The notes beneath the pieces were generated by a model. It worked only from the letters and a program-made list of their open reading frames with translations. It was not told where the DNA came from and did not search any database. Positions 1 to 64,000 of a DNA stretch of 64,000 bases are shown here, piece after piece. Position 1 is the first letter of the stretch. Each line of letters begins with the position of its first letter. Source of the stretch: Candidatus Rokuibacteriota bacterium (GTDB lineage Bacteria; Methylomirabilota; Methylomirabilia; Rokubacteriales; CSP1-6); NCBI GenBank assembly GCA_016866775.1, contig VGLJ01000010.1, positions 1-64,000 of the forward strand. Reading direction: 5' to 3'. The position numbers and the translations under genes were made by a program.

Positions 1-162
1 CTCGCGCATCTCTCGTTCCGCAAGGATGGCGCGGATCGCCGCGGGATCCTCGATGAGGCCAACCAGGCGGAGGCGACCGCCGCAGCGCGGACAGGCGAGA
101 ACATCGATGTCGAAGGCCCGTCGCATGCGAGGGCCGCGCCGCCAGGCTCCGGGCGCTCACGG
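1..162 (-). pseudogene. IS91-type transposase, C-terminal remnant
   Basis: Read on the minus strand, this end of the window encodes a tail with a C-P-R-C-G-G-R-L-R-L zinc-knuckle-like motif followed by a short helical end (GLIEDPAAIRAIL). That is the usual C-terminus of IS91/IS801-type (Y2 HUH) transposases, which move by rolling-circle replication. Only about 50 residues lie inside the window, so the catalytic tyrosines cannot be checked. No start codon is visible and the segment upstream of the motif looks disturbed. A second remnant of the same family lies near 57.7-58.1 kb. It sits next to the integrase of an integrated element and may be part of that element's cargo. Confidence 0.6.
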
Positions 163-235
163 AGTGGGCGCACGTCTACGGATTCACGATCCACACGGAA
201 GGCACGGCATGACCACCACGATGGAGGTGCACGAC

Positions 236-437
236 ATGGCGAAGGCTAGGGAAGGGCAAGGCTCAGGGTCCCAGGGGAACACGGTGGGGCGTCTACCTCA
301 CGGATGAGCAGACGGCCGAGTTGCGCGAGTTGCGCGCGGCCGGGATCAATCCGGCGCACTTGATTCGGGAGGCCGTCGCGGAAGCGATTGCGCGGGCGAA
401 GAAAGCGGCGAAGGTCGCGGGAGGCAAGAATGGCTAA
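236..437 (+). pseudogene. small helical protein upstream of the integrase, frame-shifted
   Basis: An ATG at 236 opens a reading frame starting MAKAREGQGSGSQGNT. The plausible continuation (WGVYLTDEQTAELRELRAAG and onward, ending in a lysine-rich tail) lies in the next frame from 285 to the TAA at 435-437. One extra G in the GG at 283-284 explains the break. The second half looks like real coding sequence: it is charged, helical and ends in an 8-base overlap with the integrase start, which suggests translational coupling. Such short proteins next to integrases can be excisionase or antitoxin-like DNA-binding partners, but I do not recognise the family. A sequencing indel would explain the break equally well. 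Confidence 0.35.
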
Positions 438-1653
438 CGATCACGAGTCCAACACGGTCGCGCCGGCCGTCGTCGCCGATACCTTGCTCGCCGAGCTAGC
501 GCCGGATCTCGCGAAGGTGGGCAAGGCGGTCACCGGTCGGAACCTGCCCGGTCTCGGGTCGATCTACCTCCGGAAACACGTCTGGTGGGTCTCCTATTCC
601 TTCCGCGGGAAGCGCGTGCGGGAGTCCAGTTACAGCGCGCGGGAGTCCGATGCAGTCAAGCTGCTGCGGAAGCGGATCGAGGAAGTAGGCAAGGGCCGGC
701 GCCGCGATCCGGTGTCAGAGAACAAGGTTCGTATGGCCGCCCTGCTCGACGGGCTCGAGGCCGACTACCGGAACAACCGGCGCCGTTCGGCGGAGACGCT
801 GGCGTTCCGTCTGGCCGCGCTGAGGGAGGCGTTCGGCGCCGATCGCGCGCTCGACGTGACGGCGGCCCGGATCGCGCGCTACCGGGATGATCGACTGGCC
901 CAGGGTAAAGCCCCGGCGACCGTCAACCGCGAGCTGGCCGCGCTGCGCCGCGCCTTCGCGCTCGCGGTCGAGCGTGAAGCCCTGTCGGTGGCGCCCGTCG
1001 TGAAGCTGCTCGATGAGTCCGACAACGTGCGCCAGGGGTTCGTGACGCCCGCGCAATTCGAGTCGGTGGTCTCCGCGCTCCCCGATCACCTGCGGGACGT
1101 CGCCCGGTTCGGCTACCTGACGGGATGGCGCCGGGGCGAGATCACCACGCTCGAATGGCGGGACGTCGACCTCGACGCCGGCACCATCACGCTCCGGCGC
1201 GAGGAGTCGAAGAACAAGCAGCCGCGCGTGGTGCCGTTCCTCGTGGTCCCCGACGACGGCGGGCTCACGATCTTCGGGGCCCTTGGTGAGCTGGTAGCGA
1301 AGCGCGTGAAGGCGCGCACGGTGGCGGGGGATGGGGCCCGGTTCGTGTTCCACCGGAACGGCCGGCGTCTTCGTGATTTCCGGGGGGCGTGGGAGGCCGC
1401 GTGCGTGGCGGCTGGGCGGCCCGGTCTGCTGTTCCACGACCTCAGGCGCAGCGCGGAGCGGAACCTCGTGGGCGCCGGCATCGACCAGCGCGTGGCGATG
1501 GCCGTCACCGGCCACCAGACCATCGCGGTGTTCCAGCGCTACCGGATCGTGTCCGACGACGACGTGAAGGCCGCGCTGCAACGGGTCCAGGCGCCCCGGA
1601 ACGGGCCGGAGAACGGGACCCCCATCGGGCGGGAACGGGACCCCGGCACGTAG
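430..1653 (+). CDS. tyrosine recombinase / phage-type integrase
   Basis: This 407-residue protein is a site-specific tyrosine recombinase that would integrate and excise a mobile element. The N-terminal part has an arm-binding-like segment (GSIYLRKHVWWVSY) and a SAM-like core-binding region. The catalytic domain shows the first arginine in TGWRRGEI (near 1126), the H-x-x-R box HDLRR (near 1435), GHQ (near 1519) and the nucleophile tyrosine in VFQRY (near 1540), so the active site looks complete. I chose the ATG at 430 because it overlaps the stop of the small upstream gene. The gene points at the 3' end of tRNA-Leu, 91 bases away, the classic arrangement for a tRNA-targeting element extending left out of the window. 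Confidence 0.9.
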   Translation: MANDHESNTVAPAVVADTLLAELAPDLAKVGKAVTGRNLPGLGSIYLRKHVWWVSYSFRGKRVRESSYSARESDAVKLLRKRIEEVGKGRRRDPVSENKVRMAALLDGLEADYRNNRRRSAETLAFRLAALREAFGADRALDVTAARIARYRDDRLAQGKAPATVNRELAALRRAFALAVEREALSVAPVVKLLDESDNVRQGFVTPAQFESVVSALPDHLRDVARFGYLTGWRRGEITTLEWRDVDLDAGTITLRREESKNKQPRVVPFLVVPDDGGLTIFGALGELVAKRVKARTVAGDGARFVFHRNGRRLRDFRGAWEAACVAAGRPGLLFHDLRRSAERNLVGAGIDQRVAMAVTGHQTIAVFQRYRIVSDDDVKAALQRVQAPRNGPENGTPIGRERDPGT

Positions 1654-1744
1654 CCCTCTAACGCCCTGACACAAAAGTGTCACACGCGGGCTCGGTGGCC
1701 GTCGCCGGGCCCGTCGTGTGTCTACGGGAGTGCGCGATTTGCTT

Positions 1745-1831
<87 letters not shown>

Positions 1832-1978
1832 AGGCTGGCGGGACGGTTTCCCGGGTCGAGCATACCAAGATTGCGGGCCTCCATCACGGCATCGGTGTCC
1901 GGCCCGACGGGTGCCGCCGGCGCGACGGGCGGAACCTGAGCCCTGAGCGCCGTGGGACCCAGCCCGGCGGCGCGGCTT

Positions 1979-2272
1979 CTAGGCGGCTTCCTCAGGCGTC
2001 AGTGCAGTCGGTGCGAGCGTGTTCGCCCGAGAGGAGCGACGCGCGAGCGCGGCCTGATGCTCTTCGCGGAAGCGCTCGAGACAGCGGGGGCAGATGCCAT
2101 CGGTGAACCGCACGCCCCAGCCCTGCCACGACGCGACCCCCTCCCAGCGAGGGTGTCCGTGGTAGAGCACGTGCCACGCGCAGCGTCCGATCAGCATCGC
2201 GGGGCAGAAAGTGCAATGGGTATGCCCCGACCGCGAGTCGTCGCGGCGCGGACTTAGCGCGGGAGTCTGCAA
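1979..2272 (-). CDS. hypothetical protein with two CxxC pairs
   Basis: The minus-strand frame encodes a short protein with THCTFC near the N-terminus, an aromatic-rich middle (HVLYHGHPRWEGVASWQGWG) and ICPRC near the C-terminus, followed by a charged helix. Two CxxC pairs about 50 residues apart suggest a small zinc-binding fold. No ATG precedes the first cysteine pair. The TTG at 2272 is the nearest usable start; the ATG at 2197 would remove one pair. It lies downstream of and on the same strand as the small coiled-coil secreted protein. I do not recognise the family. Confidence 0.5.
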   Translation of the reverse strand: MQTPALSPRRDDSRSGHTHCTFCPAMLIGRCAWHVLYHGHPRWEGVASWQGWGVRFTDGICPRCLERFREEHQAALARRSSRANTLAPTALTPEEAA

Positions 2273-2318
2273 CGCGCGCCAGCGTGTGTGGGTCGAAAAT
2301 ACGGAAAAGATTTCCTCG

Positions 2319-2696
2319 CTACGGCTTCTTGGGCGAGCGGACGTAGCGGTGACCCGCCTCGTCGTAGACCCACTCCGTTGGATCGCGGAGCTCGACCCGC
2401 GATTTTCGGGCCGACTCCTCAAGGAGCTTCTTCCGTTCCTCAAGGGACTTGTTCCACTCCGTCTGAAGGTCCTGGAACTGACGCTGAAGTAGCGCGAGGT
2501 TGGCGAGGATCGCGGCCATCCGAGACTGGACCGCTGATGCTTTCAGCGAACCGGACTCGTCGAGCTTGATCTCGTCGCCAGGAGCGACACGAACGGGCTC
2601 GGCCGGACGCGTTTGGGCCGGGGTTTGAGCCGATGCCACGCTCACGAACAGGCAGACGGTGAGCACGGCGCACAGGGCGACCATGAATCGACGCAT
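2319..2696 (-). CDS. secreted coiled-coil hypothetical protein
   Basis: This 125-residue protein begins with a clear signal peptide (residues 1-23, hydrophobic core and an ASA-Q cleavage-like site). A proline-rich linker follows, then a predicted coiled coil around residues 60-100 rich in Gln, Leu, Lys and Glu (LQTEWNKSLEERKKLLEESA). A C-terminal tail reads WVYDEAGHRYVRSPKKP. The ATG at 2696 has a strong GGAGGGAG ribosome-binding site. It is probably periplasmic or anchored by partners. No enzymatic motif is visible and I do not recognise the family. It follows the SLC13 permease gene on the same strand after 62 bases. Confidence 0.72.
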   Translation of the reverse strand: MRRFMVALCAVLTVCLFVSVASAQTPAQTRPAEPVRVAPGDEIKLDESGSLKASAVQSRMAAILANLALLQRQFQDLQTEWNKSLEERKKLLEESARKSRVELRDPTEWVYDEAGHRYVRSPKKP

Positions 2697-2758
2697 GCGA
2701 ACTCCCTCCAGGGTGGTACTGGCCCGACCGCGACGATTGTAGCGTGTCTGCACCGCGT

Positions 2759-4153
2759 TTACGGCGTGAGACGTTGGCCGATCAGGGTCCAGTACGGCAG
2801 AGCGACCGCGAGGATCGCGACGTAGGCGACCAGCGTCATCCAGACGCCGAATGTCAGGATCTCGGCCGCGGTGACGTGGCCGCGCTCGTAGATGACGAGC
2901 GCGGAGGCGCTCTGGGCCGGATAGTAGAGGACGGCATCGCCCGTCATCATGACGATCAACGCGCAGAGGAGCGGGTTCAGTTCCGCCTCGCGTCCGACCG
3001 ACGTCGCGACCGGCAGCGCGAGCGCCAGGAATCCCGAGATGTTGGGAATGAGGACGCGTAGAACGGTCGCGCCGAGCATGAGCAGGACCACGGTGGCGAG
3101 CGCGTTGCCGCTCAGGCCCGGCACCGTTCCCACCAGGCCGCGCGCGAGCCACGCCGCCGCGCCGCTGTCGCCGAGCGCCCCCGCGAGCGAGATCGAGGCC
3201 CCGATCACCACGAAGTTCGACCAGCCGACGCCGCGGTCGACGTCGCTCCACGTCAACGGCCCCAGGCCCGGCGTGAGCAGCGCGATGAGCGCCAGCAGCG
3301 CCGGAATGGCGGGGTCGAGGCGATGGAGCGCGTCGGTGAGCCACAGCGCGGAGGCGCCGAGGACGATCGCCAACGTTCTCGCTTCGCGTCCCGTCCAGGG
3401 ACCGGCTCGGCCGGGATCGGTCGCCGGCAGCGTCCGCGTGAGCCCGCGGCGGTACAGCACGGCGGTGAGCAGCGCGCCGAGCAGCAGGAAGCCCCAGTAC
3501 GGCACCGCCATGAGCGTGAACCACGCGCTCCACGAGATACCGCCGCCGATGATCGCGGCCGACATCATCGGGGTGATCCCGCCGGTGAGCAGCGCCGTGG
3601 AGGCGAGGCGATTGATCGACGAGAGCGCGAGCATCACCGCTTTCCGGATCGGCGCGTCGGCAGGCAGCCGCGCGAGCGAGAAGACCTCCTCGTAGATGTG
3701 GACGAGGATGCTGGACCTCGTGGTCGCGGACGGCAGCAGGAAGGTGAGGATCGGCATCGCGGTCACGAGGTGGACGTAGACGGACAGGCTGCGCCCGCGC
3801 GCGTGCGCGAGGATCCGGCGCGCGATCCGCTCGGCGAGCCCGCTGCGCGCGACCGCGAGGCCCATCGAGAGCACGCCGATCAGGAAGTACGGCACCGGAT
3901 TGACGAAGCCGCGGAGCGCTTCGCGGATGTTCGGCGCGGCGCCGCTGAGCGCCAGCAGCGCGATCGCCACCATCGCGGTCGTTCCCGACTCGAGCACATT
4001 CGACGTCCACAGCACGACCGTGAGCACCGTCACCACGATCGCCTGCTGCCCACGGCCGGAGAGCCCGTCGAAGAGTGGGGGGAGGAGGAGACCCGCCAGC
4101 AGCGCGGCCAGGCCGAGCGCGAGGCCGCTCCGCCGCACGAGCTCGCGGGTCAT
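2759..4153 (-). CDS. SLC13/DASS-type anion:sodium symporter
   Basis: This 464-residue integral membrane protein has about ten to twelve hydrophobic segments spread over its full length. It carries DASS/SLC13-like features such as a conserved SATTRSS loop near residue 140, an NxxS-like stretch around VLASSINRLAS and a C-terminal PAQSASALV region. The family imports di- and tricarboxylates or sulfate with sodium. The substrate cannot be read from sequence; carboxylate uptake would suit the surrounding catabolic genes. Its ATG directly follows the stop of the LLM oxidoreductase upstream with no gap, so the two are very likely co-transcribed and co-translated. Confidence 0.85.
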   Translation of the reverse strand: MTRELVRRSGLALGLAALLAGLLLPPLFDGLSGRGQQAIVVTVLTVVLWTSNVLESGTTAMVAIALLALSGAAPNIREALRGFVNPVPYFLIGVLSMGLAVARSGLAERIARRILAHARGRSLSVYVHLVTAMPILTFLLPSATTRSSILVHIYEEVFSLARLPADAPIRKAVMLALSSINRLASTALLTGGITPMMSAAIIGGGISWSAWFTLMAVPYWGFLLLGALLTAVLYRRGLTRTLPATDPGRAGPWTGREARTLAIVLGASALWLTDALHRLDPAIPALLALIALLTPGLGPLTWSDVDRGVGWSNFVVIGASISLAGALGDSGAAAWLARGLVGTVPGLSGNALATVVLLMLGATVLRVLIPNISGFLALALPVATSVGREAELNPLLCALIVMMTGDAVLYYPAQSASALVIYERGHVTAAEILTFGVWMTLVAYVAILAVALPYWTLIGQRLTP

Positions 4154-5173
4154 CTACGCGGAGCGCTCGAGCTGCGGGACGACCGCTTCGCCCATCAGCC
4201 GGATGGCCACGGCCGGATCGCCGTGCGGCGCGAGCGCGATCTCGGTCAAGCCGCACCGCTCGAACTCGACGAGGCGTTCGACGCAGCGATCGAGGCCGCG
4301 CCGGTCGGCCGTCAGCGTGAGGTGCTCGATGATGCGGTCGGCGACCTCCGGCCGCGGCAGCCACGGCGTCGTGCCGAGGAAGATCGCGCGCACCATCTCG
4401 CGCTGCCGGTCGGCAAGCCGGCGCGCGTCTTCCTCGGCGAGACCGATCGCCGCGGCGACGTCGCGGATGTAGTAGAGGCGGAAGCCGAGCTGGCGGCGCG
4501 CGAGGCTCATCGCCTCCTCGCGCGTGTCCTGGACGTTCCACACGAACCAGTTGCTCAGCGCGAAGCGGGCGCTCGCGCGGCCCGACGACGCCAGCTCGCC
4601 ACGAATCCGCGCCACCATCGGCCCGAGCGCCGCGAGCGGCATGTCCGTCACCATCACGCCGTCGGCCTTGCGCGCGGCGAGCGCGAGCATGCGCGGACGG
4701 TTCGCGGCGAGATACACGCGATCCATCGTGACGCCCGACCACGGCGAGAACAAGCCGTCCACGCGATATCGCCGGCCCGTGTAGCGCACCTCCCCGCCCG
4801 CGGCGAGCGCACGGATGATGTCGAGGCTCTCCGACACCGCGTCGACGCGTCCCGTCCGCGGCGGATCGAGCGTGGCCGCGAGATCGCCGCCGCTGCCGAG
4901 CGCCACGCTCGCGCGGCCGCGCGATGCCTCGTCGAGCGTGAGGAGCGCGAGCCCGAGCTGCGCGGGGTGCATCTCGAACGGGCTCACGGCGATCGGGCCG
5001 AGCTGAACACGGCGCGTGGCGGCGGCGGCCACCGCGAGCCGCACGAAGTGATCCTTCGTGCGCGCGCCGGCGCCGACCCACACGTGCGACAGCCCGCTCG
5101 CCTCCGCGAGCTGCGCGAGCTCGGCGATCTCCGCCGCCGATCGTCGCCCGTCGAGCACGACGCCGACCTTCAT
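4154..5173 (-). CDS. LLM-class flavin-dependent oxidoreductase
   Basis: This is a 339-residue TIM-barrel protein of the bacterial luciferase-like monooxygenase superfamily, which uses FMN or coenzyme F420. It starts MKVGVVLDGR and has SHVWVGAGARTKD, a VQLGPIAVSPFEMHP strand and an ALGSGGD loop where the cofactor phosphate normally sits. Length is typical for the family. The start at 5173 has an AAGGAGGG-like region opposite the neighbouring divergent gene. It is transcribed away from the amidohydrolase at 5202 and runs straight into the SLC13 permease gene. The substrate is unknown; the family oxidises or reduces many small organic molecules. Confidence 0.88.
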   Translation of the reverse strand: MKVGVVLDGRRSAAEIAELAQLAEASGLSHVWVGAGARTKDHFVRLAVAAAATRRVQLGPIAVSPFEMHPAQLGLALLTLDEASRGRASVALGSGGDLAATLDPPRTGRVDAVSESLDIIRALAAGGEVRYTGRRYRVDGLFSPWSGVTMDRVYLAANRPRMLALAARKADGVMVTDMPLAALGPMVARIRGELASSGRASARFALSNWFVWNVQDTREEAMSLARRQLGFRLYYIRDVAAAIGLAEEDARRLADRQREMVRAIFLGTTPWLPRPEVADRIIEHLTLTADRRGLDRCVERLVEFERCGLTEIALAPHGDPAVAIRLMGEAVVPQLERSA

Positions 5174-5186
5174 CGCGCAAGGAGGG

Positions 5187-5192
5187 TACACT
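5187..5192 (+). promoter_or_regulatory. putative -10 element of a near-leaderless transcript
   Basis: TACACT lies nine bases before the ATG of the amidohydrolase at 5202. Transcription starting about seven bases downstream would leave almost no 5' leader. I cannot point to a convincing -35 box. Confidence 0.35.
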
Positions 5193-5201
5193 ACGCGCGC
5201 C

Positions 5202-6647
5202 ATGAGCACCGCCCGCCGCACCGCGATCCGCGCCGGCTGGATCATCGCGTTCGACGGCGAGAGCCACCGCCTGCTCCGTGACGGCGTCGTCGTGATCGAA
5301 GGCGACACGATCGTGCACGTCGGAGCGGCCGTCACCGACCCCGTCGACGAGACGATCGACGCGCGCGATCGCGTGCTGACGCCGGGACTCATCAGCACCC
5401 ACGCGCATCTCGGCAGCTCGCCGCTCGATCGCTCGTTCGTCGAGGACCGCGGCAGCCCGCAGTTCTGGTACTCCGGCCTCTTCGAGTTCCTCCCCGTGCG
5501 CGACGGCGCGCAGGATCTCGAAGGCACGCTCGCGTGCATCGACTTCTCGATGGCCGAGCTGCTGCGCGGCGGCGTCACCACCGTGCTCGACATCGGGCGC
5601 CAGGGCGATGCCGTGGCCGAGCGCGCGGAGCGCTTCGGGCTCCGGGTCTACGAAGGACTGACGTTCCGCTCCGGCCGGTGGCTCACGCGCGACGGCCGGC
5701 GCGTGACGTGGGAGTGGGACGAGGAGGCGGGGCGCGAGGGCCTCCGCCGCGCCGCGCAGTTCATCGAGGAGCACGACGGCGCCCACGGCGACTTCGTGCG
5801 CGCGGCCATCGCGCCGGCGCAGGTCGACACGTGCACGGGCGACCTGCTTCGCGACGCCAAGCGCCTCGCCGACGACGCGCGCCGCCCCTACACCGTGCAC
5901 ACGTCGCAGTCGGTCGTGGAATTCAACGAGATGCTCGCGCGGCACGGCAAGACGCCGATCGCGTGGCTCGACGACCTCGGCGTGCTGGGCCCGAACACCC
6001 TGCTCGGGCACGCGATCATCATCGGCGGCTCGTCGTGGACGAACTATCCCGCGGGCGACGTGCAGACGATGGCGGAGGCCGGCTGCTCGGTCGCGCACGC
6101 GGTGTGGGTGTTCGCGCGGCGGGGCATCCTCATGGAGTCCTTCGCGCTCTATCGCACCGCGGGGATCACGATGGCGCTCGGCACCGACACCAATCCTCAG
6201 TCGGTGATCGAGGCGATGCGGTGGACGGCGGTCGGCTCGAAGGTCGTGGAGCGCGGCACGCACGCGACGACCGCCGCGGACGTCTTCGACGCCGCGACGC
6301 TCGGCGGCGCCGCGGCACTCGGCCGCGACGACCTCGGCCGCGTCGCCCGCGGCGCGAAGGCCGATCTGGTGCTGTGGAAGGCGTCGTCGTGGGGCATGAC
6401 GCCGCTGCGCGATCCCGTGAAGAACATCGTCTACAACGCGACGGCGGAGGACATCGACCGCGTGTGGGTCAACGGCCGCCTGGTCGTGGACGGCGGCCGC
6501 GTGCTCGCCGCCGACGAGCGCGCGATTCTCGCCGCGCTCCAGGCGGCGGGCGAGCGGATGTGGCCGCGCATCGCGCAGCACGACTGGGCGGGACGCGACG
6601 TCGACGGACTCTCGCCGCCCACGTATCCCCCGTGGGAGGGTTCATGA
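5202..6647 (+). CDS. amidohydrolase, TrzA/AtzA-like
   Basis: This 481-residue protein is a metal-dependent hydrolase of the amidohydrolase-1 superfamily, which includes chlorohydrolases and cytosine or guanine deaminases. The N-terminal beta domain (IRAGWIIAFDG) is followed by the metal-binding THAHLG motif near residue 67, a second histidine in YTVHTSQ, another in LLGHAII and the catalytic aspartate in LGTDTNPQ. The C-terminal DLVLWK strand returns to the beta domain, as usual. The last codon overlaps the RidA start by four bases (ATGA), so the two are coupled. RidA clears reactive enamine intermediates, which suggests that a deamination occurs in this short pathway, but the substrate is not known. 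Confidence 0.9.
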   Translation: MSTARRTAIRAGWIIAFDGESHRLLRDGVVVIEGDTIVHVGAAVTDPVDETIDARDRVLTPGLISTHAHLGSSPLDRSFVEDRGSPQFWYSGLFEFLPVRDGAQDLEGTLACIDFSMAELLRGGVTTVLDIGRQGDAVAERAERFGLRVYEGLTFRSGRWLTRDGRRVTWEWDEEAGREGLRRAAQFIEEHDGAHGDFVRAAIAPAQVDTCTGDLLRDAKRLADDARRPYTVHTSQSVVEFNEMLARHGKTPIAWLDDLGVLGPNTLLGHAIIIGGSSWTNYPAGDVQTMAEAGCSVAHAVWVFARRGILMESFALYRTAGITMALGTDTNPQSVIEAMRWTAVGSKVVERGTHATTAADVFDAATLGGAAALGRDDLGRVARGAKADLVLWKASSWGMTPLRDPVKNIVYNATAEDIDRVWVNGRLVVDGGRVLAADERAILAALQAAGERMWPRIAQHDWAGRDVDGLSPPTYPPWEGS

Positions 6648-7024
6648 AGCGCGAGGTCGTCCACACCGACAAAGTTCCGCCGGCACGTGTGCCGCTGTCG
6701 CAGGCCATCAAGGCCGGCGACTGGGTCTTCGCGTCGGGTCAGCTCGGGAACGACCCCCAGACCGGAACGCTGGCGGAGGGTGGGATCGGCCCCGAGACGC
6801 GGCAGGTCTGCGAGAACCTCAAGGCCGTGCTCGAGGCGGCGGGCGCGTCGCTCGCGAAGGTCGTGAAGGTCACCATCTATATGGTGGACCTCAACGAGCT
6901 GATGGCGATGAACGCCGTGTTCAGCCAGTACTTCCCCGCCGATCCGCCCGCGCGCACGACGTTCGAGTGCTCGCGGCTCGTGGCCAACGCGCGGGTCGAG
7001 ATCGAAGCGATCGCGATCGCTTAA
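6644..7024 (+). CDS. RidA family enamine/imine deaminase
   Basis: This 126-residue protein has the RidA/YjgF/UK114 fold signature: LSQAIKAGDWVFASGQLG near the N-terminus, VVKVTIYMVDL in the middle, and the PARTTFE stretch whose arginine contacts carboxylate-bearing substrates. Members hydrolyse reactive enamines and imines released by PLP enzymes and other deaminating enzymes. It starts inside the stop of the amidohydrolase (ATGA overlap), which indicates translational coupling. A strong GGGAGGG lies just upstream. A long perfect inverted repeat follows immediately after its stop. Confidence 0.92.
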   Translation: MKREVVHTDKVPPARVPLSQAIKAGDWVFASGQLGNDPQTGTLAEGGIGPETRQVCENLKAVLEAAGASLAKVVKVTIYMVDLNELMAMNAVFSQYFPADPPARTTFECSRLVANARVEIEAIAIA

Positions 7025-7026
7025 CC

Positions 7027-7136
7027 GGCGACGCGGGTGAGCGGGGCTGCGGGCGGGGTGTCCCGCCTCCTGTCCTCGCAGAGCCTGCGGATGTCGGCCG
7101 GACACCCCGCCCGCAGCCCCGCTCACCCGCGTCGCC
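7027..7136. repeat. 37-bp perfect inverted repeat, possible bidirectional terminator
   Basis: Two perfect 37-base arms (7027-7063 and 7100-7136) flank a 36-base loop that itself contains a small CGCAG/CTGCG hairpin. The element fills the gap between the convergent stops at 7024 and 7161. It could end transcription from both sides, although there is no T run. The absence of any mismatch over 37 bases is unusual for a plain terminator and also suits a small mobile repeat. Confidence 0.8.
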
Positions 7137-7160
7137 TCCGCGCTTACTGAGCCGCGAGGA

Positions 7161-8060
7161 TCAGGGGATCAGGTTCAGCGGGGGCTCGCCGCGGGCGGCG
7201 CGGCCTACGTTCTCAGCGATCACTTTCGCGCGCGCCGTAAGCATGCCTTCCGTCCAGCCGGATACGTGCGGGGTCATCAGCACGTTGGGGAGCTCGTGGA
7301 AGGGATGGTGCGCCGGCGGCGTCGCACCGGGCGCGGTCGGGTAGCGATACCAGACATCGAGCGCGGCGCCCGCGATCGTCCGGTCCGCCAGCGCGCGATA
7401 GAGCGCGGTCTCGTCGACGAGCTCGGCGCGCGCGACATTGACGAGGAACGCCGTCGGCTGCATGAGGCCGAGCTCGCGCGCGCCCAGCAGATTCCGCGTC
7501 GACTCGTTGAGTGAGAGCGTGATCGCGAGGTAGTCCGCGCGACGGAGGACGTCGTCGAGCGTCTCGGGGCCGCCGAGGAGCGCGAGCGCCTGACCGATCC
7601 TGCCGTACCCGAGGATCCCGAGCGTCTTGCCGGCGCGCTCGGGCCACAGCGCGCGCGTGGTCGCGCCGACGGCCCACTGGCTTTCCCACACGCCCCGCCG
7701 CAGCGCCGCGTCGAGACGTCCGTACTCGCGCGTCAGCGTCAGCATCGCGCCGACGACGTACTCCGCGATGCCGATCTCGTGCCCGTAGGCGTTCGCCAGC
7801 CACGCGCCTTCGGGAAGCGCGGCGCGATCGATGCGATCGAGCTCCGCGCCAGGCACCTGCACGAGCTTGAGCCGCCTGGCGGCGGCGGCCATCTCGGCGC
7901 TGAACGCCATCGTGACGAGCACGTCGACGTCGGAGAGGTGCGCCGCGATCTCCGTCTCGGGCACGACGACGATGTCGCACGGCGCCTCGAGCCGCGCGCG
8001 CACCGCCGGCTCGAGGCGGGCGGCGAACGTGCCGGCGAACGCGAGGCGCAGCGTCTTCAG
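7161..8060 (-). CDS. D-2-hydroxyacid dehydrogenase with a shortened Rossmann core
   Basis: This is an NAD(P)-dependent 2-hydroxyacid dehydrogenase of the D-isomer family, about 299 residues. The nucleotide-binding loop reads LGILGYGRIGQALA. The catalytic-domain parts VNVARAELVD, GAALDVW and PHVSGWT are present. The glycine loop runs directly into LLGGPETLDDVL; family members usually have about 30 residues there, covering the second Rossmann strand that selects NAD or NADP. That gap suggests an in-frame internal deletion. No ATG or GTG precedes KTLRLAF. The CTG at 8060 overlaps the thioesterase TGA (CTGA) and is the best start. The gene follows the thioesterase in one operon. Confidence 0.75.
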   Translation of the reverse strand: MKTLRLAFAGTFAARLEPAVRARLEAPCDIVVVPETEIAAHLSDVDVLVTMAFSAEMAAAARRLKLVQVPGAELDRIDRAALPEGAWLANAYGHEIGIAEYVVGAMLTLTREYGRLDAALRRGVWESQWAVGATTRALWPERAGKTLGILGYGRIGQALALLGGPETLDDVLRRADYLAITLSLNESTRNLLGARELGLMQPTAFLVNVARAELVDETALYRALADRTIAGAALDVWYRYPTAPGATPPAHHPFHELPNVLMTPHVSGWTEGMLTARAKVIAENVGRAARGEPPLNLIP

Positions 8061-8458
8061 GCGAGCACCATCTGCGTCTGGATCGTCAGCGACAGGAGGC
8101 GGCCGGCGTCGTCGGTCACGCGCGTCTGCCACACCATCGTGCGCTTGCCGCGATGGAGCGGCGTCGACTCCGCGCGGATGACGCCGGCGCGGCCGGCCGC
8201 GAAGAAGTTCGTCTTCGACTCCAGCGTGGTGGTGCCGGCGCCCGCGGGGAGGTTGACGATCGTCGCCGCCGCGCCCACGGTGTCGGGGAAGGCCATCAGC
8301 GTGCCGCCGTGGAGCGCGCCGCCGACGGTGCGCAGGTCGTCGCGCACCGTGAGCTCCGCCACCACGCGCTCGGCGCTCGTCTCCACGAAGCGGATGCCGA
8401 GCAGCTCGCCGAGCGTCCCGCGGAGGGACTCCGTCATCGCGGTGGAACTGACGTTCAT
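8057..8458 (-). CDS. PaaI-like hotdog thioesterase
   Basis: This 133-residue protein is a single hotdog domain of the PaaI/YdiI type, which hydrolyses acyl-CoA thioesters. The family core motif appears as GGALHGGTLMAFPDT around residue 46; the usual catalytic acid lies in the following helix. VVAELTVRDDL and the C-terminal strand (LTIQTQMVLA) complete the fold. It starts with ATG at 8458; a second ATG seven codons later is possible. The stop overlaps the start of the hydroxyacid dehydrogenase, so the pair is coupled and may handle an acyl-CoA and its hydroxyacid relative. Confidence 0.86.
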   Translation of the reverse strand: MNVSSTAMTESLRGTLGELLGIRFVETSAERVVAELTVRDDLRTVGGALHGGTLMAFPDTVGAAATIVNLPAGAGTTTLESKTNFFAAGRAGVIRAESTPLHRGKRTMVWQTRVTDDAGRLLSLTIQTQMVLA

Positions 8459-8493
8459 GGGTGCATCCTCGGCTGAGGCGGGATGAGCAGCAA

Positions 8494-9456
8494 TTACTTC
8501 GAAGGTAACGCCTGGCCGACCGACGCGGCGAAGATCCGGAGGTAGTTGCCCCCGATGATCTTCGCCACGTCGGCGGGGGTGAAGCCGCCGCGGAGCATCG
8601 CGTCCACGAACCGCGGGTCGTGGTCGTACTCGGGGAACAGTCCGCGCGCGCCGGACGTGTCGGTGCCGACGCTGACGTGGTCGACGCCGACGATCTCGGC
8701 CATCTCCTTGAGGCCGTCGACGTAGCGCTCGAGCGTCGGGAAGAAGTGCCGGATGCCGATCGAGCCGCCGGTCCCGGCGACGGCGCGCGCATGATCCGGC
8801 GTGATCTGCCGCTCCACCAGCGACGTCTCGCCCTGCGCCCTCGATCCGCGCAACGCGGTGTGCGAGAGCAGCAGCGGCTTCGTCGCCGCGCGTACCGCCT
8901 GCGTCACCATCTCCGCCGTCGCGTGCGCGACGTCGACGACCACGCCGAGCCGGTGACACGCGCGGATCACGTCGGCGCCGAAGGGCGTCAGGCCTTTGTG
9001 GACGACGGCGCCGGTCTGGAAGTCGCCGATGTCGTTCGGCGTGTAGTGCACGAGCTGCATCGTCCGGACACCGCGCTGATACGACTCCTCGAGGCGCTCG
9101 AGCTTCATCTCGAGGAAGTCGAGTCCCTCGCTGTCGAGGATGATCGCGGGCGCGCCCGCGGCGTGCGCGGCCGTGACGTCGGCGGGCGTCAGCGCGCGGC
9201 GAATCCCGCGGCGCGCGACGAGCGCGTCGATCCACGCGAGCCGCGCGAGATGATGCTGGTACAGCTCGCCGGGCGCGGGGACGCGGAGCGCGCGCAGCAC
9301 GTTGCTCGCATCGCGCTCGAGGACCGGCGCGTCGGCCACGTCGGCGAGACAGACGATCGCCACCCGGCCGGCGCGCATGCCGACGCAGCGCGGCGTCGGA
9401 CGGCGCATCGGATGCGCCGGCGATCGGCGCGGGCCATCGCGACCCCGCGCGGCCAC
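8494..9456 (-). CDS. M19 (renal dipeptidase-like) peptidase, N-terminus disturbed
   Basis: The C-terminal 230 residues match membrane-dipeptidase (peptidase M19) metalloenzymes. They show AIILDSEGLDFLE with the bridging glutamate, GVRTMQLVHYTPND, a histidine in LSHTALRG, GVDHVSVGTD, and a C-terminal KIIGGNYLRIF. The N-terminal zinc site H-x-D is not in this frame. An ATG near 9480 with a GGGGAG site opens MIDA in one frame, DVVLWPRGVAMARAD follows in another, and the rest of the enzyme is in the third. This suggests small indels or true inactivation at the metal site. It lies 35 bases upstream of the thioesterase on the same strand. Confidence 0.65.
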   Translation of the reverse strand: MAARGRDGPRRSPAHPMRRPTPRCVGMRAGRVAIVCLADVADAPVLERDASNVLRALRVPAPGELYQHHLARLAWIDALVARRGIRRALTPADVTAAHAAGAPAIILDSEGLDFLEMKLERLEESYQRGVRTMQLVHYTPNDIGDFQTGAVVHKGLTPFGADVIRACHRLGVVVDVAHATAEMVTQAVRAATKPLLLSHTALRGSRAQGETSLVERQITPDHARAVAGTGGSIGIRHFFPTLERYVDGLKEMAEIVGVDHVSVGTDTSGARGLFPEYDHDPRFVDAMLRGGFTPADVAKIIGGNYLRIFAASVGQALPSK

Positions 9457-9583
9457 AGCACCACGTCGCGGCGTCGATCATCGGGAAGCTCCCCGTGAGA
9501 AAAGCACGGTGGAGTGTAGCAGCGGGCCGCACGCGTCCTACATCATGCTGGGCACGCTGATCCACGCCTTCCGGGTTCCCTTC

Positions 9584-9613
9584 GGCGCGGAGCGCTCGCG
9601 AGCGCCCCGCGCC
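9584..9613 (-). terminator. hairpin downstream of the secreted haem-motif gene
   Basis: GGCGCGG pairs with CCGCGCC around a perfect 14-base palindrome (GCGCTCGCGAGCGC), one mismatch apart. It begins 14 bases beyond the stop of the gene at 9628. No T run follows, so its strength as an intrinsic terminator is uncertain. Confidence 0.5.
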
Positions 9614-9627
9614 GGGGCATCAGCCGA

Positions 9628-11778
9628 TCACTTCGCCAGGGGATCGGGCCGCACCTGGATCTGCACGGCGCGCGGCTTCGACCCCTTGCCGCCTTCCATC
9701 AGCCACGGCGTGCGGTCGCCGCTCGTGCTCCACAGCCCGCGGCCCTTCCAGCCGGCGTTCGGGTCGTCGATGCGCCCGTCCAACCCCTTGGCGAAGAATC
9801 CCATCGGGTACGGGATGCGCATCAGCACCATCTTGCCGTCCTTCAAGGCGACGAATCCGTCGTTCAGGTTCGCGGTCGAGATCGGAATGTTCTCGCCGAG
9901 GCCCGCCGTGTTGTGATGGTCCACCCAGCTGTAGTAGCTCCCCTCGGCGCTGCCGCTCTCGAAGCCTTCGAAGCTCGGCCCCGGATACTTGTAGTACGCG
10001 AAGCCTTCGGGGCAGTGATCGCCGGTGGCCTTCGGACCATTGAGCGGCGCCTTGCACTTGCGGCGATCGAAGCTGACCATCGTGCCGTTCGCGCCCGAGC
10101 CCCACAGCACGCCGTTCTTGTCGATGTCGCCGCCACGCACGCCGATGCCTTCCTTCGGCACGACGTAGTACTCGGACAGCTTCGTCTTCGGGTCGAAGCG
10201 GAGGAAGCCCGGACGGCCGACGAACACGTTGAACGTGTACCAGACCGAGCCGTCGGTGGGATGCGGCATCACGGCATACGGGCCCGATCCCGCGATGCGC
10301 ATGTCCTTGCCCGCTTCCGCCGGCTTGTCCGGCTCGGTCCACGCGTCGACCTTGCCGTTGCCGGTCGTGTCGAGCACCCACGGCGCCCAGCCCTGCGCCT
10401 TCGCCGCGTCGCCGGTCTCGTCCCACACCTTCGTGTTCACCCAGCCCGCGACCGGACCGCTGCCCGAGAGCCACAGCGTCTCGTCGGCGTCGTAGCCGAA
10501 CTGCGGATGGTGCGTCCCAAAGCAGGTGTCGAGGAAGTGGTACTTCATCGTCTTCGGATCGAGCATCGTCACCTGGCGTCCCGAGCGCTCGACCGGGAAC
10601 ACCGTGGCCGACGGATGGTCCGAGCCCTTCTTGCAGTAGCCGGGGTTCTCGATGCCGCGCACGGCCGCGGCGAACCACACGCGGCCCTTCCGGTCGAACA
10701 TGCCGTTGTGGTTGTTCGCGCGCTGGCTCCAGATCTTCTCGTCGCCCCAGTAGGCCGACGGCTGCATGATCTTCGGCATCGCCGAGGCGTGGAACGGCGG
10801 ACCGAACGACTCCGGCGCCTCGGGATTCGCGACCGGCATCTTGAAGACCGTGACCTGGTGCTTCTTCGGATCGAGGATCGGCATGTCGTCGGTCGAATAC
10901 TCGGGTGAGCCGTAGAGCGGCCCGTAGGCATTGACGGTGGGATGGCGCCGGTCCGACGACACCAGGTCGTGCAGGAACGTCTTGTGCGAGCCCCACTCCC
11001 ACGAGGTCACCACGACGTTGCGCTCGACGCCCTGAGGACGCGGCGGCTTCGTCCTGGGCAGCTCACCTTTCGCGATGCGATCCGTCCAGTCGCCGAAGTA
11101 CTTGAACGGCACGCCGCCGAGCTGCACGGCGAGCCGGTTCATCATCAGCTCGCCGGTCTGCCCGGACGCGATGCGGCGCGCCCACGCTTCCGCCCCCGTC
11201 TTGAAGACCCCGAACTGGGCCGGGATGGTCCGCGTCGATTCCTGTCCGAGCTGATGGCAGCCGATGCAGTCCGTGTTCCCCATCCGCATGCGCCAGAGCT
11301 CGGGGGTGACGTTCTTCGGGATGTCGCTCGTGCCGCCGAAGTCCTTCGCGGGAGGCATCTTCAGCATCGAGTACCAGTAGATCGCCGGGTAGTAGTGCGC
11401 CGCCGCGCGGTCGTCCGGCGCCGGCACCGCGGTGAGATTGACCTGCTGGCCGGGCTTGGCGCGCATCTTCGGCGAGTCCACCAGCCCGTAGCCGCGCACC
11501 CACACGCTGTAGTTCGCGGTGGGCAAGTCGGGAATGACGTACCGCCCCCGGTCGTCGGTGACGACCATCTTGGCGTACTTGGTGGGGAGGTCCATGGTCT
11601 CCGCGATCACCCACACCCCGGCTTCCGGGCCCTTCGGGCTCCCCACGACACCTCCGATGTCGTCGTTGTCGATGGCGACGGCGGCGGCTTGCTGCGCGGG
11701 GAGCCGAGCCGGGGTGATGACGAGCGCGGCCAGGGCAAGGAGCGCCGCGATGACGCACAACACGCGTGTCCTGTGCAT
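9628..11778 (-). CDS. secreted carboxypeptidase-regulatory-domain protein with one CxxCH
   Basis: This 716-residue exported protein starts with a signal peptide (RVLCVIAALLALAALVI). Residues 35-115 look like a carboxypeptidase regulatory-like beta sandwich (GGVVGSPKGPEAGVWVIAE, DDRGRYVIPDLP). A single haem-attachment motif IGCHQ follows at about residue 176. The long rest has repeated RVWFAA, ETLWLSG, SVWYTF and GVLWGSG blades typical of a lyase-like or strictosidine-synthase-like beta propeller. A GGAGGATCACC site precedes the ATG. It is probably periplasmic and redox-linked; the electron partner and substrate are unknown. It is transcribed divergently from the NTF2-like gene at 11879. Confidence 0.8.
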   Translation of the reverse strand: MHRTRVLCVIAALLALAALVITPARLPAQQAAAVAIDNDDIGGVVGSPKGPEAGVWVIAETMDLPTKYAKMVVTDDRGRYVIPDLPTANYSVWVRGYGLVDSPKMRAKPGQQVNLTAVPAPDDRAAAHYYPAIYWYSMLKMPPAKDFGGTSDIPKNVTPELWRMRMGNTDCIGCHQLGQESTRTIPAQFGVFKTGAEAWARRIASGQTGELMMNRLAVQLGGVPFKYFGDWTDRIAKGELPRTKPPRPQGVERNVVVTSWEWGSHKTFLHDLVSSDRRHPTVNAYGPLYGSPEYSTDDMPILDPKKHQVTVFKMPVANPEAPESFGPPFHASAMPKIMQPSAYWGDEKIWSQRANNHNGMFDRKGRVWFAAAVRGIENPGYCKKGSDHPSATVFPVERSGRQVTMLDPKTMKYHFLDTCFGTHHPQFGYDADETLWLSGSGPVAGWVNTKVWDETGDAAKAQGWAPWVLDTTGNGKVDAWTEPDKPAEAGKDMRIAGSGPYAVMPHPTDGSVWYTFNVFVGRPGFLRFDPKTKLSEYYVVPKEGIGVRGGDIDKNGVLWGSGANGTMVSFDRRKCKAPLNGPKATGDHCPEGFAYYKYPGPSFEGFESGSAEGSYYSWVDHHNTAGLGENIPISTANLNDGFVALKDGKMVLMRIPYPMGFFAKGLDGRIDDPNAGWKGRGLWSTSGDRTPWLMEGGKGSKPRAVQIQVRPDPLAK

Positions 11779-11878
11779 GGTGATCCTCCTTCACCTTTCA
11801 CGGGCACCGCTGGGCGGAGTGGCGCGAGGATATGCCCACCCGGAGCCATGCGCCAGAGGACGGCAAAGGAGAATGCCG

Positions 11879-12349
11879 ATGTCCCAGACAATCGTCTTCG
11901 ACGGCGGGTCGGACGCCGACCGCGCCCTGGTCATCGAGGCGTTGCACGGCTACATCGAGGCGAACGCGACGTACGACTGGAAGAAGCTTGCGCAGACCTG
12001 GAGCCACGATTCGACGAACGTGTTCTTCAACATGAACGGGCACACGTATGTCGGGTTGGACCAGTGGACGCGGCTCTGGCAGTACTACAGCCAGCGCGTC
12101 GAGACCGGCGTGTGGGAGCCGTACGACGTCAACGTGCTGATCCGCGGCGACATGGCGCTGGTGACGTGTCATCGCAAGACACAGCGCCGATGGAAAGGAC
12201 GTGAGGAAGAACGGCTGGCGTACGACGCCGACAAGGCGTCGTTCGTCTCACGGTCCACGATGGTGATGGTCAAGGAGTCCGGCGCCTGGAAGACCAGGCA
12301 CGGGCACTTCTCCGAAGCCTCCGCGGGGCCGCGGCCGGGCGATGTCTGA
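11879..12349 (+). CDS. SnoaL/NTF2-like protein
   Basis: This 156-residue alpha+beta protein matches the nuclear-transport-factor-2/SnoaL-like fold. It has an N-terminal helix (ALVIEALHGYIEANATYDWKK), SHDSTNVFFNMNGHTYVG, and strands DMALVTCHRK and GAWKTRHGHFS. The superfamily contains isomerases, dehydratases and small ligand-binding proteins, so function cannot be assigned. Of two ATGs the one at 11879 is better spaced from AAAGGAG. Its end overlaps the LLM oxidoreductase at 12342 by eight bases, and a DUF3891 gene follows in the same operon. Confidence 0.82.
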   Translation: MSQTIVFDGGSDADRALVIEALHGYIEANATYDWKKLAQTWSHDSTNVFFNMNGHTYVGLDQWTRLWQYYSQRVETGVWEPYDVNVLIRGDMALVTCHRKTQRRWKGREEERLAYDADKASFVSRSTMVMVKESGAWKTRHGHFSEASAGPRPGDV

Positions 12350-13382
12350 GCTGCCGCGCATCGCGCTCCGGGTGCCCGGGAGCGTGCCGGCGCGCGCATG
12401 CGTCGAGCAGGCACGCGCGGCGGAGGACGCGGGATTCACCACGCTCTGGTTCGCGGAAAATCCATTCGGGCGCGGCGCGCTTCCCGCCCTGACGGCCTGC
12501 GCGCTCGCGACGACCAGGATCCGGCTCGGCGCCGGCGTCTTCAACCCTTTCAACCGTCATCCGACGCTGATCGCGATGGAGATGGCGACGTTCGACGAGC
12601 TCTGCGGTGGACGCGCCGTGGTCGGCATCGGCTCGGGCACCAGGGTCGCGCAGATGGGATTGCCGGGCGAGCGGCGCATGGCCGCGATGCGGGACGCGAT
12701 GGCGATCGTGCGGGGGCTGCTTCGCGGCGAGGCGGTGAGCCATGCGGGGACGCTCTTCTCCGCGCGCAACGTGCGCCTCGAGTTTCCGCTGAGACGTCCC
12801 GGCATGCCGATCCTCATGGCGGCGATGGGCGATCGCGCGCTTCGTCTCTGCGGCGAGCTCGCCGACGGTCTGATGATCTCCAACCTGTCGCCGCGCGCGT
12901 TCACGCGTCGCGCCGTCGACATCGTCGCCCGCGCCGCGGCCGCGGCAGGACGGTCGACGCCCCGCGAAACCATTCAGTACGTCCCGTGCGCGGTCGGCGA
13001 CGACGGCACCGAGGCGCGCCGGCGGGCGAAGGTGATGGTCGGGGGAATGCTGAGCGCGTTCTGGCAGAGCACCGGCACGTCCGCGGCGACCAAGTCCGCG
13101 TTGCGCGACTACAACGGCGTCGATCCCGAGAAGTTCGAGCACACGGTGCAACGACTCATCGCAGGCGAGCCGGCCGCCCATGTGATCGACGACGCCCTGC
13201 TCCACCAGTACGCGATCGCGGGGACCGCGCGCGAATGTCTCGAGCAGTGCCGCGCGTATGGAGAGGCCGGCGTGACGGAGCTCGCGATCTGGTTCTCGGG
13301 CCCTCAGGCGCTCCCGGAGATTGCGCGCTCCGGAGAAATCATGCGAACCTCGTCCCGAACACGGCAAGGAGGGCGGCCATGA
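12342..13382 (+). CDS. LLM-class flavin/F420-dependent oxidoreductase
   Basis: This 346-residue TIM barrel belongs to the luciferase-like monooxygenase superfamily. It shows AEDAGFTTLWFAEN, IRLGAGVFNPFNRHP, MATFDELCGGRAVVGIGSG and a C-terminal GTARECLEQCRAYGEAGV. These are hallmarks of the F420-dependent methylene-tetrahydromethanopterin-reductase-like branch, so F420 is as likely as FMN. It overlaps both neighbours (8 bases upstream, ATGA downstream), so it is the middle gene of a three-gene operon. The substrate is unknown. Confidence 0.9.
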   Translation: MSELPRIALRVPGSVPARACVEQARAAEDAGFTTLWFAENPFGRGALPALTACALATTRIRLGAGVFNPFNRHPTLIAMEMATFDELCGGRAVVGIGSGTRVAQMGLPGERRMAAMRDAMAIVRGLLRGEAVSHAGTLFSARNVRLEFPLRRPGMPILMAAMGDRALRLCGELADGLMISNLSPRAFTRRAVDIVARAAAAAGRSTPRETIQYVPCAVGDDGTEARRRAKVMVGGMLSAFWQSTGTSAATKSALRDYNGVDPEKFEHTVQRLIAGEPAAHVIDDALLHQYAIAGTARECLEQCRAYGEAGVTELAIWFSGPQALPEIARSGEIMRTSSRTRQGGRP

Positions 13383-14167
13383 TCGTCCGCAAGGATCCCG
13401 CCGGATCGCTCACGCTCATCGGCCAGACCGATCACTCCCGCTTCGTCGGGCAGCTCGCCGCGCACTGGGGGAACCGCGACTTCGCGGCACCCGCGCCGTA
13501 CGACTCGGTCGTGCGTGCCGCGACGTATCACGACTACGGGTGGCTCCAGTACGAGACTCGGCCGCTGACGCATCCCGAGACGGGCGAGCCGTATCCGTTC
13601 CTCGGCGTCCCGATGACCGACCGGCAGCTCGCGGGCTACCAGTGGGTGCTCGACTGGATGACGGACATCGATCCGTACTCCGGCCTCGTCGTCAGCATGC
13701 ACCGCACCGGGTTGTGGAAGGGCCGCTACGGCAAGATCAAGCATCCGGCCGGCCGCTACAACCTCACGGCGCTCTCGCCGGAAGTCGAGGCGTTCATCGC
13801 GCGCAACGAGAAGCGGCAGGAGGAGCTGCGCGCCTCGCTCGACGCCAAGGGCAGCTGGATCAATTATCGGCTGATGCAGATCTGGGATCTCCTCGGCCTC
13901 TACTTCTGCTGCCAGGAGCCGTACGAGGACTTCGTCGAGCCCGTGCCGGTGAGCTACACGGGCGGCGACGACGACGGTGTGCGGATGGCCATGACGCCCG
14001 TCGGGCCTCGCCGCGTCCAGTTCGCGCCGTACCCGTTCGACGTGCGGCCGCTGCGCGTGCAGCTCACGCTCAAGCGGCTGCCGCAGGCGAGCTATCCGGA
14101 CGTCGACGCGTTCCGCCGCGCGTGGTTCGGCGGGGAAGTCAGCGTGGAGGAATTCGAGCTGGTGTAG
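13379..14167 (+). CDS. DUF3891 family protein
   Basis: This 262-residue protein has the DUF3891 pattern: MIVRKDPAGSLTLIGQTDHS at the start, AATYHDYGWLQYE in the middle with a histidine-aspartate pair, and a run of aromatic residues (QIWDLLGLYFCCQEPYEDF). The spaced histidines at TDHS, YHDYGW and SMHRTG resemble metal ligands of an HD-like hydrolase. That is inference; no function is established for the family. It overlaps the LLM gene by four bases and ends the operon. Confidence 0.85.
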   Translation: MIVRKDPAGSLTLIGQTDHSRFVGQLAAHWGNRDFAAPAPYDSVVRAATYHDYGWLQYETRPLTHPETGEPYPFLGVPMTDRQLAGYQWVLDWMTDIDPYSGLVVSMHRTGLWKGRYGKIKHPAGRYNLTALSPEVEAFIARNEKRQEELRASLDAKGSWINYRLMQIWDLLGLYFCCQEPYEDFVEPVPVSYTGGDDDGVRMAMTPVGPRRVQFAPYPFDVRPLRVQLTLKRLPQASYPDVDAFRRAWFGGEVSVEEFELV

Positions 14168-14270
14168 CCGGCGGAACGTTCTGGTCCAGGCGGAAGACGT
14201 TGTCGGGCTCGTGCTTCGCCCACGCGAAGTTCTTCTCCGTCTCGCGCCGCCAGGTGCTCGACGAAGACGC
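14163..14270 (-). pseudogene. tail of a berberine-bridge-type FAD oxidase
   Basis: The minus strand reads EKNFAWAKHEPDNVFRLDQN followed by VPPA. This is the usual end of BBE-domain FAD-linked oxidases, where K-x-x-Y/H-D-P-x-N-x-F-R-x-N-Q-N-I-x-P closes the protein. No upstream coding remains in this frame. It overlaps the end of the DUF3891 gene by a few bases. It looks like a scar left when a larger gene was lost. Confidence 0.4.
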
Positions 14271-14365
14271 GCGCCAACGTCCCGTCTGTCGCTTCGCACT
14301 CCGGCCGCGTGATTGTTATCGGGCGCGAGTCGCCCTACTATGCGCGGGCCAGAAGGAGTGGATGC

Positions 14366-14638
14366 ATGCCTTCCATCGGATCGTTCGGGTGGCTCGGCGG
14401 TATCGCCCTGCTGGTGTTCCTCGTCGCGGGGCTCGCGCCGGCAAACGGTCTGGCACAGAACAAATCCGGGCTGGGCCCCGGCGGGTCCCGGTTGACGAAG
14501 CCCGATCAGCCTTCGTCGGGCACGGGGTTCGGCCCGAACACAGGCTTCGGTCCCAGCACGGGATTCGGATCGAGTAGCAGCGGCAGCTCGAGCAATCCGC
14601 CAGCACCAAGACCCAGGGGTACCAGTGCCGCGACTTGA
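14366..14638 (+). CDS. signal peptide and Gly/Ser-rich segment (5' part of the repeat protein)
   Basis: The ATG at 14366, nine bases after AGAAGGAG, starts a signal peptide (LGGIALLVFLVAGLAPANGLAQ) followed by repeats of GFGPNT/GFGPST and a serine run. The frame closes at 14636-14638 after 90 residues. In another frame the same DNA continues naturally as STKTQGYQCRDLTPVGPDGN into the repeat protein at 14635. I therefore think this is the 5' part of one larger exported protein and that a frame change lies near 14580-14620. A real split into two genes with TTGA overlap is the alternative. Confidence 0.6.
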   Translation: MPSIGSFGWLGGIALLVFLVAGLAPANGLAQNKSGLGPGGSRLTKPDQPSSGTGFGPNTGFGPSTGFGSSSSGSSSNPPAPRPRGTSAAT

Positions 14639-15980
14639 CCCCCGTGGGTCCTGATGGGAATTGCCCGCGGCCCGGGTCGTCCGGTCCGTCGGGCCCCGAA
14701 ACGACAGCGCACGGTGCTCCCGGCGGCGGCTCGGGCGGGGCGGCGCAACCGCCGCCGCCAGCGCCGCCCAAAGTCGGGACCGCGCACCCGACCTATCCGA
14801 ACGTCGTGTGGGCAGAGAACTGGTATTTCCGGCCCGCCGAGGGATACGCGTGGCTCACTGACCCCCCGTCGGCGAGCACCTTCAAGGTGCGACCGTTCCG
14901 TGACGGCACTCGGCATCCTCGGCATCCGAACGTCGTCTTCGACGGCAACGGCGGTATCCGTCCGGCGGACGGATGGGAGTGGGAGATTACGCCGCCTGCG
15001 AGCGGGAGCTTCCGCGTTCGTCGTGTGCCGCCCGGCACGCCGGTCCCGGGCAACCCTCACTACGTGTATGGAGTCGGCGGTCACCTCGAATCGGAAGCGC
15101 TATGGGAGCGGGTCCATGGCCCATCTCTCGGGCGTGGCTACACGTACCGCCGCACCCCGCCCGGTCCGCATCCGCGCTATCCGACCTTCGTCATCACGCC
15201 GACCGGCGATTTCGCGGCCGCCGAGGGTTACCGCATCACGTCACTGCATCCGCCGCGCGCCGAGCCCGTGCCGGCCGGGACCCGCCATCCGCGCCATCCG
15301 AACGTCGTCTTCGGCCCGAACGCGACGCTGCTGCCCGCCGAAGGCTTCCAGTGGGCGCAGGGTGCGGGGTCGAAAGATCCGCGTGTGGAACGCGTACCGG
15401 ACGGCACGCCCCATTCGCGGCATCGCAATGTCGTGTTCACGGCCGACGGGAGGCTGCGCCCCGCGGAAGGCTTCCGGTGGGTACCCAACCGACCTGCGGG
15501 CAGCTTCGCCGTCGAGCTGAAGGAGGGCTACCGGATCGTTCCGGGGTCTGATCCGGACGCGCCGCGCGTCGAGCGCGTGCCCGCCGGCACGCCGCATCCA
15601 AGTCATCCGAACGTCGTCTTCACCGCCGATGGCAAGCTGCGTCCCGCCGAGGGATTCACGTGGGGTCGTGATCGCGCGCCCGGCGAGATGCGCGTCGAGC
15701 CGAAGGAAGGCTATCGCATCGGTGCCGGCTCTGACCCGACTGCTCCGCGCGTCGAGCGCGTCCCCGGCGGCACGCCGCATCCACGACATCCGAACGTCGT
15801 CTTCGGATCAGACGGGCAACTGCGTCCGGCCGAGGGCTTTCGATGGGCGAAGAACCGCGCGCCCGGCGAGGTCCACGTCGAGCTCATGGACGGCTATCGC
15901 GCCGTCCCCGGCTCGGACCCGCGTCAGACCCGGGTGGAGCGATCATCAAGGAAGCTCCCGACGAGAAGAACGCACGATGA
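14635..15980 (+). CDS. secreted repeat protein with HPxHPNVVF modules
   Basis: The frame from the TTG at 14635 carries about eight degenerate modules built on G-T-P-H-P-x-H-P-N-V-V-F, x-D-G-x-L-R-P-A-E-G-F-x-W. They lie roughly between 14780 and 15870, some separated by VERVP and KEGYRI spacers. Each module looks like a short beta hairpin with a buried tryptophan. The frame stays open far beyond, but the likely natural end is in a third frame (IIKEAPDEKNAR, TGA at 15978-15980), overlapping the next ATG. The N-terminal signal peptide is probably supplied by the ORF at 14366. I do not recognise the family. A surface or periplasmic binding role is possible but unproven. Confidence 0.6.
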
Positions 15981-16312
15981 GGACGCGGCGCGGCCTTACG
16001 ATCGCGATCATCGTCGCGGGCGTCGTGGCTCTTCCGCCCACGCTGGCCGCCAGCGATTGTCCGGTCGGAACGAAGAAGATCGGCGAGAAGAGGACCGCGA
16101 CGGCGAAGGAGATCATCGTCCAGCCCGTCTGCCAGCGCTTGACGCGCGCGGAGACGCAGGCGTTGACCGACGCGGCCGTTGCCGCCTTCATGTCCCGCTC
16201 CGCAGCCGCCGCAGCGGCCGCAAGGAAGGACATCGTCGTCGCCCCGCTCACTCCCGGGTCTGCGACTCCCGGTCTGCTCAGTGGTTCCTCTTCGGCTCGC
16301 CGGACCGGATGA
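15977..16312 (+). CDS. secreted hypothetical protein, 3' end replaced
   Basis: An ATG at 15977, within the probable stop of the repeat protein, opens a signal peptide (GLTIAIIVAGVVALPPTLAA). A mature part with two cysteines follows (SDCPVGTKKIGEKR, IIVQPVCQRLT), then an alanine-rich helix. After PGLLSG, near 16280, the frame reads out-of-frame through DNA that encodes the Clp-like protein. The native C-terminus is therefore missing and the last residues are accidental. The operon-like overlap suggests it works with the repeat protein. Family not recognised. Confidence 0.55.
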   Translation: MRTRRGLTIAIIVAGVVALPPTLAASDCPVGTKKIGEKRTATAKEIIVQPVCQRLTRAETQALTDAAVAAFMSRSAAAAAAARKDIVVAPLTPGSATPGLLSGSSSARRTG

Positions 16313-17955
16313 TCCGGCTCGACATGAGCGAGTTCCAGACGTGGGAGTCGATCAGCCGCATCCTCGGCGACGGCGAGGTGATGAGCGAGTCGCACGCGCT
16401 CGTCAACGCCATCCGACGCCAGCCGTTCTCCGTCGTGCTGCTCGATGAGTTCGAGAAGGCGAGCCGCAACGTCTGGAACCTGTTCCTGCAGATCTTCGAT
16501 GACGGCAGGCTCACCGATCGGCGGGGCAACGTCGCCGACTTCCGTCACGCGCTCATCGTGATGACCTCGAATCTCGGCGCCGCCGTCCCGACCGGCACGT
16601 CCATCGGGTTCGCGAGCGCCAGCGCCGAATTCGCACCGGCGGTGGTGGAACGCGCGGTCCGCCAGTCGTTCCCGCCGGAGCTCTTGAATCGCATCGACCG
16701 TGTCGTCGTGTTCCGCCCCCTCGACCGCACCGTGATGCGTGAGCTCCTCCGCAAGGAGCTGCGTGCGATGCTCCAGCGCCCCGGGCTTCGCCGCCGCGCA
16801 TGGGCGATCGAGTGGGACGAGTCGGCGATCGAGTTCTTGCTGAATCGTGGCTTCACGCCCGATCTCGGCGCACGACCCCTCCGGCGAGCCATCGAGCGCT
16901 ACGTCCTGGCGCCGCTCGCGCTCGCGATCGTGAATCGCGAGGCGCCGGCGGGCGATCAGTTCCTGTTCCTGCGGAGCGACGGCGGGCGGATCGACGCGGT
17001 CTTCGTCGACCCGGACGCCCCCGAGAGCGATGGCCCCGTGCCCGCATCGGTCGTCACGGCCGAACCTCCGGAGCGGCGTGTGGAGGAGGCCGTGCTCGAC
17101 CCGCGCGGCACTCTGCCGGAGATGCGGTTCCTGCAGGGACTGTACGAGCGTCTGCTGGGACAGATCGGTGCCGAGACGTGGCGCGAGCAGAAGGGGGCGC
17201 ACCTCGGACGCATGCGGGCGAGCAGCTTCTGGGAAGCGCCCGACCGGTTCGCCATCCTCGGGATCGCCGAATACATGGATCGCCTCGAGACGGCCGTCGA
17301 GACGGCCGGGTCGCTCCTGTCGCGCCTGGGGTCGACGCGGCGTCGCGACCTCCGGTCCCGCTTCCCACTCGACCTCGTCCGGCGGCTCGCGCAACAGCTC
17401 TACCTCATCGAGCGCGCGCTCGGCGCGCTCGAGAAGGGCGGGCCGCGCGACGCCTTCCTCGCCGTGGCCGCGGGGGCGGAGGCCGGTCCTGCCGACGCGG
17501 ACGCGGACGCGTTCGCGGTCCGGATCGGCCGGATGTATCGACGGTGGGCGCACGCGCGGCGAATGCATCTCGAGGTCATCGAGGAGACCGGCGCGGACGG
17601 CGTGACGCCCTATCGGCTCGTCCTCGCCGTGTCAGGGTTCGCCGCGTATCCGATCCTCGAGCCCGAGGACGGCGTCCACGTCCTCGAGATGCCGAGCGAC
17701 GATCGCGGGTACGCGCGTGCCCGCGCGCGCGTGACCGTCGTGCCGCAGCCGACCGATCCACCCGCCGGTGGGGACGAGGGCGCGCGCGCGCAGGTGGCTG
17801 CCGCGCTGCAAGCGCGGCGTAACGCTGCGCCGGTGATCGTCCGGCGCTATCGCGAACAGCCTTCGCCGCTGGTCCGCGACGGCGTCCGCCACTGGCGTAC
17901 GGGCCGGCTCGATCGTGTCCTCGACGGCGATTTCGATCTGATCGTGGAGCGGTAA
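16285..17955 (+). CDS. Clp/Hsp100 AAA+ D2 module joined to a release-factor-2-like module (5'-truncated)
   Basis: The first third matches the second AAA+ domain of ClpB/ClpC from just after Walker A: FLFGSPDRMIRLDMSEF, Walker B VVLLDEFEKA (near 16430), sensor 1 TSNLG (near 16564), arginine finger LLNRID (near 16682) and sensor 2 GARPLRRAIE (near 16868). Walker A and everything upstream are gone. After a linker comes an RF2-like region: SSFWEAPDRF (near 17221), FAVRIGRMYRRWAHARRMHL (near 17512), ILEPEDGVHVLEMPSDDRG (near 17660), and an RF2-type end VRRYREQPSPLVRDG, RTGRLDRVLDGDFDL. The GGQ peptidyl-hydrolysis loop is absent. The reading frame is unbroken from 14635, but the join at about 16280 looks like a deletion scar. 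A small gene follows after 13 bases. Confidence 0.7.
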   Translation, partial: FLFGSPDRMIRLDMSEFQTWESISRILGDGEVMSESHALVNAIRRQPFSVVLLDEFEKASRNVWNLFLQIFDDGRLTDRRGNVADFRHALIVMTSNLGAAVPTGTSIGFASASAEFAPAVVERAVRQSFPPELLNRIDRVVVFRPLDRTVMRELLRKELRAMLQRPGLRRRAWAIEWDESAIEFLLNRGFTPDLGARPLRRAIERYVLAPLALAIVNREAPAGDQFLFLRSDGGRIDAVFVDPDAPESDGPVPASVVTAEPPERRVEEAVLDPRGTLPEMRFLQGLYERLLGQIGAETWREQKGAHLGRMRASSFWEAPDRFAILGIAEYMDRLETAVETAGSLLSRLGSTRRRDLRSRFPLDLVRRLAQQLYLIERALGALEKGGPRDAFLAVAAGAEAGPADADADAFAVRIGRMYRRWAHARRMHLEVIEETGADGVTPYRLVLAVSGFAAYPILEPEDGVHVLEMPSDDRGYARARARVTVVPQPTDPPAGGDEGARAQVAAALQARRNAAPVIVRRYREQPSPLVRDGVRHWRTGRLDRVLDGDFDLIVER

Positions 17956-17968
17956 CGGCGGCGGGCTC

Positions 17969-18370
17969 GTGGAATTCTTCATCGCACGCGGGGCACAAAA
18001 GATCGGGAGCGTGGAGACTGCGAGCATCGACGACTTCTACTACCTGCGGGACAGCATCCACAACGCGCTGGAGGACGGAGAGTTCGGCTCCAGATTCCCC
18101 GTCTTCCTGTGCCGTTTCGAGCCGGATGAATGGAAGGTCGACGAGCTCGACTCGCTGCGACGCGAGCTGGAGACGATCGTGGAGGCCTTCAAGAGACTTC
18201 CGCCCGAGCCGTTCGACTCCCACTGGGAGAGCCGCGCGGCCGGGTCGGGCGCATCGTATGCGAACCTCTACGAGGTGTTCATCGACGCCGGGGGCCAACC
18301 GATCCTCGGCCGCCTTCTCGATCTCTGCCGGATGGCGGAGCGGATGGAGGCCCCGATCAACCTCCGATGA
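17969..18370 (+). CDS. small acidic protein downstream of the Clp/RF2-like gene
   Basis: A GTG at 17969 starts a 133-residue protein (MEFFIARGAQKIGSV). It has ALEDGEFGSRFPVFLCRFEP, a helix DSLRRELETIVEAFKRLPPE, and a C-terminal AGGQPILGRLLDLCRMAE. The layout faintly resembles immunity-protein families (the Imm70 type came to mind), but I cannot confirm this. It starts 13 bases after the AAA+/RF2-like gene, so the two are almost certainly co-transcribed and may act together. Its own reading frame looks intact. Confidence 0.7.
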   Translation: MEFFIARGAQKIGSVETASIDDFYYLRDSIHNALEDGEFGSRFPVFLCRFEPDEWKVDELDSLRRELETIVEAFKRLPPEPFDSHWESRAAGSGASYANLYEVFIDAGGQPILGRLLDLCRMAERMEAPINLR

Positions 18371-18478
18371 AGGACTGGCGCCGTGGGCGCCGCGGGCGCG
18401 TTTCTCTGGATCGGGTGCGCCGCTCTGGGAGACAATCCGTTGACACGCTGGGTGTCCTCGCTGTACCGGGAGGAGACG

Positions 18479-20071
18479 ATGACGCTGCGCGCGCTCCTCG
18501 ACGATCTTCGCACCGCCGGAGAATTGACCGAGATCAAGGCCCCGGTGGACATTCGCCACATCGCGACCCTGGTCGACCAGGCGAAGACGGCGCTGCTCTT
18601 CCGCGACGTCATCGGCTACGAGATGCCGGTGCTCTCCGGGCTGATCAAGAGCCGCGAGCGCATCGCGATCGCGATGGGCTGTCGCTTCTCCGAGGCCGAG
18701 GCCAGGCTCCGTCAGGGCATGGATCGCCCGATCGAGCCGGTGATCGTCCAGAGCGGTCCGGCTCGCGAGATCGTCCGGACCGGTGACCAGGTCGATCTCT
18801 TCGCGCTGCCGATCCCGCTCTTCTCGGTCTACGACGGCGGGCCGATGATCACGGCGGGCGTGACGCTGGCGCGCGATCCGGAGTACGGGCTGAACGCGGG
18901 CATCTATCGATTCCAGGTGAAAGAGCAGAATCTGACCGGCATCGACATCGTCACGCCGAACAACCTGCGCAAGTTCGCCGAGCGGGCGTACGCCGCGGGC
19001 CGGCCGCTCCCGATCTCGATCAACATCGGCACGCACCCCTTCGAGCTGATCGCGTCGACGTACAAGGCGCCGATCGGGACCAGCGAGATGGCGATCGCGG
19101 GCGGCCTCCGCGGCGCGCCCGTGGCCTTGACGCCGTGCGAGACCGTCGACGCGCTCGCGATCGCGGACGCCGAGATCGTGCTGGAAGCCGAGATCCTTCC
19201 GACGGGATGGACGAAGCCCGAAGGGCGCTTCGGCGAGTTCACGCGCCTGATGGGCGGGCTGCACTGGAACCCCCAGGTGCGCGTGAAGGCCATCGCGATG
19301 CGACGCGACGCCATCTACTACGCGCTCCACATGCCGTGGGAAAACATCTGGGTGAGCGCGCCGATCTACGAGGCCGCGCTGCGCCGGGTGCTCAAGGAGG
19401 CCGGCGTTCAGGTGACCGCGATCAACGTCACGCCCGGAGGGTGCTGCCACTGGCACGCGGTGATCGCCATCAGAAAGCATCCGGGCGACGGCAAGAACGC
19501 CATCCTCGCCGCGCTCTCCGTCGCCGACATGAAGCACGTCGTGATCGTCGACGACGACATCGACGTCTTCGACGGCACGGAAGTCGAGTGGGCGATCTCG
19601 ACGCGCGTGCAGGCGGACCGCGACGTGGTCATCATCAGCGATGCGCGCTCGAAGCCGCTCGATCCGAGCCTGGCCCCGCCTCGGTCGCACGGCCACATCC
19701 CGACGACCGCGAAGTGCGGCGTGGACGCGACGATTCCCGAGAACGTTCCGCGCGAGCGCTACGAGCGCATCACGTACGCGTACGCGGGCGTGGTGAAGCT
19801 GGAGGACGTGCTCGCGAACGGCGTCGAGCGGACGTCCGAGGCCGCGCCGGGCGTCGACGTCGCGGCGCTGGCCGAACAGATCCGCGCGGTGCTCGAGACG
19901 ACGCCGCTCTACTTCGCGGAGATCGCGGAGCGGTTCCCGAACGCCGGATTTTCTTCGGTCACCCGCGCGCTCGGGAAGCTTCACGCCGCGCAGGCGTTGT
20001 GGCAGGACCCGGTCGGGCGCCACTGCCTGGCGGGCTCGAAGTTCGCGGCGTCGCCGCCTTCACTCGCCTAG
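18479..20071 (+). CDS. UbiD family decarboxylase
   Basis: This 530-residue protein belongs to the UbiD family of prenylated-FMN-dependent (de)carboxylases acting on aromatic or alpha,beta-unsaturated acids. Features include RTGDQVDLFALPIPLFSVYD, ITAGVTLARDPEYG, SINIGTHPFELIAS, a GRFGEF glycine-glutamate stretch, MRRDAIYYALHMPW, and a C-terminal NGVERTSEAAPG region. The ATG at 18479 follows GGGAGGAGACG. No UbiX-type flavin prenyltransferase lies in the window, so the cofactor would come from elsewhere in the genome. The 3' end overlaps the convergent PLP-enzyme gene by twelve bases. Confidence 0.93.
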   Translation: MTLRALLDDLRTAGELTEIKAPVDIRHIATLVDQAKTALLFRDVIGYEMPVLSGLIKSRERIAIAMGCRFSEAEARLRQGMDRPIEPVIVQSGPAREIVRTGDQVDLFALPIPLFSVYDGGPMITAGVTLARDPEYGLNAGIYRFQVKEQNLTGIDIVTPNNLRKFAERAYAAGRPLPISINIGTHPFELIASTYKAPIGTSEMAIAGGLRGAPVALTPCETVDALAIADAEIVLEAEILPTGWTKPEGRFGEFTRLMGGLHWNPQVRVKAIAMRRDAIYYALHMPWENIWVSAPIYEAALRRVLKEAGVQVTAINVTPGGCCHWHAVIAIRKHPGDGKNAILAALSVADMKHVVIVDDDIDVFDGTEVEWAISTRVQADRDVVIISDARSKPLDPSLAPPRSHGHIPTTAKCGVDATIPENVPRERYERITYAYAGVVKLEDVLANGVERTSEAAPGVDVAALAEQIRAVLETTPLYFAEIAERFPNAGFSSVTRALGKLHAAQALWQDPVGRHCLAGSKFAASPPSLA

Positions 20072-21319
20072 CAGCAGCCGGGCGATGTCCTCGGGCCGCG
20101 CCAGCATCCGCCCCAGCTTCGTCAGGCCGTCGTCGATCGCCCGCGCGTAGGCCTCGGCGCCGCCGAACCGCGCCAGCGTTTCCGGCGCGATGAACTTCAG
20201 CATCACCGCGGAGGTGCCCGGCGGCACACCCACCATCTGCACGGTGATGATGCCGTGGTCGCGCAGCAGCAGCATCGCGAGCGCGGAGGCGGCCTCGTAG
20301 GGCACGACCGGCCGCGTCGTGATGCCGGCGCGCTCCATCGCGATCTCGAGGATGTCCTCGCCCAGCAGCTCGGCGATCACCGGTGTCTCGTGGACGCGAT
20401 CGCCGACGAGCGTGCGCACGGCGGCGGCGACCTCGCGCGAGGTCTCGACGAGGTGCTGCACGCGCTCCGGCGTCGATCCGGCCAGGGAGCGGAAGGCGGC
20501 CGGATAGAGGAAGGGCCGGGCCTCGAGCCCCATCTCGTACGCGCGCCCGCGAATCCTCCCTACGAGGATCCTGTCGCCCGCCAGGACTCCGAGCCTCGGC
20601 CCGACCGTGCCGTACTTGTCGAGCCCGGTGGCGACGAGATCGACGCCGAGCTGGAGCGTCCGCGGCTGATCGAACACGGCCGGCCCCACCCGCGCGCCCC
20701 CCGCATCGTCGACGTACACGAGCGCGCCCCGGTCGTGGGCGAGCCGCACGATCGTCCGGAGCTCGTCGACGGACAGGATCTCGTAGGTGACCGCGAGCCG
20801 CGTCAGCGCCACGAGCGACACGCTCGACTCTCGCTCCATCGCCTCGGCGAACGCCTCCACGCCGCGCGTGTCGACGAGCTTCGCGCCGGCCTGCGCGACG
20901 GCGCGCACGACCGAGGGGTGGCTGTAGCTCGCGGACACGCCGACCACCACGTCGCCGGGCTTCACCAGCGTGAGGTGCGTGGCGTAGGTGGCACCGGTGA
21001 GGCGGTTGAACAAGGCGGCGTCGTGACGGGCGGGATCGCCGCCGAAGTGGTCGAGCGCGGCCCGCGTGAACTTCTCGACGTAGAGGGCGGGCGCGATGAA
21101 GTCGTCCGCGATGGGCAGCTCCGAGGGCTCCAGCGGCAGCCCGTGCTCGAGTCCGGAGAAGTTGAAGACGGCCCCGAGCCCGCCGGCAGCCACGCGCGCC
21201 TCGATGTGCCGCCACGCCTGCCGCACCTTGCGGAAGTCGTCCTCGGTGCCGGTGAGGATCTTCCCGCGCGCATAGGGCACTCCGGGGGCGTGCTCGTTGC
21301 CGAAGCGATCTTTCAGCAT
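20060..21319 (-). CDS. SelA-like PLP-dependent enzyme (aminotransferase fold)
   Basis: This 419-residue fold-type-I PLP enzyme resembles proteins annotated as selenocysteine-synthase-related. Visible are GAVFNFSGLEHGL, LTGATYATHLTLVKPGD, the cofactor-binding aspartate in LVYVDDAGGARVGP, and the lysine in VATGLDKYGTVGPRLGVL expected to carry the Schiff base. True SelA is longer and forms decamers on tRNA-Sec. This protein lacks the SelA N-terminal tRNA-binding region, so a small-molecule lyase or transaminase role is more likely. It is convergent with UbiD and divergent from the amine oxidase. Confidence 0.8.
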   Translation of the reverse strand: MLKDRFGNEHAPGVPYARGKILTGTEDDFRKVRQAWRHIEARVAAGGLGAVFNFSGLEHGLPLEPSELPIADDFIAPALYVEKFTRAALDHFGGDPARHDAALFNRLTGATYATHLTLVKPGDVVVGVSASYSHPSVVRAVAQAGAKLVDTRGVEAFAEAMERESSVSLVALTRLAVTYEILSVDELRTIVRLAHDRGALVYVDDAGGARVGPAVFDQPRTLQLGVDLVATGLDKYGTVGPRLGVLAGDRILVGRIRGRAYEMGLEARPFLYPAAFRSLAGSTPERVQHLVETSREVAAAVRTLVGDRVHETPVIAELLGEDILEIAMERAGITTRPVVPYEAASALAMLLLRDHGIITVQMVGVPPGTSAVMLKFIAPETLARFGGAEAYARAIDDGLTKLGRMLARPEDIARLLLGE

Positions 21320-21436
21320 GTCGTCCTCCGTCTCCGCGCGTCGGACGACGATTCTACGCCGTGCTCACTTGACGGCGCGCCGGTCCGGCCCTACGGTCGC
21401 CGGCGAGACCGAACGCGAGGCACGGAGGCTAGGATC

Positions 21437-23401
21437 ATGGAGACGACGAGCTGCGCGAGCCGCCCGGTGAACCACCCGCTCGACCCGCTGACCCCGGCCG
21501 AGATCGAGACCGCCGTGGCGATCGTGCGCCGCGAGCGCGCGCCCGGCGACGACGTGCTGTTCGTCAGCGTCGCGCTCCACGAGCCGGCGAAGGATGTCGT
21601 GCTCGCGTTCCGTGAGGGTGGGCCGATCGAGCGGCGCGCGTTCCTCGTGCTGCGCGACCGGAAGATGCGCGCCACGTGCGAGGCGGTGGTGTCGCTCACC
21701 ACCGGCGCGATCGTCTCCTGGCGCGAGGTGCCCGGCGTGCAGCCGTCCATCACGATCGACGAGTTCTTCGCGTGCGAGCGGCTGGTGCGCGCGAGTCCCG
21801 CCTGGCAGACCGCGCTTCGCAAGCGCGGCGTGGAGGACTTCGAGCTCGCGATGGTGGATCCGTGGTCGGCGGGCTACTACGGCGTCGCCGACGATCCCAA
21901 GCGCCGCCTGATCCGTGCGCTCACCTGGATCCGCGCGCAGCCGGACGACAACGGCTACGCGCGGCCGATCGAGGGTGTCGTCGCGATCGTCGACATGGAC
22001 GCGATGACGGTGGTCGAGATCGAGGACCACGGCGTGGTGCCGCTGCCTCCTCACGCCGGCAACTACTCCCCTGCCGCGCTCCAGGATCCGAAGAACGTTC
22101 CCCACTTTCCCGACGGCGTCCGGCACGATCTCCGCGCGGTCTCGATCACGCAGCCGGAGGGCCCGAGCTTCGAGGTGCGCGGCTGGGAAGTAAGCTGGCA
22201 AAAGTGGAGCTTCCGCATCGGCTTCACGCCGCGCGAGGGCCTGGTGCTGCACACGGTCGCCTACGACGATCGCGGCCGCCGGCGCCCCATCCTTTATAGA
22301 GCCTCGCTGGCCGAGATGGTCGTTCCCTACGGAGATCCGGCTCCGACGCACTGGCGCAAGAACGCGTTCGACGAGGGCGAGTACGGCATCGGGATGCTCG
22401 CGAACGCGCTCACGCTCGGCTGCGACTGCCTCGGCGAGATCCGCTACTTCGACGCGGTGGTCGCCGATGCGAGCGGCGTGCCTACCGTGCTCCGCAACGC
22501 GATCTGCATGCACGAGGAGGACTTCGGCATCCTGTGGAAGCACACGAACTTCCGCACGGGCCACGTCGAGGTCCGCCGCTCGCGCCGGCTGGTGGTGTCG
22601 TCGATCGCCACCGTCGGCAACTACGAGTACGGCTTCTACTGGTACTTCTATCAGGACGGCACACTCGAGCTACAACTCAAGCTCACCGGCATCGTCTCCA
22701 CGGGCGCGATCGCGCCGGGTGAGCGTCCCACGCACGGCGCGCTCGTCGCGCCGGGCCTCTACGCGCCGAACCATCAGCACTGGTTCAATTTCCGGCTCGA
22801 CATGATGGTCGACGGCGTGCGCAACGCGGTCCACGAGGTCGACAGCGCCGCGGTGCCGCTCGGCGCCGAGAATCCCGGCGGCAACGCGTGGGTGGTGAAT
22901 CGCCGGCTGCTCGGGCGCGAGTCCGAGGCGTGCCGCGACGCCGACCCGCTGGCCGGACGCTACTGGCTCGTGACCAGCGCGGAGGCGCGCAACGGGCTGG
23001 GCGAGCCGACGGCGTACAAGCTCGTGCCCGGCGAGAACGTACGCGCGCTGGCGCACCGTGACTCGAGCGTCGCCCGGCGGGCCGGCTTCATGGCGCACCA
23101 TCTCTGGGTGACGCGCCACGACCCGGCGGAGCGGTACGCGGCGGGCGACTATCCGAACCAGCACCCCGGCGGCGCCGGCCTCCCGGCGTACGTCGCCGCC
23201 GATCGGCCGCTGGAGAACGAGGACGTCGTGCTCTGGTACAGCCTCGGCGCCCACCACGTGGCGCGCCCGGAGGACTGGCCCGTGATGCCGGTCGCGTGTG
23301 TCGGGTTCGCGCTCAAGCCCGCGGGATTTTTCGACGGGAATCCGGCGCTGGACGTCGCGCCGCCCGCGGGGCACGCGCACGACCACTGCGCGCGGTCGTG
23401 A
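21437..23401 (+). CDS. copper-containing primary amine oxidase
   Basis: This 654-residue protein is a copper/topaquinone amine oxidase, which oxidises primary amines to aldehydes with release of ammonia and hydrogen peroxide. The TPQ precursor tyrosine sits in VGNYEYGFYW near residue 400. The copper ligands are the HxH in NHQHWFNFRLD and a later histidine in MAHHLWVTRH. The catalytic-base region appears as IRYFDAVVAD. The N-terminal domains are of normal length. No signal peptide is seen, so it is probably cytoplasmic. The ATG at 21437 follows GGAGGCTAGGATC. A VOC protein and a carboxylase follow on the same strand. Confidence 0.93.
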   Translation: METTSCASRPVNHPLDPLTPAEIETAVAIVRRERAPGDDVLFVSVALHEPAKDVVLAFREGGPIERRAFLVLRDRKMRATCEAVVSLTTGAIVSWREVPGVQPSITIDEFFACERLVRASPAWQTALRKRGVEDFELAMVDPWSAGYYGVADDPKRRLIRALTWIRAQPDDNGYARPIEGVVAIVDMDAMTVVEIEDHGVVPLPPHAGNYSPAALQDPKNVPHFPDGVRHDLRAVSITQPEGPSFEVRGWEVSWQKWSFRIGFTPREGLVLHTVAYDDRGRRRPILYRASLAEMVVPYGDPAPTHWRKNAFDEGEYGIGMLANALTLGCDCLGEIRYFDAVVADASGVPTVLRNAICMHEEDFGILWKHTNFRTGHVEVRRSRRLVVSSIATVGNYEYGFYWYFYQDGTLELQLKLTGIVSTGAIAPGERPTHGALVAPGLYAPNHQHWFNFRLDMMVDGVRNAVHEVDSAAVPLGAENPGGNAWVVNRRLLGRESEACRDADPLAGRYWLVTSAEARNGLGEPTAYKLVPGENVRALAHRDSSVARRAGFMAHHLWVTRHDPAERYAAGDYPNQHPGGAGLPAYVAADRPLENEDVVLWYSLGAHHVARPEDWPVMPVACVGFALKPAGFFDGNPALDVAPPAGHAHDHCARS

Positions 23402-23451
23402 GGATCAGCCGAGCAGCGCGTGTTCTTCGGTGATGAGTTGGGGGGACAAGT

Positions 23452-23850
23452 ATGCCCGAGTACCGCTACGACCATCTTCATCTACGGAGCCCGGACCCGA
23501 ATGCGACGGCGCACTTCTTCGAGGCGATGTTCGGGGCCGAGGTGAAGCGGGATATCTATCCGCCGGGCACGCTCTATCCCGGGCAGATGCGGGTGCGCAT
23601 GAAGGTGGGAGGGCAGACCGTGCTGATCGCGCCACCGCATCCGCATGAGCAGACCGGTTCGGCCCCGGGGTTTCCGCACTACGGGCTGGAGCACTTTGGC
23701 CTGACCGTGGACAACCTGGACGCGGCGGTGGCGGAGCTGCGCGCCAAGGGCGCGGAGATCGCCGTCGGGCCGGTGATGCGCAGCCCGGGCCTCTATCTCG
23801 CGTTCGTGCGCGGGCCGGAGGGCGTGATGGTGGAGCTCGTCCAGCGATGA
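23452..23850 (+). CDS. VOC/glyoxalase superfamily protein
   Basis: This 132-residue protein has two beta-alpha-beta-beta-beta modules of the vicinal-oxygen-chelate fold. YDHLHLRSPDPNATAHFFEA supplies a first metal histidine, HYGLEHFGLTVDNLDAAV a second, and VRGPEGVMVELVQ ends with the conserved glutamate. Members include lyases, methylmalonyl-CoA epimerase and dioxygenases. The fused acyl-CoA carboxylase gene next to it (four-base overlap) makes an epimerase-like role conceivable, but the sequence does not prove it. A GGGGGGAC site precedes the ATG. Confidence 0.88.
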   Translation: MPEYRYDHLHLRSPDPNATAHFFEAMFGAEVKRDIYPPGTLYPGQMRVRMKVGGQTVLIAPPHPHEQTGSAPGFPHYGLEHFGLTVDNLDAAVAELRAKGAEIAVGPVMRSPGLYLAFVRGPEGVMVELVQR

Positions 23851-26800
23851 CCATGACGAGACTCTTGATCGCCAACCGGGGCGAGATCGCCATCCGCATC
23901 GCGCGCGCGGCGGCCGATCTCGGCATACCCACCGTCGCCGTCCATTCGGAGGACGACGCCCGCAGCCTGCATCTGCGCGCGGCGGACGAATCCCGCGCGC
24001 TGCCAGGACGGGGGTCGGCCGCCTACCTGAACGCGGAGGCCGTGATCGCGGCGGCGACGGCGTCCGGCTGCGACGCCATCCACCCCGGCTACGGATTCCT
24101 CGCCGAGCGCGGCGACTTCGCGCGGATGTGCGCCGAAGCAGGGCTGACCTTCGTCGGGCCGTCCGTGGAGACCCTGGAGCTGTTCGGCGACAAAGCGCGA
24201 GCCCGGGCCGCGGCCGTCGCGGCATCCGTGCCGGTGAGTCGCGGGCACGATCAGTCGATCACGCTCGACGAGGCGCGCGCCTTCTTCGGGTCGCTCGGCC
24301 CTGGCGCCGCGATGATCATCAAGGCGCTGGCCGGCGGCGGCGGCCGCGGCACGCGCGTGGTGCGGTCGGCGGACGAGGTCGAGGCGGCGTTCCGGCGCTG
24401 CCAGTCCGAGGCCGGCGCCGCATTCGGCCGTGCCGACGTCTATGTCGAGGAGTTCATTCCGCGTGCGCGGCACGTCGAGGTGCAGATCCTGGGCGACGCG
24501 CATGGCGGCATCGTGCATCTCTGGGAGCGGGACTGCAGCGTCCAGCGCCGCTTCCAGAAACTCGTCGAGATCGCTCCCTCCCCCGCGCTCGACGACGAGC
24601 TGCGCCGTCACATCATCCAGGCCGCCGTCCGGCTCGCGACGCACGTCGGTTACACCAACCTCGGGACGTTCGAGTTCCTGGTCGATGCCTCGCGGGCGGC
24701 GCGGTTCGTCTTCATCGAGGCGAACGCGCGGCTTCAGGTGGAGCACACGGTCACCGAGGCGGTGACGGGCGTCGACCTCGTGCAGGCACAGATCCGGCTG
24801 GCCCAGGGCGCGACGTTGAAAGACCTGGGTGTCGACGCGGTCGCGCAACCGCGCGGCTACGCGATCCAGGCGCGCGTGAACATGGAGACCATCGGGTCGG
24901 ACGGCTCCGTGCGTCCGGGAGGCGGCACGCTCACGGTCTACGAGGCTCCGGACGGGCCTGGCGTGCGCACCGACGGCTTCGGGTACGCGGGCTATCGCAC
25001 GGGCAGCGCGTTCGACTCGTTGCTCGCGAAGGTCATCGTCCACGCGCCGGACTTCGCGGGCGCGGTGCGGCGAACGGCGCGCGCCCTCGGTGAATTCCGG
25101 ATCGAAGGCGTGCCGACCAACGTGCCGTTCCTCCGCAGCATCCTCACGCATCCCGACTTCGCGGCCGGAGCGCTGCATACACGCTGGGTCGACGAACACA
25201 TCGGCGCGCTCGCGCCCGAGGCATCGGCCCCTGCGGCGGGCGACGACGGATTCGCCGGCGCGCGGGTCAAGAGCCGCGATCCCCTCGCGCTGTTCGCGCA
25301 CGACGCGCGGGTGAAGGCGGAGCGCTCGGCGGCGGACGTCGACGCGCCCGTGGCGCCGGCCGGGCCCGACGGCGCGGCCGGGATCGCATCGCCGATCCAG
25401 GGTACCATCGTCACCATCGACGTCGCCGTCGGCGACCAGGTGCGGCGGGGCCAGCAGGTCGCGGTCGTCGAGGCGATGAAGATGGAGCACGTCATCACCG
25501 CGCCGCGCGGCGGGATCGTGCGCGGCATCACGATGGCGCCGGGCGACGTGGTGCGCGAAGGGTATCCGATCGTCTTCATCGAGGACGCGGAGGTCGGAGG
25601 CGGCGACGTCGCGGCCGCGGCGGCGCCGGACCCGGATCACATCCGCGAGGACCTGCGCGAGAGCAACGCGCGCCACGCGCTCGGGCTCGACGAGAACCGG
25701 CCGGATGCGGTCGGCCGGCGCCACACGCTGGGCTATCGCATGCCGCGCGAGAACATCGCGCGCCTCGTCGACGAGGGATCGTTCAAGGAATACTGGCCGC
25801 TCGTCGTCGCGCGACAGCACCAGCGGAACACCATCGAGGCGCTGCGCGCGAACACGCCGGGCGACGGCGTCGTCGCGGGCATGTGCACGATCAACGGCTC
25901 TCTGTTCGACGAGACGCGGGCACGCGCGATCGTCATCCACTACGACTACACGGTGCTCGCCGGCACGCAGGGGCATCGCAACCACTACAAGCAGGACCGG
26001 ATGTTCGAGCTGGCGCAGCGCTTCAAGCTGCCGGTCGTCCTGTTCGGCGAGGGCGGCGGCGGCCGGCCGGGCGAGGACGACATCGGGCCGCGCGTGGCGG
26101 TCGACACGCACACGTTCACGACGTTCTCGCAGCTCAGCGCGCACGTGCCGCTGGTGGCGATCGTCAACGGCCGGACGTTCGCCGGCAACACGGCGCTGGT
26201 CGCGTGCAGCGACGTGATCATCGCGACCGAACGCTCGACGCTCGGCATGGGCGGTCCCGCGATGATCGAGGGCGGCGGCCTGGGCATCTACACGCCGGAG
26301 GAGGTCGGGCCGATGTCGGTGCAGGTCCCGAACGGCGTCGTCGACGTCCTGGTGAAGGACGAGGACGAGGCGGTCGACGTCGCGAAGACGTACCTGTCGT
26401 ACTTCCAGGGATCGCTCGCGACGTGGGAGGCGCCCGACCAGCGCCGCTTGCGACACGCCGTGCCCGAGAACCGGCTCCGGCTCTACGACATGCGTGCGAT
26501 CGTGGAGACGCTGGCCGACACCGGCTCCGTCCTCGAGCTCCGTCCGCAGTTCGGCATCGGCATCATCACCGCGCTGCTCCGTATCGAGGGCCGGCCGATG
26601 GGGGTCATCGCGAACAACCCGCATCACCTGGCAGGGGCCGTCGACTCGGACGGCGCCGACAAGGGCGCACGGTTCCTGCAGCTCTGTGACGCGTTCGACC
26701 TTCCGGTGCTGAGCCTCATCGATTGCCCCGGCATCATGGTGGGCCCCGACGTCGAGCGGACGGCGCTGGTCCGCCACTGCACGCGTCTGTTCAACGTCGG

Positions 26801-27197
26801 CGCGAACATGACGACGCCGCTGTTCACGGTGATCGTGCGCAAGGCGTACGGCCTCGGCGCGCAGGCCATGTGCGGCGCGGGCACGCTGGTCGGTTTCTTC
26901 TGCGTGGGGTGGCCCACCGCGGAGTTCGCGGGCATGAACATCGAGGGCGCGGTGAAGCTCGGCTACCGCAAGGAGCTGATGGCGATCGAGGATCCGGAGG
27001 CCCGGCTCGCGGAGTTCGAGCGCCGGACGGCGAAGGCCTACGAGAGCGCGAAGGCGGTCAACGCCGCCGCCGGCGGCGGGCTCGACGACGTGATCGACCC
27101 CGCGGACACACGCGACTGGATCGCGCGGGGCTTGAAGCGGCTCCCGCCGACGCCGCCGAGGACCGCGAAGAAGTACCCGTGCATCGATCCGTGGTAG
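23847..27197 (+). CDS. single-chain biotin-dependent acyl-CoA carboxylase (BC-BCCP-CT)
   Basis: This 1116-residue protein joins all three parts of a biotin carboxylase system. Biotin carboxylase (residues 1-450) has RLLIANRGEIAIRIARAA, HPGYGFLAE, the ATP-grasp loop KALAGGGGRGTR and FIEANARLQVEHTVTE. A biotin carrier domain (about 510-585) has the lysine in VVEAMKMEH. The carboxyltransferase (about 620-1116) has GGGRPGEDD and AYGLGAQAMCGAG. One-chain enzymes of this order are known as long-chain acyl-CoA carboxylases in some bacteria; acetyl-, propionyl- or longer acyl-CoA are all possible. It overlaps the VOC gene by four bases. No obvious frame damage. Confidence 0.94.
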   Translation: MTMTRLLIANRGEIAIRIARAAADLGIPTVAVHSEDDARSLHLRAADESRALPGRGSAAYLNAEAVIAAATASGCDAIHPGYGFLAERGDFARMCAEAGLTFVGPSVETLELFGDKARARAAAVAASVPVSRGHDQSITLDEARAFFGSLGPGAAMIIKALAGGGGRGTRVVRSADEVEAAFRRCQSEAGAAFGRADVYVEEFIPRARHVEVQILGDAHGGIVHLWERDCSVQRRFQKLVEIAPSPALDDELRRHIIQAAVRLATHVGYTNLGTFEFLVDASRAARFVFIEANARLQVEHTVTEAVTGVDLVQAQIRLAQGATLKDLGVDAVAQPRGYAIQARVNMETIGSDGSVRPGGGTLTVYEAPDGPGVRTDGFGYAGYRTGSAFDSLLAKVIVHAPDFAGAVRRTARALGEFRIEGVPTNVPFLRSILTHPDFAAGALHTRWVDEHIGALAPEASAPAAGDDGFAGARVKSRDPLALFAHDARVKAERSAADVDAPVAPAGPDGAAGIASPIQGTIVTIDVAVGDQVRRGQQVAVVEAMKMEHVITAPRGGIVRGITMAPGDVVREGYPIVFIEDAEVGGGDVAAAAAPDPDHIREDLRESNARHALGLDENRPDAVGRRHTLGYRMPRENIARLVDEGSFKEYWPLVVARQHQRNTIEALRANTPGDGVVAGMCTINGSLFDETRARAIVIHYDYTVLAGTQGHRNHYKQDRMFELAQRFKLPVVLFGEGGGGRPGEDDIGPRVAVDTHTFTTFSQLSAHVPLVAIVNGRTFAGNTALVACSDVIIATERSTLGMGGPAMIEGGGLGIYTPEEVGPMSVQVPNGVVDVLVKDEDEAVDVAKTYLSYFQGSLATWEAPDQRRLRHAVPENRLRLYDMRAIVETLADTGSVLELRPQFGIGIITALLRIEGRPMGVIANNPHHLAGAVDSDGADKGARFLQLCDAFDLPVLSLIDCPGIMVGPDVERTALVRHCTRLFNVGANMTTPLFTVIVRKAYGLGAQAMCGAGTLVGFFCVGWPTAEFAGMNIEGAVKLGYRKELMAIEDPEARLAEFERRTAKAYESAKAVNAAAGGGLDDVIDPADTRDWIARGLKRLPPTPPRTAKKYPCIDPW

Positions 27198-27200
27198 GGA

Positions 27201-27217
27201 CGGCGGCGCAGCCGCCG
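27201..27217. terminator. hairpin between convergent genes
   Basis: CGGCGGC and GCCGCCG form a 7-bp stem around a GCA loop in the 31-base gap between the carboxylase stop and the NTF2-like gene's stop on the other strand. No clear T run. Confidence 0.4.
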
Positions 27218-27228
27218 CGACGGCGCGC

Positions 27229-27618
27229 TCACAGACGGGCCCGGTGCTCCACCAGTTTCCAGTAGGTGTCCTTGTTCAAGATCTTGTCGCCGCGAAATTC
27301 GTAGAGGTCGCAGCCGCGATAGTTGAGCTTCTCGCCGTCGGAGCCGGTGCCGGTCACCATCCACACCGTGACCGCGCGGTTGCCGGTGATGAACGCGTCC
27401 ACGTGGTCCCAGCGCATATCGCTGATGACGGCGAAGCGTTCGCCGAGCACCTTGCGCACGGCGGCCTTGCCGTGCACGCGCCGCCCGTCCGGCTCCGGTC
27501 CGCGCGCCATCAGGAACGTGCAGTCCTCGGCGAAGAACGACATGATCCGGTCGACATCGCGGCTGTTGAAGGCGGCGTTGATCTCCTTCATGAGCTCGGG
27601 CGTGGGACCAGTGGTCAT
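27229..27618 (-). CDS. SnoaL/NTF2-like protein
   Basis: This 129-residue cone-shaped alpha+beta protein has ELMKEINAAFNSRDVDRIMS, FFAEDCTFLMARG, HGKAAVRKVLGERF, NYRGCDLYEFRGDKI and a final KDTYWKLVEH. These are typical of SnoaL-like polyketide cyclase or steroid-isomerase-like folds. It lies 24 bases after the GlpX gene on the same strand, but a metabolic link is not evident. Ligand unknown. Confidence 0.85.
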   Translation of the reverse strand: MTTGPTPELMKEINAAFNSRDVDRIMSFFAEDCTFLMARGPEPDGRRVHGKAAVRKVLGERFAVISDMRWDHVDAFITGNRAVTVWMVTGTGSDGEKLNYRGCDLYEFRGDKILNKDTYWKLVEHRARL

Positions 27619-27642
27619 GCGGTCTCCTCTGTGCGGTGACGC

Positions 27643-28614
27643 TCACCGCTCGAAGCGAATCTTCACGTCCGGCCGCGTGTCCACGTGGATGCTGTCGATG
27701 AAACGCACCCGGTGGGGCGCGGTCTGCATCACGATGGAGCTCGTGCGGATGCCGTCGCCGAAGAGGCGCACGCCGCGCATGAAGGAGCCGTCGGTCACGC
27801 CGGTCGCCGCGAAGATGATCGACTCCGCCGACGCGAGATCCCGCGCGCGATAGACGCGGCGCACGTCCGTGATCCCCATCGCGTGGCACCGCTCCTCGTC
27901 CTCGGGCTTCTTGACGACGAGCCGGGCGAGGATCTCACCGTTCAGGCAGCGCATCGCCGCCGCCGTCAAGACCCCCTCGGGCGCGCCGCCCGTGCCCATG
28001 ACCGCGTGGATGCCGCTGCCGCGGACCGCCGCGGAGATGCCCGCGGACAGATCGCCGTCCGTGATGAGCTGGATGCGGGCGCCGGCGGCGCGGATCTCCG
28101 CGATGAGGCCGCCGTGCCGCTCGCGGTCCAGGACGACGACCACGAGATCCGCGACCTTGCGGTCGAGGCAGCGCGCGATCGCCTTGAGGTTGTCGGCGAC
28201 GGGCGCGTCGAGGTCGACGGCGTCCTTCGAGCTCGGCCCGACGATCAGCTTCTCCATGTAGAGGTCGGGCGCGTGCAGCAGCCCGCCCGCTGACGCGGCC
28301 GCCAGCACCGCGATCGCGTTCGGCGAGCCGGTCGCGCACAGGTTGGTGCCTTCGAGCGGATCGACCGCGATGTCGACGCGCGGCCCGCCGCCGCGTCCGA
28401 CCTTCTCGCCGATGTAGAGCATCGGCGCGTCGTCACGCTCGCCTTCGCCGATGACGATCGTGCCGTCGATCGCGAGCGAGTCCATCTCGCGCCGCATCGC
28501 CTCGACCGCCACGTCGTCGGACTTGTGACGATCGCCCTGGCCCATGGTGTGCGCGCACGCGATCGCGGCCTGCTCGACGACCCGCAAGAACTCGAGAGAG
28601 AGATCGGAATCCAC
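27643..28614 (-). CDS. glpX: class II fructose-1,6-bisphosphatase
   Basis: This 323-residue protein is a GlpX-type fructose-1,6-bisphosphatase (possibly also sedoheptulose bisphosphatase), catalysing a gluconeogenic step. Key features are [20 protein letters not shown], the metal-binding [12 protein letters not shown], the phosphate-site stretch [14 protein letters not shown], and [10 protein letters not shown]. Two GTG starts are possible (28623 and 28614). The second sits eight bases after GGAGG and gives the usual beginning [12 protein letters not shown]. Gluconeogenesis would suit growth on organic acids. A small NTF2-like gene follows it. Confidence 0.93.
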
Positions 28615-28782
28615 TGGTCGCACCTCCGGAGAATGAGGCGCCGATCATACCCTTCCGGGATGGCCGGCGTGATGCCTTGGGGGCCCCGGCGCGGCGACTC
28701 CCTATGGGAAGGCTTCGGTTCTGGCCGGGAAGCCGTTAGAATCCCCCCCGCGACTCAACCGAGCACGGATCCGGAGGGAGCA

Positions 28783-28836
28783 ATGAGCCCGGTGGCGTCT
28801 CGACACAGCACGCTCGTCAAGATAGCAGCCTCATAG
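28783..28836 (+). CDS. possible 17-residue leader peptide
   Basis: GGAGGGAGCA precedes an ATG that opens MSPVASRHSTLVKIAAS and stops at 28836, twelve bases before the ATG of the CoA-transferase. A TAGAAT -10-like box lies at 28736-28741. It may be a translated leader or a chance ORF. The rest of the 230-base gap upstream of the CoA-transferase shows nothing else I can name. Confidence 0.28.
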   Translation: MSPVASRHSTLVKIAAS

Positions 28837-28847
28837 GAGGCCGACGA

Positions 28848-30041
28848 ATGGGTACGGCGCTGGAGGGAATCCGGGTCCTCGATCTTTCGTTCTACGAGGC
28901 GGGGCCGAGCTGCGCGGAGTCGCTGGCGTGGCTGGGCGCCGAGGTCATCAAGATCGAGGCGCCGACGGGCGAGCCGGCTCGCTACGGGTTCAGCGAGAAG
29001 CCGGGCGTGGACTCGGTCTTCTTCTGCCTCATGAACCTGAACAAGAAGAGCGTCACGCTCAACCTCAAGTCGCCGCGCGGCCGCGAGATGTTCCAGGCGC
29101 TCGCGAAGACGGCCGACGTGGTGATCGAGAACCTCGGCCCCGGCGCGATGGAGCGGCTCGGCCTCGGGCACGACGCGCTCGCGAAGATCAACCCGCGCAT
29201 CATCACCGCGTCCGTCAAAGGATTCGGCAGCGACGGGCCGTACGCCAACTACAAGAGCTTCGAGATGATCGCGCAGGCGATGGGCGGCGTGATGAGCCTC
29301 ACCGGCGAGCCCGACGGGCCCCCGATGCGGATCGAGTCGGGCATCGGTGATACGGCGACCGGGCTCCACGCGGCGATCGGCATCCTGGGAGCGATCGTCC
29401 AGCGCTCAGTGACGGGCGTCGGGCAGCGCGTGGACGTCGCGCAGCAGGACGTCGTGGTGAACCTGACGCGCATCCACTTCCGGGACCACTGGCTCGGCGT
29501 CTCCCCCGTTCCGCGCAAGGGCAATCGCTCGCCGAACGCGGCGCCCTCGAATCTCTATCGCTGCCATCCATTCGGTCCGAACGACTACGTCTTCATCCAC
29601 GTCGCCAATCCGGAGATGTGGAAGGGGCTCGTCAGCGTCATCGACCATCCGGACCTCAAGGATCCGCGCCTCGCAGACCGCGCCGAGCGGATGAACCGGC
29701 GCGACGCGCTGGAGGCGATCGTCGAAGCCTGGACGTCGAAGCGCGACAAGCACGAGGTGATGGCGCTGCTCGGCGCCGCCGGCGTCCCGTGCGGCGCCGT
29801 CCTGGACTCCGACGAGGTGATGGCGAACGAGCACCTGCGCGGCCGCGGCATGATCGTCGACATCGAGCATCCCACGCGCGGGCGCATGGCGACGCCGGCC
29901 AGCCCGATCCGCCTCTCGGCGTCGTCGACCGAAGTCACGCGCGCGCCGCTGCTCGGCGAGCACAACGCCGAGGTTCTCGGCAAGGTGTGCGGGCTGGACG
30001 CTGACGAGCTGGCGAAGCTGAAGGCGGACGGAGTGATCTAA
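28848..30041 (+). CDS. CaiB/BaiF family (class III) CoA-transferase
   Basis: This 397-residue protein moves CoA between organic acids, as formyl-CoA:oxalate, carnitine or succinyl-CoA-dependent transferases do. It has GIRVLDLSFYEAGPSCAESL, AEVIKIEAP, LNLKSPRGREMF, VVIENLGPGAMERLG and the catalytic aspartate in GIGDTATGLHAAIG near residue 169. The C-terminal half has the expected GVPCGAVLDSDEV. A TAGGAGG site precedes the ATG. It is convergent with the amidohydrolase at 30052. The acid acceptor is not predictable. Confidence 0.93.
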   Translation: MGTALEGIRVLDLSFYEAGPSCAESLAWLGAEVIKIEAPTGEPARYGFSEKPGVDSVFFCLMNLNKKSVTLNLKSPRGREMFQALAKTADVVIENLGPGAMERLGLGHDALAKINPRIITASVKGFGSDGPYANYKSFEMIAQAMGGVMSLTGEPDGPPMRIESGIGDTATGLHAAIGILGAIVQRSVTGVGQRVDVAQQDVVVNLTRIHFRDHWLGVSPVPRKGNRSPNAAPSNLYRCHPFGPNDYVFIHVANPEMWKGLVSVIDHPDLKDPRLADRAERMNRRDALEAIVEAWTSKRDKHEVMALLGAAGVPCGAVLDSDEVMANEHLRGRGMIVDIEHPTRGRMATPASPIRLSASSTEVTRAPLLGEHNAEVLGKVCGLDADELAKLKADGVI

Positions 30042-30051
30042 GGCGCGGACA

Positions 30052-31329
30052 TCACGCGACCTCGGGAACCCGCTCCTCGAGCAGCGGCGACTCCGCGTGA
30101 TGCACCCTGCCCGCGCGCAGCGCGAGCACGGGCCGCAGACGCTTGGCGGTCTTGATGCGCACGCCCAGGCTGTCCTGCAGCGTCCAGTCGTCCTCGTCGA
30201 TCGTGAGGACGGACACATCGGCCACGCGTCCCGGCGCCAGCGAGCCCAGCTCGTCGGTCAGGCCAAGCATCGTCGCTGCGTTGACCGTCACCATGCGGAT
30301 GACGCCGGCGAGCTCGACGCCCAGCGCGATGAGCTCGTTCATCACCTGGACGAGCGAGAAGGCGCCGGTGCCCCCGATCGTCGTCAGCTCACCCTGCTCG
30401 CCTCCGAACGCGCCCTCGCCCCACACACGGCTCTCGTCCCGCCGCCGGATCGTGTAGCCGTGGATGTCGCTGCCGATGGTGAACGGCATGACGCCGGCGT
30501 CGAGCGCGATTCGCGCCGCGTCGAAGCTCATGTGGCCGCCGCGGCCGACGTCGATGCGGACGCCACGCGCCATGGCCTCGAAGATCAGCGGGTGCACCTT
30601 GCCCTCGCGCGACACGAACGCGCCGGGATGCTTCGTGAACGGATGCGCGAGGATGTCGCCGGGATCGAGCAGCGGTAGCGTGTCGCCGATCACGCGGTCG
30701 GGATCGATCGCCGTCCCGTTCTCCTCCGCCCAGAGGCGGCCCAGGTGCACGTAGACCGGCACCTTGGCGGCGCGCGATGCTTCCTTCCCCAGACGCAGCG
30801 TCTCGATGCCCCAGCGCGAGTAGCCGCCGACCTCCGCATGGCACTTGATACCCTTCACGAAATCGCGGTTCTTCTCGATCGCGTTGATCGTCTCCCGCAC
30901 GTTGATGCCGTGGGGCCCATAGAGACCGACGTGGCGATGCCCGAGCAGCCCGCCCACGAGGTAGTTCGAGACGAAGGCATAGACGCGCGTGGCGGCCGGG
31001 TCCTTGATGAACTTCCGGAAGCCCTGGATGGTGAGCGGCGCCGCGCCGCCCTGGTCGACGACGGCCGTGACGCCCGAGCGAATGCCGACCTCGTCCGGGT
31101 TCATCCCGAAGTCGCCGGTGACGTGCTGGTAGATGTGGGCGTGCGTGTCGATCATGCCGGGGATCACGAGCTGACTCCGCGCATTGACCGTGCGCGCGGT
31201 CTTGCCCGCGATCCGCGGCGCCACCTGCGCGATCGTTCCGTCCTTCACCGCCACGTCGTGGACGCCGTCGATGCCCTGGGCGGGATCGATCACGCGGCCG
31301 CCGCGGACGATCAGGTCGAACTTCGCCAT
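30052..31329 (-). CDS. amidohydrolase/deacetylase family metallohydrolase
   Basis: This 425-residue protein belongs to the EF_0837/AHA_3915-type branch of the amidohydrolase superfamily. It begins FDLIVRGGRVIDPAQGIDG, carries the metal motif IDTHAHIY near residue 66, KGIKCHAEVGGY with a potential metal-bridging lysine, VPVYVHLG and ILAHPFTKH with further histidines, and TIGSDIHGY with the catalytic aspartate. The C-terminal ADVSVLTIDEDDW returns to the beta domain. The ATG at 31329 follows GGAGAGG. It is divergent from the amidohydrolase-2 gene at 31385. Substrates could be N-acetylated amino acids, cyclic amides or similar compounds. Confidence 0.88.
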   Translation of the reverse strand: MAKFDLIVRGGRVIDPAQGIDGVHDVAVKDGTIAQVAPRIAGKTARTVNARSQLVIPGMIDTHAHIYQHVTGDFGMNPDEVGIRSGVTAVVDQGGAAPLTIQGFRKFIKDPAATRVYAFVSNYLVGGLLGHRHVGLYGPHGINVRETINAIEKNRDFVKGIKCHAEVGGYSRWGIETLRLGKEASRAAKVPVYVHLGRLWAEENGTAIDPDRVIGDTLPLLDPGDILAHPFTKHPGAFVSREGKVHPLIFEAMARGVRIDVGRGGHMSFDAARIALDAGVMPFTIGSDIHGYTIRRRDESRVWGEGAFGGEQGELTTIGGTGAFSLVQVMNELIALGVELAGVIRMVTVNAATMLGLTDELGSLAPGRVADVSVLTIDEDDWTLQDSLGVRIKTAKRLRPVLALRAGRVHHAESPLLEERVPEVA

Positions 31330-31345
31330 CTGCGCCTCTCCTCGG

Positions 31346-31365
31346 TCGGGTAGTCTTTCGTATCT
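31346..31365 (+). promoter_or_regulatory. shared upstream element (copy 1)
   Basis: TCGGGTAGTCTTTCGTATCT lies 20 bases before the ATG of the amidohydrolase at 31385 and includes a TAGTCT -10-like hexamer. A nearly identical string precedes the amidohydrolase at 35617. Confidence 0.4.
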
Positions 31366-31384
31366 ACCACGGAGGAGCGGCCCC

Positions 31385-32230
31385 ATGGCGATCATCGATT
31401 CCCAGGTCCACGTCTACGAGGCGAACACACCGAAGCGGCCCTGGCACACCGTCCCGAACTGGCCCGATCACGTCAACGGGGACGAGATGGTGGCGGCGAT
31501 GGACAAGGTCGGCGTCGCCGGCGCGATCTTCATCTCCGCCTTTTCCATGTACCGCTACGACGCGAGCTACGCGGTGGAGGTGCAACGCGCGCATCCCGGC
31601 CGGTTCGGGCTCGTCAAGCCGGTCGATCCGGATGATCCGAACGTGGCCGACGTCATCGCCGACTGGAAGAAGACGCCGGGCACGGTCGGCATCCGGATCA
31701 TGATGACGAAAGAGGCGGGACGCGATCCGAGCGACCCGGGCCTCGACCGGATCCTGCGCGCGGCGGTTCGCCACGACTTTCCGGTCAACATGCTGTGCTG
31801 GGGCAACGTGGACGCGGGCGCGGCGATCATCGACCGCCATCCCGACACGCGATTCATCATCGACCATCTCGCGATCATGCAGCCGCGCACGCCGGCCGAC
31901 CGCGCGCCGCAGCCGTGGGCCGATCTGCCGAAGGTGCTGGATCTCGCCACGCGCCGCAACGCGGTGATCAAGGTCAGCGGCGCGTGCACGCTCTCGCGCG
32001 AGCCGTATCCTTTCCAGGACATCTGGGACCCGCTCGCGCGCGTGTTCGACGCGTGGGGGTTCGAGCGCTGCCTGTGGGGCACCGACTGGACGCGCGCGTT
32101 CGCGGTCGTCAACTACGAGCAGGCCGTCGAGCCGTTCCGACGAACCGATCGCCTGAGCGAGAGTGAGCGCGCCATGCTGATGGGCGGCGCCTGCGCGAAA
32201 GCGTATGGCTGGTCTCCGAAAAAGAGCTGA
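31385..32230 (+). CDS. amidohydrolase-2 family TIM-barrel hydrolase
   Basis: This 281-residue protein belongs to the amidohydrolase-2 family (aminocarboxymuconate-semialdehyde-decarboxylase-like and lactonase-like enzymes). It opens IIDSQVHVYEAN, where the first metal pair is Q-x-H rather than H-x-H, a known variant in the family. RFIIDHLAIMQP supplies a later histidine, CLWGTDWTRA the catalytic aspartate, and LMGGACAKAYGW the usual end. GGAGGAG precedes the ATG. It is the first of several amidohydrolase-2 paralogues here; reactions may be hydrolysis or non-oxidative decarboxylation of ring-derived acids. Confidence 0.9.
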   Translation: MAIIDSQVHVYEANTPKRPWHTVPNWPDHVNGDEMVAAMDKVGVAGAIFISAFSMYRYDASYAVEVQRAHPGRFGLVKPVDPDDPNVADVIADWKKTPGTVGIRIMMTKEAGRDPSDPGLDRILRAAVRHDFPVNMLCWGNVDAGAAIIDRHPDTRFIIDHLAIMQPRTPADRAPQPWADLPKVLDLATRRNAVIKVSGACTLSREPYPFQDIWDPLARVFDAWGFERCLWGTDWTRAFAVVNYEQAVEPFRRTDRLSESERAMLMGGACAKAYGWSPKKS

Positions 32231-32239
32231 GACGACGCC

Positions 32240-32326
32240 ATGCTGAGCGCCACGATCCTGTTCGCGGTGGGCTTGTTCGCCTACGTTCTCATCGGCCTGC
32301 CGGCGTTCCCGGCGGCCGCGAGGTAG
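32240..32326 (+). pseudogene. 28-residue hydrophobic fragment
   Basis: An ATG at 32240 opens a single hydrophobic stretch (ILFAVGLFAYVLIGLPAF) ending at a TAG at 32324. It is two bases from the ketopantoate-reductase-like frame. It looks like the first membrane helix of a lost transporter or a chance ORF; a functional micropeptide cannot be ruled out. Confidence 0.25.
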
Positions 32327-32328
32327 CC

Positions 32329-33093
32329 CTGCGGGTCGTCGTCTTCGGCGCCGGTGCCGTCGGCGGGCACCTTGCGGCGCGTCTCGCCGCGCATGGCCCG
32401 TCGGCGGGCATCGAGGTCGCGGCGGTCGCGCGTGGCGCTCAGCTCGCGGCGATGAACCAGCGCGGGATCACGCTGTGGATCGGCGAGGAGCGTACCTCCG
32501 CGCCGATCCACGCGACGGACCGGCCCGAGACCCTGGGCCACCAGGACGTGGTCCTGGTCACGATGAAATCCTCGGTCCTGCCCGGCGTCGCGCGACAGCC
32601 GCAGACATTGATCGGACTCGAGACCGCCGTCATCTTCGCGATGAACGGGATTCCGTGGTGGTATCTCTACCGGCTCAAGGACGGCGGCGTGCCGCGCCCC
32701 GATCTGTCACACCTCGACCCCGCGGGCGTGCTCGAACGCGCGGTCGGGCTCGAGCGCGTCGTCGGCCGCATGATCAATTCAGCCAACGCCATCGCCGAGC
32801 CCGGCGTGATCCGCAATTCCCCCGGCACCAAGAACCGCTTCACTCTTGGTGAGCCCGACGGCACGATCTCGCGCCGGTTGCAGACGATCTCGCAGGCCTT
32901 CGAGCGCGCCGGCATCCCGACCCCGCTGACCGCGACGATCCGCGTCGACATCTGGGACAAGCTGGTGCGTAACCTCAGCACCAGCACGATCTGCGCCCTG
33001 ACCGGGACCCCGACGCTCGACGCGATCACCGCGCTGGTCATCGAGAAGGCGCGGCGGATGGGCCTCTATCCGCGGCGGTCTGGTAAGGAGTAG
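32329..33093 (+). pseudogene. ApbA/PanE-like ketopantoate reductase, C-terminally truncated
   Basis: The frame begins LRVVVFGAGAVGGHLAARLA, the NADP-binding glycine loop of ketopantoate-reductase-like proteins. It continues through VLVTMKSSVLPG, AVIFAMNGIPWWY, RMINSANAIAEPGVI and a catalytic-domain helix WDKLVRNLSTSTICALTG. The protein then leaves the family after TPTLDAIT and ends in 20 unrelated residues, losing most of the C-terminal domain (about 254 residues instead of about 330). No ATG or GTG is available at the start; CTG at 32329 would be needed. A 39-base piece of its beginning is repeated at 37113. Probably inactive. Confidence 0.65.
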
Positions 33094-33130
33094 TATTGCC
33101 CCGGTTCGATTGCCTTCGGAGGGATAGCCG

Positions 33131-34258
33131 ATGACACGCGCGTACAACGCCATCGATGCGGACGGCCACATCCTCGAGCCGCTCGACCTGTGGGACACGT
33201 ACATCGACCCCGAGTTTCGCGAGCGCCGGCCGCGGTTCGTCATCGACGACAACGGCAAGGAGCGCCTGAGCGTCGAAGGCAAGCTGCTCGGCAATCCGCG
33301 CGGGATCGGCAGCCTGGGTTCGGTCGGTGCCCGGCAGGGACTCGTCGACCCCGCCACCCGCAAATACGCGGACGGGCGCAAGGGCGGGTTCGACCCGCAC
33401 GCGCGCATCGTCGACATGGATGCCGACGGCATCGATGCCGCCTTCCTCTATCCCAGTCTCGGCCTCTTCGCCGGCGCCGTCGAGGATCCGGGCCTGGCCG
33501 CGACGATGTGCCGCGCCTACAACCGCTGGCTCGCGGATTACTGCAAGCCGTATCCCGAGCGCCTGTTCGGGGTCGCGATGCTGCCGATGCAGTCGGTCGA
33601 GCTCGCGATCGACGAGATGCGCTTCGCCCGCGAGAAGCTCGGGATGCGCGGCGGGTTCCTCCGGCCCAACCCGTATCACGGCAAGAAGATGATCAACGAC
33701 CCGATGTACGAGCCGTTCTGGTCGATGGCCGAGGCGCTCGACTTCTCGATCGGCTTCCACGAGGGCTCGACCACCGCGATGCCGACCGTCGGCGTCGACC
33801 GCTTCGAGGACGACCGCGCTGCGCGCCACATGATCTCGCACACGATGGAGATGATGCTGGTCGCGCTCAGCGTGATCTGGGGCGGTGTCGTCGACCGTCA
33901 TCCGCGGCTGCGCATCGCGTTTCTCGAGTCGGGCGGCGGCTGGATCGCGCCGTGGCTCGATCGCATGGACCGGCACTTCGACGACCAGGGCTTCAACCAC
34001 ACCGCGCCGAAGACGCGGCCGAGCGAGCTGTTCCAGCGCAATTGCTGGATCTCGTTCGAGCCGGTCGAGAGCAGCATCGCGGTGCTGGCCGACTACATCG
34101 GGCCGCACAAGATCATGTGGGCGACGGACTATCCGCACTCGGACGGCTTCTTCCCGGGCGCGCCGCAGATGCTCCGCGACCGGCTCGGGCCGCTGTCCCC
34201 CGAGGCGAAGCACCAGGTGCTGGCCGGCGGCGCGCTCGGGTTCTACGGCCTGAGCTGA
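33131..34258 (+). CDS. amidohydrolase-2 family protein
   Basis: This 375-residue TIM-barrel protein begins AYNAIDADGHILEPLDLWDT, where D-x-D-G-H replaces the H-x-H of classical members, as is common in the long decarboxylase-like branch. Further features are ARIVDMDADGIDAAFLYPS, FSIGFHEGSTT, RIAFLESGGGWIAPWLDRMD, a region with WISFEPVESS, and IMWATDYPHSDGFFPGAP with the active-site aspartate and histidine. GGAGGG lies just before the ATG. Proteins of this branch are frequent in soil bacteria that degrade aromatic acids; reaction unknown here. Confidence 0.9.
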   Translation: MTRAYNAIDADGHILEPLDLWDTYIDPEFRERRPRFVIDDNGKERLSVEGKLLGNPRGIGSLGSVGARQGLVDPATRKYADGRKGGFDPHARIVDMDADGIDAAFLYPSLGLFAGAVEDPGLAATMCRAYNRWLADYCKPYPERLFGVAMLPMQSVELAIDEMRFAREKLGMRGGFLRPNPYHGKKMINDPMYEPFWSMAEALDFSIGFHEGSTTAMPTVGVDRFEDDRAARHMISHTMEMMLVALSVIWGGVVDRHPRLRIAFLESGGGWIAPWLDRMDRHFDDQGFNHTAPKTRPSELFQRNCWISFEPVESSIAVLADYIGPHKIMWATDYPHSDGFFPGAPQMLRDRLGPLSPEAKHQVLAGGALGFYGLS

Positions 34259-34271
34259 ATCGCCGACGGCG

Positions 34272-34277
34272 TAAAAT
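34272..34277 (+). promoter_or_regulatory. putative -10 element of a leaderless transcript
   Basis: TAAAAT is six bases before the ATG at 34284 and no Shine-Dalgarno sequence is present, which fits a leaderless mRNA for the nucleotidyltransferase gene. Confidence 0.4.
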
Positions 34278-34283
34278 CTCGGC

Positions 34284-34693
34284 ATGACGAGCGGTGGCGT
34301 CGAGATCGAGCGGAGCCTCCGGGCGTTTTTCACGGCTCAGACCGGCGAGATCATTACCGCGTATCTGTTTGGCAGCGTGGCGCGCGGAACGTCGGGCCCC
34401 GGAGCGACGTGGACGTGGCGGTGCTCTACGCGGCTACGCCACCCGCCACGCTGGAGGGGTTGCCGCTCGGCCTCGCGGGCCGCATCGAGCATCTGGTGAA
34501 GCGCCCGGTACAGGTCATCGTGCTGAACACGGCGGCGGCGGACCTCGTCCATCGCGTCCTTCGCGATGGCATCCTGCTTCTCGATCGCGACCCGAGCGCC
34601 CGGATTCGCTTCGAGGTCCGGGCGCGGAACGAGTTCTTCGACCTCCAGCCCATTCTCGACCGCGATCGGCGCCGCCCCGTCCCGGCGCGGTGA
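34284..34693 (+). pseudogene. MntA-type nucleotidyltransferase antitoxin, frame-shifted
   Basis: The first frame encodes an N-terminal helix and the nucleotidyltransferase box TAYLFGSVARGTSGP. The second half of the box, SDVDVAVLYA, follows one base out of frame near 34400 and continues to a normal end (NEFFDLQPILDRD). MntA antitoxins polyAMPylate and neutralise the partner HEPN RNase HepT. The GSxARG...SDxD residues are all present if the frame is restored, so one base loss or a sequencing error is the only visible damage. The stop overlaps the GTG of the HepT remnant. Confidence 0.65.
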
Positions 34694-34872
34694 CCGACGC
34701 CGACCTCCTCGCGAAGAAGCTCGCCGCCATCGAGACCTGCGTGCAGGAGCTCCGCACGCTCGCGCGCCCGGCGGACATCGTCCGCGACATCCGGGAAGCT
34801 CGCTTCGTCCTCCATACACTTGCGCTGACGACAGCATCCGTGGCCGCAGAACGTTCCTGGTCGAGTCACTGA
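34690..34872 (+). pseudogene. HepT-type HEPN toxin, truncated
   Basis: The GTG at 34690, overlapping the MntA stop, starts MTDADLLAKKLAAIETCVQE, then DIVRDIREARFVLHTL, typical for the first two helices of HepT-like (DUF86) HEPN ribonucleases. After about 44 residues the sequence leaves the family and stops at 34872. The R-x4-6-H catalytic motif near the end of the normal 110-140-residue protein is missing, so toxicity is lost. The break coincides with the tail of the neighbouring ABC-binding-protein remnant. Confidence 0.65.
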
Positions 34873-35536
34873 ATGACTTCGTCGGCGCGTGTCACCACTG
34901 ACGGCGGGGGCGTGAGACCAAGCGCCTTGACGGTCTTCAAGTTGATGACGAACTCGACCTTCGTCGGCTGCTCGACGGGGAGGTCGGCAGGCTTGGCGCC
35001 TTTGAGTATCTTGTCGACATAGACTTGCGGCTTGCCGGGCCAGCTCACGGACGTTGGGGCCATAAGAGAGGAGACCGCCCACGTCGGCGTACTCCCTGGT
35101 GTCGTAGATCGCGGGCAGCCGGTGCTGACCTGGTCCGCCTCAAGCCGGACCTCATCCTCGGGGGAGGTACGCCGGGGGCCATCGCTCTAAAGCACGCGAC
35201 CACCACGATTCCCATTGTCGCGTTTGGCACGAGGAAGGTGTTCCCGGTGATATTTCCACCCGGGCGAGAGAGGCTGGCCACGAGCCCGGTCGAGCTTACC
35301 TTCCGCAAACCTGTATTCAATGATGATGTTCTGCCCCTCGACGTAACCGCGTTCGCGTAGTCCTTGCCGGAAGGCGCCGACTGTCTGTCGCGTCAGAGGA
35401 TGTTCAAGCGAATAGCTTCCCAGCCATCCGATCCGCGGACGTTCGTCGGCTGCCGCGCCCTGACGTCGAGCGGCGCCGCGAGGAGGGCGACGGCGGCTGC
35501 GAGCGCGACGCGGATGATCAGGTCGAGCGTCGCCAT
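34866..35536 (-). pseudogene. ABC transporter substrate-binding protein, rearranged
   Basis: Pieces of a tryptophan/ABC_sub_bind-type periplasmic binding protein are visible on the minus strand. In order they are a signal peptide from the ATG at 35536 (LDLIIRVALAAAVALLAAPL), FRQGLRERGYVEGQNIIIEY in another frame, SRPGGNITGNTFL, then [20 protein letters not shown], and finally [20 protein letters not shown] ending at 34866. Between the third and fourth pieces the expected segment is present but on the opposite strand: [20 protein letters not shown] and TTTIPIV lie on the plus strand at about 35124-35220. The gene therefore suffered frame shifts, a deletion and an internal inversion and spans about 670 bases instead of about 1000. 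Confidence 0.7.
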
Positions 35537-35584
35537 GGCGCGATCTTCCGCCACCACTCGGGCGTGTGCAACTCAGCTCGATGA

Positions 35585-35605
35585 TCGGGTAGTCTTCCGC
35601 TATCT
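35585..35605 (+). promoter_or_regulatory. shared upstream element (copy 2)
   Basis: TCGGGTAGTCTTCCGCTATC plus a following T lies 12 bases before the ATG at 35617. It matches the element at 31346 except for one substitution and one inserted base. Confidence 0.4.
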
Positions 35606-35616
35606 GGGAGGATCAC

Positions 35617-36762
35617 ATGACTGACCGGCTCATCTCCTGCGACGACCACATGGACCTCAGCCAGCTGCCCGCGGATCTGTGGACGTCGCGGCTGCCGGCT
35701 TCGCTGCTCGACCGCGCGCCGCACGTCGAGGAGCGGGACGGACAGGCGATGTGGATATGCGATGGCAAGGTCTGGGGCCGCTGGGACGGCAAGCCGCCCG
35801 CGACGGGTTCGGCGCGTCCGGTCAAGGCGCTCTACAACGCCTTCGACCGTGCCGCGATCCACGACCAGAGCGCGCGCCGCCCTGCCGTCCCGGAGCTGCG
35901 TCTCGCCGACATGGACCGCGACGGCGTCGAGGCCCAGGTGATCTTCGGACCGATCTTCCAGATCTCGACCGACGATCCCGTCCTGCGCTCCGCCTGCTAT
36001 CGCGTCTACAACGACTGGCTGCTCGATTTCTGCAAGGCGGCGCCGGACCGGCTCATCGGCTTGCCGATGCTGCCGGAGACGCCCGAGGCCGCGCTCGCCG
36101 AGCTCGAACGCGTCATCGCGAAAGGCGGCGTGCGCCAGGTCAATCTGATGATCGCCAACGTCAACCCCAAGCTCGACGATCCGGCGTGGGAGCCGCTCTG
36201 GCAAACGCTCGAGGCGAGCGGCGTCGTTCTCTCGTGGCACATCACGGTGTTCGTCGCCAAGCCGACCGACCGGTTCGCGGGCAAGGCGGCGAGCGTCTTC
36301 GAGAACACGAAGGGCTTCCTCGCGAATTTCCTCGAGCCGTTCGTCGACCTGTTCGCGTGGGGCATTCTCGAACGGCATCCGAAGCTGCGCATGGTGATGG
36401 CCGAGGCGGGCACGGGATGGCTCCCGTGGCTCGTGCAAGAGCTCGATTACCGTCACTGGCGGCTGTGGGAAGCGAAAGAATTCTGGGCCGACAAGGGTGG
36501 CGCGGCGCTCGTCACGAAGCCGAGCGATCTCTTCAAGCGACAGATCTACGCGACATTCCAGGACGACCACGTCGCGATGGCGCTCGTCCCGTTCTTCGGC
36601 GATCGGAATCTTCTCTGGGCCTCGGACTATCCGCACCCGGACAGCGTCTGGCCCAACTCTCGAGCGGCGATCGAGCGGCAGATGCGTCACCTGTCGCCGG
36701 AGATGCGCCGCAAGCTGACGCGCGACAACGCCGCGGCGCTCTACGGGCTGGAACAATCGTAG
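35617..36762 (+). CDS. amidohydrolase-2 family protein
   Basis: This 381-residue protein opens DRLISCDDHMDLSQLPADLW, the D-D-H variant of the metal motif. It has RLADMDRDGVEAQVIFGP, YNDWLLDFCKAAPDRLIGLP, VVLSWHITVFVAKP with an active-site histidine, RMVMAEAGTGWLPWLVQELD, and NLLWASDYPHPDSVWPNS with the catalytic aspartate. The TGGGAGGATC ribosome-binding site is well placed. A NIPSNAP-like gene follows ten bases after the stop, so the two probably form one transcript. Confidence 0.9.
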   Translation: MTDRLISCDDHMDLSQLPADLWTSRLPASLLDRAPHVEERDGQAMWICDGKVWGRWDGKPPATGSARPVKALYNAFDRAAIHDQSARRPAVPELRLADMDRDGVEAQVIFGPIFQISTDDPVLRSACYRVYNDWLLDFCKAAPDRLIGLPMLPETPEAALAELERVIAKGGVRQVNLMIANVNPKLDDPAWEPLWQTLEASGVVLSWHITVFVAKPTDRFAGKAASVFENTKGFLANFLEPFVDLFAWGILERHPKLRMVMAEAGTGWLPWLVQELDYRHWRLWEAKEFWADKGGAALVTKPSDLFKRQIYATFQDDHVAMALVPFFGDRNLLWASDYPHPDSVWPNSRAAIERQMRHLSPEMRRKLTRDNAAALYGLEQS

Positions 36763-36772
36763 GAGGATCAGG

Positions 36773-37099
36773 ATGACGGTCTACGAGTTGCGAACGTACA
36801 CGCTCCACGTCGGCAAGATGGGCGAGGCGGTCAAGCTGTACAGCGAGTTCGGCTACCCGGCGCTCCAGAAGGGCGGCCAGGACAAGAAGTTGATCGGCTA
36901 CTTTCAGTCGGACACGGGCACGATCAACCAGCTGGTCCACCTGTGGAAGTTCGACGACGATGCCGACCGCAGGGCGCACTGGGCCGCGGTATTCGCCAAC
37001 AAGGACTTCATCGAAGGCTTCGCCGTGAAGTTCCGTCCCCTGCTCGCGTCGCAGGAGGTCAAGCTGCTGACAGCGGCCCCGTGGGGACCGCATCCTTGA
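36773..37099 (+). CDS. NIPSNAP family protein
   Basis: This 108-residue protein starts MTVYELRTYTLHVGKMGEAV. It contains GYFQSDTGTINQLVHLWKFD and DFIEGFAVKFRPLLASQEVK, the usual signature of NIPSNAP proteins, which form a dimeric alpha/beta-barrel ferredoxin-like fold. Bacterial members often sit next to degradation genes, but their role is not established. A TAGGAGGATCAGG site precedes the ATG. It follows the amidohydrolase in the same operon. Confidence 0.92.
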   Translation: MTVYELRTYTLHVGKMGEAVKLYSEFGYPALQKGGQDKKLIGYFQSDTGTINQLVHLWKFDDDADRRAHWAAVFANKDFIEGFAVKFRPLLASQEVKLLTAAPWGPHP

Positions 37100-37112
37100 G
37101 ACAGCACCGATC

Positions 37113-37151
37113 CGGGTCGTCGTCTTCGGCGGCGGTGCCGTCGGCGGGCGC
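37113..37151 (+). repeat. second copy of the ketopantoate-reductase start
   Basis: These 39 bases are almost identical to 32332-32370 and encode RVVVFGGGAVGG. The family sequence ends right after, so this is a tiny remnant of a PanE/ApbA-like gene downstream of the NIPSNAP gene. Confidence 0.6.
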
Positions 37152-37166
37152 CGAGGTCACCCGGGC

Positions 37167-38522
37167 TTAGGTCCGCTCCAGGATCGGCAGGATCGCCGCC
37201 GCCGCCGCGAACAACGCCGCGTCCTCGTTCATGAAGCCGATCACCTGCAGGCCGAGCGGCAGTCCTTCTGCTTGCAGCACGGGCAGCGACATCGACGGCG
37301 TCCCGAGGAGCGACCCGGGAACGGCGAAGATCGGATCGCCGGTCGATCCGAGGCCGACCGGCGCGGCTCCCGTCGCCGGCAGGGTGATGCACGCGTCATA
37401 GCGGTCGTGCAGCGCGGCGTGCACCGCGCGAACGCGCTGGCGCTCGGCGAGCCGCGCCTGGTACTGCTCCTGCGTCATGGACTCGGCCTTGGCGAGACGG
37501 TCCTGCGCGGAGCGACTCAGGGCCGACCGGTCCATGTCGCGCGCGTACGTGTTCAGCGGCCAGCGCCCTTCCCAGGCGTTGATGTCCATCGACAGCGACC
37601 ACGCGTTGGCGATCGCGCCTTCCACGGCCTCGATCGCCGGGTCGCTGGTACGATCGGCGATCTCGACGCCGGCGGCGGCGAGCGTGCGGCGCGCCCGCCG
37701 CAACGCCTGCTTCGCCTCCTCCGTGGCCTTCTGCCAGCCCGCGGTTTCGAGGAGCGCGATCCGCCGCGGCATCCGGGCCGGCGGTAGCTCGATGGGTCCC
37801 GAGACGCCCGGGAAGCCGGGATCGCCGCCGGCGCGAGCCGAGATCGCGCGCGCGACGGTCCACGTCTCGGCGAGGCTCGCCGCGAGCACGCCGGTGCAGC
37901 TCTGACTGAACTCGTCGAAGCTGCCGCCACGGTTGATGCCGCCGACGCTCGGCTTGTAGCCGATGCAGCCACAGAAGCTCGACGGCCGCACGATCGAGCC
38001 GATCACCTGCGTGCCGAGCGCCGCCGGCACCATGCCCGATGCGACCGCCGCGGCCGAACCGCTGCTCGATCCGCCCGGCGTGCGCTCGAGGTCCCAGGGG
38101 TTGCGCGTGCCGCGCGGATGGGTGGCGGCGAACTCCGTCGTCACGGTCTTGCCGAGAATCACCGCGCCGGCCTCGCGGAGCGCGGCGATCGCCGCGGCGT
38201 CGCGCCGGCCGCGCCAGCCGACGAACAGCGGCGAGCCCTGCTCGGTGACCATGTCGGCCGTTTCCATGATGTCCTTGATGCCGACCGGCATGCCGTCGAT
38301 CAGCGACAGCGTGGTGCGCGACTTCCACCGTGCGGTGGCGGCATCCGCCGCGGCGCGGGCCGCCGGCAGATTGGTCGCGACGAAGGCGCCCACCTGCGCA
38401 TCGAGCTTTTCGATCGTTGCGATGCACCGTTCGAGGAAGGCGCGCGGCGTGTCGGTGCCATCCCTGAACGCCTGTGCAGGGGCGAAATAGGAGCGCGCTT
38501 GGGGCTTGCCGATTTCAGACAT
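37167..38522 (-). CDS. amidase signature family enzyme
   Basis: This 451-residue protein belongs to the amidase-signature family (amidases, GatA-like). The Ser-cisSer-Lys triad can be placed: lysine in DGMPVGIKDIMETAD, the cis-serine and nucleophile region in RTPGGSSSGSAAAVASGMVP. FCGCIGYKPSVGGINRGG and GLPLGLQVIGFMNEDAALF complete the core. It is shorter than GatA and has no GatB or GatC neighbour, so a catabolic amide hydrolase is more likely. The ATG at 38522 overlaps the end of the upstream EthD-like gene by eight bases, which indicates coupling. Confidence 0.92.
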   Translation of the reverse strand: MSEIGKPQARSYFAPAQAFRDGTDTPRAFLERCIATIEKLDAQVGAFVATNLPAARAAADAATARWKSRTTLSLIDGMPVGIKDIMETADMVTEQGSPLFVGWRGRRDAAAIAALREAGAVILGKTVTTEFAATHPRGTRNPWDLERTPGGSSSGSAAAVASGMVPAALGTQVIGSIVRPSSFCGCIGYKPSVGGINRGGSFDEFSQSCTGVLAASLAETWTVARAISARAGGDPGFPGVSGPIELPPARMPRRIALLETAGWQKATEEAKQALRRARRTLAAAGVEIADRTSDPAIEAVEGAIANAWSLSMDINAWEGRWPLNTYARDMDRSALSRSAQDRLAKAESMTQEQYQARLAERQRVRAVHAALHDRYDACITLPATGAAPVGLGSTGDPIFAVPGSLLGTPSMSLPVLQAEGLPLGLQVIGFMNEDAALFAAAAAILPILERT

Positions 38523-39021
38523 GGGTGCCTCCTCCCGTGTTCGGACGATAGACGGCGACGTCGTGAGACGCGAGCGCGTCGGCGGTCGCCGTGTCGACAA
38601 CCGCGATGCCGCGATATGGGGTCGAGCGGTCGAGACCGACCGCCGTGAGCCAGGTCAGCGCGAGGCGCGGGAATTCGGTCGGGCGATCGCGGTCCGCCAC
38701 GATCAGGACCGCGCCCTCGGGCACGTCGGGCGCGACGTCGAGACCCGAGAACAGGTTCCGATGGTAGCGGCGCGTGTCGATCAGCGGCTGCCACTCGCCC
38801 ATGCCGCGGATGCTGCGGTAATACGGATCGTCGAACACCGCGGCCGACGCGACGCTGTACATCGCGAGTGACGGCGGATGCCCCGGCGTGGCGGTCGTGA
38901 ACCGCTGCGCCGACGTGATGCCCGGCACCGTCACCATGATCCTGAGGTGATCGGCGTACCAGACGGCCCACGCGTTCTCGCGGCTCGGATCGGTCAGGCC
39001 GCTCTGGCTCATGAAGACCAT
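38515..39021 (-). CDS. EthD/DUF4286-like ferredoxin-fold protein
   Basis: This 168-residue protein begins MVFMSQSGLTDPSRENAWAV. It contains YADHLRIMVTVPGITSAQRF and YYRSIRGMGEWQPLID, which resemble dimeric alpha+beta barrel (EthD/DUF4286) proteins often found beside small-molecule degradation enzymes. A second ATG four codons in is possible. It is transcribed with the amidase and divergently from the aldolase gene, which starts only 20 bases away. The ligand is unknown. Confidence 0.75.
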   Translation of the reverse strand: MVFMSQSGLTDPSRENAWAVWYADHLRIMVTVPGITSAQRFTTATPGHPPSLAMYSVASAAVFDDPYYRSIRGMGEWQPLIDTRRYHRNLFSGLDVAPDVPEGAVLIVADRDRPTEFPRLALTWLTAVGLDRSTPYRGIAVVDTATADALASHDVAVYRPNTGGGTHV

Positions 39022-39041
39022 CGGGATTATCGTAACGAGCC

Positions 39042-39812
39042 GTGCGGACGAATACGACGAAGGCGAAGCTGGCCGGGGGCAAGGTGGTGTTCGGCGCGAT
39101 CATCAGCCGCCATGCGCCGGATCTCGTCGAGCTGTTCGGAGCGATCGGGTACGACTTCGTCATGATCGATTGCGAGCACGGGCCGATGAGCCTCGACGAG
39201 GTCGAGCACATGGTCCGGGCGGCCGAGGTGTTCGGCATCACGCCGATCACTCGCATTCCCGACCACGAGGATTCGACGATCCTCCGGTTTCTCGATCGCG
39301 GCGTGCAGGGGATCATCGTGCCGCACGTCAACACCGCTCGGGTGGCCGAGGGCGTGGCCAGGGCCGCCCGATATCATCCCCACGGCCATCGTGGAATGGC
39401 GGCCGGGGGCCGCGCGCACGACTACGGTGTCGGAACGACGCGAGACGAATCCACGCGATGGGTGAACTCGCAGCTGCTCGTCATTCCCATGGTCGAAGAG
39501 ACCGAGGCCGTCGACAATCTGGACGCGATCCTGAAAGTGTCCGGGGTCGACGTGCTGCACGTCGCATCCAGCGACCTCGGGCAGAGCATGGGGAATCCCG
39601 CCGCGCACGAAGTCAGGCAAGTCATGCGCGAGGTCATTCCGAGAATCAGGGCAGGCGGCAAGCTCGTGGGGGTCGGCGGCAATGCCCCGAGCGACGCTGC
39701 GGGCATCGCGGAGTTCATCAAGCTCGGAGCGAATTTCGTGACGATCTCGTCGCTGGGGCTCCTTCGCCTCGGCGCCGAGGATTTTCGCAAGCGCGTCCAG
39801 GCGGCGCTGTAA
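39042..39812 (+). CDS. HpcH/HpaI-type class II aldolase
   Basis: This 256-residue TIM-barrel aldolase has FVMIDCEHGPMSLDEVEHMV with a metal-site glutamate, a catalytic histidine nearby, GVQGIIVPHVNTARVAEGVA, and a metal-binding pair in VIPMVEETEAV and LHVASSDLGQSMG. Family members split 4-hydroxy-2-oxo acids into pyruvate and an aldehyde, a typical last step in aromatic ring degradation. It starts with GTG at 39042. It shares a very short divergent promoter region with the EthD-like/amidase operon and is convergent with the enolase-superfamily gene. Confidence 0.9.
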   Translation: MRTNTTKAKLAGGKVVFGAIISRHAPDLVELFGAIGYDFVMIDCEHGPMSLDEVEHMVRAAEVFGITPITRIPDHEDSTILRFLDRGVQGIIVPHVNTARVAEGVARAARYHPHGHRGMAAGGRAHDYGVGTTRDESTRWVNSQLLVIPMVEETEAVDNLDAILKVSGVDVLHVASSDLGQSMGNPAAHEVRQVMREVIPRIRAGGKLVGVGGNAPSDAAGIAEFIKLGANFVTISSLGLLRLGAEDFRKRVQAAL

Positions 39813-39845
39813 GCGCCGCCCTCGACGACACGGCGACTCTGTCCT

Positions 39846-40997
39846 TCAGGCGGCATAGCGCTTGGCGTAGTCCCAGTTGATCTCCACCCCGAAGCCTGGC
39901 TTGTCGTTGAGGTGCACGAAGCTGTCGCGGGTCTCGGCGCCTCCGACGAGCAGGTGGTGCGACAGAGGATTCCGCGCGGTATCGCCGTGCGATTCCACGC
40001 CGAAGCCACAGCGCGGCAGGGCCGCGACGAGATGCGCGTGCAGCTCGGGCGCGGTGTGCGGCGCGATCATGACCGCGTGCTGCTCGGCCAGCGCCGCCAC
40101 GCGCAGCCCCTCGGTGAACCCCGCGGCACGCGTGCTGTCGAACTGCACGTAACGGATCGCGCCGCTGGCAATGAAGTCGCGCACCGTGAAGCGCGTCAGC
40201 TCGCGCTCGCCGTGCGCGAGCGGAATCGACGTGGCGGCCGCGAGCCGCACGAAGTCCGCCGGCTGCAGATACCAGTGCAGCGGTTCTTCGAGCCAGTAGA
40301 TGTCGAGGGGCTCGACGCGGCGGGCGAACTCGATGCCGCCGTCGACGTCGTAGGGCGCGTTCATGTCGAGCATCAGGGAGACGTCCTTGCCGATAGCCTC
40401 GCGCACGGTCCGCACTCGCTTCGCCTCATCCGCCGGGCTTCCGGCCCCGGTCTTGAGCTTGACGGCGCGATAGCCCGCCCTCACGAAGCCGGCGAGCTCT
40501 TCGGCATAGACCGTGTCCGGCGCCCCGGGACGGTAGTAGCCCCCTGTCGCGTAGGTCGGAATCGGGCGCTTGTCGCCTCCCAGCAGCCGCCACACCGGCA
40601 GGCCAGCGTGCTTTCCCTTGATGTCCCAGAGCGCGATGTCGATGCCCCCGATGGCGGCCATGATCTGCGGCCGCTCGCCGCGGGGAAGCGGCGGCGGCAA
40701 ACCGTCGGCTCCGGCGATGCCTCCGGGGCGCGGGCACGTGAGGGAAAAGAGCCGGTCCCACACCGCGACGTGGGCGAGCGCGTCCATGCCGCGGATGATT
40801 TCTCCGAACCGTTCGACCCAGGCGCAGATCGCCTTCATCGGCGAGCCGTGGATCTGCCCGTAGCCGGTGAGGCCGTCGTCGGTACGCACCTCCACCACGA
40901 TGACGCTCGATGCTTTCAGCTCCTCGTGCGCCGTCCACAGCACGTCGTTCAACGGCACCGAGATCGGATGAGGCTCGACGCTGGCGATTCGGGTCAC
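39846..40997 (-). CDS. mandelate racemase/muconate lactonizing enzyme family protein
   Basis: This 383-residue enolase-superfamily enzyme has the capping domain (EPHPISVPLNDVLWTAHEEL, SSVIVVEVRTDDGLTGYGQI) and barrel. The metal ligands are in LMLDMNAPYD, YWLEEPLHWY and IPLAHGERELTR. YRAVKLKTGAG carries the K-x-K-like catalytic base, and IAPHTAPELHAHL a general acid/base histidine. Members racemise, epimerise or dehydrate acid sugars and aromatic hydroxyacids; the exact reaction is not evident. It starts with GTG at 40997 and lies ten bases after the alpha/beta hydrolase gene, so the two are co-transcribed. Confidence 0.9.
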   Translation of the reverse strand: MTRIASVEPHPISVPLNDVLWTAHEELKASSVIVVEVRTDDGLTGYGQIHGSPMKAICAWVERFGEIIRGMDALAHVAVWDRLFSLTCPRPGGIAGADGLPPPLPRGERPQIMAAIGGIDIALWDIKGKHAGLPVWRLLGGDKRPIPTYATGGYYRPGAPDTVYAEELAGFVRAGYRAVKLKTGAGSPADEAKRVRTVREAIGKDVSLMLDMNAPYDVDGGIEFARRVEPLDIYWLEEPLHWYLQPADFVRLAAATSIPLAHGERELTRFTVRDFIASGAIRYVQFDSTRAAGFTEGLRVAALAEQHAVMIAPHTAPELHAHLVAALPRCGFGVESHGDTARNPLSHHLLVGGAETRDSFVHLNDKPGFGVEINWDYAKRYAA

Positions 40998-41007
40998 GTG
41001 CGCGGCG

Positions 41008-41769
41008 TCACGGCTGGTGCGATCGCAGAAAGACGCGCACCTGGTCGATCGTCTTCTCGAGCAAGTCCTTCGGCTCCCTCCACGGGAAGACCGTCGACTG
41101 GGACTTCGGCGCGAGCGCGGCAATGTCCACGGCCGTCTGATAGGGGTGCGCCGGCGTGTCGTCCGGCATCACGAGCATCGGCGTCCGGCAGGAGCGGACG
41201 AACTCGCGCGACACGCTGTACACGAAGTCCGGGCGCGCGCGATAGAGGTCGTGCAGATACGCCTCGATGGTCTCCATGGTGATCTCGGGCCGCCGGGCGC
41301 GCAGCTCGGGGGCCCAGACATCGCGCCCGGACTTGTACATGACGTCCGGGTTCTCCGGCCGATGTCCGACGGGCTGGCACAGCACGGCGGCCACGACGCG
41401 ATCGGGAGCCCGCTCGATCAGCTTGAGGCCGAAACATCCGCCGATGCAGTACCCCATGAAGAAGAACTTCCGGATGCCGAGATGGTCCATCAGCCCCAGC
41501 TGGTCGTCCGCGAACGCGCCCCAGGCGTCGCTCGCGGGAATCGGCCCCGTGGACTCGCCGCCGTTCGCGTTGCGCTGATCCATCGTGATGCAGCGGAAGT
41601 CGTTCTTGAACACTTCCATCGCGTTGAACACCGCGGTGGGCCACTTGCTCACGCAAGAGTTCAAGCCCCCGCCGGGAGTGACGAGGAGCGGGAAGCCCGA
41701 GCCGACCGTCTCGTAGCGGATGCGAACGTCACCCTTTTCGTAGAATGGCACGGCTGTCTCCTCCGGCAC
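41008..41769 (-). CDS. alpha/beta hydrolase with a cysteine nucleophile elbow
   Basis: This 253-residue alpha/beta hydrolase has the oxyanion region LLVTPGGGLNSC, CITMDQRNANGGES and the nucleophile elbow FFMGYCIGGCFGL, where cysteine replaces the usual serine as in dienelactone hydrolases. An acid is likely in LVMPDDTPAHPYQ, whose nearby histidine may complete the triad. It starts at 41769, divergent from the molybdopterin subunit at 41811, and is followed by the enolase-superfamily gene. With that gene it could process lactones or enol-lactones; this is inference. Confidence 0.86.
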   Translation of the reverse strand: MPEETAVPFYEKGDVRIRYETVGSGFPLLVTPGGGLNSCVSKWPTAVFNAMEVFKNDFRCITMDQRNANGGESTGPIPASDAWGAFADDQLGLMDHLGIRKFFFMGYCIGGCFGLKLIERAPDRVVAAVLCQPVGHRPENPDVMYKSGRDVWAPELRARRPEITMETIEAYLHDLYRARPDFVYSVSREFVRSCRTPMLVMPDDTPAHPYQTAVDIAALAPKSQSTVFPWREPKDLLEKTIDQVRVFLRSHQP

Positions 41770-41810
41770 CTCATTCGGTGCCCGCCAGTATGCGAGGATC
41801 GGAGGCTACC

Positions 41811-44123
41811 ATGGGATACGTCGGCCGGAGCGTGCGCCGTCGGGAGGACGAGCGGCTTCTCCAGGGCGCCGGCTGCTTCGTCGGGGACGTCAACCGCCTC
41901 GGGATGCTCCACGCCGCGCTCCTGCGTAGCCCCCATGCCCACGCTCGCATCGTCCGGCTCGATGCCTCGCGCGCGCGCTCGGCGCCCGGCGTCGTCGACG
42001 TGCTCACCTACGGCGACGCGCCCGTGCTGCACCGGCCGATCCCGATGCGCATGTCGGACCGCGGCATCATGAGCCGGTTCCTTCAGCACCCGCTCGCCCG
42101 CGACCGGGTCCGCTACGTCGGTGAGCCCGTCGCGGTCGTCGTCGCGGAGGACCGCTACCGCGCGGAGGACGCGCTCGAGCGCATCGAGGTCGAGTACGAG
42201 GCGCTGCCCGCCGTCGTCGACGCCCGGGCCGCGGAGGAGCCCGGCGCACCGTTGCTCTTCGAGGCTGTCGGCACGAACGTGGTGGCGACTTTCGGTCAGG
42301 CGTTCGGGGACATCGGCCGTGCGATGCACGAGGCGGACGTGGTCGCGTCCGAGACGTTCGACGTCCAGCGTCACACGGCGGTGCCGATGGAGACACGCGG
42401 TCTGGTGGCGGAGTGGGACGCTGGGCGCCGCATGCTGACGCTCTGGGGCATGACGAAGGTCCCGTATTTCAGCCGGCGGATCATCGCCGAGCATCTCGGC
42501 CTGCCCGAGCACAGCGTGCACGTCGTGCAGATCGACGTCGGCGGCGCCTTCGGGGTGCGCGGCGAGCTCTACCCGGAGGACTTCATCGTCCCGGTGCTCG
42601 CGATGCGGACGCGGCGCCCCGTGAAGTGGATCGAAGGCCGGCGCGAGCACCTGATGGCGACCAACCACTCGCGCCAGCAACACCACGAGGTGCGGGTGGC
42701 GCTGCGCAAGGACGGAGCGATTCTCGGCCTGCATGACCGGTTCTGGACCGACATGGGCGGCTACGTACGGACCCACGGGGCGACCGCGCCGAACAACACC
42801 GCCGCCTACCTGACGGGTCCGTATCGGATACCGAACTACCGCGTCGATGCCGTGTGCGTGGTGACCAACAAAACGCCGTCGGGCACATACCGCGGGCCCG
42901 GTCGCTTCGAGGCGAACTTCGTGCGCGAGCGCGTCGTCGACGTCGCGGCGCGCGCGACGGGCATCGATGCCGCGGAGATTCGTCGTCGGAACTTCGTGCC
43001 GCCGGACGCGATGCCCTACGAGGTCGGCACGACGACGCTGGCTCAGAAGGTCGTCTTCGACAGCGGCGACTTTCCGCGCCTGTTCGGGCGGGCGCTCGAT
43101 CGCTTCGGCTACGCCTCGCTCCGCGCGGAGCAGGCGCGGGCGCGGGCCGAGGGACGGTGCGTCGGGATCGGCCTGGCCTACGTCGTGGAGAAGTCGGGTC
43201 TCGGTCCGTGGGAGTCCGCGCGCGTGGCCGTCGATCCGTCCGGCGCGGTGTCCGTCGCCACCGGCGTCCCGTCAGTCGGTCAGGGGGTGGAGACCGTCTT
43301 CGCGCAGATCTGCGCCGACGCGCTCGGTGTCGCCTACGAAGACGTGGCGGTGCGGTACGGCGACACCGATCTCTTGCCCGACGGCTTCGGTGCGTTCGCC
43401 AGCCGTGGCACGGTGATGGGCGGCAACGCCGTCTTGCGTGCGGCCGAGCGCGTGCGCGAGAAGATCCTGCTCGTTGCGGGTGGCGAGCTCGAAGCCGATC
43501 CGAAGGATCTCGAGCTGCGGAACGGCCGGGTGCAGGTCAAGGGCGTGCCGGACCGGACGCTCACGCTTCGCGACGTCGCGAAGGCGGCGACGGTCACGCG
43601 CGCGCTGGCGGCGGGACGCGAGCCGGGTCTCGACGTCGTCGAGTTCTACGAGCAGAGCAAGATGACCTATGGGCACGGCGCGCACCTTGTCCTGGCCGAG
43701 GTCGATCCGGAGACCGGCGCCGTGACGATCCTCCGCTACCTGATCGAGCACGACATCGGGCGAGCGGTCAATCCGATGCTCGTCGAAGGGCAGATCGTCG
43801 GCGGGACCGCGCAGGGCATCGGCGCCGCGCTGATGGAAGAGCTTGTGTATGACGCCGACGGTCAGCTGCTGGCCAGCACGCTGATGGATTATGCGGTGCC
43901 GACGTCGGTCACGATGCCGCCCCTCGAGGTCCACCACGCGGAAAACGATCCATCACCGATCAACCCGCTCGGCGTGAAGGGCGCTGGCGAGGACGGCACG
44001 GTCGGCGCCGGCGCGGCGGTCGCAAACGCCGTGGCCGATGCGCTGGCGCCGCTCGGCGTCACGGTCCGCGCGTTGCCGCTCAGCCCCTCGCGCGTGCGCG
44101 CGCTGATCCGAGGAGCCCGCTAG
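41811..44123 (+). CDS. xanthine-dehydrogenase-type molybdopterin subunit (CoxL/XdhB-like) 1
   Basis: This 770-residue protein is the large, molybdenum-cofactor-binding subunit of a molybdenum hydroxylase. It starts GYVGRSVRRREDERLLQGAG, has SPHAHARIVRLDASRA, RYVGEPVAVVVAEDRYRAED, a glutamine-bearing GGAFGVRGELYPED, TYRGPGRFEANF (type II, not the CO-dehydrogenase loop) and the active-site glutamate in KGAGEDGTVGAGAAVANAV. Substrates of such enzymes are N-heterocycles, aldehydes or aromatic acids. It overlaps the second large-subunit gene by one base. Genes for the iron-sulfur (CoxS) and FAD (CoxM) subunits are not nearby. Confidence 0.93.
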   Translation: MGYVGRSVRRREDERLLQGAGCFVGDVNRLGMLHAALLRSPHAHARIVRLDASRARSAPGVVDVLTYGDAPVLHRPIPMRMSDRGIMSRFLQHPLARDRVRYVGEPVAVVVAEDRYRAEDALERIEVEYEALPAVVDARAAEEPGAPLLFEAVGTNVVATFGQAFGDIGRAMHEADVVASETFDVQRHTAVPMETRGLVAEWDAGRRMLTLWGMTKVPYFSRRIIAEHLGLPEHSVHVVQIDVGGAFGVRGELYPEDFIVPVLAMRTRRPVKWIEGRREHLMATNHSRQQHHEVRVALRKDGAILGLHDRFWTDMGGYVRTHGATAPNNTAAYLTGPYRIPNYRVDAVCVVTNKTPSGTYRGPGRFEANFVRERVVDVAARATGIDAAEIRRRNFVPPDAMPYEVGTTTLAQKVVFDSGDFPRLFGRALDRFGYASLRAEQARARAEGRCVGIGLAYVVEKSGLGPWESARVAVDPSGAVSVATGVPSVGQGVETVFAQICADALGVAYEDVAVRYGDTDLLPDGFGAFASRGTVMGGNAVLRAAERVREKILLVAGGELEADPKDLELRNGRVQVKGVPDRTLTLRDVAKAATVTRALAAGREPGLDVVEFYEQSKMTYGHGAHLVLAEVDPETGAVTILRYLIEHDIGRAVNPMLVEGQIVGGTAQGIGAALMEELVYDADGQLLASTLMDYAVPTSVTMPPLEVHHAENDPSPINPLGVKGAGEDGTVGAGAAVANAVADALAPLGVTVRALPLSPSRVRALIRGAR

Positions 44124-46459
44124 TGTCGTTTCTCGCTTCGCGCACGCGTTCGGCGCCGGAAGGCGTCGGCAAGCCCGTACGTCGTCGGGAAGATCCGCGC
44201 CTCGTCACCGGCGCCGGGTGTTACACCGACGACGTCAACCTGCCCGGCCAGGCGTACGCGTCGATGGTCCGCTCGCCGCACGCACACGCGCGCATCGTGC
44301 GCATCGATACGGCGCCAGCGCTCGCGATCCCCGGCGTGCTCGCCGTGCTGACGGGCGCGGATCTCGTCGCGGACGGACTCACGGCGATGTCGCATCGCCC
44401 GGTGCCGACGAATCCGCACGAAGTCCCGCTCAAGAGCCCAGACGGCTCGCCGTTCTTCGTCTCGGATCCCCTGCCCCTGCCCGTCGATCGTGCCCGCTTC
44501 GTCGGCGAGCCCGTCGCGATGGTCGTCGCCGAGACGGCGCTCGCCGCGCGCGACGGCGCCGAGCGGGTCACCGTGGAGTGGGAGCCGCTGCCGGTGGTCG
44601 TCACGTCGACGGACGCGAGCGCGGCTGGAGCAGTCGCCGTGTGGGATGCGTGCGCGTCGAATGTCGCCGTCGAGACCGTGGCCGGCGATGCCGCCGCCAC
44701 GGACGCCGCGTTCGCGCGCGCGGCGCACGTCGTCACGCTCGATACGCGCATCAACCGCGTGACCGGCGTGCCGATGGAGCCGCGCGCCGCCGTCGGTGAC
44801 TTCGACGCGTCGACGGGGCGCTACACGGTCTACGCGGGATCGGGCGGGTCGTGGCGGATTCGCGGCGACGTCGCCGCCGCCCTCGGCGTGCCGGCGGAAT
44901 CCGTCCGCGTCATCGCGCGCGAAGTCGGCGGCAGTTATGGCACCAGGAATCCCTGCTATCCGGAGTACCCGCTGGTCGCGTGGGCGGCCAGGCGCGTGCG
45001 TCGGCCGGTGAAGTGGACGGGGGATCGTCGCGAGTCGCAGATCAGCGACTGCCACGCCCGCGATCTCCTCGTCCACGCGGAGCTGGCGCTCGACGCGGAC
45101 GGGACGTTCCTCGCGTACCGCGCACTCAACACGAGCAACGTGGGCGCGCACACCCTCTCCTTCATCCCGCTCGCCAAGGGGATCGGGATCTCGACCAGCG
45201 TGTATCACGTCCCCGCCGCCTCGCTGCGCGGCCGCGCCGTGCTGAGCAACACGGCCCCGACCTTTCCCTATCGCGCCGCCGGTCGCCCGGAAATCATGTA
45301 CGTTATCGAACGGCTCATCGATCTCGCCGCGCGACGGCACGGGTTCGATCGAATCGTGCTGCGAAGGAAGAATCTGGTGCCATCGAGCGCAATGCCGTAT
45401 CGCAATCCCGTCGGTCTCGTCTACGACAGCGGCGACTACGCCGCCGCCCTGGATCGCCTGGTCGAGCTGTCGGACTGGAAGGGATTCGAGTCCCGGCGCG
45501 TCGAGGCGCGCCGGCGCGGACGGTACCGCGGCATCGGCTTCGCGCACTACATCGAGCTGAACACCGGCGATCCGCGCGAGCGCGCCGAGATCACCGTGCG
45601 GCCGGAAGGCCGGATCGACGTGGTCCTCGGCACGCTGTCCGCCGGCCAGGGACACGAGACGAGCTTCCCCCAGCTCATCGCGGAGTGGTTCGGCGTGGAG
45701 CTCGAGAACGTGAAGCTCATCACCGGTGACACGGATCTGATGCCGGTCGGCGGCGGGACCGCGTCCGGGCGGTCGATGCGGCTCGGCGCCGTCGTCATGG
45801 CGAAAGCCTCGGATCAGATCGTCGAGAAGGGCCGGCGCATCGCGGCGTCGCTCCTCGAGGCCGCGGAGCCGGACATCGAGTTCGCGCGGCGCAAGTTCAC
45901 GGTGAAGGGCACCGATCGCTCCGTCGATCTGTTCGAGACCGCCGCGGCCGCCGTGCGTGCCGGCGAGCCGCTCGCTGGCGCCTGCACCGAGGTCATGCCC
46001 GTGCCGTCCTACCCGTACGGCTGCGCGGTGTGCGAAGTGGAAGTGGATCCCGACACCGGCGTCGTCGAAGTCGTGCGACACACGACGGTGGACGACGTCG
46101 GACGCGCCGTGAATCCGATGATCCTGCACGGGCAGGCGCACGGCGGCATCGCTGCCGGCATCGGCCAGGCGCTGTGGGAGCTCTGCGCGTACGACGAGTC
46201 GACCGGTCAGCTCGCCGCCGCGACGTTGATGGACTACGCGCTGCCGCGCGCGGACGCGCTGCCATCGTTCGTGACCGAGCTCAGCGAGGTGCCCTCGACG
46301 TCGAACCCGCTCGGGTTGCGCGGCGGCGGCGAAGGCGGCACGACGCCGGCGCTCGGCGCGGCCGTCAACGCGGTCGTGGACGCGCTCGCCGAGTTCGGCG
46401 TCGAACACCTCGACATGCCCGTCACGCCGGAGCGTGTCTGGCGCGCGATCAACACTTGA
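44123..46459 (+). CDS. xanthine-dehydrogenase-type molybdopterin subunit (CoxL/XdhB-like) 2
   Basis: This 778-residue protein is a second molybdopterin-binding subunit of the same superfamily, started by a GTG that overlaps the previous TAG by one base. It has GVGKPVRRREDPRLVTGAG, SPHAHARIVRIDTAPA, FVGEPVAMVVAETALAARDG, GGSYGTRNPCYPEYP, a type II loop FPYRAAGRPEIMYV and the catalytic glutamate in RGGGEGGTTPALGAAVNAV. It differs in length and detail from its neighbour, so it is a paralogue rather than a recent copy. The two may be alternative or heterodimeric large subunits and need small subunits encoded elsewhere. Confidence 0.93.
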   Translation: MSFLASRTRSAPEGVGKPVRRREDPRLVTGAGCYTDDVNLPGQAYASMVRSPHAHARIVRIDTAPALAIPGVLAVLTGADLVADGLTAMSHRPVPTNPHEVPLKSPDGSPFFVSDPLPLPVDRARFVGEPVAMVVAETALAARDGAERVTVEWEPLPVVVTSTDASAAGAVAVWDACASNVAVETVAGDAAATDAAFARAAHVVTLDTRINRVTGVPMEPRAAVGDFDASTGRYTVYAGSGGSWRIRGDVAAALGVPAESVRVIAREVGGSYGTRNPCYPEYPLVAWAARRVRRPVKWTGDRRESQISDCHARDLLVHAELALDADGTFLAYRALNTSNVGAHTLSFIPLAKGIGISTSVYHVPAASLRGRAVLSNTAPTFPYRAAGRPEIMYVIERLIDLAARRHGFDRIVLRRKNLVPSSAMPYRNPVGLVYDSGDYAAALDRLVELSDWKGFESRRVEARRRGRYRGIGFAHYIELNTGDPRERAEITVRPEGRIDVVLGTLSAGQGHETSFPQLIAEWFGVELENVKLITGDTDLMPVGGGTASGRSMRLGAVVMAKASDQIVEKGRRIAASLLEAAEPDIEFARRKFTVKGTDRSVDLFETAAAAVRAGEPLAGACTEVMPVPSYPYGCAVCEVEVDPDTGVVEVVRHTTVDDVGRAVNPMILHGQAHGGIAAGIGQALWELCAYDESTGQLAAATLMDYALPRADALPSFVTELSEVPSTSNPLGLRGGGEGGTTPALGAAVNAVVDALAEFGVEHLDMPVTPERVWRAINT

Positions 46460-46494
46460 CAGAGCGGCTGAGCGGCGCCGCTCCGAGGACAGCG

Positions 46495-48180
46495 ATGCAT
46501 GATAGTCGGATCGTCCCGGTGTTCCAGGCCCTGGCCGAGGACGTGCACGTCCTGGGCGTGCGCGTCGTGTTCGGGCTCATGAGCGACGACACGGCAGTCT
46601 TCGCCGTGACGCTGGACGGCCTGGGCGTGAGGTTCGTGGGAGCGCGGCACGAGAACAACGCGATCGCCATGGCCGAGGGCTATGCGTATGCCACCGGAGA
46701 ACTCGGTGTGGCCCTCATCGGTCGGGGCCCGGCGACGGCCAACGGGTTACACGCGGCGGTGGCGGCCAGTCGCATGGGATCGAAGGTACTGGTGATCTAT
46801 GGCGACGCCGCCGTGCAGAGCGGGGCCGTCAACACCATCGGTCCCGACTACAAGGGCTTCAACGCCCAGGCCGTGCTCGGCGCGGCGGGGCTCACGTGTT
46901 TCACCGCCGCCAGTCCGGCGACCGCACGCCAGACCCTGCGCGACGCCGTCGCCGCCGCCAATCAAGGCTCCCTGGCTGCGCTGCTCTTGCCCACCAACGT
47001 GCAGATGATGAACGTGGAGGTCTCGGGCGAAGCCACGCCGCCGCCCGTCGTCACGGCCCAGCCGGCGGGAGCCCGCGGACAATCGATCGCCGCCGCCGTG
47101 GCTCTTCTTGGCAAGAGCCGGCGCCCGCTGATCGTGGCCGGCATGGGAGCACATCGAGCTGGCGCCAAGGCCGCTCTCGTGGCCCTGGCGGAAAAAGCGG
47201 GCGCCTTGCTGATGACCTCGGCTCGCGGCAAGGACATGTTCCATGGCCATCCCTACAACCTCGGCATCCTCGGGTCCTTCTCGCACACCATGGGCCGTCG
47301 CATGATGGATCAGGCCGATTGCGTGCTGGTGTTCGGCGCCGGGCTGAACTTTCTCACCATGAGCTTCGGGGCGGCGATCCCGCCGGTGCCGCTGATCCAG
47401 GTCGATACGGTGCGAGCGCATATCGGCCGCTGGACCACGGCGGACGTGGCGGTGGTGGGCGATGCCAGGGTGGTGGCCGAGCAGCTGCGAGCCGCCCTCC
47501 CCGAGCGGCGCGCCGACGACAGGCCGTTCCACGGCGCGGAAACCCTGGCCAGCATCGCGGCCTTCGATATCACGCGCGACTTCGAGGCGGCCCACACCGC
47601 GCGCACCGTGGATCCCCGCGCGCTGGGAGTCGAGCTCGACACGCTGCTGCCCCGGGACCGCAACGTCGTCTACGACGCCGGAAATTTCCTCGGCGTCCTG
47701 CCCTATCTCACCGTCCCCACACCCGGCCATTTGAAGATGACGAGCGAGTTCGCCTCCATCGGTCTCGGCTTCGGCACGGCGCTGGGCGTCGCGAAGGGCC
47801 GCCCCGGCACACCGACCGTGTTGATCATCGGCGACGGCGGCTTCCTCATGACGATGAGCGAGCTGGAAACGGCGATCCGCGAGGATCTCCCGTTGATCAT
47901 CGTGCTGATGAACGATTGCGCCTATGGCGCCGAGCTGCACTTCCTCGCGATGCGCAAGCTTCCGGTGGGAAAGTCGGTGTTTCCGGACGTGGATTTTGCG
48001 TCGGTCGCGGAGGCGTTCGGGTTCCGGGCGTACACGATTCGCACGCTGGGCGAGCTGCGCGCGCTCGGTCCAGTCCTGAGCAAGCCGGACGGCCCCATTC
48101 TTCTCGACTGCAAGGTCAACGCGGAGATCGCCGCGCCATTCATGGGCGAGTTCGCCGAGTTCGAGGCGCGGCACCAGTAG
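46495..48180 (+). CDS. thiamine-diphosphate-dependent acetolactate-synthase-like enzyme
   Basis: This 561-residue protein has the three-domain ThDP fold. The N-terminal pyrimidine-binding domain carries the catalytic glutamate in FVGARHENNAIAMAEGYA, and a central domain follows (RRPLIVAGMGAHRAGAKAAL). The C-terminal pyrophosphate domain has the magnesium motif IGDGGFLMTMSELETA through VLMNDCAYG. This fits acetolactate synthase, benzoylformate decarboxylase or oxalyl-CoA decarboxylase relatives; the family member cannot be pinned down. It begins with ATG at 46495, 35 bases after the second molybdenum subunit, and is followed by the 2OG oxygenase. Confidence 0.9.
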   Translation: MHDSRIVPVFQALAEDVHVLGVRVVFGLMSDDTAVFAVTLDGLGVRFVGARHENNAIAMAEGYAYATGELGVALIGRGPATANGLHAAVAASRMGSKVLVIYGDAAVQSGAVNTIGPDYKGFNAQAVLGAAGLTCFTAASPATARQTLRDAVAAANQGSLAALLLPTNVQMMNVEVSGEATPPPVVTAQPAGARGQSIAAAVALLGKSRRPLIVAGMGAHRAGAKAALVALAEKAGALLMTSARGKDMFHGHPYNLGILGSFSHTMGRRMMDQADCVLVFGAGLNFLTMSFGAAIPPVPLIQVDTVRAHIGRWTTADVAVVGDARVVAEQLRAALPERRADDRPFHGAETLASIAAFDITRDFEAAHTARTVDPRALGVELDTLLPRDRNVVYDAGNFLGVLPYLTVPTPGHLKMTSEFASIGLGFGTALGVAKGRPGTPTVLIIGDGGFLMTMSELETAIREDLPLIIVLMNDCAYGAELHFLAMRKLPVGKSVFPDVDFASVAEAFGFRAYTIRTLGELRALGPVLSKPDGPILLDCKVNAEIAAPFMGEFAEFEARHQ

Positions 48181-48198
48181 GCGTGTCTGGGACATGAC

Positions 48199-49200
48199 AT
48201 GAGCCTCGCGGGCCAGGGCCGCATTCCGGTGCTCGATGTCGGCGCGTATCTCGCCGGCGACGCGGGGGCGGCGCCGCCGCTGGCGCGTGCCATCGCCCGC
48301 ACCTGCGAAGACACCGGGTTCCTCGTCGTCGCGGATCACGGCGTGCCGCAGCGCCTGGTCGACGACACCTTCGGCGTCGCCGAAAAGTTTTTCGCCCGCC
48401 CCGAAGGGGACAAGCTCGCGCTCAAGGTCGGCACGTACAACATCGGCTACCTGCCGTTCGGCGGGCAGGTCGTGCGCCACTCGCCGGTCAACAAGAACAC
48501 CCGGCCGAATTTCAGCGAGAGCTTCTACATCACCCGCGACCGCGCGCCCGACCACCCCGACATCGTCAACGAAAAGCCGCTCGTCGGGCTGAACCGCTGG
48601 CCCGAGGACATGCCCGCGCTCCGCGCGGCGACGACCGCGTACTACCGGGCGATGGAGGCGCTGACGACGCGGCTGGTGCCGCTGTTCGCGCTGGCCCTCG
48701 ACCTGCCGGCCGACTATTTCGCCGCGGCCTTCGCCGAGCCGAACAGCACGATTCGGCTGATTCACTACCCTCCGCACCCGTCGCCCGAGGACAACGAGTT
48801 CGGCTTCGCGCCGCACACCGACAACAACTTCATCACGTTCCTGGCGCAGTCGAAGCTCCCGGGCCTCGAGGTGCGCACTGCCGAGGGCGACTGGATCAGG
48901 CCGCCGGCGGTGCCGGGCACGTTCGTCGTCAATACCGGCGCGATGCTGGCGCGCTACTCGAACGATCGCTTCCGGGCGACGCCTCACCGCGTCATCAATC
49001 GCAACGATCGCTCGCGCTACGCCTGCCCGTTCTTCCTCGGGCCGAACCACGACGTGGTCGTCGAGCCGGTCCCGACCTGCGTCGGCCCCGACAACCCGCC
49101 CCGATACGAGCCGACCACCTACGGCGCCTTCACCCAGCGCCTGCTGACGCTCAACTTCGCCCACCGCCAGGCCGGCGGCAGCGGCGAGTACGCGGGGTAA
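48199..49200 (+). CDS. isopenicillin-N-synthase-like Fe(II)/2-oxoglutarate dioxygenase
   Basis: This 333-residue double-stranded beta-helix enzyme starts with the DIOX_N-type region IPVLDVGAYLAGD and TGFLVVADHGVPQRLVDD. The 2-His-1-Asp iron facial triad is in FGFAPHTDNNFITFLAQ and ATPHRVINRND; the arginine in SRYACPFFLGP binds 2-oxoglutarate. These enzymes hydroxylate, cyclise or form ethylene. It lies 18 bases after the ThDP enzyme on the same strand. A fragment matching its last 25 codons recurs near 59293-59366. Substrate unknown. Confidence 0.9.
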   Translation: MSLAGQGRIPVLDVGAYLAGDAGAAPPLARAIARTCEDTGFLVVADHGVPQRLVDDTFGVAEKFFARPEGDKLALKVGTYNIGYLPFGGQVVRHSPVNKNTRPNFSESFYITRDRAPDHPDIVNEKPLVGLNRWPEDMPALRAATTAYYRAMEALTTRLVPLFALALDLPADYFAAAFAEPNSTIRLIHYPPHPSPEDNEFGFAPHTDNNFITFLAQSKLPGLEVRTAEGDWIRPPAVPGTFVVNTGAMLARYSNDRFRATPHRVINRNDRSRYACPFFLGPNHDVVVEPVPTCVGPDNPPRYEPTTYGAFTQRLLTLNFAHRQAGGSGEYAG

Positions 49201-49260
49201 GGTCGCTCGCGAACGGCAGGAGCTCGCCGAGCGGCAGAAACGGGACGCGGCCCGGAGCGT

Positions 49261-49887
49261 CTAGCGGCGAAAGACCCACCCGAAGCGGCAATAGAGCGCG
49301 AGACACATCAGCAGCAGCGACGACGACCACTCGTAGACCTCGTCGATCGACAGGAAGCGCTCGTCGCGGAACGACGGCACCATGAAGACCAGCGCGACCG
49401 CGGTCACGAGAATCGCGTCGAGAAAGTCCTTGCTCATCGGCAGCCGAAGCCGCGAGACCGTCGGCCGATACGCCACGCGCAACACCGCGCAGATGATCCC
49501 GAGCGCGAGGACCGGAATGTACGCCTCGATCAGGTAGTTGTGCAGGTTGTGGGCCTGCGGATTGTAGTTCTGCGCGAAGTTCGGATCCGCGAGATCGAGG
49601 AAGAGCGTGCCGGTGCCGTAGTTGGTCTCCTCACCGACCAGGACGAATTCGGCGAGCGCGTAGAGCGCGAACCACACGCGATGCGCGCGCGGATGATGCC
49701 GCTGGAGCGCGCACAGCACGAAGACGACGCCGCCCGCGATGAACTGCAGCGCGGTGAGATCTTCCACCACGCCGCCCTCCCACATCACGTACTTCCACCA
49801 CGATCCGAACAGCGGCTGCGACCAGTTGACGAGGACGACGTTGATCGCGGTGAGCGCGACGGCAAGGCTGAGCGCGCCGCGACTCAC
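49261..49887 (-). CDS. six-helix membrane protein of unknown function
   Basis: This 208-residue protein has about six hydrophobic helices, starting ALSLAVALTAINVVLVNWSQ. A middle loop NYNPQAHNLHNYLIEAYIPV carries several histidines and asparagines, and the short tail is basic. The glutamate/asparagine loop FVLVGEETNYGTG is notable inside a membrane region. The GTG at 49887 overlaps the stop of the broken cyclase gene upstream. I do not recognise the family. Confidence 0.7.
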   Translation of the reverse strand: MSRGALSLAVALTAINVVLVNWSQPLFGSWWKYVMWEGGVVEDLTALQFIAGGVVFVLCALQRHHPRAHRVWFALYALAEFVLVGEETNYGTGTLFLDLADPNFAQNYNPQAHNLHNYLIEAYIPVLALGIICAVLRVAYRPTVSRLRLPMSKDFLDAILVTAVALVFMVPSFRDERFLSIDEVYEWSSSLLLMCLALYCRFGWVFRR

Positions 49888-50467
49888 ACGCGCAGGATCG
49901 CGCGACAGGGCGCGCCGTCACCGCCGGCGATGCGGAGCGGCAAGCAATAGAGCTCGTAGATGCCGGGTGTGACCTTGCGGAAGTCGAGGCCCTCGATGAC
50001 CTTCGACGCCGAACCCTTCGACCGAGAGATAGTCGATGCCGATGAGCTTCACGCCGCGCTCGATCAGCGAGCGCGCGCCGTCGAGCGATAGCGACACGTA
50101 GTCGCGCGCGAACGATGGCCGGTCCCACAGCGACGAGTTGCGCGTCTTCAGCAGCACGCGCTCGTGCGTCGCGATCCGCGGCGTCGGTGAGATGCCGCGG
50201 CTCGACGAGACGATCCGCGTCGACCTCGAGGAGGAGCGCCGGGCCGATCGGCACCTCCAGCGGGACCGTGTCGATGCTCTTCGCGCCCTCGATGAAGTGC
50301 AGCGGCGCGTCCATGTGGGTGCCGGTGTGCGAGCCGAGCTTCAGGCTCGAGACGTTCGCGGGATCACCGCGCTCCGTCGAGGCCGCCGAGCCGATGGCGA
50401 TGCCGGGATCGCCTTCGTAGACGATCATCCCTTCACGAATCGGCAACGAGATGTCGATGAACGGCAT
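49884..50467 (-). pseudogene. cyclase family (kynurenine-formamidase-like) protein, broken
   Basis: From the ATG at 50467 the sequence reads FIDISLPIREGMIVYEGDPG and then the metal-binding LGSHTGTHMDAPLHF, typical of cyclase-fold hydrolases. After LLLEVDADRLVEPRHL it loses frame. VLLKTRNSSLWDR, SLSLDGARSLIERGVKLIGI and DYLSVEGFG continue in a second frame. The end, EGLDFRKVTPGIYELYCLPL down to a TGA at 49884, is in a third, with about 20 residues missing between. The metal site survives but the protein cannot be made whole. The stop overlaps the membrane-protein GTG. Confidence 0.7.
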
Positions 50468-50492
50468 GCGTACGGAACCTCCGTGCGGTGAG

Positions 50493-50569
50493 TGGTCGGG
50501 GTGAGAGGATTTGAACCTCCGGCCCCCTGCTCCCAAAGCAGGTGCGCTACCAGGCTGCGCCACACCCCG
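50493..50569 (-). tRNA. tRNA-Pro (anticodon UGG), CCA encoded
   Basis: The minus strand gives a 77-nt tRNA: acceptor CGGGGTG/CACCCCG, D arm with AGCCTGGTAGCGC, anticodon stem CCTGC/GCAGG around TTTGGGA (anticodon TGG), T arm GGAGGTTCAAATCC, and encoded CCA. A partial second copy of its 5' portion lies at 55571-55607. Confidence 0.95.
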
Positions 50570-50648
50570 ATGTCGGCGAAAAGTTTATCAGTTTTCCCGC
50601 TTGCGCCCGTTTCGAAGTGCGCAGGGGCTCGTCGTGAGCGTCGCGGGC

Positions 50649-50963
50649 TCAGCGAAGGTCGCAGTCCAGAAGACCACGGTGCGCAGCGGCACGGCGGGCC
50701 GCGAGCACCGAATAGTGTCGGAACCGCGCTGACATGTGACTGCCGAAACCCGCGACGATCGTGACGGCGACGAGGACGACCACCCGGTGCTCCCAGAACA
50801 CCGGAACGAGCAGGAGCAGGGCGAGCTTGAGCAGCACCGCGAGGCCTTTGCCCGCGAAGAGCCAGGCGCACGTCGACGCGAGCTCCAGCGCGATCATGCC
50901 GGCCCCGGTCACGATCGCGGCCACGAGGAACGGGACGAGCCGCACGGGTTCGACGTCGAACAC
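50649..50963 (-). CDS. small membrane protein of the molybdenum-enzyme cluster
   Basis: The protein has three to four hydrophobic helices (LVPFLVAAIVTGAGMIALEL, LLKLALLLLVPVFW, VVLVAVTIVAGFGSHM). The frame stays open upstream to a CTG at 51077 that would add a plausible start (KAFFCPEPPRRRPAQRLLG, VFRTAHLLSVGTLLGGHVFD); the GTG at 50963 is the first standard start. It lies just downstream of the TtrA-like gene on the same strand and could be its membrane partner, although it is much smaller than TtrC/NrfD. Family not recognised. Confidence 0.6.
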   Translation of the reverse strand: MFDVEPVRLVPFLVAAIVTGAGMIALELASTCAWLFAGKGLAVLLKLALLLLVPVFWEHRVVVLVAVTIVAGFGSHMSARFRHYSVLAARRAAAHRGLLDCDLR

Positions 50964-51087
50964 GTGGCCCCCGAGCAGCGTCCCGACGCTCAGCAGGTGA
51001 GCGGTTCGGAAGACGACGCCGAGCAGGCGCTGGGCGGGCCGCCGGCGTGGAGGCTCCGGGCAGAAGAACGCCTTCAGGCCGACACCG

Positions 51088-54000
51088 TCAGGCCTTTCTC
51101 ACTCGGACCTGCGTGTCATAGAACACGGCGCTGCCACCTGTGAGGTCGCTGAGAGTCGTGTTCTTGATCACCGGGTCCACCCGCAGCGCGGCGTTGGCGT
51201 GAATGCCGGCCGCACGACGCTTGTCGCCCTTCACCACGTGGCCATCGATCGTCACGTCGCTCGAGCCGTACGCCCAGTGCCCGTGTCCCAGCGAAAACGC
51301 GACGACCCCCGGGCGAATGCCTTCCGTCACGACGAGACGTCCCTCGATCGCGCGCGTCGTCCCATTCTTGAAGTCCCAGACCCCTGTGGGATTGGACGCG
51401 GATTCGAGCCGAACGCGGTCGTCGGCCTTGAGCCCGCGCCGCGCGGCATCGCGCGAGTTCATCAGCACACCGTTTTCCGGGAGCACGGAGAGCAGCAGGT
51501 AATTCGCGGCCGTCCGCGGCTTCGTGTGAGAGATCTCGCGGTACGTGATGAGCCGGAGATCGTATCCGGCGCGTTCGTCGTTGATGGGCCGCCCCGTCGA
51601 ATCGACCGGCGACGGCAGCCAGCTCGCGACGCCCGGAAACGGTTTGCCGGTCATCGAGTTCTTCGTGGTCGCCGTCTTCTCCTGATAGAGGTTGATCAGC
51701 GTGCCGTACGTGTTGCGCGCGAGCTTGCCGTCGTACCCTTTCGCGAAGTCGTCGAAGCGCCCGCCTCGGTTGAGCAGGTACACGACTTTCGGCCACAGCG
51801 CTTCGCCGACCGTCGTCTTCCACCGGGCGACATCGAACACCGCCGTCGGCAGATGGCGCCGGCCCTCCGTGAAGATGCGAACCTCGTCCGCGGTGGCGTC
51901 CGGCAACGCGTCCGACGCACGGTCGCCGACGGCGAGATTTGCCGCCATGCGGAGATAGAGATGGTCGGGGTGCGTGAACGGCTTGCCCGGTCCGAAGCCG
52001 TCAGGCCCGAATCCCGGGAGCCCGAGCTTCTCGGCGATGCCGAGCAGCATCGCCTCCAGCGAAATCGGCATCTCCTGGCCGTACACCTTCACGGTCTCCG
52101 GGATCGGCGCGATCACGGGCTGACGCACCGGCATGACTTTCCACACCATGTTCGGGTGTGACCCGGCGAACTCCCAGCGCTCGAGGTTCGACAGATCCGG
52201 AAAGATGTAGTCGGCGTACATCGACGTCTCGCCGACGACGATGTCGTTCGCGACGACGAGCGGGATCTTCCGCGGGTCGGCGAGGATCTCGATGTTCGTG
52301 TTCCCGGCCGGGAGCGCGTAGACGGGCGAGCCCATGTAGATGAAGAGCGCCTTCGCCGCGTACGGGTACGCGTCGCCGACCGAGGGGATGATCTCCTGGT
52401 ACATGTCCGAGGCGAGCGGGAACCACGGCCGCTTCGCCGGATAGCCGTCGAAGAGCGTCGTGCTCTCGTACTTGTCGCCGTGACGGATGACGCTCACCCC
52501 GAACGGCGGCAGGGCCCCGGCGATCCTGCCCACGGGGAACGGCTGGGCCCATGCGACCTCGGTGCCGTCCGGTTGCTTGACCCTCTCGGACTTGCCACCG
52601 CCCGCATCGTAGGTCGTCGCTTTCACCAGCCCGCCGGCCCAGTCGTAATTCCCGATGAGGAGATTGAGCGAATACCGCGCGAGCACCTGGTAGAAGCCGT
52701 TCGTGTGCTGCGAGACGCCGCGGTGGATGTCCGCGACGGCGCGCTTGCCATGACCGGTGAACTCGCGGGCGAGCTCGACGATGTCGGTGGTCGCGATGCC
52801 GGCGAGCGCCGCCCATTCGTCCAGGGACTTCGCGCCGGCAGACTCCGAGAGGAGCTGGAACCCGGACTTCACCTCCGCGCCCGACACGGTGGTCGCGACG
52901 GCGAGGTCGCCCTCGACGGGCGTCTTGTCCGAATACGGGTCGAACGCCACCGCCTGGCCGCCCTTGAGCACCACGAACGGATCGAATTCGTAGGCGACCT
53001 CGGCACCGCTCGCATCCTTCGTGACACGCTTGTCGACCGGCAGCCCGATCTCGGACGCGCGCAGGAATGTCGTCGGCTGCCCCTTGTCGATCTTCACGAG
53101 CCACGCGGCGTTGCTCCAGGTGGGCTCGCCGCCCGCCTGCGCGGCCCCGCGGTTCGCGTTGGCGAGATACCGCGCGTCGTACCGTTGCTGCTCGATGATC
53201 CAGCGGATCATGCCGAGGGCCAGCGCGCCTTCGCCGCCGGGCTGGATCGGAATCCACTTCCACGCGTTTCCGGCGATCTTGGACGCGCGCGGGTCGACCA
53301 CGGCGATCTTCAACGTGCCGTCCGCCACGCGCTGCGCGATCCGCAGCGCCCGGTTCGTCGGGCCGTAATCGCCTTCGTACGGCGAGGCGCCGACGAAGAG
53401 CATGAAGTCGGCGGCCTGCTGGTCCCCCTGCCAGTAGAATTTCGCGCCGCCCGTCCACGACCATTTCCGGCTTGCCGGGTCGAACCGGTACTGCTCGCTC
53501 ATCGCCTTGCCCGTGAAGTAGAGCGAGCCCTGACAGACCGTCGTGTGGCCGTGTGCGTTCGCGGACCCGAACCCCGTCTCGATGAAGCGACGAATGAGGT
53601 CGCCGCGACCGCCCTTGACGCGCCCCCACATGAAGACGAACTGGTTGTTGCGCGGGCCGAGGTCGGGGTGATCGGGATCGATCAGCTTGTCGAGATTCGC
53701 CGCGTGCTTCGTCTTGAAGTCCGCGAGCGTCATGGCCTTCGCCGCGACCTTCCTCGCGTCCTCTGCCAGCGCCCGCATGACCTCGGCGTCGCGAATCGCC
53801 CAGAGCTCCTTGAGCCCTTCGACGCGCCGGCGCTCCTCACCGGGCACATCCTTGAAGAGCACGCCGCCGTCGACGATTTCCGTGACCGCCTGGTCGAACG
53901 ACACCGAGATCCACTTGCCTTCACCGCGCTTGCCGGCGCGCTTGAGCACGCGCACAACACGGTACGGATCGTACGCGGTCTGGATCGCGGCTTGGCCCTT

Positions 54001-54324
54001 CGGGCAGAGCGCACCCTCCACGACCGCCGCCTCCGAGATCGGTGTCGCCATGGAAAGATGCGGCGCCATGTTCCAGGGTGAGTACGGATTGCCCTCGATC
54101 TTTGCGATGAGACCGTCCTCGATCTTCACCTTGATGCCGCATTGCGTGTTGCATTGCTGGCACACGGAATAGAGCACGCGCTCCGGGCGCGTGAACGGAT
54201 AGGCGGTGGCCGGGCTGGCCTCGGCCACGTCCACTCGCTCCCAGAACCCCGCGAGCGCGCCGGACGCGGCCGAGCCTCCCAGCAGCGCCGTCGTCTTCAG
54301 GAACGCGCGTCGGCTCTCGGTCAT
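51088..54324 (-). CDS. Tat-exported molybdopterin oxidoreductase, TtrA-like
   Basis: This 1078-residue DMSO-reductase-family catalytic subunit begins with a twin-arginine signal (ESRRAFLKTTALLGGSAASG). A [4Fe-4S] motif follows at Cys55, Cys58, Cys62 and Cys107 (VCQQCNTQCG, CPKG). Length and the large insertion around residues 150-230 resemble tetrathionate-reductase subunit A more than formate dehydrogenase or nitrate reductase. A cysteine in TTVCQGSLYFTG is a candidate molybdenum ligand. LFVGASPYEGDYGP and VVDPRASKIAG are the usual cofactor-binding loops. The enzyme would act in the periplasm on a sulfur or similar electron acceptor, or in reverse. GGGAGGCTGCG precedes the ATG. Confidence 0.88.
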   Translation of the reverse strand: MTESRRAFLKTTALLGGSAASGALAGFWERVDVAEASPATAYPFTRPERVLYSVCQQCNTQCGIKVKIEDGLIAKIEGNPYSPWNMAPHLSMATPISEAAVVEGALCPKGQAAIQTAYDPYRVVRVLKRAGKRGEGKWISVSFDQAVTEIVDGGVLFKDVPGEERRRVEGLKELWAIRDAEVMRALAEDARKVAAKAMTLADFKTKHAANLDKLIDPDHPDLGPRNNQFVFMWGRVKGGRGDLIRRFIETGFGSANAHGHTTVCQGSLYFTGKAMSEQYRFDPASRKWSWTGGAKFYWQGDQQAADFMLFVGASPYEGDYGPTNRALRIAQRVADGTLKIAVVDPRASKIAGNAWKWIPIQPGGEGALALGMIRWIIEQQRYDARYLANANRGAAQAGGEPTWSNAAWLVKIDKGQPTTFLRASEIGLPVDKRVTKDASGAEVAYEFDPFVVLKGGQAVAFDPYSDKTPVEGDLAVATTVSGAEVKSGFQLLSESAGAKSLDEWAALAGIATTDIVELAREFTGHGKRAVADIHRGVSQHTNGFYQVLARYSLNLLIGNYDWAGGLVKATTYDAGGGKSERVKQPDGTEVAWAQPFPVGRIAGALPPFGVSVIRHGDKYESTTLFDGYPAKRPWFPLASDMYQEIIPSVGDAYPYAAKALFIYMGSPVYALPAGNTNIEILADPRKIPLVVANDIVVGETSMYADYIFPDLSNLERWEFAGSHPNMVWKVMPVRQPVIAPIPETVKVYGQEMPISLEAMLLGIAEKLGLPGFGPDGFGPGKPFTHPDHLYLRMAANLAVGDRASDALPDATADEVRIFTEGRRHLPTAVFDVARWKTTVGEALWPKVVYLLNRGGRFDDFAKGYDGKLARNTYGTLINLYQEKTATTKNSMTGKPFPGVASWLPSPVDSTGRPINDERAGYDLRLITYREISHTKPRTAANYLLLSVLPENGVLMNSRDAARRGLKADDRVRLESASNPTGVWDFKNGTTRAIEGRLVVTEGIRPGVVAFSLGHGHWAYGSSDVTIDGHVVKGDKRRAAGIHANAALRVDPVIKNTTLSDLTGGSAVFYDTQVRVRKA

Positions 54325-55213
54325 CGCAGCCTCCCTGCGTCAGGGAGAAGACACGCGGCTTGGTCCCGGCATCTTCCTTGAGCCGCGTGACATTGCTTCG
54401 CCGCGAGAGCTCGCTGACCACGCTCGACGGATCGTTCAGGTCCCCGAACGAGATCGCGTTGGAGATACACGTGGTCACGCAGGCCGGTAGCATGCCGACC
54501 TCGACCCGATGCAGACAGAAATGGCACTTGCGCGCTTTATCGACGGGGTCCGCCTTGCCGTCACGCTTCCACGCGCGGCCGTACTCCCAGGCCGTCACGC
54601 TCTCGTACGGCTCCCGCCGCGGCGTGCCGTCCGTGAAGAACTGTCCGGTGTCGAGCGCCCGCGCGTCGTAGGGGCACGCGCCGACGCAGGCGCCGCAGCC
54701 GATGCAGCGTTCATAGTCGATCGCCACGACGCCATCGCGGCGCTGGTAGGTGGCCTTCGTCGGCTCGACGGGACACACCGGAATGCAGGGCGGCTCATCG
54801 CACTGCATGCACCCCTGCGAGAAGAACCGGCGGCGAACGTTCGGATACGCCCCCGTCATCTCCTCGGTGACGTGACGATAGAAGATCTCGGGCGGCAGCT
54901 TGTTGTCCACGGCGCACGCCACCGTGCACGCCGAGCACCCGACGCAGCGGCGCGTGTCGATGGCCATCCCCCACCGCCGCTGCTCGAGCGGCTTCTGGAT
55001 CGAGCGCCGCACCTCACGCTGCATGCGGAGGAGGATGCCTTCGGACGCTGCCGGTGGCGGCAGCGGGGCCATGGATGAGGTCGACGGCTCGGCGGTCGTC
55101 GGCGCCAGAAGAGCGAGTGCCCCGGGCGCGGCTGCGGCGCCTTCGAGGATCTGGCGCCGCGTGATGTGCGGATCGGTCGGCTGTTGGGACGTTCTGTGCG
55201 CGCGGGATCCCAT
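53921..55213 (-). CDS. Tat-exported four-cluster ferredoxin subunit, TtrB-like
   Basis: A twin-arginine signal (HITRRQILEGAAAAPGALAL) leads into a DmsB/TtrB-type electron-transfer protein with four cysteine blocks: CVGCSACTVAC, CMQCDEPPCIPVC, CIGCGACVGAC, and CHFCLHRV with ACVTTC. The family-like part ends at about 54340 with GTKPRVFSL. In this frame no stop follows, and the ORF runs on to 53921, overlapping the TtrA-like gene by 404 bases. One base earlier the reading would end at TGA in TCCCTGA, so a lost stop through an indel is likely. It would pass electrons between the TtrA-like enzyme and a membrane partner. Confidence 0.75.
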   Translation of the reverse strand: MGSRAHRTSQQPTDPHITRRQILEGAAAAPGALALLAPTTAEPSTSSMAPLPPPAASEGILLRMQREVRRSIQKPLEQRRWGMAIDTRRCVGCSACTVACAVDNKLPPEIFYRHVTEEMTGAYPNVRRRFFSQGCMQCDEPPCIPVCPVEPTKATYQRRDGVVAIDYERCIGCGACVGACPYDARALDTGQFFTDGTPRREPYESVTAWEYGRAWKRDGKADPVDKARKCHFCLHRVEVGMLPACVTTCISNAISFGDLNDPSSVVSELSRRSNVTRLKEDAGTKPRVFSLTQGGCDDREPTRVPEDDGAAGRLGRVRRARGVLGASGRGRGQPGHRLSVHAPGARALFRVPAMQHAMRHQGEDRGRSHRKDRGQSVLTLEHGAASFHGDTDLGGGGRGGCALPEGPSRDPDRVRSVPCCARAQARRQAR

Positions 55214-55570
55214 GGGTTGGTTGCCTCCCGGCTCTCAATCTCTGCGACATCGCTCGGCGTCGCGATAAGACCGGCCACGGATCGCCCGCGCCGGCGCCCG
55301 GGACGGCCGGCTCGTTTCGCCGGCGCCCCCCCTGGAGGTCGACCGCCCTCCTCTGGCCAGTCCTTCTCGCGATCAACCGTTGCGCGTCCGCGTGCGTCAT
55401 GGGCGCAAGGCGATCGCCACTCCTGCGGCGTGAAAGCACGGAATCGACATACATCCATTTGGTCAGCCGACACCGCCACTTACGCGGATGGCGACCGACG
55501 TAGTAGCCCGGGAGGGATGTCGGGTGGCGTCTCGGAGTCCGGGGCGCGGTAGCCTCAGGTGAGGCGTACC

Positions 55571-55607
55571 GTGCGCTGCCGGGCTGCGCCACACCCCGAT
55601 GTCAGCG
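55571..55607 (-). repeat. partial duplicate of the tRNA-Pro 5' end
   Basis: These 37 bases match 50542-50578 at 34 positions: the first 28 nt of tRNA-Pro(UGG) (acceptor 5' strand and D arm) plus nine bases of its upstream flank. No anticodon or T arm follows. The other sequence between 55214 and 55765 shows no gene, terminator or promoter I can name apart from a -10-like box at 55754. Confidence 0.75.
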
Positions 55608-55753
55608 GAGAGTCAATCGTCGGCATCCGGCCGTTGTTCGAGTCGACGACGGAGTGGGCCCTGCGCCCGCGAACAGGCCGCCCGTGTCGCACGCGCCCGT
55701 GAGATCGTCCGCGACGATGGTGAGGAGGCTCGACGCGCCCGACAATAGCCTGT

Positions 55754-55759
55754 TAGGCT
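55754..55759 (+). promoter_or_regulatory. putative -10 element of a leaderless transcript
   Basis: TAGGCT lies six bases before the ATG at 55766, without a ribosome-binding site, suggesting a leaderless mRNA for the two-gene selenoprotein operon. Confidence 0.4.
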
Positions 55760-55765
55760 TCCGCC

Positions 55766-56818
55766 ATGGCCAGCCTGGACCTGCGAGCCGCGCAGCACGA
55801 CGTCCCGGACACGATCGACGCGGTGGAGGAATGCTACCGGCGCGGGTGGACGGACGGCCTGCCCGTGGTGCCGCCCACGGCGGCGAAGGTGAGCGCGATG
55901 CTGGAGGCGGCCGGGCTCGCGCCCAACCACGTGCTGGGCGAGGTGCCCGTGCGCCGGCGCGCGATCACCGCCGAGCGGCTGGCGGCGAACGCGGTGATGG
56001 CGGGCTGCCTGCCCGAGCACTTCCCCGTCGTGCGCGCCGCCCTCGACGCGTTCCTCGAGCACGATCCGAACATCCTGCACGAGGTGTCGGCGGCGACGAA
56101 CGCGCCGGGCTGGCTGATCGTCGTGAACGGGCCGGTGCGGCGCGCCATCGGCCTCGGCTGCACCGACAACCTGCTCTCGTCCGCGAACCGCGCGAACGCC
56201 ACCATCGCCCGCGCGATCCGGCTCGTCCTCATGAACGTGCTGGAGTCGCGCCCCGGAATCCTCGACCGCGGCTGCATGGGCTCGCTCGTGAAGGCCGGCG
56301 TCTGCTTCGGCGAGGACGAGGAGCGCAGCGCGTGGCCGCCGCTCCACGTGCGGCGCGGGTTCGAGGCGGCGGCGTCGACGGTGACCGTGGCCAGCGTCCA
56401 GGACCCGGAGATGCTAGGCAACCGCTACGGGCAGACCGCCGAGAGCCTGATGGACGCGGTGGCGGACGCGATGGCCACGCACGGCCTTGCCGTGCACTTC
56501 ACCTTCACCGCCACCGAGTGGTTCTGGATCGTCGGGCACTGGCACGCCGAGATGCTGGCGCGCCAGGGCTGGACGGTGCCGCGCATGCAGCAGTACGTCG
56601 CGGAGCGGGCCTGGCGCACGCGCGCCGATCTGAAGCGGCTCGGCGCCCAGCGCGGCGCCGTCGAGCCGGGCGACGAGACGGCCCGCGTGCTCGCGGCGCC
56701 GCGGCCCGACGACATCTCCATCGTGAAGGCCGGCGGGGACAGCGGGATCTACAGCACGCTCTTCAAGGTCTACATCGGGATGCCGACCACCACCGTCGAG
56801 ATCCGGAGGCGCACATGA
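55766..56818 (+). CDS. UGSC-operon partner protein
   Basis: This 350-residue protein begins with an N-terminal helix and VEECYRRGWTDGLPVVPPTA. It has ITAERLAANAVMAGCLPEHF, GWLIVVNGPVRRAIGLGCTD and several cysteines (CTDN, RGCMGSLVKAGVCFG). Two conserved-looking blocks around GRGCMG and FTFTATEWFWIVGHW suggest an enzyme or metal-binding fold. Its stop overlaps the start of the selenoprotein gene (ATGA), and related genes are, from memory, regular neighbours of UGSC proteins. No function is established. It may be transcribed as a leaderless message. Confidence 0.75.
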   Translation: MASLDLRAAQHDVPDTIDAVEECYRRGWTDGLPVVPPTAAKVSAMLEAAGLAPNHVLGEVPVRRRAITAERLAANAVMAGCLPEHFPVVRAALDAFLEHDPNILHEVSAATNAPGWLIVVNGPVRRAIGLGCTDNLLSSANRANATIARAIRLVLMNVLESRPGILDRGCMGSLVKAGVCFGEDEERSAWPPLHVRRGFEAAASTVTVASVQDPEMLGNRYGQTAESLMDAVADAMATHGLAVHFTFTATEWFWIVGHWHAEMLARQGWTVPRMQQYVAERAWRTRADLKRLGAQRGAVEPGDETARVLAAPRPDDISIVKAGGDSGIYSTLFKVYIGMPTTTVEIRRRT

Positions 56819-57357
56819 CGACACCGACGATCCGCTTGATCGATCCCACGGGAGGCGCGATGGCGCGCGAGGCCTTCGCGCTCGCGCCGCGCCCCGCCGA
56901 CTTGCGCGGGGCGCGTCTCGGGCTCCTCGACAACTCGAAGTCGGGGTCCGAGCCGATCCTGCGCGCCATCGCGGCGCTGCTGAAGGACGAGTTCCAGTGG
57001 GCCGACGTCTACTACGCGAAGAAGCACTCCGCGTCGCTGCCGCCGAAGCCCGAGATCCTGGAATCGCTCCACCGGCACGCCGACGTGGTGGTGACCGGCG
57101 TCGGCGACTGAGGGGGCTGCTCGTCGGGCAGTTTGCTCGACGGTGTGACGCTGGAGCGGCAGGGGATCCCGACCGCGACGATCATCACGAGCGTCTTCGT
57201 GCACACGGCGGAGGCCTACACGCGCCTGCTCGGCGTGCCGGACTTCCCGTACCTCGTGTGCCCGCACCCGATCACGAGCGTGGGGCCGCGGGAGCTCGAG
57301 GAGCGCGCGCGCCTGCTCGCGCCCGGGGTGCGTCGGCTCCTGCTGCGGGAGGCGTAG
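56815..57357 (+). CDS. UGSC-family selenoprotein with in-frame UGA (Sec99)
   Basis: The ATG at 56815 opens a frame that reaches a TGA at 57109-57111 after VVVTGVGD. In the same frame it continues as GGCSSGSLLDGVTLERQGIP, then ATIITSVFVHTAEAYTRLLG, to a TAG at 57355-57357. Translating the TGA as selenocysteine gives one intact 180-residue protein with Sec-Gly-Gly-Cys at the site where UGSC-family proteins carry U/C-G-x-C. Protein-like sequence, matching family features and the same frame on both sides make a random stop unlikely. A stem-loop follows the UGA. Sec machinery (SelA, SelB, SelC, SelD) is not in the window. The role of the family is unknown; a redox or selenium-centred function is likely. 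Confidence 0.85.
57115..57133 (+). promoter_or_regulatory. candidate bacterial SECIS stem-loop
   Basis: Three bases after the UGA, GGCTGC (57115-57120) pairs with GCAGTT (57128-57133) through two G-U and four Watson-Crick pairs around the loop TCGTCGG. Position and size fit a SelB-binding SECIS element, which in bacteria sits just downstream of the UGA. Confidence 0.55.
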
Positions 57358-57442
57358 GCGCGAGTGGTGGATTGCGTTCCCGCCGCGCCCCGGCGCCGCG
57401 CGCGCTGATCGCGATGCTCGCGCCGTGGTCGCGGCGCCGGGC

Positions 57443-57690
57443 CTAGAGCCCGAACGCGTCGGCGGCCAGCCGGCGCAGCTCCTCGTGCAGCTCCGCGCGC
57501 AGCGACGATAGCCGATGCCGACCAGCCACGGCCACGCGCCCTCGCTGTAGTACTCCATGAAGAACGAGCGCCGCCACGTTGCCGGCCTGCCGTCGAGCAG
57601 CGGCACGAACGAGCGGCCCTGGATGTGCGGCCCCGGTTGTCCGCCGCCCAGCTCGATCAGCGTCGGCGCGATGTCGAGCGCGATCACCAT
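57443..57690 (-). pseudogene. sulfatase C-terminal remnant
   Basis: The minus strand encodes MVIALDIAPTLIELGGGQPG, then HIQGRSFVPLLDG and FFMEYYSEGAWPWLVG, which matches the C-terminal part of alkaline-phosphatase-superfamily sulfatases (ALDIAPTLLELAG, GRSLVPLL). One frame later it ends SLRAELHEELRRLAADAFGL with a stop at 57443, skipping an intermediate piece. The catalytic formylglycine region is absent. A dead remnant. Confidence 0.6.
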
Positions 57691-57726
57691 CTGGTCGATC
57701 GTCGACCCGGCGCGGCTGCGGCGAGT

Positions 57727-58060
57727 TCAGCCCCCCTCGCGATCTCTGGTTGCGCGCGATCGGCGACGTCGGCGGAGATCGTGAGGCTCTCCAGAATCGC
57801 GTGAATCGCCTGCGGCTCCTCGATGAGGCCCAGCAAGCGCAGGCGGCCTCCGCAGCGCGGCCCGGCGCATGAGCTTCGCCCACTCGTAATAGCGCGGAGG
57901 CGGGGCCAACGCGGCGTGGGTGGCCACAGCCTCAGGCGCACGCTCCTCCGACTCCGATCCCGCCGTGATCCGAGTGTCGTACGCGGCAACGCGGCCGCGC
58001 CAGCGCGCGTGCGGGGCCAGCACGCCGCGATAGAGGATCAGATTGATGCGCGGGCGCGCG
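57727..58060 (-). pseudogene. IS91-type transposase remnant
   Basis: The minus strand reads INLILYRGVLAPHARWRGRV, then PPPRYYEWAKLMRR. After a frame change it gives GPRCGGRLRLLGLIEEPQAI and HAILESL, which is the C-terminal third of IS91/IS801-type transposases. A few bases are lost between MRR and the CxxC-like motif, and the expected first cysteine is gone. The catalytic HUH and tyrosine motifs are absent. It borders the ATPase fragment at 58117, so the element probably caused or used that break. Confidence 0.65.
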
Positions 58061-58116
58061 CCGATCACGAAGATCCGCGAGGAGACCCCGAGACGCCCGC
58101 GAATGGCCGTCGTCTG

Positions 58117-59233
58117 GGTGAGAGGGCGCTTCTCCTGGTCGTGACCGCGCGCGTCGAGGAGATCGACGAGGCGCCCGCAGTTCGCGCCGCACTCGACGAG
58201 CTGGAACGGGATCGCGCCGTGGTGAGAGTGCCGTTGCCGCCCCTCTCTCGGACGGAGACGCACGAGCTGGCGCGATCGCTCGCGCGGACGGAAAGCGACG
58301 ACATGGTGCTGGCCCGGCTCGCGGATCATGCCTGGGCGGTCAGCCAGGGCAACCCTTTCGTGATCGTGGAGACCGTGCTCGCTTCCGCGGAAGGGACCAC
58401 GGCCTCGTCCGGGGCGTTCGGTGTTCCCGACCGCGTGCGGGAAATCGTGGCCCGTCGTCTCTCGCGTCTCTCGGAGCGCGGCGGTGAGCTGGCCGACGTG
58501 GCCTCCGTCATCGGACGGGCGTTCGAGTTCGCGCTGCTGCATCGTGCCAGCGGTCTCGACGAAGGCGACGCCGCGAGGGCTGTCGAGGAGCTCGTGCGCC
58601 GGGGGATCCTCCACGGCGTCGGCGAGCACTTCGACTTCACGCACGACCGCATCCGCGACGTCGCGTACGGGGCCCTCCTCCTTCCGCGTCGTCAGCTCCT
58701 CCACCGTCGCGTCGCCGACGCGATCGAGGATCTCTACCGCGCGCAGCTCGAGCCCTACCTGCTGGCGCTGGGCCTGCACTACCGCGGAGCGGGCGTCTGG
58801 TCGAAGACCGCCGACTACCTCACGCGCGCGGGCCGCGAAGCACAAACCGTTCGGTCCGCGCGCGGCGGCGCGCGCGCGCGCGATCAGCTTCGCGTACGGC
58901 CACGCGCTCGTCGTCGAGATGCTCGGCGAGGCACGTCTGCTCGCGGGCGATGTCGAAGAGGCCGGGCGGCGCGGTGACGAGGCGATCGCGCTCGCGCTGG
59001 CGGTACCTGACGTCGCGCACGCGCGCTTCGAGGAGGCGATCTCGCTGGCCGGCGCGCGTGGCATGCGACCGCTCATCGCGCACGGCCGGCTGGGCCTCGG
59101 TCACGCGCGGGCGCTCGACCACGATCGCTCCGGCGCCCGCACGGAGATCACGGCGGCGCTCGCCGACTACCGCGCGATGGCGATGCCGTACTGGATCGCG
59201 CGGGCCGCGGACGCGCTCGCGACGCTCGGATGA
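58117..59233 (+). pseudogene. AAA/TPR-type ATPase (adenylate-cyclase-associated) fragment
   Basis: The frame starts mid-domain with ALLLVVTARVEEIDEAPAVR and runs through AWAVSQGNPFVIVETVLASA, a winged region VPDRVREIVARRLSRLSERG, and HFDFTHDRIRDVAYGALLLP. That is the second half of the STAND/AAA ATPase found in adenylate cyclases and regulators with TPR tails. Near 58850 the frame shifts. The remaining tail (AISFAYGHALVVEMLGEARL, then LLAGDVEEAGRRGDEA) belongs to the last TPR units, so a middle part is missing. The 5' half, with Walker A, was removed at the border with the IS91 remnant. Confidence 0.65.
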
Positions 59234-59260
59234 TCGTGTCTCTCGGAGCCCTCCCGACCC

Positions 59261-59287
59261 GGCGTTGCCGAAGACGAAGTCGTGGAA
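59261..59287. repeat. 27-bp copy of an amidohydrolase fragment
   Basis: These 27 bases are identical to 59969-59995, which encode FHDFVFGNA on the minus strand in the amidohydrolase at 59855. Here the surrounding sequence is unrelated, so this is a stray fragment. Confidence 0.75.
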
Positions 59288-59292
59288 ATCGG

Positions 59293-59366
59293 CCTACGGC
59301 GCCTTCACCCAGCGCTGGCTGACGCTCAACTTCGCCCACCGCCAGGCCGGCGGCGGCGAGTACCCG
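59293..59366 (+). repeat. copy of the 2OG-dioxygenase 3' end
   Basis: The sequence matches 49118-49194 closely (three substitutions and one missing codon over the main part). It encodes AYGAFTQRWLTLNFAHRQAG, the end of the dioxygenase at 48199. It begins a few bases after the 27-bp amidohydrolase fragment. Confidence 0.75.
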
Positions 59367-59388
59367 CCGGCACCGTCGCTTCCGATCG

Positions 59389-59739
59389 TCACGGTTTGCG
59401 TCGTCGGATTCGCATAGCGATCGCGACCAACGCACCGTCGGTTGGTGTATAGGTCTGCGCTCCCGTTGTCGTGAAGGCCTGAATCGCGATCGGGCCTGCC
59501 ATGGGATCGGGAACCTTGCTGAGCGTGACCTGAAGATGCGGCTCGTGCGACGTCGCGTTGCTTTCCTTGCCGTCGAACGCGACGTTGGTCCCGCCCGCGT
59601 TCGCGACCAGCGCGATGCCGTGGACGGCAGTGACGCCGTCCAGCCAGTCCCTCACGAGCTGCGTAACGGGTCCGGTAAGACCGAGCCGGTAGCGCTCGAG
59701 TGCCAACGGCGGCAGCTCGTCGGCGCGCGTGCCCGTCAC
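59389..59739 (-). pseudogene. DNRLRE-domain protein, C-terminal piece
   Basis: This 116-residue open frame carries ERYRLGLTGPVTQLVRDWLD, then GIALVANAGGTNVAFDGKES and SHEPHLQVTLSK, the end of a DNRLRE domain. That domain is common in secreted and surface proteins, often followed by collagen-like or tail segments. The N-terminal two thirds and any signal peptide are missing; the ATG at 59739 is merely the first in the surviving frame. Confidence 0.6.
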
Positions 59740-59854
59740 GAAGCGCGCGAGCTCGGCCGCGATGCTTCATCGGTTCATCCCAACACGCTCGTGGCCGGGC
59801 GTGACCCGGCCATGAGCGCGAGAACCCCTGCGGGCGAGGCGCCCGCAGTCCAAA

Positions 59855-61321
59855 CTATCTCGCTGCGCCGCCCGGGTCCGGGGCGCCCCTCTTCAACAGG
59901 GCCGCCGCTTCCCCGGCCACCGCCGTGCCCTCGAAGAAGCGCGGGTTCTGCGTGCCCCACAGCCGCACGGCGTTGCCGAAGACGAAGTCGTGGAAGTCGC
60001 TCTCGGTGATGAGCCCGTCCTCGACCAGCTCGAACGCCTGGGGCAGCGGGTCGCGCATGTCGACGACGTCGAAATGCCCGATGTCGGAGCTGTAGAGCGC
60101 GTTGATGCGCGCGCCCAGCGGCATCGCCTTGCCGAACGCCACCGCGTTCATCCGGTCGTCGGCCTCGCAGCCGAAGTAGTACGGCGTGGCGTAGAGGTCG
60201 AGCCAGTCCTGCTTCTGGCTGATCTGGCAGTGGATGTAGTCGTCGGGCGGCATCCCGCCGGTGAGGAAGTCCTCTTCGAGCGGCCAGCCGCCGCGGCGGT
60301 CGAGCTCGGCGGCGATGTCGGCGTGGCCGTACTTCTCGACCAGCCCGCGCAGCAGCGGGCGATCGAGCTTGGTCGGGTCCATGTTCGCCAGGCCCTTGGC
60401 GCCTCGCCGCTCCCAGTGCTCGATCAGGTCACAGAACAGCTGGCAGCCCCAGCCGACGCCGCCCTCGAGGAACGCGAAGCGCAGGTCGGGGAAGCGCCGC
60501 GTCACGCCGCCGAGGAACAGCGCCTTGGCGACGTTGTGGCCGGCCGCCGCGAAATGGCCGATGTGATTGAAGGTGAAGTTCGACGGGCTGTTGCGCTCGC
60601 CATAGGAGCGGCCGCCGGTATGGAAGGTCGGCGCGATGCCGAGCTCGCGGCACTTCTGCCACAGCGGGTCGTAATCGTACTCGCTGTCGAGGCCGAGCTG
60701 ATCGAAGCCCTGGGCGTAGCGGGCGAGGTCGGCGGGGGCGCCCTTGGCGTGCGGGATCGGCCGGCGCACGCCGCTGCCGAACATGCAGACCTTCGCGCCG
60801 AGCTGCTTGGTGACGAATTCCAGCTCCTCGATCGCCTCGTCCGGGGTGTGAACCGGGATCACCGCCGCGGGCGTCAGCTTGTCGGCGAGGTCCTTGAAGT
60901 ACTCGCGGGTGACGACGTTGAACCCGCGGATCACCGCGCGCCGGGTCGCGTCATCGGCGATGCGCGGGATGCCCAACCCGGCGGTCGGGTAGACGATGCC
61001 GAAATCGACGCCGAGCTCGCCGAGCCGGTCGTAGAGCATCCGCGGCATCATCGCGGTCGCGCGGTCACGGGTGTTGGTCGATTGCCGGCCCCAGAACCCC
61101 TCCATCGCGACGCCGCGTTCGGTGCGCTGGGCGAGGGTCATGCCGAGCGAATCCGGGATGCGACGTTGCGACTGCAGGAAGCCGTTGGCGCCGAGATCGC
61201 CCGTGACCTTGCGGATCTGCTCGGCAAAGACCGGGGTGTACTCGACCCAATGCCCGTCGCCGTCGACGACGGGATGCGTGAGCCCCTTGCGGATTTCTTC
61301 GGGCGAATGGTGCGCGCTCAT
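59855..61321 (-). CDS. amidohydrolase-2 family protein, long form
   Basis: This 488-residue TIM-barrel protein has THPVVDGDGHWVEYTPVFAE with the D-x-D-G-H metal motif, LYDRLGELGVDFGIVYPTAG, IAPTFHTGGRSYGERNSPSN with an active-site histidine, LRFAFLEGGVGWGCQLFCDL, and ALYSSDIGHFDVVDMRD with the catalytic aspartate and histidine. It is longer than its paralogues here because of an insertion around residues 290-370. A GGAGGCGCCAG site precedes the ATG. It stands alone on this strand. Confidence 0.9.
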   Translation of the reverse strand: MSAHHSPEEIRKGLTHPVVDGDGHWVEYTPVFAEQIRKVTGDLGANGFLQSQRRIPDSLGMTLAQRTERGVAMEGFWGRQSTNTRDRATAMMPRMLYDRLGELGVDFGIVYPTAGLGIPRIADDATRRAVIRGFNVVTREYFKDLADKLTPAAVIPVHTPDEAIEELEFVTKQLGAKVCMFGSGVRRPIPHAKGAPADLARYAQGFDQLGLDSEYDYDPLWQKCRELGIAPTFHTGGRSYGERNSPSNFTFNHIGHFAAAGHNVAKALFLGGVTRRFPDLRFAFLEGGVGWGCQLFCDLIEHWERRGAKGLANMDPTKLDRPLLRGLVEKYGHADIAAELDRRGGWPLEEDFLTGGMPPDDYIHCQISQKQDWLDLYATPYYFGCEADDRMNAVAFGKAMPLGARINALYSSDIGHFDVVDMRDPLPQAFELVEDGLITESDFHDFVFGNAVRLWGTQNPRFFEGTAVAGEAAALLKRGAPDPGGAAR

Positions 61322-61416
61322 CTGGCGCCTCCCGGACAGGTAAAGTGCGATTGCGCGGGAGCGTATGCTCCCGGTACACCCAAGTCAAACGGCGACACGG
61401 CGGAGTCGAGGGCCGT

Positions 61417-62043
61417 TCAGTAGAGCGTCTTGGTGCGCTCGTTCCACTCGCGCTCGTACTCGTCGACGGTCGTGCCGGCCGGCTTGACGGGCAACAGGTC
61501 CCAGATGATCCGCTGCATCGACCGCACCGCCTGGGCGGCGGGCCACCGCGACGGATCCCAGAGCGCAGCACGCTTCGCCGCGCGCGCGCAGTGCAAGTAG
61601 CACTGTTCGACGTCGACGAGCAGCGCGGTGCGCGGCGTCTTGCCGTCGACCGCGAATCGCCCGAGCACGTCGGGCTCGCGCAGGATCGTCGCGCGGCCGT
61701 TCACGCGCAGCATGTCCTCGCGGCCGGGGATGAAGAACATCAGCGCGACGTGAGGATTGCTGACCACGTTGCTCAGGCCGTCCAGCCGGTTGTTCCCGAT
61801 GCGGTCGGGAACGAGCAGGCGCCGCTCGTCGAGGACGTGCACGAATCCCGGCGCGTCACCTCTCGGTGACACGTCACACGTGCCGTCGGCCGCGGCGGTA
61901 CCCATGACGAGGAACGGCGAGTGCGCGATGAACGCGCGGGAGTCGTCGTCGATGCGCGGCCGCTCTTTCGAAACGGAGCGCACGCTCGGCGCCGGGTACA
62001 TCCGCCGAAGGTCGTGCTCGGACCGAACGACGCGGTCGTCCAT
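61417..62043 (-). CDS. pyridoxamine-5'-phosphate-oxidase-like FMN protein
   Basis: This 208-residue protein has the split-barrel FMN-binding fold of the MSMEG_1061-type PPOX family. Visible features are FIAHSPFLVMGTAAADGTCD, VSPRGDAPGFVHVLDERRLL, DRIGNNRLDGLSNVVSNPHV, and LMFFIPGREDMLRVNGRA. Members reduce or bind flavins and F420-like cofactors; the true substrate is unknown. The ATG at 62043 is preceded by TAGGAGGAGACGCG. It lies eleven bases after the threonyl-tRNA synthetase reading frame on the same strand. Confidence 0.9.
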   Translation of the reverse strand: MDDRVVRSEHDLRRMYPAPSVRSVSKERPRIDDDSRAFIAHSPFLVMGTAAADGTCDVSPRGDAPGFVHVLDERRLLVPDRIGNNRLDGLSNVVSNPHVALMFFIPGREDMLRVNGRATILREPDVLGRFAVDGKTPRTALLVDVEQCYLHCARAAKRAALWDPSRWPAAQAVRSMQRIIWDLLPVKPAGTTVDEYEREWNERTKTLY

Positions 62044-62054
62044 CGCGTCTCCTC

Positions 62055-63933
62055 CTAGCCCAGGCGCGAGACCCGGGGCTCGCGCGACCGGATCATCTCC
62101 GATGCCCGCTGCTCGAACTCGGCGAGCGCCATGGCCCCGATGTCCCCATGCGAGCGGTCCCGGACGGCGACTGTTCCCTCCGCCGCCTCGCGGTCGCCCA
62201 CGACGACCATGAACGGGATCTTCTGCAGCTGCGCGCCGCGGATCTTCGCTCCGATCGTGTCGCCGCGCGCGTTCACTTCCACGCGCAGGCCGGCCCGACG
62301 CAGGGACTCGGCCACGCGTTCGGCGTACGCGAGGACGCGGTCCGTGATCGGCAGCACGGCAATCTGCACGGGCGCGAGCCACAGTGGAAAAGCTCCCGCG
62401 TAGTGCTCCACCAGGACGCCGAAGAAGCGCTCGACCGAGCCCCAGAGCGCGCGATGGATCATGAGCGGCCGGTGGGGCCGGCTGTCGGCGCCGACGTACT
62501 CGAGCCCGAAACGCTCCGGCAGGTTGAAGTCGAACTGCACGGTCGTGAGCTGCCACAGGCGGCCGATCGCGTCCTCGGCGTGGACGTCGATCTTCGGCCC
62601 GTAGAACGCGGCTTCGCCCTCCATCCGTCGATAGGGGACGCGCAATTCGTCCAGAGCGGCGACCAGCGCGCCCTCGGCGTTCTCCCAGTCCTCGTCCCCG
62701 CCGAGATAGCGCTTGCCGGAATCGGCACCTCGGACGGACACGTCGACCTTGTACTTTTCGAATCCGAAGACGCGGTAGACGTCGAACGCGAAGTCGAGGC
62801 ACGCGACGATCTCCTCGCGCACGCGGTCCCAGGCGCATGGGCAAGTCGCGATACGAACGCGGCGCCGACTTGTAGATGCCGATGTGGAACGGACAGTTCA
62901 TGGGTTTGAGGCGGAACTCCGTGTCCTGGGCAGTGGTCGGCGAGAACATCGAGTCGGCGAAGTTCTCCTCGTGCCCGCTCTGCCACCAGAGGCCGCGCTT
63001 CGCGATGTGCGGGGTGTAGACGAGACCGTAGCCGCGCGCCAGGAGCTGGTCGCGGAGATAGTCTTCCATCAGCTTGCGCACGAGCCCGCCCTTGGGGTGC
63101 CAGAGGATCAAACCCTCGCCGTACTCCTCGTGGATCGAGAACAGGTCGAGCTCGCGCCCGAGACGGCGGTGGTCGCGCCGGTCGGCCTCCCCTCGCTGAC
63201 GGAGCCACGCGGTGAGCTCCGCCCGCGTGGCGAAGGCGGTGCCGTAGATGCGCTGCATCTGCGGGCGAGCGGCGTCCCCTTTCCAGTAGGCGCCGGACAG
63301 CGAGAGGAGCTGGAAGGCCCCGAGCCGGCCGGTATCCGGAACGTGAGGTCCGAGGCAGAAGTCGATGAACGGTGATCCTTCGATCACGTAGACGCTCACC
63401 TGCTCGCCGCCCTTGTCTTCGATCAGCTCGCACTTCAGGGGCTCGCTCCTCTCGCCAAAAACGCGCAAGGCTTCGGCCTTCGTCATCTCCCGGCGGCGGT
63501 AGGCGAGGCGAAGCTTCGCGAGCTCCCGCATCTTTTCCTCGATGGCCGGCCAGTCGGCGTCGGTGAGCGCGCGCGGCGCAATCACGTCGTAGAAGAAGCC
63601 GAAGCGCGGGTCGTCCATCAGGGCCGGGCCGATGCCGAGCCTGGTGCCCGGAAAGAGATCGAGCACCGCCGCGGCCAGGAGGTGCGCGGCCGAATGCCGC
63701 ATCACCTCGAGCCCTTCGGGAGTGTCGTGAAAGAGAGGGTCGATCTCCACCGGGCGGCCGTCCTCCGTCGGCGTCACCGGCGTCGCGAGATCGACGGCGC
63801 GGCCGCCGACCTTCGCGGCCACGGCTCTCTTACGCGAGCCTCCGCCGAGCCGCTCGATGGTCTCCTCGACGGTCGTGCCCGCCGGCACCTGACCGGACCC
63901 CATTCCTCGAATGTGAACGTCGACGTCCCCCAT
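62055..63933 (-). pseudogene. thrS: threonyl-tRNA synthetase lacking motif 2
   Basis: From the ATG at 63933 (AGGAGG upstream) the protein shows the TGS domain, the editing domain with HSAAHLLAAAVLDLFPG, GSPFIDFCLGPHVPDTGRLG, and the start of the class II core (TEFRLKPMNCPFHIGIYKS). At about 62840, right after YRDLPMRLG, it loses frame and jumps to REEIVACLDFAFDVYRVFGF in the other frame. The stretch normally between them (motif 2, YRYERSG...RGFTQDD) is absent, about 90 bases. The rest is intact to the anticodon-binding domain end (EMIRSREPRVSRLG). An active enzyme cannot be made from this copy. Either it is a decayed second copy or the assembly dropped a piece. Confidence 0.85.
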
Positions 63934-63955
63934 GTCCTTGGACCTCCTGAAAAGG

Positions 63956-64000
63956 AAAAGGCCCACGATCACCGTGTGGTGGTCGCGGGCCTCGTGGCGA
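63956..64000 (-). promoter_or_regulatory. threonine-codon attenuator upstream of thrS
   Basis: On the minus strand AGGCCCGCGA (63992-63983) pairs with TCGTGGGCCT (63968-63959), extended by an inner CACC/GGTG stem and followed by TTTTCCTTTT: a rho-independent terminator 25 bases before the thrS ATG. Within the stem one reading frame gives Ala-Thr-Arg-Pro-Ala-Thr-Thr-Thr-Arg and a TGA at 63971-63969. Four threonine codons at the terminator are what a leader-peptide attenuator for threonyl-tRNA supply would need. The leader start lies outside the window. Confidence 0.6.

Follow-up and report, generated by a model that had tools for sequence, protein, structure and literature searches.

A UGSC-family gene with an in-frame UGA, almost certainly read as selenocysteine, and its recurrent partner gene in a Rokuibacteriota genome

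Results

An interrupted UGSC gene overlaps a partner gene

The window analysed here is a stretch of 64,000 nucleotides from the Candidatus Rokuibacteriota contig VGLJ01000010.1, and the two genes, the TGA and the hairpin described in it lie on its forward strand. A UGSC-family selenoprotein gene of 180 codons occupies positions 56815–57357. Direct reading of its frame, from an ATG at 56815 to a TAG at 57355–57357, bore out the original prediction that a TGA at 57109–57111 interrupts an otherwise open frame; this TGA is the sole interruption. Translated as selenocysteine (Sec), it becomes residue 99 in the context GVGD-U-GGCSSGS, with Cys102 at +3. The same prediction held that both flanks of the TGA encode one protein of the UGSC family, and two profile libraries agree: the readthrough protein matched the Pfam UGSC profile (PF24696) over residues 8–176 with 181.1 bits (cut-off 25), and the NCBIfam profile NF041046 with 128.3 bits, just over the cut-off of 125.

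Immediately upstream lies a partner gene of 350 codons (55766–56818), belonging to a family for which Pfam and NCBIfam have no model and our searches of the PDB gave no match. Its TGA stop codon (56816–56818) overlaps the UGSC start codon in an ATGA (56815–56818), as originally described, and a Shine-Dalgarno-like GGAGG (56805–56809) lies 5 bases 5' of the UGSC start. This arrangement is typical of translational coupling, suggesting that the two genes are translationally coupled. Downstream of the UGSC gene, the region 57440–59800 appears by eye to be gene debris, consisting of short overlapping frames with sulfatase-like and ATPase-type-regulator-like fragments.

The in-frame TGA is conserved, and the genome encodes selenocysteine machinery

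The window has 1,314 TGA triplets when all six frames are counted, and we screened every one. Just two, including that at 57109, combined split coding-like sequence with a downstream hairpin fitting a bacterial SECIS model, and the predicted hairpin energies were -13.6 kcal/mol at 57109 and -7.5 kcal/mol at the other site. Since the TGA at 57109 is by far the stronger of only two such cases, the combination is not attributable to chance.

All four genes whose presence the original prediction had proposed to check were found in the same genome. selA and selB adjoin one another, with a tRNA-Sec gene (selC; anticodon TCA) beside them, and selD (L057; contig C31:24695–25639) has an in-frame TGA of its own, from which we conclude that SelD is itself probably a selenoprotein. 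The main ground on which the prediction could have failed, a genome lacking selenocysteine machinery, is thus contradicted.

UGSC genes number eight in this genome and are spread over seven contigs; each is interrupted by a single in-frame TGA, in every case at the motif. The proposed placement of the stop within a U/C-G-x-C motif is right for the window copy, which reads Sec-Gly-Gly-Cys, but does not extend to the whole set: the other seven copies comprise six with U-G-S-C and one with U-S-T-C. Gene callers that give TGA no reading other than stop would cut all eight short.

UGSC genes were found in 45 of 60 related genomes, with up to 12 copies per genome, and among the matches listed in these genomes every UGSC copy has one TGA. 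We also aligned 12 Cys-type homologues from named genome records outside the 60-genome group, all of which have Cys (TGC) at the position of the UGA; the search pattern required Cys, so these homologues say nothing about Sec forms elsewhere. Conservation of the TGA in all listed matches of the relatives, together with Cys in the same column, rules out a sequencing error at 57109. General reassignment of TGA was likewise considered and rejected, since the site is conserved across genomes and TGA serves as the stop codon of the partner gene.

Under the standard code, the TGA at 57109 would be an ordinary stop, yielding a truncated protein of 98 residues or marking a pseudogene, and the use of TGA to end the adjoining partner gene indicates that in this genome TGA can indeed terminate translation. 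Against this reading, the TGA is kept at the same site in the eight paralogues and in all of the listed matches from relatives, with coding sequence beyond it. Moreover, in an orthologue with 69% identity the half of the protein 3' of the TGA is conserved, with synonymous changes there and a hairpin that is nearly unchanged. Given also the Sec machinery in the genome and the selection on the hairpin described below, we give an ordinary stop next to no credence.

The hairpin downstream of the UGA is under selection

A stem-loop was originally placed three bases after the TGA. The hairpin exists, but it begins 10 bases after the TGA, at 57122. Its arms (57122–57130 and 57134–57142) form nine pairs including an A-U pair (10 bp by the model scan), and enclose a 3-nt loop, GTT, at 57131–57133 that starts with G; if the A-U pair is left open, the loop is AGTTT. 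An Rfam scan of the window gave no SECIS match, and we therefore tested the hairpin (57122–57142) against the published constraints for bacterial SECIS elements (PMC13188914). It lies within the published model, with 19 nt between the TGA and the loop, and the segment 57119–57145 had a z-score of -3.93 relative to shuffled sequences. A fold that starts at the TGA itself was considered as an alternative and rejected, since it is the minimum-free-energy structure of a single 42-mer and homologues do not share such a fold.

The strict model fits every Sec copy examined except one, a copy fused to a partner homologue (L010). The gene L070 from Burkholderiales encodes the same peptide with TGC in place of TGA, and has no model hairpin. 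Nonetheless, fit to the model is not specific on its own: the model accepts 15% of the window's TGAs, and a weak hairpin of this type is still seen in some Cys forms from actinobacteria.

Two further comparisons address selection on the hairpin. An alignment of 11 distinct sequences had 98% of hairpin cells able to pair, with two pairs changed on both sides. The covariation score was 0.204, as compared with a mean of 0.060 for shuffled alignments, none of 500 shuffles reached this value, and controls in which the structure was slid along the alignment scored 0.028 or less; the count of doubly changed pairs taken alone was not significant (117 of 500 shuffles). Codon usage was compared in the 30 best-scoring copies from other genomes, one per genome, which share ancestry. 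Among these, eight of nine codons within the hairpin were invariant to the third base, as against nine of the 77 conserved codons elsewhere (Fisher P 3.7e-6), the invariant codons being those at +3 to +10, including AGT for Ser. Judged from the codon freezing and the covariation, the hairpin is under selection. Taking the Sec machinery and the SECIS evidence together, we infer that the UGA at 57109 is almost certainly read as selenocysteine.

UGSC genes occur with a recurrent partner

A homologue of the partner adjoins or is fused to all eight UGSC paralogues, with varying gene order. More widely, 47 of the 50 UGSC loci examined, Sec and Cys types alike, had a recognisable partner; two of the three exceptions lie at contig edges, and at the third (L048) a partner is ~2.4 kb away, outside the locus examined. 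Presence or absence of UGSC and of the partner was identical in 60 of 60 genomes, and their copy numbers were correlated with a Spearman coefficient of 0.97, figures that are inflated by the shared ancestry of these genomes. The fused copy, L010 (L088:9200–10852, contig C1), joins UGSC to a partner homologue with 31% identity to the window partner. It carries the U-S-T-C motif, has no SECIS element by the strict model, and lies directly 3' of an HpaB-type monooxygenase gene. These associations make it very likely that UGSC and its partner form one functional unit. That Sec is inserted at 57109 and that the two proteins act as a unit is, as a joint claim, likely.

The 60 genomes contain 289 partner genes and 233 UGSC genes. 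We inspected ten of the surplus partner loci (L113–L122), and all ten lacked a UGSC motif nearby. The existence of partner genes without UGSC indicates that the partner family has other roles too. The proteins of L113–L122 appear to be a stand-alone lineage with the motif GVTDGLPVVPPT, and most are encoded near an mreB-like gene (identified by eye).

Genes surrounding the UGSC loci are mixed. Our survey of 81 neighbouring proteins revealed no common pathway and pointed to no particular substrate, and included a TRAP transporter (L087), HpaB-type and luciferase-like oxygenases (L088), thiolases, a CoA transferase and amidohydrolases. This composition suggests catabolism of organic compounds, with substrates that would differ between loci. 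In at least two genomes (L082:9921–11300 and L091:4020–5405), a gene for a tetratricopeptide-repeat protein comes after the partner-UGSC pair.

UGSC is predicted to adopt an alpha/beta fold

AlphaFold modelled UGSC, with a pLDDT of 90.8, as a series of five beta-alpha units in which Sec follows strand 3, so that the protein is predicted to be a five-stranded alpha/beta protein and not thioredoxin-like. Foldseek searches of the PDB found no relative of UGSC at a TM-score of 0.5; the matches were weak and of generic alpha/beta type, led by lumazine synthase, and PDB sequence searches found no credible relative. For the partner model, Foldseek returned no match in the PDB at an E-value of 0.001.

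A thioredoxin-like fold was suggested for the UGSC family in 2008 (PMC2398784), and the UxxC motif would suit a thiol:disulfide oxidoreductase that serves as a general redox protein and not as the catalytic subunit of a specific enzyme. We consider this improbable: the confident model places Sec after the third of five beta-alpha repeats, the structural matches listed include no thioredoxin, and near-constant pairing with one large protein family would be unusual for a general redox carrier. Alternatively, Sec99 could be a ligand for a metal or metalloid, acting in transport or detoxification and not as a catalytic nucleophile, in keeping with the prediction that about 20% of known selenoprotein families bind ligands, mostly metals (PMC13188914). 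This appears more improbable still, given that the 25 Pfam families found most often among the neighbours include none for metal resistance and that no Cys other than Cys102 is conserved alongside Sec.

The Sec motif resembles that of GrdB

We compared the UGSC family with the GrdB family using hhalign. The two Sec positions were aligned within a match of 47 columns with a probability of 88%, which falls short of the 95% customarily required before homology is called with confidence, and a P of 3e-6, which applies to one pairwise comparison. The score of 47.8 was far above reversed controls and above the best of 250 column shuffles against the same GrdB alignment (26), after setting aside two shuffles that scored above 130; these were taken as numerical artefacts, the one printed being a 12-column end match. 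A Pfam scan of 12 UGSC members reported no GRDB match up to an E-value of 1, and the GRDB profile ends before the Sec; no GrdB structure emerged when PDB sequences were searched with one GrdB. With the profile stopping just short of the Sec, an internal stop in GrdB loci goes unreported by scans, and we read these loci by frame extension. All 17 GrdB-family (PF07355) loci read in this way, from the same genome and relatives of its class (L093–L099, L101–L105, L107–L109, L111 and L112), reach a TGA at the Sec position.

These data suggest that the Sec module of UGSC may be akin to that of GrdB. It is also quite conceivable, with a little less than an even chance, that UGSC and its partner form a two-subunit enzyme whose likeness to GrdB at the Sec motif arose by convergence and whose chemistry is unlike that of glycine or proline reductase. 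The alignment consists mainly of the U-G-x-C helix and an E-x-x-G-[IV]-P strand, a common alpha/beta junction, and convergence would also be consistent with the lack of GRDB matches in Pfam scans of UGSC members and with the absence of a recognised pyruvoyl-type partner, the partner found here having no Pfam match. It is harder to reconcile with Sec standing at one and the same strand-helix junction in both families, and with scores far above those of the reversed and shuffled controls.

Discussion

Our favoured reading is that UGSC and its partner constitute a two-subunit selenoenzyme. SelB bound to the hairpin at 57122–57142 would deliver Sec-tRNA to the UGA at 57109, giving the full-length selenoprotein, which would act as the catalytic selenol subunit. 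In the model, Sec99 heads the helix that follows strand 3, and Cys102, three residues on, would be a likely resolving thiol. The partner (55766–56818) would be the large subunit, probably responsible for substrate binding. By analogy with GrdB/PrdB, the Sec would attack a substrate held by the partner and then form a selenenyl-sulfide with Cys102, to be reset by a cellular reductant. In this way a small organic substrate, differing from one paralogue to the next, would be reduced or reductively cleaved. We propose GrdB-like chemistry for UGSC only tentatively, based on this analogy. Similarly speculative is the broader proposal that UGSC and its partner represent an unrecognised, expanded family of two-subunit selenoenzymes, with a Sec module distantly related to that of glycine and proline reductases, a large subunit whose fold is not yet solved, and, within this lineage, multiple paralogues in each genome, diversified for different substrates.

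The UGSC family itself is already known, having been reported in 2007–2008 (PMC2398784; review, PMC13188914), and in the GOS survey of ocean and fresh water it ranked among the most abundant selenoproteins. The review also cites a Methylomirabilota genome rich in selenoproteins. What may be new is the recurrent association with the partner, along with the predicted alpha/beta fold and the alignment of the Sec module with that of the GrdB family. This near-constant partner, which could be co-expressed, the Cys forms in cultivated actinobacteria and the possible link to the reductase class offer handles on the chemistry of the uncharacterised UGSC proteins.

The known UGSC (seleno)proteins (NF041046/PF24696; Olavius symbiont, GOS) are bacterial, give the same near-full-length profile match and have Sec in a UxxC motif. 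The window copy differs from them in its UGGC motif, in belonging to a genome with eight copies, and in having a partner documented as a recurrent neighbour. PMC2398784 describes a UGSC/Unknown_1 fusion, in which UGSC is joined to an uncharacterised domain; L010 is likewise fused, whereas UGSC and its partner in the window are separate, overlapping genes, and the partner family may correspond to Unknown_1. Thioredoxin-like selenoproteins have the UxxC motif in common with UGSC, but the predicted five-stranded alpha/beta fold of UGSC differs from theirs. In GrdB and PrdB (PF07355), as in UGSC, a helix opens with Sec-G-x-C, and the motif E-x-x-G-[IVL]-P-T follows. By contrast with them, UGSC is only 180 residues long, lacks the second Cys of UxxCxxC and any Pfam-level match, and has no recognised GrdE/PrdA-like gene beside it.
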